Shown piece after piece: positions 1 to 30,651 of a stretch of 30,651 bases of DNA (positions are counted from its first letter, which is position 1; every line of letters begins with the position of its first letter). The translations under genes and the position numbers were made by a program. The stretch is from a virus. The notes under the pieces were generated by a model. That model had not been told where the DNA came from. It did not search any database and saw only the letters and a list, made by a program, of their open reading frames with translations. The stretch lies in the IMG/VR virus record IMGVR_UViG_3300006059_000008, positions 1 through 30,651 of that record, one strand, 5' to 3'.

Positions 1-284
1 TTCCCGAACTTGTCTACGTCCGCGCACATCGCCGCACACCGGGCAGCGTAGGTTTCGGCAGTTTCAGGCCACCGTTTCTGTGCCCGATCCATCACAGCCT
101 GTGCCCGATCCATGAACGACGAAAAAACGGCTACCGCATTGTTCTCAGCAACCACTGCCCGATGATGCGATCGACGCGCCACCCGAGCAGCCAACGCCGC
201 ATCGACTGCCGCCCCCATCCGGGCCCGCAACTCCTCAGCCTCACGCCGCTGCGACACAGTACTCAAACGCTCATACACTGTCAT
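1..284 (-). CDS. Unknown early phage protein, 5' part only (cut by left window edge)
   Basis: An uninterrupted minus-strand reading frame runs from an ATG at 284 to the left edge, giving at least 94 residues with no stop, so the C-terminus lies outside the window. The visible part is rich in Ala, Arg and Glu and looks helical, with a repeated MDRAQ element around residues 59-70. No domain is recognised. The start overlaps the end of the upstream zinc-finger-like gene by 14 bases, as expected for the coupled early operon; a GTG at 278 is an alternative start. No good ribosome site is visible. The function is unknown. Confidence 0.6.
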   Translation of the reverse strand, partial: MTVYERLSTVSQRREAEELRARMGAAVDAALAARVARRSHHRAVVAENNAVAVFSSFMDRAQAVMDRAQKRWPETAETYAARCAAMCADVDKFG

Positions 285-606
285 GGCTCACACACACCCA
301 ACCCACAGATCCCAACCGCATCGAATCCACCGGGTGACGAACCATGCACTCCACACACAACATGTGCCCAGACGGTGCTGCCCGATGCTCAGCAACCACC
401 CAATACTTCTCAAAATTGATCGCAGTCGGAGCCAACGCCGAACTGTCAGCACACGCCCTCAACGCGGCATCAACCACAGTCCCAGGCCGTGCACCAGACC
501 TGCATGCCACGTCCAAGGCGTCCATGATTGCTTTCTCTGACCATCGTGGGCGTCGTCTCTGAATCATACGGGTCATGTCCCTTGCGTCGGCTTCATCAAA
601 TTTCAT
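271..606 (-). CDS. Small zinc-finger-like early protein, unknown function
   Basis: This 111-residue protein has a helical N-terminal half (about residues 20-60, with the segment RPGTVVDAALRA) and a C-terminal putative metal site Cys84-x2-Cys87-x17-Cys105-x2-His108. Proteins with this plan are common in the early regions of actinobacterial phages, but I know of no established role. The ATG at 606 is preceded by a GAGAGGAATG-type Shine-Dalgarno region. It is the first gene after the long non-coding gap at 607-805, so it may be read from a promoter there. The next gene starts inside its 3' end. Confidence 0.72.
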   Translation of the reverse strand: MKFDEADARDMTRMIQRRRPRWSEKAIMDALDVACRSGARPGTVVDAALRACADSSALAPTAINFEKYWVVAEHRAAPSGHMLCVECMVRHPVDSMRLGSVGWVCVSHDSV

Positions 607-820
607 TGGATTTTCATTCCTCTCTGTGTTCGCCGCCTCGCACGTAACCTAAGTTACGAAGCAGAAGAAGTCTCAACATTTTCTTTAGAACTAGGTAAAT
701 GCTTAGGTGAGTTAATAGTGTTGTTAACAGGTACTAGGTACCATAGGGTTATGTTTGGGTTCAGTTTGGGTTAGCGAAAACGAACCCAAAGTGAAACCCG
801 GCGGGTTATTGTTTGGGTTC
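607..820. other. Candidate replication origin: iteron-like repeats next to an AT-rich stretch
   Basis: This is the longest non-coding gap in the early operon and directly follows the replication-initiator-like gene. It has three same-direction copies of GTTTGGGTT[C/A] at 753-762, 764-773 and 811-820, with the last in the 3' end of the initiator-like gene, plus an inverted copy GAACCCAAA at 782-790. The first two copies are 11 bp apart, about one helical turn. Beside them, 651-752 is AT-rich and carries GTTAAC (723-728), GGTAC-TAG-GTACC (730-742) and, nearby, CGTAAC-CTAA-GTTACG (643-658). This is the classical arrangement of an iteron origin, but function is inferred. A promoter for the genes below 606 probably also lies here; I could not pick one with confidence. 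Confidence 0.45.
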
Positions 821-1183
821 TTCTTTTCGCGGTCTTCCGCCCTTGGACCCGTTCTCACGGTTCCTCTTAGCGGCATCCTCAATCTCCGACTTGGACCACT
901 GGTGGTTCAGGTAGTCGTGGATGTAGTAGCGTCCGTCTGGTTGCAGTTCAAGCATTGGCCCACGGTCCGGTACGAGCTCTGTGGTGAGTTCCCGGAACAC
1001 TTTGGTGCCGCGTTCCTTGACCTTCGCCGCCGACACGAGCCCGTCCGTGCGTTGCCGGTTCGACCACCCCGTCAGTCTGAGCCAGTGCACTTTCGCTGTG
1101 TCGGACATCGCCTCAATCTTTGGGTGGTCCATGGCGTCGTCGTGCACGGTAATGAACGTCCGTGCATCTTTCCTTCTATTCAC
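806..1183 (-). CDS. Replication initiator / replisome-organizer-like DNA-binding protein
   Basis: This 125-residue basic protein resembles the N-terminal winged-helix part of phage replisome organizers and initiators. It opens with MNRRKDARTFITVHD, has a helical DNA-binding-like middle (residues about 20-60), then a YYIHDYLNHQWSKSEIE segment and a basic tail ending RPRKEEPKQ. Full-length family members often continue into a second domain. Here the protein stops after the basic tail, so it may be a short form. The GTG at 1183 is the only reasonable start and has a weak ribosome site, 11 bases after the preceding gene. Its 3' end lies in the first of four repeats of a candidate origin, fitting an initiator next to its target. 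Confidence 0.55.
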   Translation of the reverse strand: MNRRKDARTFITVHDDAMDHPKIEAMSDTAKVHWLRLTGWSNRQRTDGLVSAAKVKERGTKVFRELTTELVPDRGPMLELQPDGRYYIHDYLNHQWSKSEIEDAAKRNRENGSKGGRPRKEEPKQ

Positions 1184-1194
1184 CGCTCACCATG

Positions 1195-1443
1195 TCATTT
1201 CTCTGGTTTGTATCCGCATCGTGGGCATCCGTGTTCTTCGCGGCCCATGATGCAGAGTGTGCAGTCAATCGATTTCGCTGTCTCGATGTGCCATGTCTGT
1301 CCAAAGGCTCCGCCGCCTTTGTGCCCGCAGTAGGCGACTCTGGGGTTCTGGTTGCTGTTGCACTTGGAATGGTAAACGTGCCGGACAAGTTGGCTAGTCG
1401 ACTTCCTGGCTTCAACATCGGGTGCAGTATCAAGGGCGCTCAT
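1195..1443 (-). CDS. Six-cysteine zinc-finger-like early protein (paralogue 3)
   Basis: This 82-residue protein carries Cys28, Cys39 (followed by Gly), Cys61, Cys64, Cys73 and Cys76, that is C-x10-CG-x21-C-x2-C-x8-C-x2-C. The same arrangement occurs in two other proteins of this operon (7380-7637 and 8836-9072), which makes it the third member of a local family. The pattern suggests binding of one or two zinc ions. The role is unknown; a nucleic-acid or protein adaptor is plausible. The start overlaps the stop of the adenine methyltransferase by ATGA, so translation is probably coupled. The 3' end leads into the initiator-like gene. Confidence 0.72.
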   Translation of the reverse strand: MSALDTAPDVEARKSTSQLVRHVYHSKCNSNQNPRVAYCGHKGGGAFGQTWHIETAKSIDCTLCIMGREEHGCPRCGYKPEK

Positions 1444-2210
1444 GCCGCGTCTGCTTCGAATAATGATTCCTGTTCAGCAGCATCGCTGGTGAGGCCAATG
1501 AAGTCCGTAACGCAGACCTCGGTGCGAACTGGTGTCCCATGGAATGCTGGGTAAACGGTTGAGTCGATCCCGATTCCACAATCGAGTTGAATGCCCGTTT
1601 CGGTGGTGAACTTTGTGTACTTCGCGGGTGGTCTCCAATTGAAGAACGGGGCACCGGAGTAGGTGAACGGGGATGAGCCGTTCGGTAGTATGAACACGCC
1701 ACGGTCGGCAAGGGTTGATGCCAGGTCGATCACCTTGAAGTCGAACTCGTTGCCCTTGTAGCGGGGCCCAGATCCTGACCCTTGGATGCGCCCGAACGGT
1801 GGGTTTGAGGTTGCTATATCGAACCGTCCAAGTTCGGGTAGGTCAAAGATGCTACCTGTAATCCAAGTGGCGTCTGGGATGATCTTGCGACCCAGCTCGA
1901 CGTAGGCGGGGTTGAGTTCGACGCAGGTGATGTCGAGGTCATCAAATCGTTGGGTTGCGGCGTAGGCGAGTGTTCCGATGCCTGCGCAGAGGTCGATGAT
2001 TCGTGCCCCGTTTCCGCCGATTTCTAGTGCGACGTCGAGGGCGTATTGGTAGGGCGTGAAGAATGCGCCGGCTGCACTGTTGACGTGGTTAGCGGATTCT
2101 TGCCAGTGCTCGAATATGAATTCTTTGTCGTAGGGGGTTAGCTCTGGTTTGGTGAGGAGTTGTTCTGCTTCCGCGTGCATTTTGGCTTCTGGTTTCGTCA
2201 GTTTGCTCAT
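1440..2210 (-). CDS. SAM-dependent DNA adenine (N6)-type methyltransferase
   Basis: This 256-residue protein has the amino-methyltransferase motifs in order: FFTP at about residues 50-53 (motif X), DLCAGIGT at 73-80 (motif I, SAM binding), an acidic residue after the second strand (VELN, 97-100), and NPPF at 136-139 (motif IV, catalytic, typical of N6-adenine enzymes). It probably methylates adenine in phage DNA. The ATG at 2210 overlaps the preceding stop by ATGA; reading further upstream would only extend into the previous gene. No restriction endonuclease gene is near, so it is an orphan enzyme that could protect phage DNA or alter regulation. Specificity cannot be read from the sequence. 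Confidence 0.85.
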   Translation of the reverse strand: MSKLTKPEAKMHAEAEQLLTKPELTPYDKEFIFEHWQESANHVNSAAGAFFTPYQYALDVALEIGGNGARIIDLCAGIGTLAYAATQRFDDLDITCVELNPAYVELGRKIIPDATWITGSIFDLPELGRFDIATSNPPFGRIQGSGSGPRYKGNEFDFKVIDLASTLADRGVFILPNGSSPFTYSGAPFFNWRPPAKYTKFTTETGIQLDCGIGIDSTVYPAFHGTPVRTEVCVTDFIGLTSDAAEQESLFEADAA

Positions 2211-2476
2211 GCGTACATGCTCCCTTTGCGGTCGATGCGGCAACCATCGCAAGAACAGTCCGGGAACAGTTCGATGCGGCATTCTGGGCAGAGTCTGCGC
2301 CGGTCATCACCTCTCGTGTGGAAGTGCGTGTTCATGAGGACGAGGTGTTCCGGCGTCTCTAACGCAAGGCAGTTCTCGCATTGGAGTGTGTAGCGGTTAC
2401 GTCCACGCGCGTCTTGTTCCACGCCGACTATGCCGCGTACTTTCCCTTCGAGATCCGGCAGCCTGACGGCGCTCAT
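2207..2476 (-). CDS. Double zinc-ribbon-like small protein between two methyltransferases
   Basis: This 89-residue protein has paired cysteines at 33/36 and 63/66 and a further cluster at 74, 76 and 79, enough for a zinc ribbon plus a second metal site. No enzyme domain is seen. It overlaps both neighbours by ATGA: the C5 methyltransferase before it and the adenine methyltransferase after it. The three are therefore very probably made together, and it may help them bind DNA or may be unrelated. The function is unknown. Confidence 0.75.
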   Translation of the reverse strand: MSAVRLPDLEGKVRGIVGVEQDARGRNRYTLQCENCLALETPEHLVLMNTHFHTRGDDRRRLCPECRIELFPDCSCDGCRIDRKGSMYA

Positions 2477-4014
2477 GTGGTCACCAGTGATTCGGTGCCA
2501 ATGGTGATGAGGTCGCGTGCTGCTGGGGGCGTGACAGCGTTGCCAGCTTGTTTGACTTGTTCCCTTTTGTTGCCGGTCATGATGTAGTCCTTGGGGAATG
2601 CCATGCCTGCCGCGATTTCGTGTGGTTCAAGCATGCGGAATTCGCAGTCGCCAACGTCGGGGATACGCCACTCAGCCAAGCCGTGGTGGTTGCCGTTGGC
2701 TGCGAAGGTGTCGAGGGGCTGAGATACGTCTTTTGGTGCGTTGGTGCCACGCAGGGTGGTGATCATTGCGAACCGGTCGTGCGTGGTGATCGTCGGGATT
2801 GCCTTGGATGTGGGGTGCATGGTGCCGTTGCCGTAGTACTCCATGAGCATCGAGTGGCCCCGCGTCTGCACGAGTTCGCACTTGCAGTAGACGCCATTGA
2901 AGATGTCAGCACGTGATGGTTCCCCGCAGTCCGTGTCGTGGCCTCCACAAAAGCCGCCATTACTTGGTGGCATGAGCAGCCCGGTTTCGTTGCGCGTTGT
3001 CTGCGTCCGCATTGGGTCCGTGGCGAACTGGGCCACCTTCCCATCGCGACCCTCAACGGGTACCAACAGGGAGCGGGTGTAGCTTGTGGTCTGTGTCTGG
3101 AATGGTTCGGTGTCCACGGGACTGATGATCTGTGATCCACGGACGGCATCGATGCTGATTGCCTGGGCACCGAATTTCACCAACCCAGCGTGGATGCGTG
3201 CCATGGTCTTGTCGGCCAGTGGCCTTTTGCGGTCTCCGATACGTTGTCCGCGTAGGGTCCAGTCGATGGCGGATGATGCTGCCAGCCATGCGGGTTCTAC
3301 GATCTGGCCCCGGCATGTTTTCTTGGGGCACCGGTAGAGGTACTGGGCTTTGTAGCGGCCCCAGCGTTCAGTCTTCTTGAAGACTTGTAGGGCGCGCACG
3401 GTTTCGCCGCAGCAGGGGCAGTAGGCGTTGGGTCGGAGACGGTCGAAATCGGGGGCGCGGTTGCCTTTCTTCCACCCGATGACGTACATGCGGTCACGGG
3501 ACTGGGGTGCTGGGAGCCCACCCAACTGGGCGTGCATTGAGTTGAGGAACACGACGTGGGTGTTGTAGCCGAGCTTGTCGAAGCAGTTACGCCATTCGTC
3601 GAAAAACAGCCATCGCGCGGCATCGACAACGTTCTCGGTGTAGAACACGTCGTACTGGTGTTGCTCGACGTAGCGGACCATGTCCCACATGGTGGCTCGT
3701 GATCGGTCGGCGGCTTCGTCAGCGATGCTATCCCCGAACAAATCTGGCTGGTTGGTGATACGCTTCTTGCCCTTGGCAACACTGTGATTAGTGCATTCCG
3801 GACTACCCCATAGCATGTCTGTTCTAGGGATTCTGCGGGGGTCGTATTGGGAAATGTCGGCGTCGATGTGGCGGGTGTTGGGGTGGTTGGCGTTGTGGGT
3901 TTCGAGTGCCCTGGGCCAGTGGTTCATGGCTGTTTCGACGGTGACGCCAGGGACGGAGAGGGCACCGGTTGAGGAGCCGCCGGCGCCGCAAAACATGTCC
4001 GTGAGTGTGGGCAT
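2473..4014 (-). CDS. DNA cytosine C5-methyltransferase with internal zinc ribbon
   Basis: This 513-residue enzyme transfers a methyl group from SAM to cytosine C5 in DNA. Motif I is FCGAGGSSTG (8-17). Motif IV is GSPECTNHS (70-78) with catalytic Cys74, where Glu replaces the usual Pro of the PC motif. Motif VI is ENV (127-129), motif VIII QSRDR (171-175), and motif X includes GNAVTPP (491-497). It is longer than the usual 330-420 residues. It contains a zinc-ribbon-like insertion (Cys199, 201, 202, 229, 234) and a repetitive target-recognition region (about 295-445) with related T-x-T-T segments. The start follows the redoxin stop as TAATG. It is probably an orphan, self-protecting methylase; the sequence target is unknown. 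Confidence 0.92.
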   Translation of the reverse strand: MPTLTDMFCGAGGSSTGALSVPGVTVETAMNHWPRALETHNANHPNTRHIDADISQYDPRRIPRTDMLWGSPECTNHSVAKGKKRITNQPDLFGDSIADEAADRSRATMWDMVRYVEQHQYDVFYTENVVDAARWLFFDEWRNCFDKLGYNTHVVFLNSMHAQLGGLPAPQSRDRMYVIGWKKGNRAPDFDRLRPNAYCPCCGETVRALQVFKKTERWGRYKAQYLYRCPKKTCRGQIVEPAWLAASSAIDWTLRGQRIGDRKRPLADKTMARIHAGLVKFGAQAISIDAVRGSQIISPVDTEPFQTQTTSYTRSLLVPVEGRDGKVAQFATDPMRTQTTRNETGLLMPPSNGGFCGGHDTDCGEPSRADIFNGVYCKCELVQTRGHSMLMEYYGNGTMHPTSKAIPTITTHDRFAMITTLRGTNAPKDVSQPLDTFAANGNHHGLAEWRIPDVGDCEFRMLEPHEIAAGMAFPKDYIMTGNKREQVKQAGNAVTPPAARDLITIGTESLVTT

Positions 4015-4250
4015 TAGTTGACCATCCCGTCGATTTTGTTGGGTTGGTATCCGCCCCAGTGGGTGTCTTGGCCGTTGTGGGTGGTGATGGTGACGGGTGC
4101 TTCGAGGTAGCCGAGGCTGATGATGGCGGTGAGGTCGTTGGGGCTTTGGGTGAGGTCGACTACCTCATAATCGAGTCCGAGTTTTTGCATGTGTCTTTGT
4201 GCGGCGCCGCATTGTACGCAGCCTGGTTTGGTGTAGATGGTGATGTTCAT
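4014..4250 (-). CDS. nrdH: NrdH-like glutaredoxin
   Basis: This 78-residue thioredoxin-fold protein begins MNITIYTKPGCVQC, with the redox-active CVQC at residues 11-14. It keeps the NrdH signatures YEVVDLT, LGYLEAPV and WGGYQPNKI. NrdH supplies electrons to class Ib ribonucleotide reductase, and phages carry it to raise deoxynucleotide supply. No reductase genes are in the window, so it would serve the host enzyme. The ATG at 4250 has an AAGGA site. An in-frame ATG at 4349 overlaps the preceding stop by ATGA and would add a very basic 33-residue extension (MTVEADRERRQQ...), so a longer product is possible. Confidence 0.87.
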   Translation of the reverse strand: MNITIYTKPGCVQCGAAQRHMQKLGLDYEVVDLTQSPNDLTAIISLGYLEAPVTITTHNGQDTHWGGYQPNKIDGMVN

Positions 4251-4345
4251 GGTGTCCTTATGTTCGCGTTTGTGGCGTTGGTTGGCGCGGCGGTTGTTGT
4301 CGATGGTGTGGCGTTGTTGGCGGCGTTCTCGATCCGCTTCGACAG

Positions 4346-4543
4346 TCATTTGGGTACCCGGATTCCGTGTTTGGTGAGGGTGGTGTCGTCGATGATGGAT
4401 CTGGTTGATCGGCCGGTGCGGTGTCTGTACGCCTTCATGGCGATCGCGTAGGCGTCGAGGCATTCGCGGCACGCTGGTTCCTTAGCACGGTTGTGAGCCT
4501 GGTAACCTGCCGATGTACCACAACCGGTCTTGCGCCCAGTCAT
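4346..4543 (-). CDS. Small C-H-C-C zinc-finger-like phage protein
   Basis: This 65-residue protein carries Cys8 in GCGTSAGYQAH, His17, and Cys25-x2-Cys28 (PACREC), followed by a basic tail. The combination CGT-x-x-GY-x-x-H ... C-x-x-C is frequent in small proteins of actinobacterial phages and probably binds zinc; a function is not established to my knowledge. The ATG at 4543 overlaps the previous stop by ATGA and has a GGAAG ribosome site, so it is preferred to an upstream in-frame ATG at 4567. It is followed by the redoxin gene. Confidence 0.72.
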   Translation of the reverse strand: MTGRKTGCGTSAGYQAHNRAKEPACRECLDAYAIAMKAYRHRTGRSTRSIIDDTTLTKHGIRVPK

Positions 4544-4716
4544 ACCCGGCCAACTTCCTGCGCCCACTGGACGAAATGGTCGGCTTCGGTGATGGCTGCT
4601 TGTTCGGCAGTTCTTCTTGCGCGGTTGTCCTTGACGGTCGCAACGATGCTGGCGACGATAAGGGACACGTCAACGGTGAGGAAGAGGGCGATGGTGACGT
4701 TTCCGAGGGTTCTCAT
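4540..4716 (-). CDS. Small single-pass membrane protein
   Basis: This 58-residue protein has one strongly hydrophobic segment at about residues 6-28 (NVTIALFLTVDVSLIVASIV) after a short basic N-terminus, then a charged, helical C-terminal tail. It is therefore expected in the cytoplasmic membrane. The ATG at 4716 overlaps the preceding stop by ATGA and follows a GGAGG ribosome site. Its role in the early operon is unknown. It is too far from the lysis genes to be assumed to be a holin. Confidence 0.68.
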   Translation of the reverse strand: MRTLGNVTIALFLTVDVSLIVASIVATVKDNRARRTAEQAAITEADHFVQWAQEVGRV

Positions 4717-4892
4717 TCTGGTCCTCCTGGGGGTTGCTGGTTTTTGATGGTGACCCGGATATGGGCCCGGGCCAACCATTCGTCGGCGGCGTATCCACGG
4801 GTTATCTGTCCGGTCAGGTCGTTCTCAACGAACCAACGCCACTCACCCACATGCTCAGGATTCAGTGACATCCATCTACCCGTGGTGATCAT
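4713..4892 (-). CDS. Small hypothetical protein
   Basis: This 59-residue protein starts MITTGRWMSLNPEHV and contains a Trp-rich EWRWFVEND segment. No domain is recognised. The ATG at 4892 overlaps the preceding stop by ATGA, which fits the coupling seen across the operon; an in-frame ATG at 4907 is possible but lacks a ribosome site. The 3' end overlaps the membrane-protein gene by ATGA. Confidence 0.6.
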   Translation of the reverse strand: MITTGRWMSLNPEHVGEWRWFVENDLTGQITRGYAADEWLARAHIRVTIKNQQPPGGPE

Positions 4893-5086
4893 GCCTTCAC
4901 AGGCCATTCAAGCTTGCTGGACCAATGCCAACTGCCAAATTGACACTGATAAGTCCTGACCCTGTTTTCGCTGCCGTGAACCTTCGCGAATTTTCTGCAC
5001 TGCATGAGCGCGTCCTGTTCGGACAGGCCCAACACCTTCCCGCACCGGCACCTGACCGAGTAACGGCCCATGACGAGCTGGCCCAT
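4889..5086 (-). CDS. Small zinc-finger-like protein with C-x-C and WH motif
   Basis: This 65-residue protein has Cys13-x-Cys15 in VRCRCGK, Cys30, Cys48 and the segment TYQCQFGSWHWSSK. A Y-x-C ... WH-x-[T/S]S ending is common in small phage and actinobacterial zinc-finger proteins, although the second cysteine of that motif is missing here. It probably binds a metal or nucleic acid, but this is inference. The ATG at 5086 lies just after the stop of the preceding gene; Met6 is an alternative. A long overlapping Pro/Thr/Ser-rich frame upstream in the same frame is a shadow. Confidence 0.65.
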   Translation of the reverse strand: MGQLVMGRYSVRCRCGKVLGLSEQDALMQCRKFAKVHGSENRVRTYQCQFGSWHWSSKLEWPVKA

Positions 5087-5087
5087 G

Positions 5088-5555
5088 TTAGGCGGCTTCC
5101 GCTTCGGCACGGGCACGGTTGATCCAATACTGGGCTTTGCGCGGGTTGTCGCCCTCCCACCAGTCCAGTGTTTCCCCGGGGATCGTGATGGTGGTGAGGG
5201 TTGCGACGAAGTGGCCGATGGTTTCGAGCATGTAGAGGAGGGCCATGTTGTCTTCGGCGGTGTCCATACGGTTGTAGGCGACTCGGGCGTGTTTAAATGT
5301 TTGGGTTGTTTCGGTGCGGATGCGGGGGTCGAGTGCGGTGCGGAATACGGTGATGTCGAAGGTGGGGATGGTGAATCCGGATTGGTGTTTGGGGACTCGT
5401 TTGAGCATGGACCGGCATGACATGCAGTGGTTGTCGGTGTCGACGTGTGGGGTGTGGATGCCGAGTCGGATGCCGCAGCGGTTGCAGTCGCGGTAGGTCG
5501 GGTATTCGTTGATGTTGGTTGTGTCGGGGTTGAAGAATCGTGTGTCTGCACGCAT
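5088..5555 (-). CDS. Hypothetical zinc-ribbon protein downstream of recT
   Basis: This 155-residue protein starts MRADTRFFNPDTTN. It has a putative zinc ribbon near the N-terminus (CNRCG followed by HCMSC) and a helical C-terminal region ending in ARAEAEAA. No known family is recognised. The ATG at 5555 has an AAGGA ribosome site and follows a strong hairpin, so it is preferred to an upstream GTG at 5648 inside the recT end. Its place after recT suggests a link to DNA replication or recombination, but only by position. Confidence 0.7.
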   Translation of the reverse strand: MRADTRFFNPDTTNINEYPTYRDCNRCGIRLGIHTPHVDTDNHCMSCRSMLKRVPKHQSGFTIPTFDITVFRTALDPRIRTETTQTFKHARVAYNRMDTAEDNMALLYMLETIGHFVATLTTITIPGETLDWWEGDNPRKAQYWINRARAEAEAA

Positions 5556-5585
5556 TGTCTTGTCCTTATCTGTTTTGGTGGTGGT

Positions 5586-5621
5586 GTGGGGGCGGGTGGT
5601 GGAAGGTACACCCGCCCCCAC
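5586..5621 (-). terminator. Strong GC-rich hairpin after recT, without U-tract
   Basis: Two perfect 13-base arms, 5586-5598 and 5609-5621 (CACCCGCCCCCAC on the plus strand), are separated by 10 bases. The hairpin fills the 74-base gap between the recT stop and the next gene. No run of U follows on the minus-strand transcript, so it may be a partial terminator, an attenuator or an mRNA 3'-end stabiliser. Confidence 0.55.
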
Positions 5622-5629
5622 AGGTTTGG

Positions 5630-6481
5630 TTAGATTGCGGTGCCCCATGCTGCGGGGTCTTGGGTGGGGTCGTATTCGCCCTCGTCCATGAGTTCCCCAG
5701 TGACTACATCGACATTTTCGACAGGGCTCGGGGGAGGTGTGGGCTGAGGTGCAGGGGGTGTTGCTGATGCTGGTGCATCAGGGACGGTGGCAGACTCCAC
5801 AATTGGAGTAGCAATGACCGTGTTCCGGTACTCGGCTGACGTTGGCACCCACTTCGCCAAATCATGTGCCGCAGTCTTCAACACCATGGCCGCGTAGTCG
5901 GTCTTCCAGGGGGAGTTCTTCCCCGAAGATGCGGAAGCGCTGGCTTCCATGGCCCGGTCGATGCGGGTCTTGTTGACGACGACGACTTTCGAGACAGCAC
6001 CGTCACGCATGATCGCGTAGGCGTAGGCTCCTATGACTTTGCCCCGGTCAGCGCCGAACCAATCAATCTCGTGCATCGGCTTGGTCATCGCGCCCGGGTT
6101 CCACTGGAACTTGTCGTGCTCATAGACGTTCTCCACGATCACGGAAGACACGGCACCTGCCCGGTACATTAGTTCGACGTGTCCGACATACCCGATGACA
6201 CCAAGAACAGCGCCAGCCTTGGGAGTCAACCAATATTCTTGGGTACCCGGCATGAGTCCCAACTGTGCGGCTTCGGACAGGGCAACGATGAGCGAACCCG
6301 GGTTCTGGTTTGCCATCTTCAACAGGAAATCGTTCTTGCGGAGGGCGGACAGTGCCGAGGTCAGCCAGCCAACGCCTTTGTCAGTCAGGTGGGAGGGGAG
6401 CGATGCGAGGAGTTCGCCTTTATAGGCGGCAATATTCTGGCGGGCAACGTCAATCGCGTTACCGGGCTGTTGGGTGTTCAT
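5630..6481 (-). CDS. recT: RecT-type single-strand annealing protein
   Basis: This 283-residue protein matches RecT in length and in sequence blocks. It has a helical N-terminus ending in FLLKMANQNPGSLIVAL, then AAQLGLMPGTQEYWLTP and VIGYVGHVELMYRAGAV, and later MEASASASSGKNSPW and VLKTAAHDLAKWVP. RecT binds single-stranded DNA and anneals complementary strands during phage recombination. The C-terminal 70 residues are Pro- and acid-rich, as in many RecT proteins. The start overlaps the exonuclease gene by ATGA, giving the expected exonuclease/annealase pair. A strong hairpin follows the stop. Confidence 0.93.
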   Translation of the reverse strand: MNTQQPGNAIDVARQNIAAYKGELLASLPSHLTDKGVGWLTSALSALRKNDFLLKMANQNPGSLIVALSEAAQLGLMPGTQEYWLTPKAGAVLGVIGYVGHVELMYRAGAVSSVIVENVYEHDKFQWNPGAMTKPMHEIDWFGADRGKVIGAYAYAIMRDGAVSKVVVVNKTRIDRAMEASASASSGKNSPWKTDYAAMVLKTAAHDLAKWVPTSAEYRNTVIATPIVESATVPDAPASATPPAPQPTPPPSPVENVDVVTGELMDEGEYDPTQDPAAWGTAI

Positions 6482-7383
6482 ACGAGTGCTCCAAGTTCTT
6501 GAGAGGTTGGCAGGTTGCGGGCGGCAACTAAGTAAGGGGTCCCGCCGCCGCGTGATTGGCGGGTAAAGATCGTGCGCTTATCCACTGACGCGGTGCGCGC
6601 TTCACCCATGACGTCGGCGATCATTGACTTAGCGGCGGTTTCCCGGGTCTCAGCAGCCTTCTTGTCCGCTGATGCAACGACGTAGCGGCGGACAAGATTG
6701 GGGTCAAGTTCGACGTTTTCAGCGTTGATGCCCGGTGCTAGCTCACGGATTGCTTTATAGGTGGCGGCGTGTCCGTCGAGAGGGTCAAGGCTGGGACGGC
6801 GACCGATAGACAGCGTGTACATGAACGCCTTGGCGGTGGTGATCATCTGCTTGACATAGGCGCGGTCGTACTCGATGACGTACTCAGCGAACACGAAGTG
6901 CGTCATAATTACGGCGACACGTACTCGGCGTAAACCGGTCGTGAACATCTGCCATTGCACCTGATCGAAGTAGCCGGCGGGTATCTGGTCAGTGCCGGGT
7001 TCCCCCCATTCGTAGTCGAGGTCTGAGGACTTAGCTTCGTAGCCTTCTTGTGTGCCGTCTGGCAGGGTGATGATTCCGTCTGGTGTTGATGCGGCCCATG
7101 TGTGGTACGGGTGTACCCACATGCCGGTTAGTTCGATGGTCCAGTCGGGGTGTTGGTCTCGGTACCATGCGAGGATGGCGGGTTCTAGGTAGTGGCCTCG
7201 GCGTTTGGTGTCGTCCATGGGTTCGGGGGCGACTTTTCCAGCCATTTTGAGCCACATGGAGAGGTAGCTGTCGTAGGTGGAGTGGTGCATGATTGCGGCG
7301 ATTTTGGAGGCTGTCATGTACCGGTACCAGTCGGGGGTTCCGGGGGCAGGGTTGGTGGTGAGCAGTGTTCCGGTGGTTGTCAT
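6478..7383 (-). CDS. YqaJ-like phage recombination exonuclease
   Basis: This 301-residue protein belongs to the lambda-exonuclease/YqaJ branch of the PD-(D/E)XK nucleases. Visible motifs are GTPDWYRYMTASKIAAI (15-31), RGHYLEP with Glu67, STPDG with Asp102, and EAK with Glu116 and Lys118, followed by a QVQWQ motif (141-145). It would digest one strand of double-stranded DNA ends to make single strands for RecT. The ATG at 7383 overlaps the preceding Cys-rich gene by ATGA, and its own stop overlaps recT in the same way, so the two are translated together. Confidence 0.92.
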   Translation of the reverse strand: MTTTGTLLTTNPAPGTPDWYRYMTASKIAAIMHHSTYDSYLSMWLKMAGKVAPEPMDDTKRRGHYLEPAILAWYRDQHPDWTIELTGMWVHPYHTWAASTPDGIITLPDGTQEGYEAKSSDLDYEWGEPGTDQIPAGYFDQVQWQMFTTGLRRVRVAVIMTHFVFAEYVIEYDRAYVKQMITTAKAFMYTLSIGRRPSLDPLDGHAATYKAIRELAPGINAENVELDPNLVRRYVVASADKKAAETRETAAKSMIADVMGEARTASVDKRTIFTRQSRGGGTPYLVAARNLPTSQELGALV

Positions 7384-7637
7384 GATTTTCCTTTCGCGCA
7401 GTGTTGGCAGAGCCCGTTTTGGGTTTTTGCGATGTCGATGCAGACGACGCAGAATCCTCTACGTTCGGCTTCGGTGAGATACATTTTTCGGCCGTGTGGC
7501 CTGTTGCGTTTAGCTCCACAGAGGCTGGTGGCGTCTGGTGCGGAGCCGTGTTCTGTGTTGCAGTAAAGATGTGGAAGGTTGTCGCCAGTGTCGGTTGGTG
7601 TGGTGATGGTGGCCGGGGCGATTCTGGTGGAGTTCAC
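7380..7637 (-). CDS. Six-cysteine zinc-finger-like early protein (paralogue 2)
   Basis: This 85-residue protein has Cys26, Cys40 (followed by Gly), Cys63, Cys66, Cys77 and Cys80. It shares H-[L/I]-[Y/F]-C, [F/L]CG, CVVC[I/V]D and a final C-x2-C with the protein at 8836-9072, and the same cysteine plan with 1195-1443. It is probably a zinc protein of unknown role. The GTG at 7637 overlaps the preceding stop by GTGA and lies a proper distance after AAGG; an ATG at 7643 is the alternative. It directly precedes the recombination exonuclease. Confidence 0.75.
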   Translation of the reverse strand: MNSTRIAPATITTPTDTGDNLPHLYCNTEHGSAPDATSLCGAKRNRPHGRKMYLTEAERRGFCVVCIDIAKTQNGLCQHCAKGKS

Positions 7638-7861
7638 GCGCATGCCTTGCGTGTGTCCATCCATATGCTGTGGAGGGATTGAGTGGTCATTCCCTGGTAG
7701 GAGGGTGCGTCGAAGATGTCTGTGACGCCGCCGTCTTGGGGTGTGTTGTCGATGTCGGCCCCACACTTGGGGCATGCCGCGCATTGTGAGGGTCGGCAAC
7801 CGGCACATGTGCAGTCACAGTTGGTGACGGTGCAGGTTTCGTGGGTCTGGGTGGTGACCAT
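7634..7861 (-). CDS. Cysteine-cluster small protein
   Basis: This 75-residue protein packs eight cysteines into residues 10-33 (for example CDCTCAGC and CAACPKCG), which could hold two zinc ions or an Fe-S cluster. The rest is polar with no recognised domain. The ATG at 7861 follows two bases after the preceding stop. The 3' end overlaps the next Cys-rich gene. The function is unknown. Confidence 0.7.
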   Translation of the reverse strand: MVTTQTHETCTVTNCDCTCAGCRPSQCAACPKCGADIDNTPQDGGVTDIFDAPSYQGMTTQSLHSIWMDTRKACA

Positions 7862-7863
7862 GA

Positions 7864-8223
7864 TCAGGCGGCTTCGAAGTAGCGGGCGGCGCGGGGGGAG
7901 TAGGACGCGAACATCCGGTTCAAGTCGTCAGTGAACACGTTTGTAGTGTGTTCCGCGATCACAATGGCGTCGAAATCGCTGATGCCCGTGTACTCCTGGG
8001 TGCGGAAGTACAGGTCTTGGAGCTGGTCCAGTGATTCGAGGAGTTCCACAACATCATCCGTGTGCACGTCGTGTTGGATGCTTGCGGATAAGTCGCGTAC
8101 GAACTGGTCAATCAACACGTTAGTGGTGATTCCGTCCACGTCGGGGATGTTTTCGTGGAAGTCGACGATGAACCATCTTGCGGCTGCGATGGCCTGGGTT
8201 TTGGTGAGCTGGTGAACGTACAT
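7864..8223 (-). CDS. Hypothetical early protein, first gene after an internal promoter
   Basis: This 119-residue, acidic, largely helical protein starts MYVHQLTKTQAIAAARW. No domain is recognised. The ATG at 8223 has a good AAGGAG ribosome site. It is preceded by the only long gap in this half of the operon, which holds a promoter-like sequence, so it may head a sub-operon with the Cys-rich genes, the exonuclease and RecT. Confidence 0.75.
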   Translation of the reverse strand: MYVHQLTKTQAIAAARWFIVDFHENIPDVDGITTNVLIDQFVRDLSASIQHDVHTDDVVELLESLDQLQDLYFRTQEYTGISDFDAIVIAEHTTNVFTDDLNRMFASYSPRAARYFEAA

Positions 8224-8236
8224 TTTGTTCTCCTTG

Positions 8237-8264
8237 TCTATAGTCTCAGTTTACGCTTTTGTAA
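8237..8264 (-). promoter_or_regulatory. Candidate internal early promoter
   Basis: On the minus strand, TTACAA (8259-8264) and TATAGA (8237-8242) are spaced by 16 bases, 14 bases upstream of the ATG at 8223. The 83-base gap is AT-rich compared with its surroundings. The -35 match is moderate. Confidence 0.45.
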
Positions 8265-8306
8265 TGTCAGATACTAGTGTTTGAAACGTGTTTTTTGGGC
8301 AAAGTT

Positions 8307-8606
8307 TTAGTAGTTGGTGAGGTGCTTGCATTCAGGGAGTCGGTGTCCGGCTTGCTCGGCGCGGTAGACGACGCGGGAGTCGTCGAGTGCGGCACGCATC
8401 ATGACTTCCCAAGCGGTCTTCGGGAAGTATGCTTCGCTACCCGCAGGAATATCGTCGTAGAGTACGGGCCATCCGTCGGAGCCACGCACGATACTGATCC
8501 AGTACCCGTTACGCTTCACAACCTCGGCACGGATACGCCGGCCACCATCCCACGATGGGCCCCCGTGGTGGTGTGCTTTGGTGATGGTTTCTTCGAGCTT
8601 GCTCAA
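8307..8606 (-). CDS. Hypothetical protein with TTG start
   Basis: This 99-residue protein starts at a TTG (8606), which overlaps the stop of the excisionase-like gene by TTGA and lies six bases after an AGGAG ribosome site. Longer readings upstream have no such support. The product begins MSKLEETITKAHHHGG and contains a YFPKTAWEVMMRAALDD segment. No family is recognised. It is the last gene before the internal gap at 8224-8306. Confidence 0.7.
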   Translation of the reverse strand: MSKLEETITKAHHHGGPSWDGGRRIRAEVVKRNGYWISIVRGSDGWPVLYDDIPAGSEAYFPKTAWEVMMRAALDDSRVVYRAEQAGHRLPECKHLTNY

Positions 8607-8839
8607 TTTGTTCTCCTGGATCTGGTGCCTAGTCGGCGCTCGACTTTGGGTGGGGTTGGTGTTCGGGTGCAAAGTGAAACAATCTGTTCAATGTGGGTTT
8701 CTGTGAATCGGATAGTGCGTGGTCCGAACGATATACACGGCCACGCCCCGGTACTCGCCTTGCTACGAACGGTGCGGGGATCAATGTGGAACCGTCTCGC
8801 AACATCAGCGGGGGTGTAGAACTCTTCCTCCACGATCAC
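8603..8839 (-). CDS. xis: Excisionase-like / MerR-type helix-turn-helix protein
   Basis: This protein of about 78 residues starts MIVEEEFYTPADVARRFHID. The block YTPADVARRFHIDPRTVRSKASTG is a winged helix-turn-helix typical of phage excisionases and HTH_17 proteins, and it is followed by a wing-like ISFGPRTIRF. An excisionase steers the integrase toward prophage excision. The start is placed at a GTG (8839) that overlaps the preceding stop by GTGA; an in-frame GTG at 8848 is also possible. The position in the early operon rather than beside int is common. A simple DNA-binding regulator is the alternative. Confidence 0.7.
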   Translation of the reverse strand: MIVEEEFYTPADVARRFHIDPRTVRSKASTGAWPCISFGPRTIRFTETHIEQIVSLCTRTPTPPKVERRLGTRSRRTN

Positions 8840-9072
8840 CCCCCGCACTCAGGGCACGGATTAGGTGCCATATCCACACACACAACACACAGTGCCCGGG
8901 TCATCGGGTACTTCTTGCCGATCACTCTCATGGAGGAGAGGGGCTTCGTGCGGGGTGTCCCGCAGAAGGACGTGTCGTGTACGCCGTGGTGGACGCAGAA
9001 GATGTGCACGATGGGTGGCGCGATGGTCACTGTGGTGACGGTGACTTTGGCGGGGGCTGTCAACGTCGTCAT
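8836..9072 (-). CDS. Six-cysteine zinc-finger-like early protein (paralogue 1)
   Basis: This 78-residue protein has a Thr/Val-rich N-terminus and then Cys26, Cys37 (followed by Gly), Cys62, Cys65, Cys73 and Cys76, ending CPECGG. It shares the C-x10-13-CG-x21-24-C-x2-C-x7-10-C-x2-C plan with the proteins at 7380-7637 and 1195-1443. Metal binding is likely and the role unknown. The start overlaps the previous stop by ATGA. Confidence 0.75.
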   Translation of the reverse strand: MTTLTAPAKVTVTTVTIAPPIVHIFCVHHGVHDTSFCGTPRTKPLSSMRVIGKKYPMTRALCVVCVDMAPNPCPECGG

Positions 9073-9293
9073 GACAGGTGCGCCGTGATCGTGTTAGCCT
9101 CAACCGCCGCATGCAACCGGTCACGGAGTTCATCCATCGCATCCGTCAAAGCCACAAACCTGTCGGCAAACGACTTCGCAGAATCAGTGTCACCGTCAGC
9201 AACCGCCCGAGTGCACAGTGTTGCGGTGGCTACACGCTCCGCATAGAACCGGTCCAAAACCTCAAACCCGGCCATGATCTCTTCATGCAACAT
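9069..9293 (-). CDS. Small helical hypothetical protein
   Basis: This 74-residue protein (MLHEEIMAGFEVLDRFY...) is rich in Ala, Asp and Arg and is predicted by eye to be almost entirely helical, perhaps a helical hairpin. No family is recognised. The ATG at 9293 follows the AGGAAG sequence at the end of the tiny upstream membrane gene. Confidence 0.65.
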   Translation of the reverse strand: MLHEEIMAGFEVLDRFYAERVATATLCTRAVADGDTDSAKSFADRFVALTDAMDELRDRLHAAVEANTITAHLS

Positions 9294-9298
9294 GATTC

Positions 9299-9373
9299 TT
9301 ACTTCCTATCGATGAGGTACAGCAGGTATGCACCCGTTGCGGATGCGGCGACGATGAGGATGAGGGCGCTCAC
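9299..9373 (-). CDS. 24-residue membrane microprotein
   Basis: A GTG at 9373 overlaps the preceding stop by GTGA and opens a 24-codon frame ending in TAA. The product starts MSALILIVAASATGAYLLY and ends IDRK: one hydrophobic helix followed by a charged C-terminus. It fits exactly between two coupled genes, and its end supplies the AGGAAG ribosome site of the next gene, which supports it as real. The role is unknown; a small membrane effector is possible. Confidence 0.58.
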   Translation of the reverse strand: MSALILIVAASATGAYLLYLIDRK

Positions 9374-9621
9374 TTCATAGCCCCTGCCCCGTAGACGATC
9401 CCGTGGGCCTTGTTGACACTCACCCAACGCTGGGCAGTCAACCGGGCCTCATCCCACGTATCCAGGCACCGGACATGATGCGTGTTGCGGGCATCCCGGA
9501 CGGACATCTGCCATACCGGGTGGTGATGGTCCGGGTGGACATCCACGTAAATGATCTTCGGGACGTGGCGGCGCGGGTCAGAGCAGGAACGGAACTCGTT
9601 GGCTGCTGGCTGGTTGCTCAT
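9370..9621 (-). CDS. Hypothetical protein (83 aa)
   Basis: The product starts MSNQPAANEFRSCSD and has a central VHPDHHHPVWQMSVRDAR segment, followed by a tail ending GAGAMK. The His-rich stretch could bind a metal, but no family is recognised. The ATG at 9621 overlaps the preceding stop by ATGA; a longer reading from 9726 would run through the upstream gene and is less likely. Confidence 0.65.
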   Translation of the reverse strand: MSNQPAANEFRSCSDPRRHVPKIIYVDVHPDHHHPVWQMSVRDARNTHHVRCLDTWDEARLTAQRWVSVNKAHGIVYGAGAMK

Positions 9622-9803
9622 GATGACCACACCTTCGGGAACCTGGGAGTGAACTGGGCCTTGACGTCCGGGGGAGAGAACTTCCGGATCGCCTTGATGT
9701 GCTTTGGTGACCCGGTGCCGTAGCACATTGCCGCCATCATGATCTGTTCGGCTGGTGTCAGCGTGCTGGTGTCGATGATGCCTTCGAGCTGAGGAAACTT
9801 CAT
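9618..9803 (-). CDS. Small hypothetical protein (61 aa)
   Basis: The product starts MKFPQLEGIIDTSTLTPAEQ and ends in a basic, Pro/Phe-rich segment (FTPRFPKVWSS). No domain is recognised. Both ends overlap their neighbours by ATGA, which is the main support for the call. Confidence 0.65.
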   Translation of the reverse strand: MKFPQLEGIIDTSTLTPAEQIMMAAMCYGTGSPKHIKAIRKFSPPDVKAQFTPRFPKVWSS

Positions 9804-9904
9804 GACGCTCTCCTACTGGTTTCTGTGGTGATGGTCTGGTTCAGTGCGGCCATGTCCGCGAGCAACTTCTCAACGGTGTCCGCGTACGGGATGAACATTT
9901 TCAT
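9800..9904 (-). CDS. 34-residue microprotein coupled to the Cro-like gene
   Basis: The ATG at 9904 overlaps the stop of the Cro-like gene by ATGA, and its own TGA overlaps the ATG of the next gene in the same way. The 34-residue product starts MKMFIPYADTVEKLLADM and is polar and helical. The exact fit between two coupled genes leaves no unexplained gap and supports translation. The function is unknown. Confidence 0.62.
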   Translation of the reverse strand: MKMFIPYADTVEKLLADMAALNQTITTETSRRAS

Positions 9905-10218
9905 CGGGTCTTCCTTGCGTAGGTTGGTCGAACCTCTGTCTGGACTTTAGAGATATGGGGAGTGAAGAGTGCGGCGACGGGGAGTCCGAGAAGGTCCGCG
10001 ATGATCTTGGCGGTTTCCTCGTTGCAGGTGTCCCGGTAGCCGGAGCGAAGGTTTCCGATGGTTCCGCGTCCGCAGGTCTGGTGGCTGTGGTTCTTGCGGA
10101 GTGTCCGGTCGACCTCTTCGGAGAGTGTCCGGACGGAGTATCCGTTGTGCTTCATGAGCTGGGCGAAGATGATATGGCTAGTGATTTTCACATCCAACCT
10201 GTCTACTGTGGTGATCAT
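9901..10218 (-). CDS. Cro-like HTH regulator, first gene of the early operon
   Basis: This 105-residue protein has a Cro/CI-type helix-turn-helix spanning roughly residues 18-85: FAQLMKHNGYSVRTLSEEV, then a long polar loop containing RGTIGNLRSG, then CNEETAKIIADLLGLPVAAL. The insertion between the helices makes the domain longer than usual. It faces the repressor gene across a shared operator region and heads the leftward early transcript, so a Cro-like role is the natural reading. The ATG at 10218 has an AAGAGGAG ribosome site. Confidence 0.8.
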   Translation of the reverse strand: MITTVDRLDVKITSHIIFAQLMKHNGYSVRTLSEEVDRTLRKNHSHQTCGRGTIGNLRSGYRDTCNEETAKIIADLLGLPVAALFTPHISKVQTEVRPTYARKTR

Positions 10219-10253
10219 TTCGACTCCTCTTTGTATGTCTTACCTATGATTAG

Positions 10254-10282
10254 ATTCTAGACGTGTTGGACGGCAGTGTCCA
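10254..10282 (-). promoter_or_regulatory. Early leftward promoter, -35 inside an operator
   Basis: On the minus strand, TGGACA (10277-10282) and TAGAAT (10254-10259) are 17 bases apart, a strong sigma-70-like pair 36 bases upstream of the Cro-like ATG. The -35 box lies inside the operator-like CCGTGGACAC, so a bound repressor would block RNA polymerase. Confidence 0.68.
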
Positions 10283-10388
10283 CGGGTTGTGCAACTATTT
10301 TTGAAAAAGTTTCCCGCCAACGTTGGCGCCGTTTAAATTACACGGGTGGAATCCGTGGACACCCACGAATTAGGATAGGTTGCACAAC
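10276..10388. promoter_or_regulatory. Mirrored operator-like repeats of the immunity switch
   Basis: The divergent region holds GTGTCCACGG at 10276-10285 and its exact reverse complement CCGTGGACAC at 10353-10362. It also holds GTTGTGCAAC at 10286-10295 and its exact reverse complement GTTGCACAAC at 10379-10388. A perfect 14-base palindrome, CGCCAACGTTGGCG, sits near the centre at 10315-10328. Smaller inverted repeats GGGTG/CACCC flank 10344-10364. These are good candidates for repressor and Cro operators. A rightward promoter for the repressor should lie here, but I could not define it well. Confidence 0.65.
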
Positions 10389-10414
10389 GTCTAGCAACGA
10401 ACGAAAGTTGGAAC

Positions 10415-10915
10415 ATGGCAAGCGACATTCCGGACCCTTGGGCCTCGGCAATGACAAAAGCGGCACTCCTGGACGCAAGGTTCGGGAACCCGTCAATGTC
10501 AGAACTGGGACGCAAGGCGGGGGTTCATACGTCTACCGTTTCGGCACTGATACTCAAAGGGAAGATGTTGAGCCCTAAGAACATGATCGCCGTAGCGGAC
10601 GCATTGGGTGTGTCTGTGGCTGAGATGACTAAGTGGGTTACGGGCGAGATTATCGAACCGTACGTACCGCCGGCGGGTGCGGAGCATCTTTCGCACAGGG
10701 AACGGCATGCTCTTGATGAGCTGATATTGACAATGATTGATCGGAGGGTGAAGGAAAATGATGATCCAGTTGACCAGAAGAAGATCGACCCATACGCCAG
10801 GGTGCCGGGGGAGACCTCGCCGGTGAGGCGTCGTCAGACGCCGGGGGAGCGCAGGTTCGAGGAGTCGCATGGGTTGGCTGCGCGGTTTGACATGGACTCG
10901 CCGGACACCGATTAA
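10415..10915 (+). CDS. Phage immunity repressor (HTH_XRE type)
   Basis: This 166-residue protein has an XRE-like helix-turn-helix at about residues 27-72: SMSELGRKAGVHTSTVSALI followed by LSPKNMIAVADALGVSVAEM. A charged, probably flexible C-terminal half has no LexA-type Ser/Lys peptidase motif. It is therefore unlikely to self-cleave, and induction may depend on the ImmA-like protein next to it. It is divergent from the Cro-like gene and first in the lysogeny block. The ATG at 10415 has only a weak ribosome site (AGTTGG). It probably maintains lysogeny by binding 10276-10388. Confidence 0.8.
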   Translation: MASDIPDPWASAMTKAALLDARFGNPSMSELGRKAGVHTSTVSALILKGKMLSPKNMIAVADALGVSVAEMTKWVTGEIIEPYVPPAGAEHLSHRERHALDELILTMIDRRVKENDDPVDQKKIDPYARVPGETSPVRRRQTPGERRFEESHGLAARFDMDSPDTD

Positions 10916-10950
10916 ATTGTTACAGAGTCACGTCATTAAATGCCTTGTGC

Positions 10951-10979
10951 TTGACAACGTGGTGGGGTAAACCTATAAG
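10951..10979 (+). promoter_or_regulatory. Strong promoter for the ImmA-like gene
   Basis: TTGACA (10951-10956) and TATAAG (10974-10979) are spaced by exactly 17 bases between the repressor stop and the ImmA-like gene. Transcription should start near 10986. This places the apparent GTG at 10980 upstream of the transcript and argues for the ATG at 11025 as the start. Confidence 0.7.
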
Positions 10980-11024
10980 GTGTGGCGGGCGCTGGGGCCC
11001 GTTCCTTACTGTCATTGGGGCCTG

Positions 11025-11471
11025 ATGAGCAATATTGTCTACCGTGACATGCCGGACGCGTTGTGTGGTTTCTTTGATTCGACGGTCGAGCAGATCGTTA
11101 TCAATAGACGGCAGTCGGGGCGTAAGAGACGCGTCACGTTTGTGCATGAATCGTTGCATCGGGACATGAATCATGGGCCTGTGGGGTCGCTGGCTGAGTC
11201 GGTGGCGCGTGAGGTTGTGGTGGAGCGGTTGACGGCCAGGTTGTTGGTTTCTTTGCCTGAGATCATGCGGGTCATGTCGCAGACCACAGATTTAGCGGTG
11301 GCTGCGGCGTGGTTGGATGTTGACCTGTCTGTCCTACTTGCCCGCCTGATGGGGTTGGATTCGTCGGAGCGTCTCTTCTTTGATGTGTGCGTGCGGCAGT
11401 GTATCCGGGTGAAGTCGGCGTTGGCTTTGTCGGCGGTGTCGTCGATTATGTCGATGCGTCCTTTGCCGTAG
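11025..11471 (+). CDS. ImmA/IrrE-like metallopeptidase
   Basis: This 148-residue protein carries HESLH, matching the zinc-binding HExxH of ImmA/IrrE peptidases, in the context TFVHESLHRDMNHG, with downstream acidic residues (AESVAREVVVE) that could supply the third ligand. ImmA-type enzymes cleave phage repressors to trigger induction, which fits a gene directly after a repressor lacking its own protease motif. The start is placed at the ATG at 11025 (MSNIVYRDMPDAL), because an in-frame GTG at 10980 lies against a -10 box and would not be transcribed. A plain toxin-antitoxin-type peptidase is an alternative reading. Confidence 0.75.
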   Translation: MSNIVYRDMPDALCGFFDSTVEQIVINRRQSGRKRRVTFVHESLHRDMNHGPVGSLAESVAREVVVERLTARLLVSLPEIMRVMSQTTDLAVAAAWLDVDLSVLLARLMGLDSSERLFFDVCVRQCIRVKSALALSAVSSIMSMRPLP

Positions 11472-11534
11472 GTGTCCGTTTCAAATACGCTGGGGGCTGG
11501 TAGGTGGTGTTGGTTCCGAGTGTTTGGAGTGGTG

Positions 11535-11900
11535 ATGGTTGATATGTTTGGGTTGTCGCTGGCGGGGTTGATTCAGGCGCGGCGTAATGGTCGCCCGTAT
11601 GAGCAGTTGGCGGAAGAGTCTGGTAATAACCCGAAGACGTCGGCGTGGCAGCAATGGGGTAAGGGTTCGCCGCGTACGTTGTTGCCAGAGCCTGACAGTA
11701 TCAAGGGGATGGCGTTGGCGTTGGGTGTGTCGCAGTCTGATGTGTTGATGGCGGCGGCCCGGTCGGTGGGGTTGGCGGTGGCCCCGGATGATCTGTCAGA
11801 GTTGCGGATTGCGGGGGCGGGTTTGTTGCCGCAGTATGCGCAGGAATCGTTGCTGACGACGGCACGGACCATGATGTTGCTCACAACTGAGAATGGTTGA
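11535..11900 (+). CDS. Second HTH protein of the lysogeny block
   Basis: This 121-residue protein starts MVDMFGLSLAGLIQARRNGR. It reads like a variant XRE-type helix-turn-helix: YEQLAEESG, then a Trp/Gly-containing loop (AWQQWGKGSP), then IKGMALALGVSQSDVLMAAA. The C-terminal part is Ala/Leu rich. The ATG at 11535 lies five bases after GGAG, which supports it over a GTG at 11472. It could be a co-regulator of lysogeny or of the integrase gene that follows after a repeat-rich gap. Confidence 0.65.
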   Translation: MVDMFGLSLAGLIQARRNGRPYEQLAEESGNNPKTSAWQQWGKGSPRTLLPEPDSIKGMALALGVSQSDVLMAAARSVGLAVAPDDLSELRIAGAGLLPQYAQESLLTTARTMMLLTTENG

Positions 11901-11941
11901 ATCGGACGAATCAACCACTGGGCGGCGCATGGGTGGCGTGT

Positions 11942-12154
11942 GTTGACGCCGTCAACGAGTTAGTGTTTCTTATCGTCGTCTAATGTTCCTTATTGTATCA
12001 ATCCGTCCGTGTGGTTGTTGAAGAGTCCAGTGTTTGCGCGACTTTCCACTAGGCTCAATGCCTATGAAGAATGTCCAAAGTTAGGCGGAATCTAGCGGTT
12101 CCAGTGCTGTTACATTGATGTATGTTGACGCGAACCTCAAATTCGTTGACGCGA
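11942..12154. other. Repeat-rich region upstream of int: candidate attP / arm sites
   Basis: The 286-base gap before the integrase gene holds an inverted repeat GTTGACG-C-CGTCAAC (11942-11956) and two direct GTTGACGCGA copies at 12124-12133 and 12145-12154, 21 bases apart. It also holds two 15-base near-copies TA[G/A]TGTT[T/C]CTTAT[C/T]G at 11961-11975 and 11981-11995, 20 bases apart, and a TAGGC-TCAAT-GCCTA element at 12050-12064. Spacings of about two helical turns suit proteins bound on one DNA face, as in integrase arm sites or an int operator. The attP core cannot be proved without the host site, and it might instead lie at 13357-13420. Confidence 0.4.
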
Positions 12155-12186
12155 CACCGTAGAATAGAGGGTGGAGAGGCACCAAA

Positions 12187-13356
12187 ATGGCATCAGTTCG
12201 CAAGCGCGTCCGCAAAGACGGAACCCCATCATGGCAAGTCATGTGGAGGGACAACGACGGCACACAATCGTCAGTCACGTTCCTCACAGAACCGGAAGCG
12301 TACAGCCTACGCAACGCACTCAAAGCCAACGGCGGCAACTACTCCAAAGCAGAACAGGTCATCGCACCCGCCCCAGGCGTCCGCACCGTCACCGACATGG
12401 CAGAAGAACATATCAACCTGCTACTCAGGCCCACACCCCACACCATCGCCAACTACCACGGCTACCTGAGCAACCACATCAACGACAGCATCGGCGCGGT
12501 CCCCGTCGACCAACTCACCAGGCAGCAAGTCACGTCTTGGGTGCGTGGACTACTCAAAAAACGGACCGCACCCGGCCGCACCATGTCCCCCAAGACCATC
12601 AAGAACGTGTACGCGTTCCTATCCTCGGTCATGTCCCGCTCCGTCCAGCTAGAGTACCGGCCGTCAAATCCGTGCGTTGGTGTCGAGCTTCCCGTCTCAC
12701 GCGGTGTCGAGGACGAAACAATGTTCCTGACGTTTGAAGAGTTCACGCTTATCAGGGATCACATGGATGAGCGGTACAAGACTTTCATTTCACTGCTGGT
12801 GATGACGGGTGCCCGGTTCGGGGAAGCCACCGCACTAACTGTTGGAGACGTGAACGTGGCAGCGCGTCCCGCAACGTTGCGTATCAACAAGGCGTGGAAA
12901 GAGGACGGGCACAACCGGTGGTACGTTGGGCCACCCAAAACGCCCGGTTCAAAACGGACCATAGCAATACCCTCAACACTGGTGGATCTCCTGAAACCAC
13001 TCATGGCAGGTCGCCCATCAACGGAGCTGCTTTTCGTTGAGCCGAGCGGTGGCAGGATCGACCACCACAAGTTCTACCCTCAATATTGGAAGCGTGCAGT
13101 CAAGGCGGCACAGGATGCAGACAAAACATTCGTGAAGACCCCCAAACCGCACGGGCTGCGACACACGCACGCATCATGGCTGATCCAAGAGGGAGTCGAG
13201 ATGTTCAAAGTCGCGCGGCGGCTCGGGCATTCCAATACTGCGTTGTTGGACCAGATTTATGCTCATCTGATGCCGGATGCGCAGATTGAGTCTGTGACGG
13301 CGATTGGTCGGGCGATGCTGGGTGATGGGGAGTCGTTGAAAGAAATTGCGGGTTGA
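12187..13356 (+). CDS. int: Tyrosine-type site-specific integrase
   Basis: This 389-residue integrase has the expected three parts: an N-terminal arm-binding segment (1-60, SVRKRVRKDGTPSWQVMWRD), a core-binding SAM-like domain (about 68-165) and the catalytic domain (about 180-375). Catalytic residues are visible: Arg210 (TGARFGEA), Lys251 or Lys257 in the beta-hairpin, His322-x-x-Arg325 (PHGLRHTHAS), His348 (LGHSN) and the nucleophile Tyr358 (QIYAH). It joins attP to the host attB. The ATG at 12187 has a GGAGAGG site, and TAGAAT at 12160-12165 is a possible -10 box. Confidence 0.97.
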   Translation: MASVRKRVRKDGTPSWQVMWRDNDGTQSSVTFLTEPEAYSLRNALKANGGNYSKAEQVIAPAPGVRTVTDMAEEHINLLLRPTPHTIANYHGYLSNHINDSIGAVPVDQLTRQQVTSWVRGLLKKRTAPGRTMSPKTIKNVYAFLSSVMSRSVQLEYRPSNPCVGVELPVSRGVEDETMFLTFEEFTLIRDHMDERYKTFISLLVMTGARFGEATALTVGDVNVAARPATLRINKAWKEDGHNRWYVGPPKTPGSKRTIAIPSTLVDLLKPLMAGRPSTELLFVEPSGGRIDHHKFYPQYWKRAVKAAQDADKTFVKTPKPHGLRHTHASWLIQEGVEMFKVARRLGHSNTALLDQIYAHLMPDAQIESVTAIGRAMLGDGESLKEIAG

Positions 13357-13431
13357 CCCTGTTTTTCCGTTTGCAATACGCGTACCATCCATTTCATACA
13401 GGTATTCCCTTCAAGTTCCGAGGATGTTGTG

Positions 13432-14049
13432 ATGAAAAAGGTTTCAGGTCTGATAGTGGGTGCCGCCGTGGTTGCCGTTCTAAGCGGTTGCAGTGGGGGT
13501 GGCGCCACAACAACACCACCAGCGACAACGCACGCAACACCTGCCCAGTCCGCCCCCACAGCGACCACGCCATCCGTGGCCGCACCAGTCCTGAGTGTAC
13601 GTGGGAACCACATCAAAACTGTTGGGGAGCAAGCTGGCATAACCGACCCACTCAACGGCAATCCCATCGCCACCTTCACCATCACAAAGATTGTTGTCGA
13701 CCCGACCTGTGACGGGCCAGCACCCCAGCCACCCCAGAACGGGCACTACATCGAGATCTTCGCAACAGCAGCCGTCGCACCCAACGCTGGTGTCCCGCTA
13801 CAGGATGGGATGTCGCCCGACTATGGGTGGACGTACGTGGACCCGGCGGGGAACACATCAGGGGCAGGGACCGCATCAGGCAACGCATCAACTTGCTTGG
13901 CACAAACTGACTTGATTGAGAACAACATTCTTCCCGGGGATAAGTCGACGGGTGCGTTTGTGATTGATGTTCCGGATACTACCGGTACTTTGGTGTACAA
14001 GCTGATGGGTGTTCAAGCGGGTTGGGAATACCAGATCCCAGCAAAATAG
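13432..14049 (+). CDS. Secreted lipoprotein, likely lysogenic-conversion factor
   Basis: This 205-residue protein has a classic lipoprotein signal: basic MKKVSG, a hydrophobic core, and the lipobox VLSGC with the Cys near residue 20. A Thr/Pro/Ala-rich linker follows (to about residue 50), then a beta-rich domain resembling DUF4352-type lipoprotein domains (ITDPLNGNPIATFTITKI ... GHYIEIFATAAV). It would be anchored on the outside of the cell membrane. Its place between int and the lysis genes, on the lysogeny strand, suggests expression from the prophage, possibly for superinfection exclusion or host fitness. The ATG at 13432 lies seven bases after GAGGA. Confidence 0.8.
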   Translation: MKKVSGLIVGAAVVAVLSGCSGGGATTTPPATTHATPAQSAPTATTPSVAAPVLSVRGNHIKTVGEQAGITDPLNGNPIATFTITKIVVDPTCDGPAPQPPQNGHYIEIFATAAVAPNAGVPLQDGMSPDYGWTYVDPAGNTSGAGTASGNASTCLAQTDLIENNILPGDKSTGAFVIDVPDTTGTLVYKLMGVQAGWEYQIPAK

Positions 14050-14056
14050 GCACAAA

Positions 14057-14091
14057 AAAGTGCCCCACCTCAATCTGAGGTGGGGCGCTTT
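14057..14091. terminator. Bidirectional rho-independent terminator between converging operons
   Basis: A stem of about 16 bases (arms 14057-14072 and 14076-14091, one G-U pair, loop ATC) is followed on the minus-strand transcript by TTTTTT and on the plus strand by a short T run. It sits between the lipoprotein stop (14049) and the last late gene (14099), so it can end both transcripts. Confidence 0.9.
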
Positions 14092-14098
14092 GGTGTTG

Positions 14099-14500
14099 TT
14101 AGGGTGCGAGTGGTTCGGGGTTTGTAGGAGTAACCACGATCAGACCCGAAGCGGTGGCAACGGCAGGGGCGCTGTCGCTGATGGCTGCACTCAATGCGTC
14201 ACTGGCCTGCTTGTAAGATGTGGCGTTGCTGCCAAGTGGACCAGTACCCGTGAGGGTGGATGTCACAGCGGGCGCGGCCGGTGCTTCTGGCGCGGGCACA
14301 ACGCGCAGCGGATCAGTCTTCCACCAAGCGGCGAACGTGCCAATGCCCAGAGTGACAAGAGTGAAAGCCAGCCCCTGACCCGCCCCCAACCAGGAGAACG
14401 TGTCAGGGGTGATGCTCACACTGACCTGCAACAGCAGACCAACAATAGCGGCAACAGCAGCGCCAGCGGTGACTTTGGGAGATACGGGGGAAGCGGTCAT
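14099..14500 (-). CDS. Holin-like membrane protein, last gene of the late operon
   Basis: This 133-residue protein has two hydrophobic segments near the N-terminus, about 11-30 (TAGAAVAAIVGLLLQVSVSI) and 42-60 (QGLAFTLVTLGIGTFAAWW), then a long Ala/Pro/Ser-rich tail. Two membrane helices, small size and position just after the endolysin fit a phage holin, which opens the membrane for lysis at the right time. The extended tail is unusual for a holin. The ATG at 14500 overlaps the preceding stop by ATGA and has an AGGAG site. Confidence 0.68.
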   Translation of the reverse strand: MTASPVSPKVTAGAAVAAIVGLLLQVSVSITPDTFSWLGAGQGLAFTLVTLGIGTFAAWWKTDPLRVVPAPEAPAAPAVTSTLTGTGPLGSNATSYKQASDALSAAISDSAPAVATASGLIVVTPTNPEPLAP

Positions 14501-14634
14501 TTGGGGGTGCTCCTGTAATGGTTCCATGCGCGGCGTGATGCGCGTTCGGTCTGGTATTCGCGGGTGATTCGGGCGGTCATGATCGTCAGGTAGGCGAACG
14601 CGGCCGCGCCACCGGTGATGAGTGCCGGTTTCAC
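14497..14634 (-). CDS. 45-residue membrane protein in the lysis cassette
   Basis: A GTG at 14634 overlaps the endolysin stop by GTGA, and its TGA overlaps the holin-like ATG by ATGA. The 45-residue product starts MKPALITGGAAAFAYLTIM, one hydrophobic segment, and continues with a strongly basic tail (RITREYQTERASRRAW). Exact fit between coupled lysis genes supports it. It may be a second holin subunit, an antiholin or a pinholin-like partner. Confidence 0.68.
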   Translation of the reverse strand: MKPALITGGAAAFAYLTIMTARITREYQTERASRRAWNHYRSTPK

Positions 14635-16307
14635 GGGGCGGGTTTCGTGGCGAGTTGCGCGGCCAATGCGGCGACGGTCGCGGCGGGCAGTTCAGCCTGC
14701 AACGTTGCAGCAAGCTGCGTTACCTGATCCGGGGTCAGGTTCAGGACACTACCCGGTTTCGTGTTGATCGCGTTCAGCAGAGTTGGGACGTTGGTTGTCA
14801 CACCGGCGGGGGTTGTGAATTGCTGGTTCAGAACAGCGGCGGGCAATGCGGCGATGGCGGCATTTGTTGCGGTCGCAGCCGACGCAACAGCAGCAGTGGC
14901 GGCGTTACCAGCCGATGCCGCCGCCGTCTTCGTACCAGTATTCCAAGTGTCCGACCACCCGACAGACAGTCCAAGCGTGGTGGTGGTGCGACCGGTAGTG
15001 GGCTGAACCCCGTTGTACCCATACCACGGGACACTGAATTTCATAACCTGGTTTGGTACGTCATGGACCATCGACCTGATGATAGCAACCATGTCAAGGA
15101 CTGACGTCTGGTTGCCCTCGGTGTCGAGGTTCCGTTCTTGCAGGACTGCCCTTACAGCGTTTTTCACATCGTCGATTGTTGCCATTGCTAGCCAGTCTCC
15201 TTGAGAAGTGGGGGTGCCGTAGGCGACCCATTGTGAGGCGGTGAGGTAGAAAACGGATAGGTCGATGCCGGTGTATCCGCCGATGCTGCCTCCGGTGCCG
15301 GCGTATTGCCAGCCGACGAGGAACGGCCATGACGTCGCGGGAGGTGTCCACCCGGCACCAACGAACCCGGTGACAGTGTTGTAGGGGTATTGGGCGACCC
15401 ACAACCCGATGTTCGCGTTCCGGACACTGGACCAGTCGTAGGCGAGTGACACGGACGATGACATGTAGATCACGGGCATGATGCCAGTCTTGGCGAACAC
15501 ATACTGGCACCATGCGAGTGCCCATGGGATGTCAGAGAGGGTGCATTCTTCCCAGTCGAGGAAGATAATCGTGCGGCCGTCCAGGTATTGGGTGGCGTTG
15601 TCGAGGAAGTGTTGTGCCTCATCGGCGGGGGCAGGCCCGTCGCCGGCCCGAATATGGTAGAGGCCGAGGAGTTTCCCGGCGTTACGGGTGCGGGCGACCT
15701 CGTCGGCGCCGTAGGGATTTACGCCGATACTGCCGTAGGTGAGTCCAACAATGACAGCGTCCGCACCGGTGGCACCGACGTCCATTCCGGCTTGGTATCG
15801 GCTAATGTCGATCACGTTGAGGGACATTGGGGGCGCCTCCGTAAGGTATTCGGTGCAGTAAGTGGCGGGGTCTACCCGGCCATACGTGTTGGGGTTGAAC
15901 GTAAAGTTCGGCGGCAGTGCCTCGAAGTGCAGATGCGGTCCGCTGGTCATCGTTCCGGTGTCCCCTGATAGGGCGATGGTTTCGCCCTGTGCTACCACGT
16001 CACCGGGTTTCACGAGTGTTTGGCTGAGGTGGCAGAACGTGAACTTGGGATTGTCTGGTCCGCAATCCAGGACGACACAGATGCCCCCGCCCGCTGTCAG
16101 CCAGTAGGCGTTGTCCGTGCCGTATTGCGTGGTGAACGGTTGCGCGTGAATGATTGTGCCGGCGGCAGGGGCGAGTACGCGTGTGCCTATGGCGTCTCCG
16201 AGGTCGGTGCCGGTGTGCCCTCCGGGCGGGTTGTAGCCGCCCGGGTTGGCGCCGAAGAGTTGGTTCGTGCTGGTGCCTGCGATGACGGGCCAGATGTAGT
16301 CAACCAT
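14631..16307 (-). CDS. Two-domain endolysin: M23 peptidase plus GH25 lysozyme
   Basis: This 558-residue enzyme has an N-terminal M23 zinc endopeptidase (about 1-155) with HTGTD (His31, Asp35), His93 and HLH (125-127). A GH25-type glycosidase follows (about 163-365) with DISRYQ (Asp167), FLDWEE (Asp251, Glu253) and GIDLSVF (Asp349). The last 180 residues are Ala/Thr rich with heptad-like TAAASAGNAATAAV repeats and probably serve in oligomerisation or wall binding. It would cut both peptide bridges and glycan strands of peptidoglycan. It lacks a signal peptide, so release needs the holin. The ATG at 16307 follows AGGAGG. Confidence 0.93.
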   Translation of the reverse strand: MVDYIWPVIAGTSTNQLFGANPGGYNPPGGHTGTDLGDAIGTRVLAPAAGTIIHAQPFTTQYGTDNAYWLTAGGGICVVLDCGPDNPKFTFCHLSQTLVKPGDVVAQGETIALSGDTGTMTSGPHLHFEALPPNFTFNPNTYGRVDPATYCTEYLTEAPPMSLNVIDISRYQAGMDVGATGADAVIVGLTYGSIGVNPYGADEVARTRNAGKLLGLYHIRAGDGPAPADEAQHFLDNATQYLDGRTIIFLDWEECTLSDIPWALAWCQYVFAKTGIMPVIYMSSSVSLAYDWSSVRNANIGLWVAQYPYNTVTGFVGAGWTPPATSWPFLVGWQYAGTGGSIGGYTGIDLSVFYLTASQWVAYGTPTSQGDWLAMATIDDVKNAVRAVLQERNLDTEGNQTSVLDMVAIIRSMVHDVPNQVMKFSVPWYGYNGVQPTTGRTTTTLGLSVGWSDTWNTGTKTAAASAGNAATAAVASAATATNAAIAALPAAVLNQQFTTPAGVTTNVPTLLNAINTKPGSVLNLTPDQVTQLAATLQAELPAATVAALAAQLATKPAP

Positions 16308-16315
16308 GGGGCCTC

Positions 16316-16732
16316 CTATGGGGTGGTGTCCTTCTGGTTGACGTTGATAGTCGTCGTTTGTCCATTGCCACCGATGAGCGCCTTGATGTGGGTTAGCTCG
16401 GCCTGTACGTCGGCTAGTCCGGCTTCGGTTCGCATGACACCGTCTTTGACGGATGACCCATTATTGAATTCCACTTCGTGACGGATCGTTTCCAGAACCC
16501 CGTTCTGTTTGGCGAGAACTTCGTCCTGGATATCGAACCGTTCAAAGATCGACGGTACGTAAGGTTGCCCGGTCTTCTTGTTCTCTGGTGCACCTACGCA
16601 ATTCTTCAAGAACGTTGATCCGCCCTTGAAGCTTGGAAGAAGGTGTTTGAAGAACACGACAGCCAAGGCAGTGAGGAGCGCCACGACGACGCTGCCCACA
16701 CCGGCAAGGGCACTAATTTCCATCCAATTCAT
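16316..16732 (-). CDS. Membrane-anchored coiled-coil-like protein near the lysis genes
   Basis: This 138-residue protein has one N-terminal membrane helix (about 6-28, ALAGVGSVVVALLTALAVVF), a short basic patch, then a helical region with NGVLETIRHEV and AGLADVQAELTHIKALIG that could form a coiled coil. It resembles the DUF2746-like proteins that sit between tail and lysis genes in actinobacterial phages. The role is not established; a tail or lysis accessory is possible. The ATG at 16732 has a weak ribosome site and lies three bases after the preceding stop. Confidence 0.65.
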   Translation of the reverse strand: MNWMEISALAGVGSVVVALLTALAVVFFKHLLPSFKGGSTFLKNCVGAPENKKTGQPYVPSIFERFDIQDEVLAKQNGVLETIRHEVEFNNGSSVKDGVMRTEAGLADVQAELTHIKALIGGNGQTTTINVNQKDTTP

Positions 16733-16735
16733 GGC

Positions 16736-17656
16736 TCAACCCACCTTTGTCATCTTGACTCGGGTGGACATGGTAGCTGTCTGATTCCATGTGGCGCCGA
16801 AAGTCAGTGTCGCCCCGGCAACCCCAGCGAACGTGAACGCACCCGTCGTGAGCTGACCCCCATACCCGGATGAAGTATGGGACAGGTGATACACGGCAGA
16901 TTGGTCGTACGCCCACAATTGGAGTGCAGAATAAGCGGAACCGCCCGGAGTTGCTCGGGAGCTGACAATGTAGATGCCGCCCGTGGACAGGGTGATGGTG
17001 CCACCCGACCCGCCAGTCGCGAACCCGCCGTTGTAAGTATTGGCCGTGTCCAGTGACAGGGTGCCAAAATTCTGACCGCTGCCTCCCGTTTGTGAAGCGG
17101 ACGTTGACGTCCATTCCATGTGGCGCATGTTATAGGGGACGGACACATTGTGAATGTTGGTATTGGTAATGCTAGTTACGCCGTTACCGACCCGGACCCA
17201 CGCCAGAGGGATTGCGTTATTCGGGATCGAGGGTGCATTGGTCGGGTATGTTGCACCAGAGGCCGGTGTCCCGGAGACAACGAAAGTTGTGCTGACACCA
17301 TCCACGGACCCCGAATACTGGGTATCGTTCACGGCCACGTAGATCATGTCAATGCGTGGGTTGGTCGGATCGGATGAGGCAATCGTTGCCGTAACCACAG
17401 ATTCGTTCTCCGCATAATACATGGCCTGGGAGGAGAAGTTCCCGCCGGAAACGTTGGCAACATTCGTGCCCGGGATGTAGCACCGTCCAACACCGATCTG
17501 GACCGCCATGGACGGCGTACCGGTCTGGGCTACAGCCAAATCGCCAAGGGACACGACCCCGCCACCGGGAGGAATGACCGAAGACATGGCTTGGCGGAAC
17601 AACTGGGCGGAATGGGCTACGTTTTGCAGCGCGAAGGGGACAGCAGAAAAAGCCAT
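16736..17656 (-). CDS. Minor tail protein / receptor-binding candidate
   Basis: This 306-residue protein has an N-terminal domain (about 1-150) of the type found in actinophage tail tips, with FRQAMSSVIPPGGGVVSLGDL and IDMIYVAVND. A C-terminal Gly/Ser/Thr-rich beta domain (about 185-306) resembles a C1q/TNF-like jelly roll: YNGGFATGGSGGTITLSTGG followed by IYIVSSRA and ALQLWAYD. Such domains often bind receptors. It is the last tail gene before the lysis region. The ATG at 17656 follows AGGAGG. Confidence 0.75.
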   Translation of the reverse strand: MAFSAVPFALQNVAHSAQLFRQAMSSVIPPGGGVVSLGDLAVAQTGTPSMAVQIGVGRCYIPGTNVANVSGGNFSSQAMYYAENESVVTATIASSDPTNPRIDMIYVAVNDTQYSGSVDGVSTTFVVSGTPASGATYPTNAPSIPNNAIPLAWVRVGNGVTSITNTNIHNVSVPYNMRHMEWTSTSASQTGGSGQNFGTLSLDTANTYNGGFATGGSGGTITLSTGGIYIVSSRATPGGSAYSALQLWAYDQSAVYHLSHTSSGYGGQLTTGAFTFAGVAGATLTFGATWNQTATMSTRVKMTKVG

Positions 17657-17665
17657 TGCGGCCTC

Positions 17666-18727
17666 CTAGGGCTGGATGGTGTAGGGGAGTGGTTGTGGTT
17701 CCGGGTTGGGTGCCGCGTAGGCGGGGATCGTTGGTGCCCATGATGGCGGCGTGTATGTTGCCGTGCTGGATGCGGGTGGCGACCATTGCGGCAGTGGTGC
17801 CTGGATTTGTGCAATCAGGGATTGTACTTGCGCGGTGAGTACTGCAACCTGTGATTCCAGTGCCGCTATGCGCCCCTCATGGTCGATGAGTACCGACTGT
17901 TGGGCAACAGGGAGGAGGTCAAATCGGAGCCCGTCAATGTTGCCTTCGAACCACTGCACGATCTCGGGAACATGTTCATGGACTTGCTCGGCGATCATGC
18001 CAAACTCGTTCGCTGGACCGGTAACCAGTTGCTCAGGGCCTTCATGTCCATCGGGTAGTGGGACAAGAACGGGGAGCCGGTCGAAGAGTACGGGGACAAG
18101 TTTGAGTACTTCGGCCGGGTCGATGGTGTGCTTACGGACGTTGGTCTTGTACCGGATGGACGACACATTCTTGCCCATATGATTGCTGCCGTCGTTACCA
18201 ACCCATACCGCAAAGAAGCTCGTGCCGGGGACGTTGTTGTTGTAGGCGTAGGCGGAACCGTCTGCATTGATGGAGTTGGTGGCCTGATTGGCGTTGGATA
18301 CCGCCCCAGAAATGTTTGAACCGGCAATAGGTACGGTGGGTGTGAATGTTGAAGGGATGCCGGTGATGGACCCCCATGAAACTGAGGTTGCGTTGATGAC
18401 TTGCTGCCATGCTGAGCCGGTCCAAATTTCCAGCCCGTAGTTGCCCGGGTTGGATAGGAGGGCGCCCATGCGGGCTTGGGCGGTGCCAGTGTTGTCGTAG
18501 CAGATCATGGTGCCATCTGAGGTTTCTAGGAAGTTCACGAGAACCCCGGCGGCGTTGTAACTGTGCAGCCCGGTCGCATCCGTTGCAAGACCGGGTGTAC
18601 CGCCGCCGATCTGGCCCGTGGACGCATTCAACAGCACGGGCTGGGTGGAGAGTCCGGCCGATACGGCCTGCATGCTTTTTAGGCGCTCCGCCAACTCATG
18701 GGTTGGGTCCAGGATTGGGTTCACCAT
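17666..18727 (-). CDS. Tail fibre with S74 self-cleaving intramolecular chaperone
   Basis: This 353-residue protein has an N-terminal fibre part (about 1-187) and a chaperone of endosialidase type (peptidase S74). The S74 part begins at NVSSIRYKTNV, with Ser189 and Lys194 five residues apart as in the known Ser/Lys cleavage pair. It continues with FGMIAEQVHEHVPEIV and a C-terminal coiled coil (about 275-308, EGRIAALESQVAVL). The chaperone helps three chains fold and is then cut off. A Pro-rich tail of about 45 residues follows the coiled coil, which is unusual. The ATG at 18727 has an AGGAG site. Confidence 0.82.
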   Translation of the reverse strand: MVNPILDPTHELAERLKSMQAVSAGLSTQPVLLNASTGQIGGGTPGLATDATGLHSYNAAGVLVNFLETSDGTMICYDNTGTAQARMGALLSNPGNYGLEIWTGSAWQQVINATSVSWGSITGIPSTFTPTVPIAGSNISGAVSNANQATNSINADGSAYAYNNNVPGTSFFAVWVGNDGSNHMGKNVSSIRYKTNVRKHTIDPAEVLKLVPVLFDRLPVLVPLPDGHEGPEQLVTGPANEFGMIAEQVHEHVPEIVQWFEGNIDGLRFDLLPVAQQSVLIDHEGRIAALESQVAVLTAQVQSLIAQIQAPLPQWSPPASSTATYTPPSWAPTIPAYAAPNPEPQPLPYTIQP

Positions 18728-18737
18728 GGGGCAACTC

Positions 18738-19853
18738 CTAAAAGACGGGTGGGGTGTTCAATGTCAAGGTGACGGTTGGTACACCCTCAGTCGGGTACGT
18801 GACTTGGTAGGCGACAATCCGCCACCACTGCCGCAACCCATTCGGGAAATACGCGGTCGGTGGGGACGTCAAAGGGACGTCGTCACCAATACCGAAACCA
18901 CCGAGTGGGCACGCCGCATGCGTGACCGGGATCGTCACCGTATAGACGGTCACGGGGCCACCAAACATTTGCACCGCACCATTGCTGATCGATTGCAGTT
19001 GAGATTGGGACGTAACCCGGTTGTACTGGTACAGGGTCTGCATCAGCGGGGGTTGGCCTAGTCCGCCGATGGGGAACGGTGCCGTGGATACGGCAGTGGG
19101 TTGGGACGCGCCCGTACCTGAACCCACAACGGTCGCCTGGTTACCGGTGTTCGTCGTATCCGTGGACCGCGTCCACATGAGGACGCGGGTAAGATCCAGC
19201 ACCCACCCCGAGGAGTTTCGGTCCTGACCACACCTCGGGGAAACAATGTTGAACAGGTGCTGGGGTACACCGTTCTGGAACGTCGACGACATGTAATAGT
19301 CGACCCCACCCACACCCGGGGTGACGCCCATGGTCATGTCGGACAGGATTTGTGAAACTTTGATGTATTGGCCGACGTTATAGGCAGGGGTGAAGGGTGG
19401 TGGCGGGTTTGTCAGACGCATGTTGGGGATCAAGCCAATGTTCGCCCCGGGTACTGCCTGCACGTCGGTGATGACCTGCCCCATGAGCGTTGCGGGGCTG
19501 ATCGGGCTCGTGTACGAGTTAGCGGCGAACACGGAGGTGAAATATCCGGTGAGCATGGTGCCCGTGATCTGCAACAACGGGCTGGTCGGGTCCATGGTGG
19601 AGGTGCGGGCGATCCCGGCAAAGAGGATGTTCTGGTTGACGTCGGAGAAAATGACCTTGAACGGGTTATCGCCCAGCCCCAGGATCACGGAGGTTTGCTG
19701 TGACGTGGTTTTGTCAGTCAGATCGAGTGCGAAGCTGAACGGGCCAGCATCATTCATGCGAACCGTGTAGGTGGGGGCGATAGCCTGCAAGTCCGTGAGT
19801 AGTACGTTCGTGCACAAGTCCCAGGCGGTCACTTTGATGACGTTGTTCGCCAC
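18738..19853 (-). CDS. Minor tail protein, baseplate hub-like
   Basis: This 371-residue protein starts MANNVIKVTAWDLCTNVLL. It resembles the ReqiPepy6 gp37-like minor tail proteins, with early beta strands (TYTVRMNDAGPFSFALDL, KVIFSDVNQNILFAGIA) that match hub-type domains. It would sit at the tail tip, attached to the distal tail protein encoded just before it. The GTG at 19853 follows AGGAGG at a good distance. The family assignment rests on fold-like patterns and gene order. Confidence 0.75.
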   Translation of the reverse strand: MANNVIKVTAWDLCTNVLLTDLQAIAPTYTVRMNDAGPFSFALDLTDKTTSQQTSVILGLGDNPFKVIFSDVNQNILFAGIARTSTMDPTSPLLQITGTMLTGYFTSVFAANSYTSPISPATLMGQVITDVQAVPGANIGLIPNMRLTNPPPPFTPAYNVGQYIKVSQILSDMTMGVTPGVGGVDYYMSSTFQNGVPQHLFNIVSPRCGQDRNSSGWVLDLTRVLMWTRSTDTTNTGNQATVVGSGTGASQPTAVSTAPFPIGGLGQPPLMQTLYQYNRVTSQSQLQSISNGAVQMFGGPVTVYTVTIPVTHAACPLGGFGIGDDVPLTSPPTAYFPNGLRQWWRIVAYQVTYPTEGVPTVTLTLNTPPVF

Positions 19854-19862
19854 GGTGGCCTC

Positions 19863-20789
19863 CTAAATGGTTGCGTAGGTGGGGAGCACGTACCCGGTGA
19901 GTGTCCCGGCGACTGCTGTTGAGTCGATGGACCCGAACCCGATGGGTGTGGTGCCGGGTGTGATTTGGAAGAATTGGGTGCTGATGTCGACGACGTTGTT
20001 GCGGTTCGATTGCCCGTTCAACGTGACAACCCCGGACTGGACATCAACGGTGAGGACGTCGGAAGATCCAAGAATGATGTTGAGCTGGATCTGTTGGCCT
20101 GTTGTCTGGTTGTAGATGGTGGGCTGTGTGCAGGGGCCTTGGATGACGAATAGCGGGTTGGCGTTGTAGGTGCCATTGTTGGTGAGGGTGAAGCTGCCAC
20201 CGGTCGAGGCACCGAACGAGGCCGGGAATGTGACAGGGAAACTGAGCCCAGATGTGGGGTTGGGGAGCCCACAAGAGCTGGACACCACAGCAAGGTCGTA
20301 GAGGAGTCCGTCAGGGCATGTCCACTCACTAGCGATGTTGATTTGGCCGTGGGTGAAGGCTGCGTCGATGTTGGTGTTGTATTTGGTGGGGCGCCCGAAC
20401 ATGCCCAGTGGGACGGCCCGGTTGGGGAGTTGCACTTGGACCATGTTGACGGGTTTGATGGTGCCAATGCCCGCGAATTGCCGCAGGTAATCACCACCGG
20501 AAAGAACAACCGTTGAAGGGTCGGACACGTTTTGGTGACACGCTGACGCCATGGCGCGCATGGCTTCCGTTGTGGTCGTATTCGCGATCCGGGTGATCTG
20601 GTACGTGACCGTCACGGTACGTTCACCCACATAGTTCAGGCCCGGAACGGAACCATCACGCTGCCCGCGCGCCGCGTCAGAAGAACGCAACGGGGGCATG
20701 TCCAACAATCCGGTAATCCCGGACAGTTCAACACCCGTCCCGTTCCCCAAGATGGTGCCGTTTGGCATTTGCAACTGGTAAACCAGCAA
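19863..20789 (-). CDS. Distal tail (Dit)-like protein
   Basis: This 308-residue protein follows the tape measure gene, where distal tail proteins are expected. It has a Dit-like N-terminal half (ISGITGLLDMPPLRSSD region, then VTVTYQITRI) and a beta-rich C-terminal half with FTLTNNGTYNANPLFVIQG, a galectin-like pattern seen in long Dit proteins. The start is a TTG at 20789, or possibly the ATG seven codons later. Either start lies in a large inverted repeat (20751-20764 / 20787-20800) that may control translation. Confidence 0.78.
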   Translation of the reverse strand: MLVYQLQMPNGTILGNGTGVELSGITGLLDMPPLRSSDAARGQRDGSVPGLNYVGERTVTVTYQITRIANTTTTEAMRAMASACHQNVSDPSTVVLSGGDYLRQFAGIGTIKPVNMVQVQLPNRAVPLGMFGRPTKYNTNIDAAFTHGQINIASEWTCPDGLLYDLAVVSSSCGLPNPTSGLSFPVTFPASFGASTGGSFTLTNNGTYNANPLFVIQGPCTQPTIYNQTTGQQIQLNIILGSSDVLTVDVQSGVVTLNGQSNRNNVVDISTQFFQITPGTTPIGFGSIDSTAVAGTLTGYVLPTYATI

Positions 20790-20800
20790 ACGGCACCATC
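20751..20800 (-). promoter_or_regulatory. Perfect 14-base inverted repeat over the Dit-like start codon
   Basis: GATGGTGCCGTTTG (20751-20764, plus strand) and its exact complement CAAACGGCACCATC (20787-20800) flank 22 bases. In the minus-strand mRNA, the AAGGA ribosome site and the TTG start touch or lie in the first arm, so folding would hide the start. Confidence 0.6.
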
Positions 20801-20808
20801 CTTAGGAG

Positions 20809-23800
20809 TTAGAACTGTGTTTTGAGTGCCCAACCGATCGCGCCCGCAATCTGGGGGCCGGTCGCGTTGGTGGTGACGCTGACGTTGTTGGTGATGTTTT
20901 GCCCGCCACCGTGGGTCGTGTTCGACAACCGCTCCGGCGCACCGGTCTTGTTGTTGATCATCGACACGCCCGGAGGCACCCAACCACCTTGATCAAAGAC
21001 CGGCACCACACCACCGGAGGCGTACCCGCCAGCCTGGTTGTAAGCACCGGCGAGGGAACCATAACGGCTGATCGCATAGTGCATGGACGCCAGAATGTTT
21101 GACATGGGGTCGTAGATGTTCGAGTTGTACCCGGGCATTGCGTAGGCGCGGAACGTGGGGTCAATGACCTGCATGAGCCCCTTAGAAGGGATGCCAGCGG
21201 CAGCGTTACTGTCCCAGTTGTTGATCGCGTTCGCGTTACCACCCGACTCCTGATTCATACGGCGCAAGGTCGTATTCAACAGGCTGGCGGGTTGGCCCAT
21301 CATGGCGAGGGCGGTAAGGACCATGGAGGACCATTGCCCTGTACCGCCAACACTTCCCCCACCACCACCGGAACCGGTGTTCCCACTACCAGTGGCGGCT
21401 GGCGGGGGTGCCATAGCACCAACGAGCTGCTTGGCCTTCGCACCGAGCCCGTCAACAACGTTGATGGGGAGTTGGAACGCCATCTGCCCGAACTTGCCGC
21501 CAGGGGCAAGATGCTGCATCGCTTTCACGGGGCCGGTGATCATGGATGTGATTGAACCGATAGGGTCAGCCAAGAAATTACCGACACTGGAAACGACAGA
21601 ACCTATGGCGGAACCGATCCCACCGATGATCCCTGCAATGCCACCGTCCGCGTAGCCAACAACCCCGCCGTCTGCGTAGCCCATGGCTTTGCGGATCGCA
21701 CCAACGCCGCCAGACTTCGCCAGACCATTCATCCGGTCGACACCATCAGAGCCCACAGCGCGCGCCCACTCGGGCCGCATGATTGCCTCACCACCGCTGA
21801 CGGCGATGAGGTGTGTGTCACGTCCCGGCGTGTAACCGGGGCGGGTACCGTAGATGCCACCGTCAGCGAACCCGGCAGACACGTTGGGCAGTTTCAGATC
21901 CAGACCAACCGCACCAGCGATATTGTTCCAAACCTTCTCAATACCGTTCGTGTAGACCGTGTCCACGATCCAGCGGACAGGGGATGCGGCGGCGTCCTTG
22001 ATCTTGTTCCATGCGGCCCCAATGAATTTCTGGGTCGCATCGAACGCCAATCCGATCGCATTGATGCCGATTTTGAACGGGGTGAACACATTATTGTCGA
22101 TCCAGCTCCACCCGGCGGATGCGACATTTTGGATGCCCTGGAAAGCGGGGGCGATCGCGTTTTTCCACAGCCAAGTACCGGCCGCGCCGAGGAGCTGAAA
22201 TTCCAGCTTCCAGGGTGCGATGACAAGGTTCTTGATCCAGTTCCATGCCGACCCAATGAAATTGGTGATGTTGTTCCATGTGGTCATTGTCGAGGTGGTG
22301 ATGTTGGACCAGACGAGTTTGAAAACGTCGCTGATCTGGGTCCAGTGGGTGACAACGAAAAGTACGGCGAGCCCGATGGGGCCAGTCAGGATTCCAAGGA
22401 GCAGTTGCCAGTGCTGTCCAACGAAGTTGACGACGTCACCGATGATGGTTTGGATGAAGGAGAACGCGGCGTTCACGCCATCCTTGAACCAACCAATGTT
22501 GTTGTACGCGATAACGAACCCAGCGACAAGTGCACCGATGGCGAGGATGACGATCCCGATAGGGTTGGCATCCAGTGCGGCGTTCAGGAGCCATTGTGCG
22601 CCGGCGACTAGTTTTGTCCCCAACGCCCACGCAGCCTGTGCGACCTGCACAGTTTTCGTGATTACGTACAGCGATGCGAGGCCGCCGACGAGCACACCGA
22701 CAGCGACACCCAACCCGATAGCGACGCCTTGGTTGTCTTTGAGGTAGTTGAAGAACCCCATGAAACCTTTGAGAGCGTCCTGCAACGGTGGCAGGAGGGC
22801 GGTGCCGATCATGACGCCCAGGTCTTTCGCCGTAGCGAACACCATCTTGAGCTGGCCTTGGAACGATGAGGCGTTACGTTCAGCCGCAGACTCCACGGCC
22901 CCGTGCTTCTCAACAGCCTTCGACGCCGTTTCGAACGCCTCGGCGCCGCCGCTCATGACACCATTCATGGCCCCAGCCGCCCCAGCACCAAACAAGGCTG
23001 TTTCAGCAGCCTTTTTCTGCTGGTCAGACATGCCAGCCAACGCGGGGGAAAGCTTCGAAATGGCTTCCTGCATACCGATGAACTTGCCCGAGCTGTCGTA
23101 AACATCGACACCCAAAGTTTTTAGTTCGTCCTTGGTCGCTTGAGATCCGCCCAAAAGTGTTGTCATGGCACCGTTGACGGCCATGAGGCCCTTGGACCCT
23201 GTAATTCCGTGCTCACCAAGATCAACCATGAGTGCGGCGGTGTCACCCAACGATGGGGCGGCAATGCCTAGTTTGCCGTGCAGCTTATCAACGGCCGTTG
23301 CAATGTCCGCGATGGGTGTGTTGAGCAGGGTGGAGGCGTTGAAAAGGGTGTTGGAGGTTTCGGCGGCATCAGCAACCGAGATATGGTAGGCCTGCATGAC
23401 CGTGGACAGGGTCTTCGTCGTGTCCGCAAGGTCCCCACCGGAAGCTTCGGCAAGATCTGAGGACGCCTTCATGACCTTGAGTGCGTCACCGGAGGATAGT
23501 GCATGGCCCTCAACGGTTTCCAACTGGCGTGCTACAGGACCGTAAGCATCCACCATCTGCTGGGCGCTAAACGTGGATGTCCCAGCAGTAGACAGGAACG
23601 CTTTACCAATATTGTTCGCGGCATCCGTGGTGATCTGGGCGCTACCAGCAAGCTTGTTCGTGGATTCCTGAAACTCGGCAGCCATCTTGACCGACTCGAC
23701 ACCAACCACAGCAGCGGTACCCGCCAACGCGAGGAACGCGGCCTTACCAACACCCTGCATCTTCTGCCAAGCAGCACCAGACTTCTCACCAGCCGCCGAC

Positions 23801-23907
23801 GCCTCAGCCGCCATCTTGTTCGCTTCGACCGAAGTCTCACGCATCTTCGCAATGGCTTCATTATTTTTGGCAACGATCTCAACAACCATCGGAGGCAACA
23901 AGCTCAA
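20809..23907 (-). CDS. Tape measure protein with C-terminal lytic transglycosylase domain
   Basis: This 1032-residue protein sets tail length. The N-terminal part is helical and Ala/Glu rich, followed by a PhageMin_Tail-type region (about 90-400). Hydrophobic segments lie in the middle (about 385-545, for example IGIVILAIGALVAGFVIAY). Later repeats of ADGG(I/V) type occur near residues 670-780. Near residue 886 an SLT-like lysozyme domain appears: RMNQESGG with a catalytic-type Glu, KGLMQVIDPTF and ISRYGSLAGAYNQAGG. This domain could cut peptidoglycan during DNA entry. The TTG at 23907 has an AGGAGG site five bases upstream. It is by far the largest gene, as expected. Confidence 0.95.
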   Translation of the reverse strand: MSLLPPMVVEIVAKNNEAIAKMRETSVEANKMAAEASAAGEKSGAAWQKMQGVGKAAFLALAGTAAVVGVESVKMAAEFQESTNKLAGSAQITTDAANNIGKAFLSTAGTSTFSAQQMVDAYGPVARQLETVEGHALSSGDALKVMKASSDLAEASGGDLADTTKTLSTVMQAYHISVADAAETSNTLFNASTLLNTPIADIATAVDKLHGKLGIAAPSLGDTAALMVDLGEHGITGSKGLMAVNGAMTTLLGGSQATKDELKTLGVDVYDSSGKFIGMQEAISKLSPALAGMSDQQKKAAETALFGAGAAGAMNGVMSGGAEAFETASKAVEKHGAVESAAERNASSFQGQLKMVFATAKDLGVMIGTALLPPLQDALKGFMGFFNYLKDNQGVAIGLGVAVGVLVGGLASLYVITKTVQVAQAAWALGTKLVAGAQWLLNAALDANPIGIVILAIGALVAGFVIAYNNIGWFKDGVNAAFSFIQTIIGDVVNFVGQHWQLLLGILTGPIGLAVLFVVTHWTQISDVFKLVWSNITTSTMTTWNNITNFIGSAWNWIKNLVIAPWKLEFQLLGAAGTWLWKNAIAPAFQGIQNVASAGWSWIDNNVFTPFKIGINAIGLAFDATQKFIGAAWNKIKDAAASPVRWIVDTVYTNGIEKVWNNIAGAVGLDLKLPNVSAGFADGGIYGTRPGYTPGRDTHLIAVSGGEAIMRPEWARAVGSDGVDRMNGLAKSGGVGAIRKAMGYADGGVVGYADGGIAGIIGGIGSAIGSVVSSVGNFLADPIGSITSMITGPVKAMQHLAPGGKFGQMAFQLPINVVDGLGAKAKQLVGAMAPPPAATGSGNTGSGGGGGSVGGTGQWSSMVLTALAMMGQPASLLNTTLRRMNQESGGNANAINNWDSNAAAGIPSKGLMQVIDPTFRAYAMPGYNSNIYDPMSNILASMHYAISRYGSLAGAYNQAGGYASGGVVPVFDQGGWVPPGVSMINNKTGAPERLSNTTHGGGQNITNNVSVTTNATGPQIAGAIGWALKTQF

Positions 23908-23916
23908 CGGGTCCTC

Positions 23917-24357
23917 CTAGATGACGTATTTGGTCCAGTTGGTGGCAACAATGCTGGGGAGTTTCTTTTGCAGCTCGTCGTAGGCGGGTTGCACGTACGG
24001 GAACGGGCGGGAGTTCATGATGCGGCCCAAACTGTCGGGGCCTTTCGCACCGAGTTCGACCCGGCGCGCGTACGCCATGGACGGCCCCGCTGTGCCGGAC
24101 CATTCGCCGATACCAATGTGTTCGATGCCTTGGGCTTTCAAGGACCGGCGTAGGTTGCCGGTGACGACGTTGGGTTTATTCCCGCCAACGTGTGGTTCCC
24201 CTGCGGCGTGGGAGCCCTCAAAACCGTTGATGGCTTGGTTGAGGAAATACTTTGTGCCTTCTTGCACGGAGGCTTTCGCGGCTTGGTCTGCCTGCGCACC
24301 GACCTTGATGAACGCGGCCTGAAACTCGGATAGCCCGATGATGTGCATGCTGACCAT
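23917..24357 (-). CDS. HK97 gp10-like tail-completion protein
   Basis: This 146-residue protein shows the HK97 gp10 family plan: a helical start (LSEFQAAFIKVGAQADQAAK), the VVTGNLRRSL block, YARRVELGAKGP and the ending RPFPYVQPAYDEL. These proteins complete or connect the tail at the head. Normally the gene lies before the major tail gene; here it lies between the chaperones and the tape measure, which is unusual. The ATG at 24357 follows AGGGGG by five bases. Confidence 0.82.
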   Translation of the reverse strand: MVSMHIIGLSEFQAAFIKVGAQADQAAKASVQEGTKYFLNQAINGFEGSHAAGEPHVGGNKPNVVTGNLRRSLKAQGIEHIGIGEWSGTAGPSMAYARRVELGAKGPDSLGRIMNSRPFPYVQPAYDELQKKLPSIVATNWTKYVI

Positions 24358-24366
24358 GCCCGCCCC

Positions 24367-25067
24367 CTACCCGATTGTTGGTGTGTGGGGGGCGGGTGCT
24401 GCGGCGTGCTGGTTCTGGCGCCGGTTCTCCTCGGTCACGATCAGGTTGTCAATGCGGAGCATCCACTGAATATCGTGCCGGGGCGTGTCCAAGTACTCGT
24501 CCTTGGAGCAGGCGAACAGTTTCCGGTACCGGTATTCGTCTAAACGGTTTCGGGTGTCGAGGGTGATTCCGGCGAAGTCTCCTGAGGCAAGGGATCGTTG
24601 GAGGAGCCAGAGCTGGGAAAAGGGGCGGCATCATCCGCTACGGTGACATCGTTGGGTTCAAACGATGCCGGGTCCGTGTCGGGGGTGACGCGTGACTGCA
24701 TGATGGCGGTGGTGAGTGCCGTGTACACGTCGAGGGGGATGTCTTGGACGGCGTCGACGGTTTCGGGGCGGGGAATGTCCAGCGTCCAGGATGCGAGTTG
24801 CGCGTACAGGGTGGCGTCCTTCATGCGGAGCAGCACGTTCGCTTCGTCTTCGGTCACGTCCAGGTCGGGGACCGGCTCCGGTTCTGTTCCGGCATCCTCG
24901 GCCGCCTTCGCAGCGGCGGTGGTCAGTTCATCGTTGCGGGCAAGTTTCGCCATGAGTCCGGAGTGCTGGTACTGGATGACTTCCATGGCGCGGATACGGC
25001 GCGGGGTCATCTCGGTGGCTTCAAGCAGGACTGCGGTGCCGCCGGGGATTTCAACTGTGTGTGACAA
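24367..25067 (-). CDS. Tail assembly chaperone GT, made by programmed -1 frameshift
   Basis: Translation starts at the TTG at 25067, reads 150 codons in the G frame and slips back one base at CCCTTTT (24618-24624). It then continues for 83 codons to the TAG at 24367. The G-frame codons at the site are CCT TTT, which re-pair as CCC TTT. The added part begins SQLWLLQRSLASGDFAGITL and includes the conserved-looking RYRKLFACSKDEYLDTPRH. As in lambda gpG/gpGT, the longer form would bind the tail tube while G coats the tape measure. The expected fusion is 233 residues. Confidence 0.82.
24540..25067 (-). CDS. Tail assembly chaperone G (no frameshift)
   Basis: This 175-residue protein starts MSHTVEIPGGTAVLLEATEM at a TTG (25067), seven bases after AGGAG; longer upstream readings lack a ribosome site. 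It is helical with MEVIQYQHSGLMAKLARND and an acidic, Ser/Pro-rich C-terminus after the slippery site, ending at the TAG at 24540. It lies between the major tail and tape measure genes, the universal position of tail chaperones. It would bind the tape measure and guide tail assembly. Confidence 0.82.
   Translation of the reverse strand: MSHTVEIPGGTAVLLEATEMTPRRIRAMEVIQYQHSGLMAKLARNDELTTAAAKAAEDAGTEPEPVPDLDVTEDEANVLLRMKDATLYAQLASWTLDIPRPETVDAVQDIPLDVYTALTTAIMQSRVTPDTDPASFEPNDVTVADDAAPFPSSGSSNDPLPQETSPESPSTPETV
24618..24624 (-). promoter_or_regulatory. Slippery heptamer for -1 ribosomal frameshift
   Basis: The minus strand reads CCCTTTT with G-frame phasing C-CCT-TTT, an exact X-XXY-YYZ site. 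The -1 frame is open from just upstream of it to 24367 and encodes a plausible GT extension, while the G frame ends 26 codons after the site. Confidence 0.85.
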
Positions 25068-25101
25068 GGGGTGTCTCCTGTGGGGATAGGTGTGGGGATA
25101 G

Positions 25102-25131
25102 GGTGCCGCCCCGGGGAGTTGGGGCGGCACC
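25102..25131 (-). terminator. Strong hairpin after the major tail gene, without U-tract
   Basis: Perfect 11-base arms, GGTGCCGCCCC (25102-25112) and its complement (25121-25131), enclose an 8-base loop. The hairpin lies in the gap between the major tail gene and the chaperone gene. With no U-run it could be a weak terminator or an mRNA-protecting stem that makes major tail protein more abundant than the genes after it. Confidence 0.55.
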
Positions 25132-25144
25132 AGTCATGCGCGGG

Positions 25145-26431
25145 TTAGAACGGTGTGGAGCTGGTGGTGCAGAGCATGCCCTGAACCGGTGACAGCATGC
25201 CGTCCAGGGCGTCTGTCGGGTTCATGAGCGCGTTGAACGCGGACGCGATAGTCATCCATGAGGTGTTAGACCCGGCGGGTGCTGCTGTCGTGTACGCGAT
25301 TTGGGAGCACCGCAACGTGATTGGGTGCGCCGGATCGTTCTGCGGTGACGACGTGATGACCAGTGCCGGTTGCGCGTTCGTGAGCAGGTTGATCAGGTCG
25401 GGGTCGGTAGAGCCTTGGAACACTGCGTCGATGGTTCCGGTCACGGTGACGGGGCCACCGAAGATCGCCAACGGTGCAGATGTCCCGTTCAGGACGGGGA
25501 TCGGCACGGTGGATCGTTTCATGTCGATCGTTGCCCCGGAACGTGAACCCACCACTGACCCCCCAATACTGATGAGGGTCGTGTACGGGGGGAACGGTGC
25601 CACGGTGGAGGGCGTGTTCGTGGGTGGTGTGACCGCTGTTGCGGGCATGCCAGCCCATGACACATCCACGGTGGAGTTCTGGTTGACAACGAACGTGAAT
25701 TTCAGGTCGACGGCGACCATGCCGGGGATCTGTTCGCACTTGTCACCCTCAAGCAGCCAGCCCGTGTAACTGGGTGGTTGGCCGTTTCCGGTGTTCAGCA
25801 GGGCGGTCTTGTGGACGTTGCCTGCCGTGGTGGGCGGGGCTCCCGCGCCGACCGTCAGGCCCGTGTCGGTGTAAGTCGTGACGTTGCCGAGGTTGGCGAC
25901 CTGCACGTTCTCCACACCAGCGGCGGTGCCACGGTAGACGTTGTAACCGGTCGCACCAGTCACAGCAGTCCATGACAGGACCTGTGTGGAGGTGGCACCC
26001 GTCAACAACGCGGTGACCTCGTTGGAGCCGATACCCTCACCACCAACAATGTCAGCGGTAACCTTCCAGTACGTGTTGCCCGCCGGGAGAGTACCACCTG
26101 TGGTTGCGGTGGTGCCCTTCGTCAACGTGGTTGCCGCCAGTGTCGTCACCGTGTCGGCAACACCCAGCATCGCCAACAGGTGAGGGAAAACAGAGTCCTT
26201 GTAGATCATTGTCTGGTAGGACAGGTCCGTGTACGTCATGCCTTGGGTGGCCTGGAAGTTGCCGCCCATCATGCCCCGCAGGTTGTTATCCGTCAGGACG
26301 GTCACGTTGGGGTTGTACTTCGGGTTGGAGACGGGAATCCAGATGGTCGGTGCAGCGACAGGGACACCGTAAGTGGTTTCCTTGGCGATACCCAACCATT
26401 GCTGGGAGCCCGGGGTGAAGTTGATTGTCAT
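25145..26431 (-). CDS. Major tail tube protein with inserted Ig/Fn3-like domain
   Basis: This 428-residue protein begins MTINFTPGSQQWLGIAKETTYG, the typical start of actinophage tail tube proteins (AKETTYGVPVAAP). The tube fold appears to be split by a beta-sandwich-like insert at about residues 98-203. The insert contains TTGGTLPAGNTYWKVTAD, TGATSTQV and VTGATGYNVYRG, the last resembling fibronectin type III. The insert is related to one in the capsid protein. The ATG at 26431 lies seven bases after AGGA. It is in the correct place before the chaperones. Confidence 0.88.
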   Translation of the reverse strand: MTINFTPGSQQWLGIAKETTYGVPVAAPTIWIPVSNPKYNPNVTVLTDNNLRGMMGGNFQATQGMTYTDLSYQTMIYKDSVFPHLLAMLGVADTVTTLAATTLTKGTTATTGGTLPAGNTYWKVTADIVGGEGIGSNEVTALLTGATSTQVLSWTAVTGATGYNVYRGTAAGVENVQVANLGNVTTYTDTGLTVGAGAPPTTAGNVHKTALLNTGNGQPPSYTGWLLEGDKCEQIPGMVAVDLKFTFVVNQNSTVDVSWAGMPATAVTPPTNTPSTVAPFPPYTTLISIGGSVVGSRSGATIDMKRSTVPIPVLNGTSAPLAIFGGPVTVTGTIDAVFQGSTDPDLINLLTNAQPALVITSSPQNDPAHPITLRCSQIAYTTAAPAGSNTSWMTIASAFNALMNPTDALDGMLSPVQGMLCTTSSTPF

Positions 26432-26440
26432 TCGGGGGTC

Positions 26441-26749
26441 CTATTCGGCAGTGGGGGCGGGCGCGCCCTCGGCGGTCATGTCGGTGGATGCGGGATCTTC
26501 GAGTGCTGGCGGTTCAGCGGGTGTCACGTCGCCGGCGGGTTCCGTGGCGGTGTTCGGGGTGTCGGCGCGTTCTTCAAGGTCCGGGTGGGGGTAGGGCACG
26601 TCCGTGTGGAGCAGGTCACCGGCACTGCACACGATCGTTGCGCCCGGATCAGGCACGGACCCGTTCAGCGGTTGCACCGTCGCATTCACACCCTGAGACA
26701 GGCCAGTCATCAGACGCGGCCCATCCCCGGTAAACAGGTACTCAGTCAA
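26441..26749 (-). CDS. Small late protein with acidic disordered tail
   Basis: This 102-residue protein starts MTEYLFTGDGPRLMTGLSQG at a TTG (26749), six bases after a GAGGAG site. The first 65 residues look like a small beta-rich domain with ATIVCSAGDLLHTDV. The rest is a Pro/Glu/Ala/Thr-rich acidic tail that is probably disordered. It lies between the tail terminator and the major tail protein. The role is unknown; a small head-tail accessory protein is possible. Confidence 0.65.
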   Translation of the reverse strand: MTEYLFTGDGPRLMTGLSQGVNATVQPLNGSVPDPGATIVCSAGDLLHTDVPYPHPDLEERADTPNTATEPAGDVTPAEPPALEDPASTDMTAEGAPAPTAE

Positions 26750-26771
26750 AAGTTGCTCCTCAATTGGGTGA

Positions 26772-27272
26772 TCATGCGGCCACAATCTCAGTGACCTTGA
26801 ACTCGGTGGATGTCCAGCACACGATGTAGCCCGGACCAATATTCACGGGCATGTCGAACTGGGTGCGGATGCCCGCATCCTGATTACCGGCCTCAAAAAT
26901 GGGGCCGTCAGCACCACACCCAAACGCCGGGTCGGACCGGATACGGGATACGACGTCATCGACAAGCTGCTTCTGCCCAACAGACCAAATATCTGTGGTC
27001 GCCCCACCCAGATCGGGGGGGATCGTGTACTGGTAGAGCATGAGGAACCGGACCGTGTAGTCGACGGATTTGCGGCCGTTGATCACGCCACCATTGGCGA
27101 TACGGGACTCGACCATGTCAGCGATATGGACGATGCCGACAGTTCCCGGTTGGACGTTTGACATCCACTCATCACCGGATAGGTACCATGGCATTTCTTG
27201 GTAAACGTAGGAGATGCCCGGTACGGGGGCCAGCCACGCTTGGATGGTGTCGGTGACAGTGGTGAGCGACAT
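26772..27272 (-). CDS. Tail terminator-like protein
   Basis: This 166-residue protein starts MSLTTVTDTIQAWLAPVPGI and is a mixed alpha/beta protein of the size and position of tail terminators, which cap the tail tube and join it to the head. Indicative segments are VDYTVRFLMLYQYTIP and the C-terminal beta strands ending EFKVTEIVAA. The assignment is by length, gene order and general pattern. The ATG at 27272 follows AAGGGG. Confidence 0.68.
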   Translation of the reverse strand: MSLTTVTDTIQAWLAPVPGISYVYQEMPWYLSGDEWMSNVQPGTVGIVHIADMVESRIANGGVINGRKSVDYTVRFLMLYQYTIPPDLGGATTDIWSVGQKQLVDDVVSRIRSDPAFGCGADGPIFEAGNQDAGIRTQFDMPVNIGPGYIVCWTSTEFKVTEIVAA

Positions 27273-27293
27273 TGCTGGCCCCTTTCATGGGGT

Positions 27294-27330
27294 GGGTGCC
27301 CGCGAACGTATCCCCACGCAGCGGGCACCC
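27294..27330 (-). terminator. Hairpin between connector and tail terminator genes
   Basis: Perfect 10-base arms, GGGTGCCCGC (27294-27303) and GCGGGCACCC (27321-27330), enclose 17 bases in the gap after the connector gene. No U-tract follows. Confidence 0.5.
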
Positions 27331-27340
27331 GGTCTAGGGG

Positions 27341-28213
27341 TTAGTGGACGCGCTTGTAGGAGTTCAGGATTCCGGTGGCAATGTCCATGTCGTTGGTTAC
27401 GGCCGGTTGTACGTGCTGGGTTTGGGAGGGTTGTGCACCGTACTGCGGGATGATCAACGCTTGTGAGCCTTTGGTGAGGATCAGCGATTTGGTGATCAGG
27501 ATGACGGCCTGTTTGATGTCCTGCGGGAACGCCGTCACCGTGTCACCAACCATGTACGCGTTCACGAGTGGGGTGGTGATGGGGATGGCGACGTTGATGG
27601 CCGTATTCGACGGGGACCACGACGGGGAGACGGTAACCGATTCAGACATGCTTCCCGACTGGACATTCAACGACTGCCCCGGCATGACACCCAACGCCGA
27701 ACCGACCGTGAGAACCATGTCACCAGCGGTCGCGGCAGCAGTGAACGCCGTGTTCGCCCACCCATTCACGTACTGAACCTGGGCGAACAACCGGTGCGCC
27801 ATGGACACGACAGGGATCGTCGCAACCTTCCGGCTAATCCAAATGTTCGAATAATCACCCAACTCGGACAATCCGCCCGGGGTCGTACCAATCCGCACAT
27901 CAGACACCGCAACGACCGGGGTGTTCGCCAACGGGACCTTGATCACAGCACCCAACGCACTGTCCCACACCACCCGGTACTGTCCGGACTGGGTATTCAC
28001 GGATGCGGCAATGGTTTGCTGGCAGTAGTTATCAGCCCATGCGGAGGCGCGTTCCAGCAGCATCGTCAACGATTGCTGGTTCTGTGCGACAGTCCCGCCG
28101 GGGACAAGATCAGAGGTTGACACGCCTGTGGGTGCCGCCAAAAATTCCTTGGCGGACACGTATTGGGTGCGGGTGGAGTAGGTGCCCGCGTTCGGGGCTG
28201 GAACGATGGGCAC
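27341..28213 (-). CDS. Head-tail connector-like protein
   Basis: This 290-residue protein follows the capsid gene. It has helices early (NQQSLTMLLERASAWADNY) and late (FPQDIKQAVILITKSLIL), the usual plan of gp6-type connectors, with a beta-rich insert between them at about 150-225 (AGDMVLTVGSALGVMPGQSL). It is longer than simple gp6 proteins (100-150 residues) because of the insert. The GTG at 28213 lies five bases after AGGAG, so it is chosen over an upstream start at 28252. It would form part of the ring through which DNA leaves the head. Confidence 0.72.
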   Translation of the reverse strand: MPIVPAPNAGTYSTRTQYVSAKEFLAAPTGVSTSDLVPGGTVAQNQQSLTMLLERASAWADNYCQQTIAASVNTQSGQYRVVWDSALGAVIKVPLANTPVVAVSDVRIGTTPGGLSELGDYSNIWISRKVATIPVVSMAHRLFAQVQYVNGWANTAFTAAATAGDMVLTVGSALGVMPGQSLNVQSGSMSESVTVSPSWSPSNTAINVAIPITTPLVNAYMVGDTVTAFPQDIKQAVILITKSLILTKGSQALIIPQYGAQPSQTQHVQPAVTNDMDIATGILNSYKRVH

Positions 28214-28236
28214 ACTGGCTCCTAAAGTTTGGGGGT

Positions 28237-28267
28237 GCCGCGCCGCCCCCAATGTGGTCGGCGCGGC
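28237..28267 (-). terminator. Hairpin after the major capsid gene, without U-tract
   Basis: Perfect 9-base arms, GCCGCGCCG (28237-28245) and CGGCGCGGC (28259-28267), lie in the gap after the capsid gene. An alternative pairing GGGGG/CCCCC (28231-28235 with 28246-28250) competes with it. It is probably a partial terminator or mRNA end stabiliser. Confidence 0.52.
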
Positions 28268-28293
28268 TATTCAGTTAGAGGTAAGACAGATGC

Positions 28294-29748
28294 TCAGGAA
28301 AGGATGTTGCTGAGCACGGCCTGAGCGACGGGCGCACGGTTGATCAGGGTGGAAGTCGAGAAGACTTCACCATCCGTGCGAGGACCGCCGCCAGCCTGAC
28401 CCAGCACGCGACCGGAACCGTACAGGTAGTCCTGCAACGGCTCCAAGGAACGCAGCTCGAACACGTTGGAGATGTTCGAGTTCGGGAAGTTCACGTGATC
28501 GGTACGAGCGATCAACGTGCCCGGGATCATGTTCGGGTGAACCTCAACACGCACCGGCAAACCGCCAGCAGACTTGTTGATGTAGTGCCCGATGAAACCG
28601 CCAGCGGTCACGTCGGAACGCCCGTCTGAGCCGGGGGTGAAGAACGTGCTGTTACCGGCACCGTTACCCAACAGCAGGGATGAGATCGCGGCGGCGTCGA
28701 CAGCGGAGCACATGTAAGCGTCCGGTGACAGGAACGTCTTCGCGAAGATCGCGGCATTGAGCTTGTCCAGGGCGGCAATGTTCTGGCCCGACGCGGTGAA
28801 ACCTGCACCGTCGAGAGACTGGAAGATCGCACCGGAGTTGGTACCGCTACCGCGTGTGACGAGACCGGACGCGCCACCGGTGGCGTAGTCGCCGGCGAGG
28901 GTAGCCAGCAGGCCGTTGAAGTCCGAGAGCTTCGCGGAAGAATCCACGGCTGGCACAGCGGTCGGTGCAGTCTGGTACAGGGACGGCAGGGACGCGGGTA
29001 CGGGCTGGTTGGACCCGGCCGGGGTCGTGGTCCAGGTAACTGTGTTCACGACGGTCGTGGTGTTGTAGAACCCGTTCACGTACCAGTCGTAAGCGACAGC
29101 GCCCGGGATCGCCGGAACAGAAGCGGTCAATGTCGATGTGGCACCGGTGGTGACCTGTGAGGCGTTCGCAGCCGCAGCAGTCGATCCACCGTACTTGTAG
29201 TTGGAGCCCGTGCGGGCAGCAACACGGATCAGGTATGTTGCCGCAGCAACGGTACCGCCAGTGGTGACAGTTGACGTGGTGGCAACAGCGGGGGTGGGGA
29301 GGGCAAAGTTCTGTCCCCACAACGCCTTGTTGTCGGCACCGATCTTGTACGTGTTCATGGCGTTGAACACCTCGATGGCGCGGGCGTCAGCGAAACCCTT
29401 AGCCAAAATTTCGGCGTCCTTCGTGACCGTGTAACCGGTACCGATCTTCGCATACGCGGCCGACACGTTCATCATGTTGACGAGGTTCAGCGGGGATGCG
29501 TAGTCGAACGCGACGCCGGGGTCGGCCTGCTGGTTGTTGATGTCCGTCAGCACACGCCACATCGCATACGGGCCAGCCTGGTCAGGGCTGGTCTGTGCGA
29601 GGGTGTTGTAGAAGCTGGACGGGGCCGGGACCAGGGAGATAAGGTCACGCAGGTCAACACCGGTGATACCGGTCGCACTGGTGATACCGGTGGTCTGTGC
29701 TTTCCGGATCTGAGAAAGCGTCTCAAGCGAAATCTGGGAGTTATCCAC
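28294..29748 (-). CDS. Major capsid protein with inserted Ig-like domain
   Basis: This 484-residue protein has the size and place of an HK97-fold capsid protein. N-terminal helices are followed by an insert at about residues 153-262. The fold then resumes with a DFNGLLATLAGDYATGG segment, later DKLNAAIFAKTFLSPDAYMC and FELRSLEPLQDYLYGSG. The insert carries TTGGTVAAATYLIRVAA, TGATSTLTASV and GAVAYDWYVNG, which match the insert in the major tail protein. It may be a surface decoration on the capsid. The GTG at 29748 has an AAAGG site somewhat far upstream (11 bases). Confidence 0.85.
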   Translation of the reverse strand: MDNSQISLETLSQIRKAQTTGITSATGITGVDLRDLISLVPAPSSFYNTLAQTSPDQAGPYAMWRVLTDINNQQADPGVAFDYASPLNLVNMMNVSAAYAKIGTGYTVTKDAEILAKGFADARAIEVFNAMNTYKIGADNKALWGQNFALPTPAVATTSTVTTGGTVAAATYLIRVAARTGSNYKYGGSTAAAANASQVTTGATSTLTASVPAIPGAVAYDWYVNGFYNTTTVVNTVTWTTTPAGSNQPVPASLPSLYQTAPTAVPAVDSSAKLSDFNGLLATLAGDYATGGASGLVTRGSGTNSGAIFQSLDGAGFTASGQNIAALDKLNAAIFAKTFLSPDAYMCSAVDAAAISSLLLGNGAGNSTFFTPGSDGRSDVTAGGFIGHYINKSAGGLPVRVEVHPNMIPGTLIARTDHVNFPNSNISNVFELRSLEPLQDYLYGSGRVLGQAGGGPRTDGEVFSTSTLINRAPVAQAVLSNILS

Positions 29749-29778
29749 TGTGGGAGTAACCTTTCGGGGAGGGGAGGT

Positions 29779-30651
29779 TTAGTAGGACGTGAGACGGTCG
29801 CGGACGGCTGCATAGCCGAGCGACTTTTCAGCGGCGAGACGATCGCCGGGAGTCTTTGCTTCCTCTACTGCTTTACGCAGCGGGGCAAGCATGTCGACAT
29901 CACCGGAGTCGCGCTTCGCGATTCCAGCGGTTCCGGTACCACCGTTGAGCAACGGTGATTTCCGGTCGTCAGGTTCACGCCCGAAAGCTTCAATCCGCTC
30001 CTGCAAGCTCTTGACGACGTCCGCCAGTTCCGCATTGTCTGCGAGCTGCTTCGCGATCGGGTCGAGTGCTTCTTTGAGCATCTGTGCGATGTCGGGTGTT
30101 GCCTTGGTGACAGTTGCGGAGTCGTCTTCCGGATCGGCGACGACAGGGGCCTGAACGGTGTCAGTGCCCGGGATGGTGGCTGCATCATCAGCATCCGGTT
30201 CGGCGGGGGCGTCAGGTTCGGCGGCGGGTGCGGTGGCACCGGCAACAGCCTGAATGTTGGCAGGGTCGGTGACACCGACGAGTTTGCCGTTCGCGTCGAA
30301 CACGGCAACCAGGCCGGACGTTTCATCGTCAGCCTTCGTCACCACAATTTCGGGGGTATTGGTTTCGGCCACTGGGGCCTCCTTTACGATGGGTGCCTCT
30401 TCGGGGGCGGGGAGTGATGCCAACACTTTTTGGATGGCGTCGGCTGCGTTGCGCAGGGCTGTTTCGTTCGCGGCTGAGAGTGCGCGTCCGGCCTTCGCGA
30501 TGAACGTGCACCCCTCAACGGTGGAGAGGTGCGGGGCCAGCTCGTCAGCGGCCTTACCAATCAAGGCGGCGGCGGCTTCGGCACCCAGTTCGGAGTCCTG
30601 CGCTTCGGACACGGCGAATGGGGCGAGGATGCTGATGGCGTAGTCGATAGC
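29779..30651 (-). CDS. Capsid maturation protease/scaffold-like protein, C-terminal part (cut by right edge)
   Basis: The frame is open from the right edge to the stop at 29779, giving at least 290 residues; a GTG at 30612 is internal and not needed as a start. The visible part begins AIDYAISILAPFAVSEAQD, continues through helical Ala-rich and then acidic Pro/Ala/Asp-rich segments (about 30330-30110), and ends with a coiled-coil-like stretch (ELADVVKSLQERIEAF) and YAAVRDRLTSY. An acidic helical protein just before the capsid gene is typical of a scaffold fused to a prohead protease, whose catalytic domain would lie outside. The protease part itself is not seen. Confidence 0.65.
   Translation of the reverse strand, partial: AIDYAISILAPFAVSEAQDSELGAEAAAALIGKAADELAPHLSTVEGCTFIAKAGRALSAANETALRNAADAIQKVLASLPAPEEAPIVKEAPVAETNTPEIVVTKADDETSGLVAVFDANGKLVGVTDPANIQAVAGATAPAAEPDAPAEPDADDAATIPGTDTVQAPVVADPEDDSATVTKATPDIAQMLKEALDPIAKQLADNAELADVVKSLQERIEAFGREPDDRKSPLLNGGTGTAGIAKRDSGDVDMLAPLRKAVEEAKTPGDRLAAEKSLGYAAVRDRLTSY

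Follow-up and report, generated by a model that had tools for sequence, protein, structure and literature searches.

Tail assembly chaperones produced in two forms by -1 frameshifting are well known in long-tailed phages. In phage lambda, G attaches to the tape measure protein and T brings in the major tail protein (PMC5009743), and for actinophages the PRFect data set, drawn from SEA-PHAGES, holds 2,397 joined chaperone genes that have been annotated as such (PMC10274946). The DNA analysed here, which we call the window, comprises the 30,651 bases of a virus record in IMG/VR. Based on its reading frames, its relatives and predicted protein folds, we infer with high confidence that a programmed -1 ribosomal frameshift yields two forms of a tail assembly chaperone. 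Like lambda gpG/gpGT, the proposed system is a two-form chaperone with a -1 shift close to the end of G, encoded between the major tail protein and the tape measure protein (PMC5009743). It differs in its site, C_CCU_UUU instead of the G_GGA_AAG of lambda, and in the presence of a neck gene between T and the tape measure gene. With the chaperones of the PRFect set it shares the gene position and, as predicted here, the mechanism (PMC10274946); unlike that set, the corresponding genes of phages Sonali and Mufasa8 have been left unjoined and are called hypothetical. The phenomenon is therefore the known one of lambda G/GT, and what is new is an unannotated chaperone family in which the position of the shift is fixed and the site itself varies.

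The short form of the chaperone, G, is a 175-residue product encoded on the minus strand at 24540..25067. Its TTG start codon at 25067, which is kept among homologues, is preceded at a distance of 7 nt by AGGAG (25079-25075). The candidate slippery heptamer, C_CCU_UUU, occupies 24618..24624 on the same strand, and reading the frames of the minus strand confirmed the proposal of a first-pass annotation that CCCTTTT stands in exact X_XXY_YYZ phase with G. Past the heptamer G continues for 25 sense codons, which encode a Ser/Pro-rich tail, and is closed by a TAG (24540..24542, minus strand); the tail had been described correctly, whereas the 26 codons assigned to it hold only if the stop is counted. 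The -1 frame is shut by a TGA two codons before the heptamer (24631..24633, minus strand) and then stays open for the 83 codons of the extension T, which with its TAG (24369-24367) covers 24367..24618 of the minus strand, both as anticipated. The resulting G-T fusion would be 233 residues long.

How much weight can be placed on the heptamer itself? CCCTTTT is not enriched per se (three occurrences in the window against 2.4 expected). Sites of the type X_XXY_YYZ (Y = A/T, Z not G) in phase with the gene that contains them are found twice in the approximately 7,062 codons of the window's genes, and the probability of meeting one by chance in the 29-codon overlap of G and T is about 0.008, or 0.005 by codon shuffling. 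The weight of the site rests on its conservation in relatives.

Among 50,697 phage records, the only matches were the Arthrobacter phages Sonali and Mufasa8, in both of which gp13 and gp14 are listed as two hypothetical proteins that are not joined; no paper on the chaperones of either phage was found in the open-access literature. Further members came from IMG/VR and from bacterial genomes, scanned with both single sequences and alignments, and include a prophage of Arthrobacter liuii (L037) and IMG/VR contigs. The comparison of the -1 extension with other phages that had been suggested at the outset thus recovered homologous -1 segments in Sonali, Mufasa8, the A. liuii prophage and the contigs, and each of the 36 tabulated members has a T homologue after G, in the -1 register. 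The absence of a conserved heptamer from relatives would have spoken against the frameshift; instead, the heptamer is kept in phase in the nearest ones. CCCTTTT is found in phase in eight relatives (Sonali, L005, L010, L011, L037, L066, L068 and L075), which together with the window form one clade in the tree (support 92/97). A -1 stop abuts the 5' side of the heptamer position in Sonali, L032, L035 and L075, and a 0-frame stop lies 3 and 6 nt past it in L034 and L051, respectively, so that family-wide these stops bracket the shift point within the heptamer and the positions closest to it. The whole-family alignments are too diverse for a pattern scan.

The extension T carries the marks of a protein. 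Residues conserved across the 36 members include LDTP, EYxYRK and LLRI, and the N-terminal helix of T is conserved and begins exactly at the slip site. An AlphaFold2 (AF2) model, built like that of G from alignments of the window and locus sequences, is a small helical domain (mean pLDDT 88), for which the PDB offered just low-Z helical matches and no clear solved match. The window T resembles the tail assembly chaperone family PHROG 9001 weakly (0.36), and 4 of 22 T relatives match the same family (best E 4e-5). The pN/pS of T is 0.2-0.8 in the -1 frame, and close pairs give ratios of about 1 or higher when T is read in the other frames; in the divergent pair of window and L005 the contrast is weak, 0.73 in the -1 frame against 0.80 and 0.88 in the control frames. 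The part of T beyond the stop of G has a coding-like G+C content by codon position in the -1 frame (0.61/0.41/0.82), which resembles that of G. Judged by these sequence measures, purifying selection acts on the -1 frame.

Could T be a small gene with an internal start of its own? Both public records, Sonali and Mufasa8, annotate it in that way as gp14, and in some members an ATG or GTG occurs 17-28 codons into the -1 frame. In the window, however, the first ATG of T is residue 54 of 85, and no start lies ahead of the EYRYRKLF core, so that T would be read only by frameshifting; a start before the conserved core is equally absent from 22 other members (23 of 36 overall). In addition, the annotated gp14 starts leave out the conserved N-terminal helix that begins at the slip site. 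We therefore reject an independent start, and consider a separate gene very unlikely. That the opening arose as a chance overlap or is the remnant of a frameshift mutation, with G alone functional, draws on the fact that its size is not unusual, as 84 codons in the -1 frame are reached at 9% of random window positions. Chance does not account for homologous segments with conserved residues in the same frame relation to G in every one of the 36 members, nor for pN/pS below 1 in the -1 frame, and these refute it; its probability is close to nil.

A different origin of the same fusion would be slippage during transcription at C4T4, for which the two adjoining homopolymer tracts, C and then T, can be cited. 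Known transcriptional slippage tracts are about 8-9 nt or longer, and runs of four fall far below them; moreover, relatives with CCCTACT or CCCAAAA at the site lack any long run. Slippage of the polymerase is thus extremely improbable, and we retain ribosomal frameshifting as the preferred explanation.

No amino acid sequence resemblance would have identified G. Searches of the window G against Pfam, PHROGs and PDB sequence profiles returned nothing convincing, and thus no detectable similarity to named chaperone families. The predicted structure (mean pLDDT 88) is closest in the PDB to 2ob9, the tail assembly chaperone of HK97 (Z 6.8, rmsd 3.4 over 82 residues), yet at 15% identity; the runner-up entry reached Z 3.8. 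The Z score is moderate, but with the HK97 chaperone as best match the model supports a tail chaperone fold for the G domain. 2ob9 was missed by a profile search against PDB sequences, and in the Foldseek viral library neither the G nor the T model had a match below E 0.001. The searched libraries, as these sequence comparisons indicate, barely recognise the chaperone family of the window.

The neighbourhood is that of a tail chaperone. Upstream of G lies the gene for the major tail protein (25145..26431, minus strand), which over two blocks shares 48-62% identity with Sonali gp12, annotated as a major tail protein, and is 62% identical to the copy in the A. liuii prophage. T is followed on the minus strand by a tail completion/Neck1 protein of the HK97 gp10 type (23917..24357; PHROG 5, E 8e-15) and by the tape measure protein (20809..23907; PhageMin_Tail, 1e-23, and several tape measure PHROGs), on which G and GT would be expected to act. 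The order major tail protein, G, T, neck protein, tape measure is the same in the A. liuii prophage. Heptamer phase and conservation, homology and selection in the -1 frame, gene order and the HK97-like predicted fold thus jointly support the initial proposal that a -1 frameshift joins chaperones G and GT.

Some further features of the region deserve mention. The Neck1 gene is placed between chaperone and tape measure and not, as is usual, upstream of the major tail protein, and Sonali, Mufasa8 and the A. liuii prophage all have it in this slot. An insert of about 100 residues (residues about 106-206) with an Ig/FN3-like look interrupts the major tail protein both in the window and in the A. 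liuii prophage; Sonali gp12 is devoid of it and aligns on both sides. An internal stretch (TSTVTTGGTVAAATYLIRV...AYDWYVNG) of the protein in the major capsid slot (28294-29748) resembles this insert, and head and tail may carry one type of surface domain. Elsewhere in the window, an ORF at 12187-13356 appears to encode a tyrosine integrase, which makes a temperate lifestyle probable.

How would the two forms arise and act? We infer the occurrence and the rate of the frameshift, as well as the roles of the two products. The majority of ribosomes would translate G through to the TAG at 24540. In a fraction of them, tRNA-Pro on CCU and tRNA-Phe on UUU would slip one base back to CCC and UUU (24624-24618), and these ribosomes would continue in the -1 frame to 24367 and so produce the G-T fusion. 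If the system works as in lambda, the tape measure protein would be coated by the G part, present in both forms, and the major tail protein would be recruited by the T part, with neither G nor GT staying in the virion. The identical heptamer, C_CCU_UUU, is used for -1 frameshifting by West Nile virus (PMC11507841); this is a eukaryotic RNA virus with a structured stimulator, and the shift sequence alone is comparable. In the window, the stem downstream of the site for which the first-pass annotation recommended a search did not emerge, as no candidate was better than dinucleotide shuffles (z about +0.3 to +0.5); the family mean z is about -0.6. Stimulatory RNA elements are not universal among chaperone frameshifts of the lambda type. 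An upstream Shine-Dalgarno-like stimulator was likewise not found in the window or in L005. GGAGG occurs upstream of the site in Sonali, L011, L037 and L075, where it overlaps conserved L-E-D/E codons and so may reflect protein constraint only.

Other branches of the family use different sites at the same junction: C_CCA_AAA, U_UUA_AAA, C_CCU_ACN/AUU and U_UUU_ACU. At C_CCU_ACN/AUU and U_UUU_ACU the P-site tRNA alone can re-pair, after which a Tyr codon, UAC or UAU, is read in the -1 frame, so that C_CCU_ACU, U_UUU_ACU, C_CCU_ACC and C_CCU_AUU appear to be single-codon sites. Such sites are unusual and not unprecedented, because Z_ZZN is already recognised as a minimal -1 signal (PMC5009743). 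They do not appear to match the named PRFect motifs, and no paper describing CCCTACT as a shift site was found in the open-access literature.

In the clade of L065, L067, L069, L072, L076 and L077, the shift position is taken by GTCTTTTACTGG, which forms a U_UUU_ACU site where only tRNA-Phe can re-pair. CCCTACTGGGGCCTC occupies this position in L012-L015, L017-L024, L030, L051 and L053 and in Mufasa8 (L004, L014), often with a 0-frame stop just 15 nt downstream of the site; in L012 the sole codon of the bracketed stretch that can re-pair at -1 is CCU, to CCC. The variant in L023 is CCCTATT, and its Tyr codon, TAT, is a silent change in the -1 frame that replaces Thr by Ile in the 0 frame. A change that is silent only in the -1 frame suggests that the -1 reading is what is kept.

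CCCTAYN sites call for at least three changes on well-supported branches of the tree, although the direction of these changes is uncertain with a midpoint root and several long branches. On balance we lean slightly towards a history that preserved the place of the shift and the protein junction and exchanged the signal between tandem and P-site-only sites. Single-codon sites look spread over the tree, and the tandem site of the window may derive from, or become, a single-codon one.

What are the implications for the phages concerned? In both Sonali and Mufasa8, gp13 and gp14 gain a function, as do the related prophage genes, and the gene models of the two phages can be corrected by joining gp13 with gp14. 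The chaperone family represents a natural series of sites at one protein junction, from canonical tandem heptamers to re-pairing of one tRNA, and offers ready material for dissecting the requirements of a -1 site in high-GC Gram-positive bacteria. If exchange between tandem and single-codon sites is borne out, single-codon -1 slippage would suffice for tail assembly in many actinophages and would have been missed by heptamer scanners.
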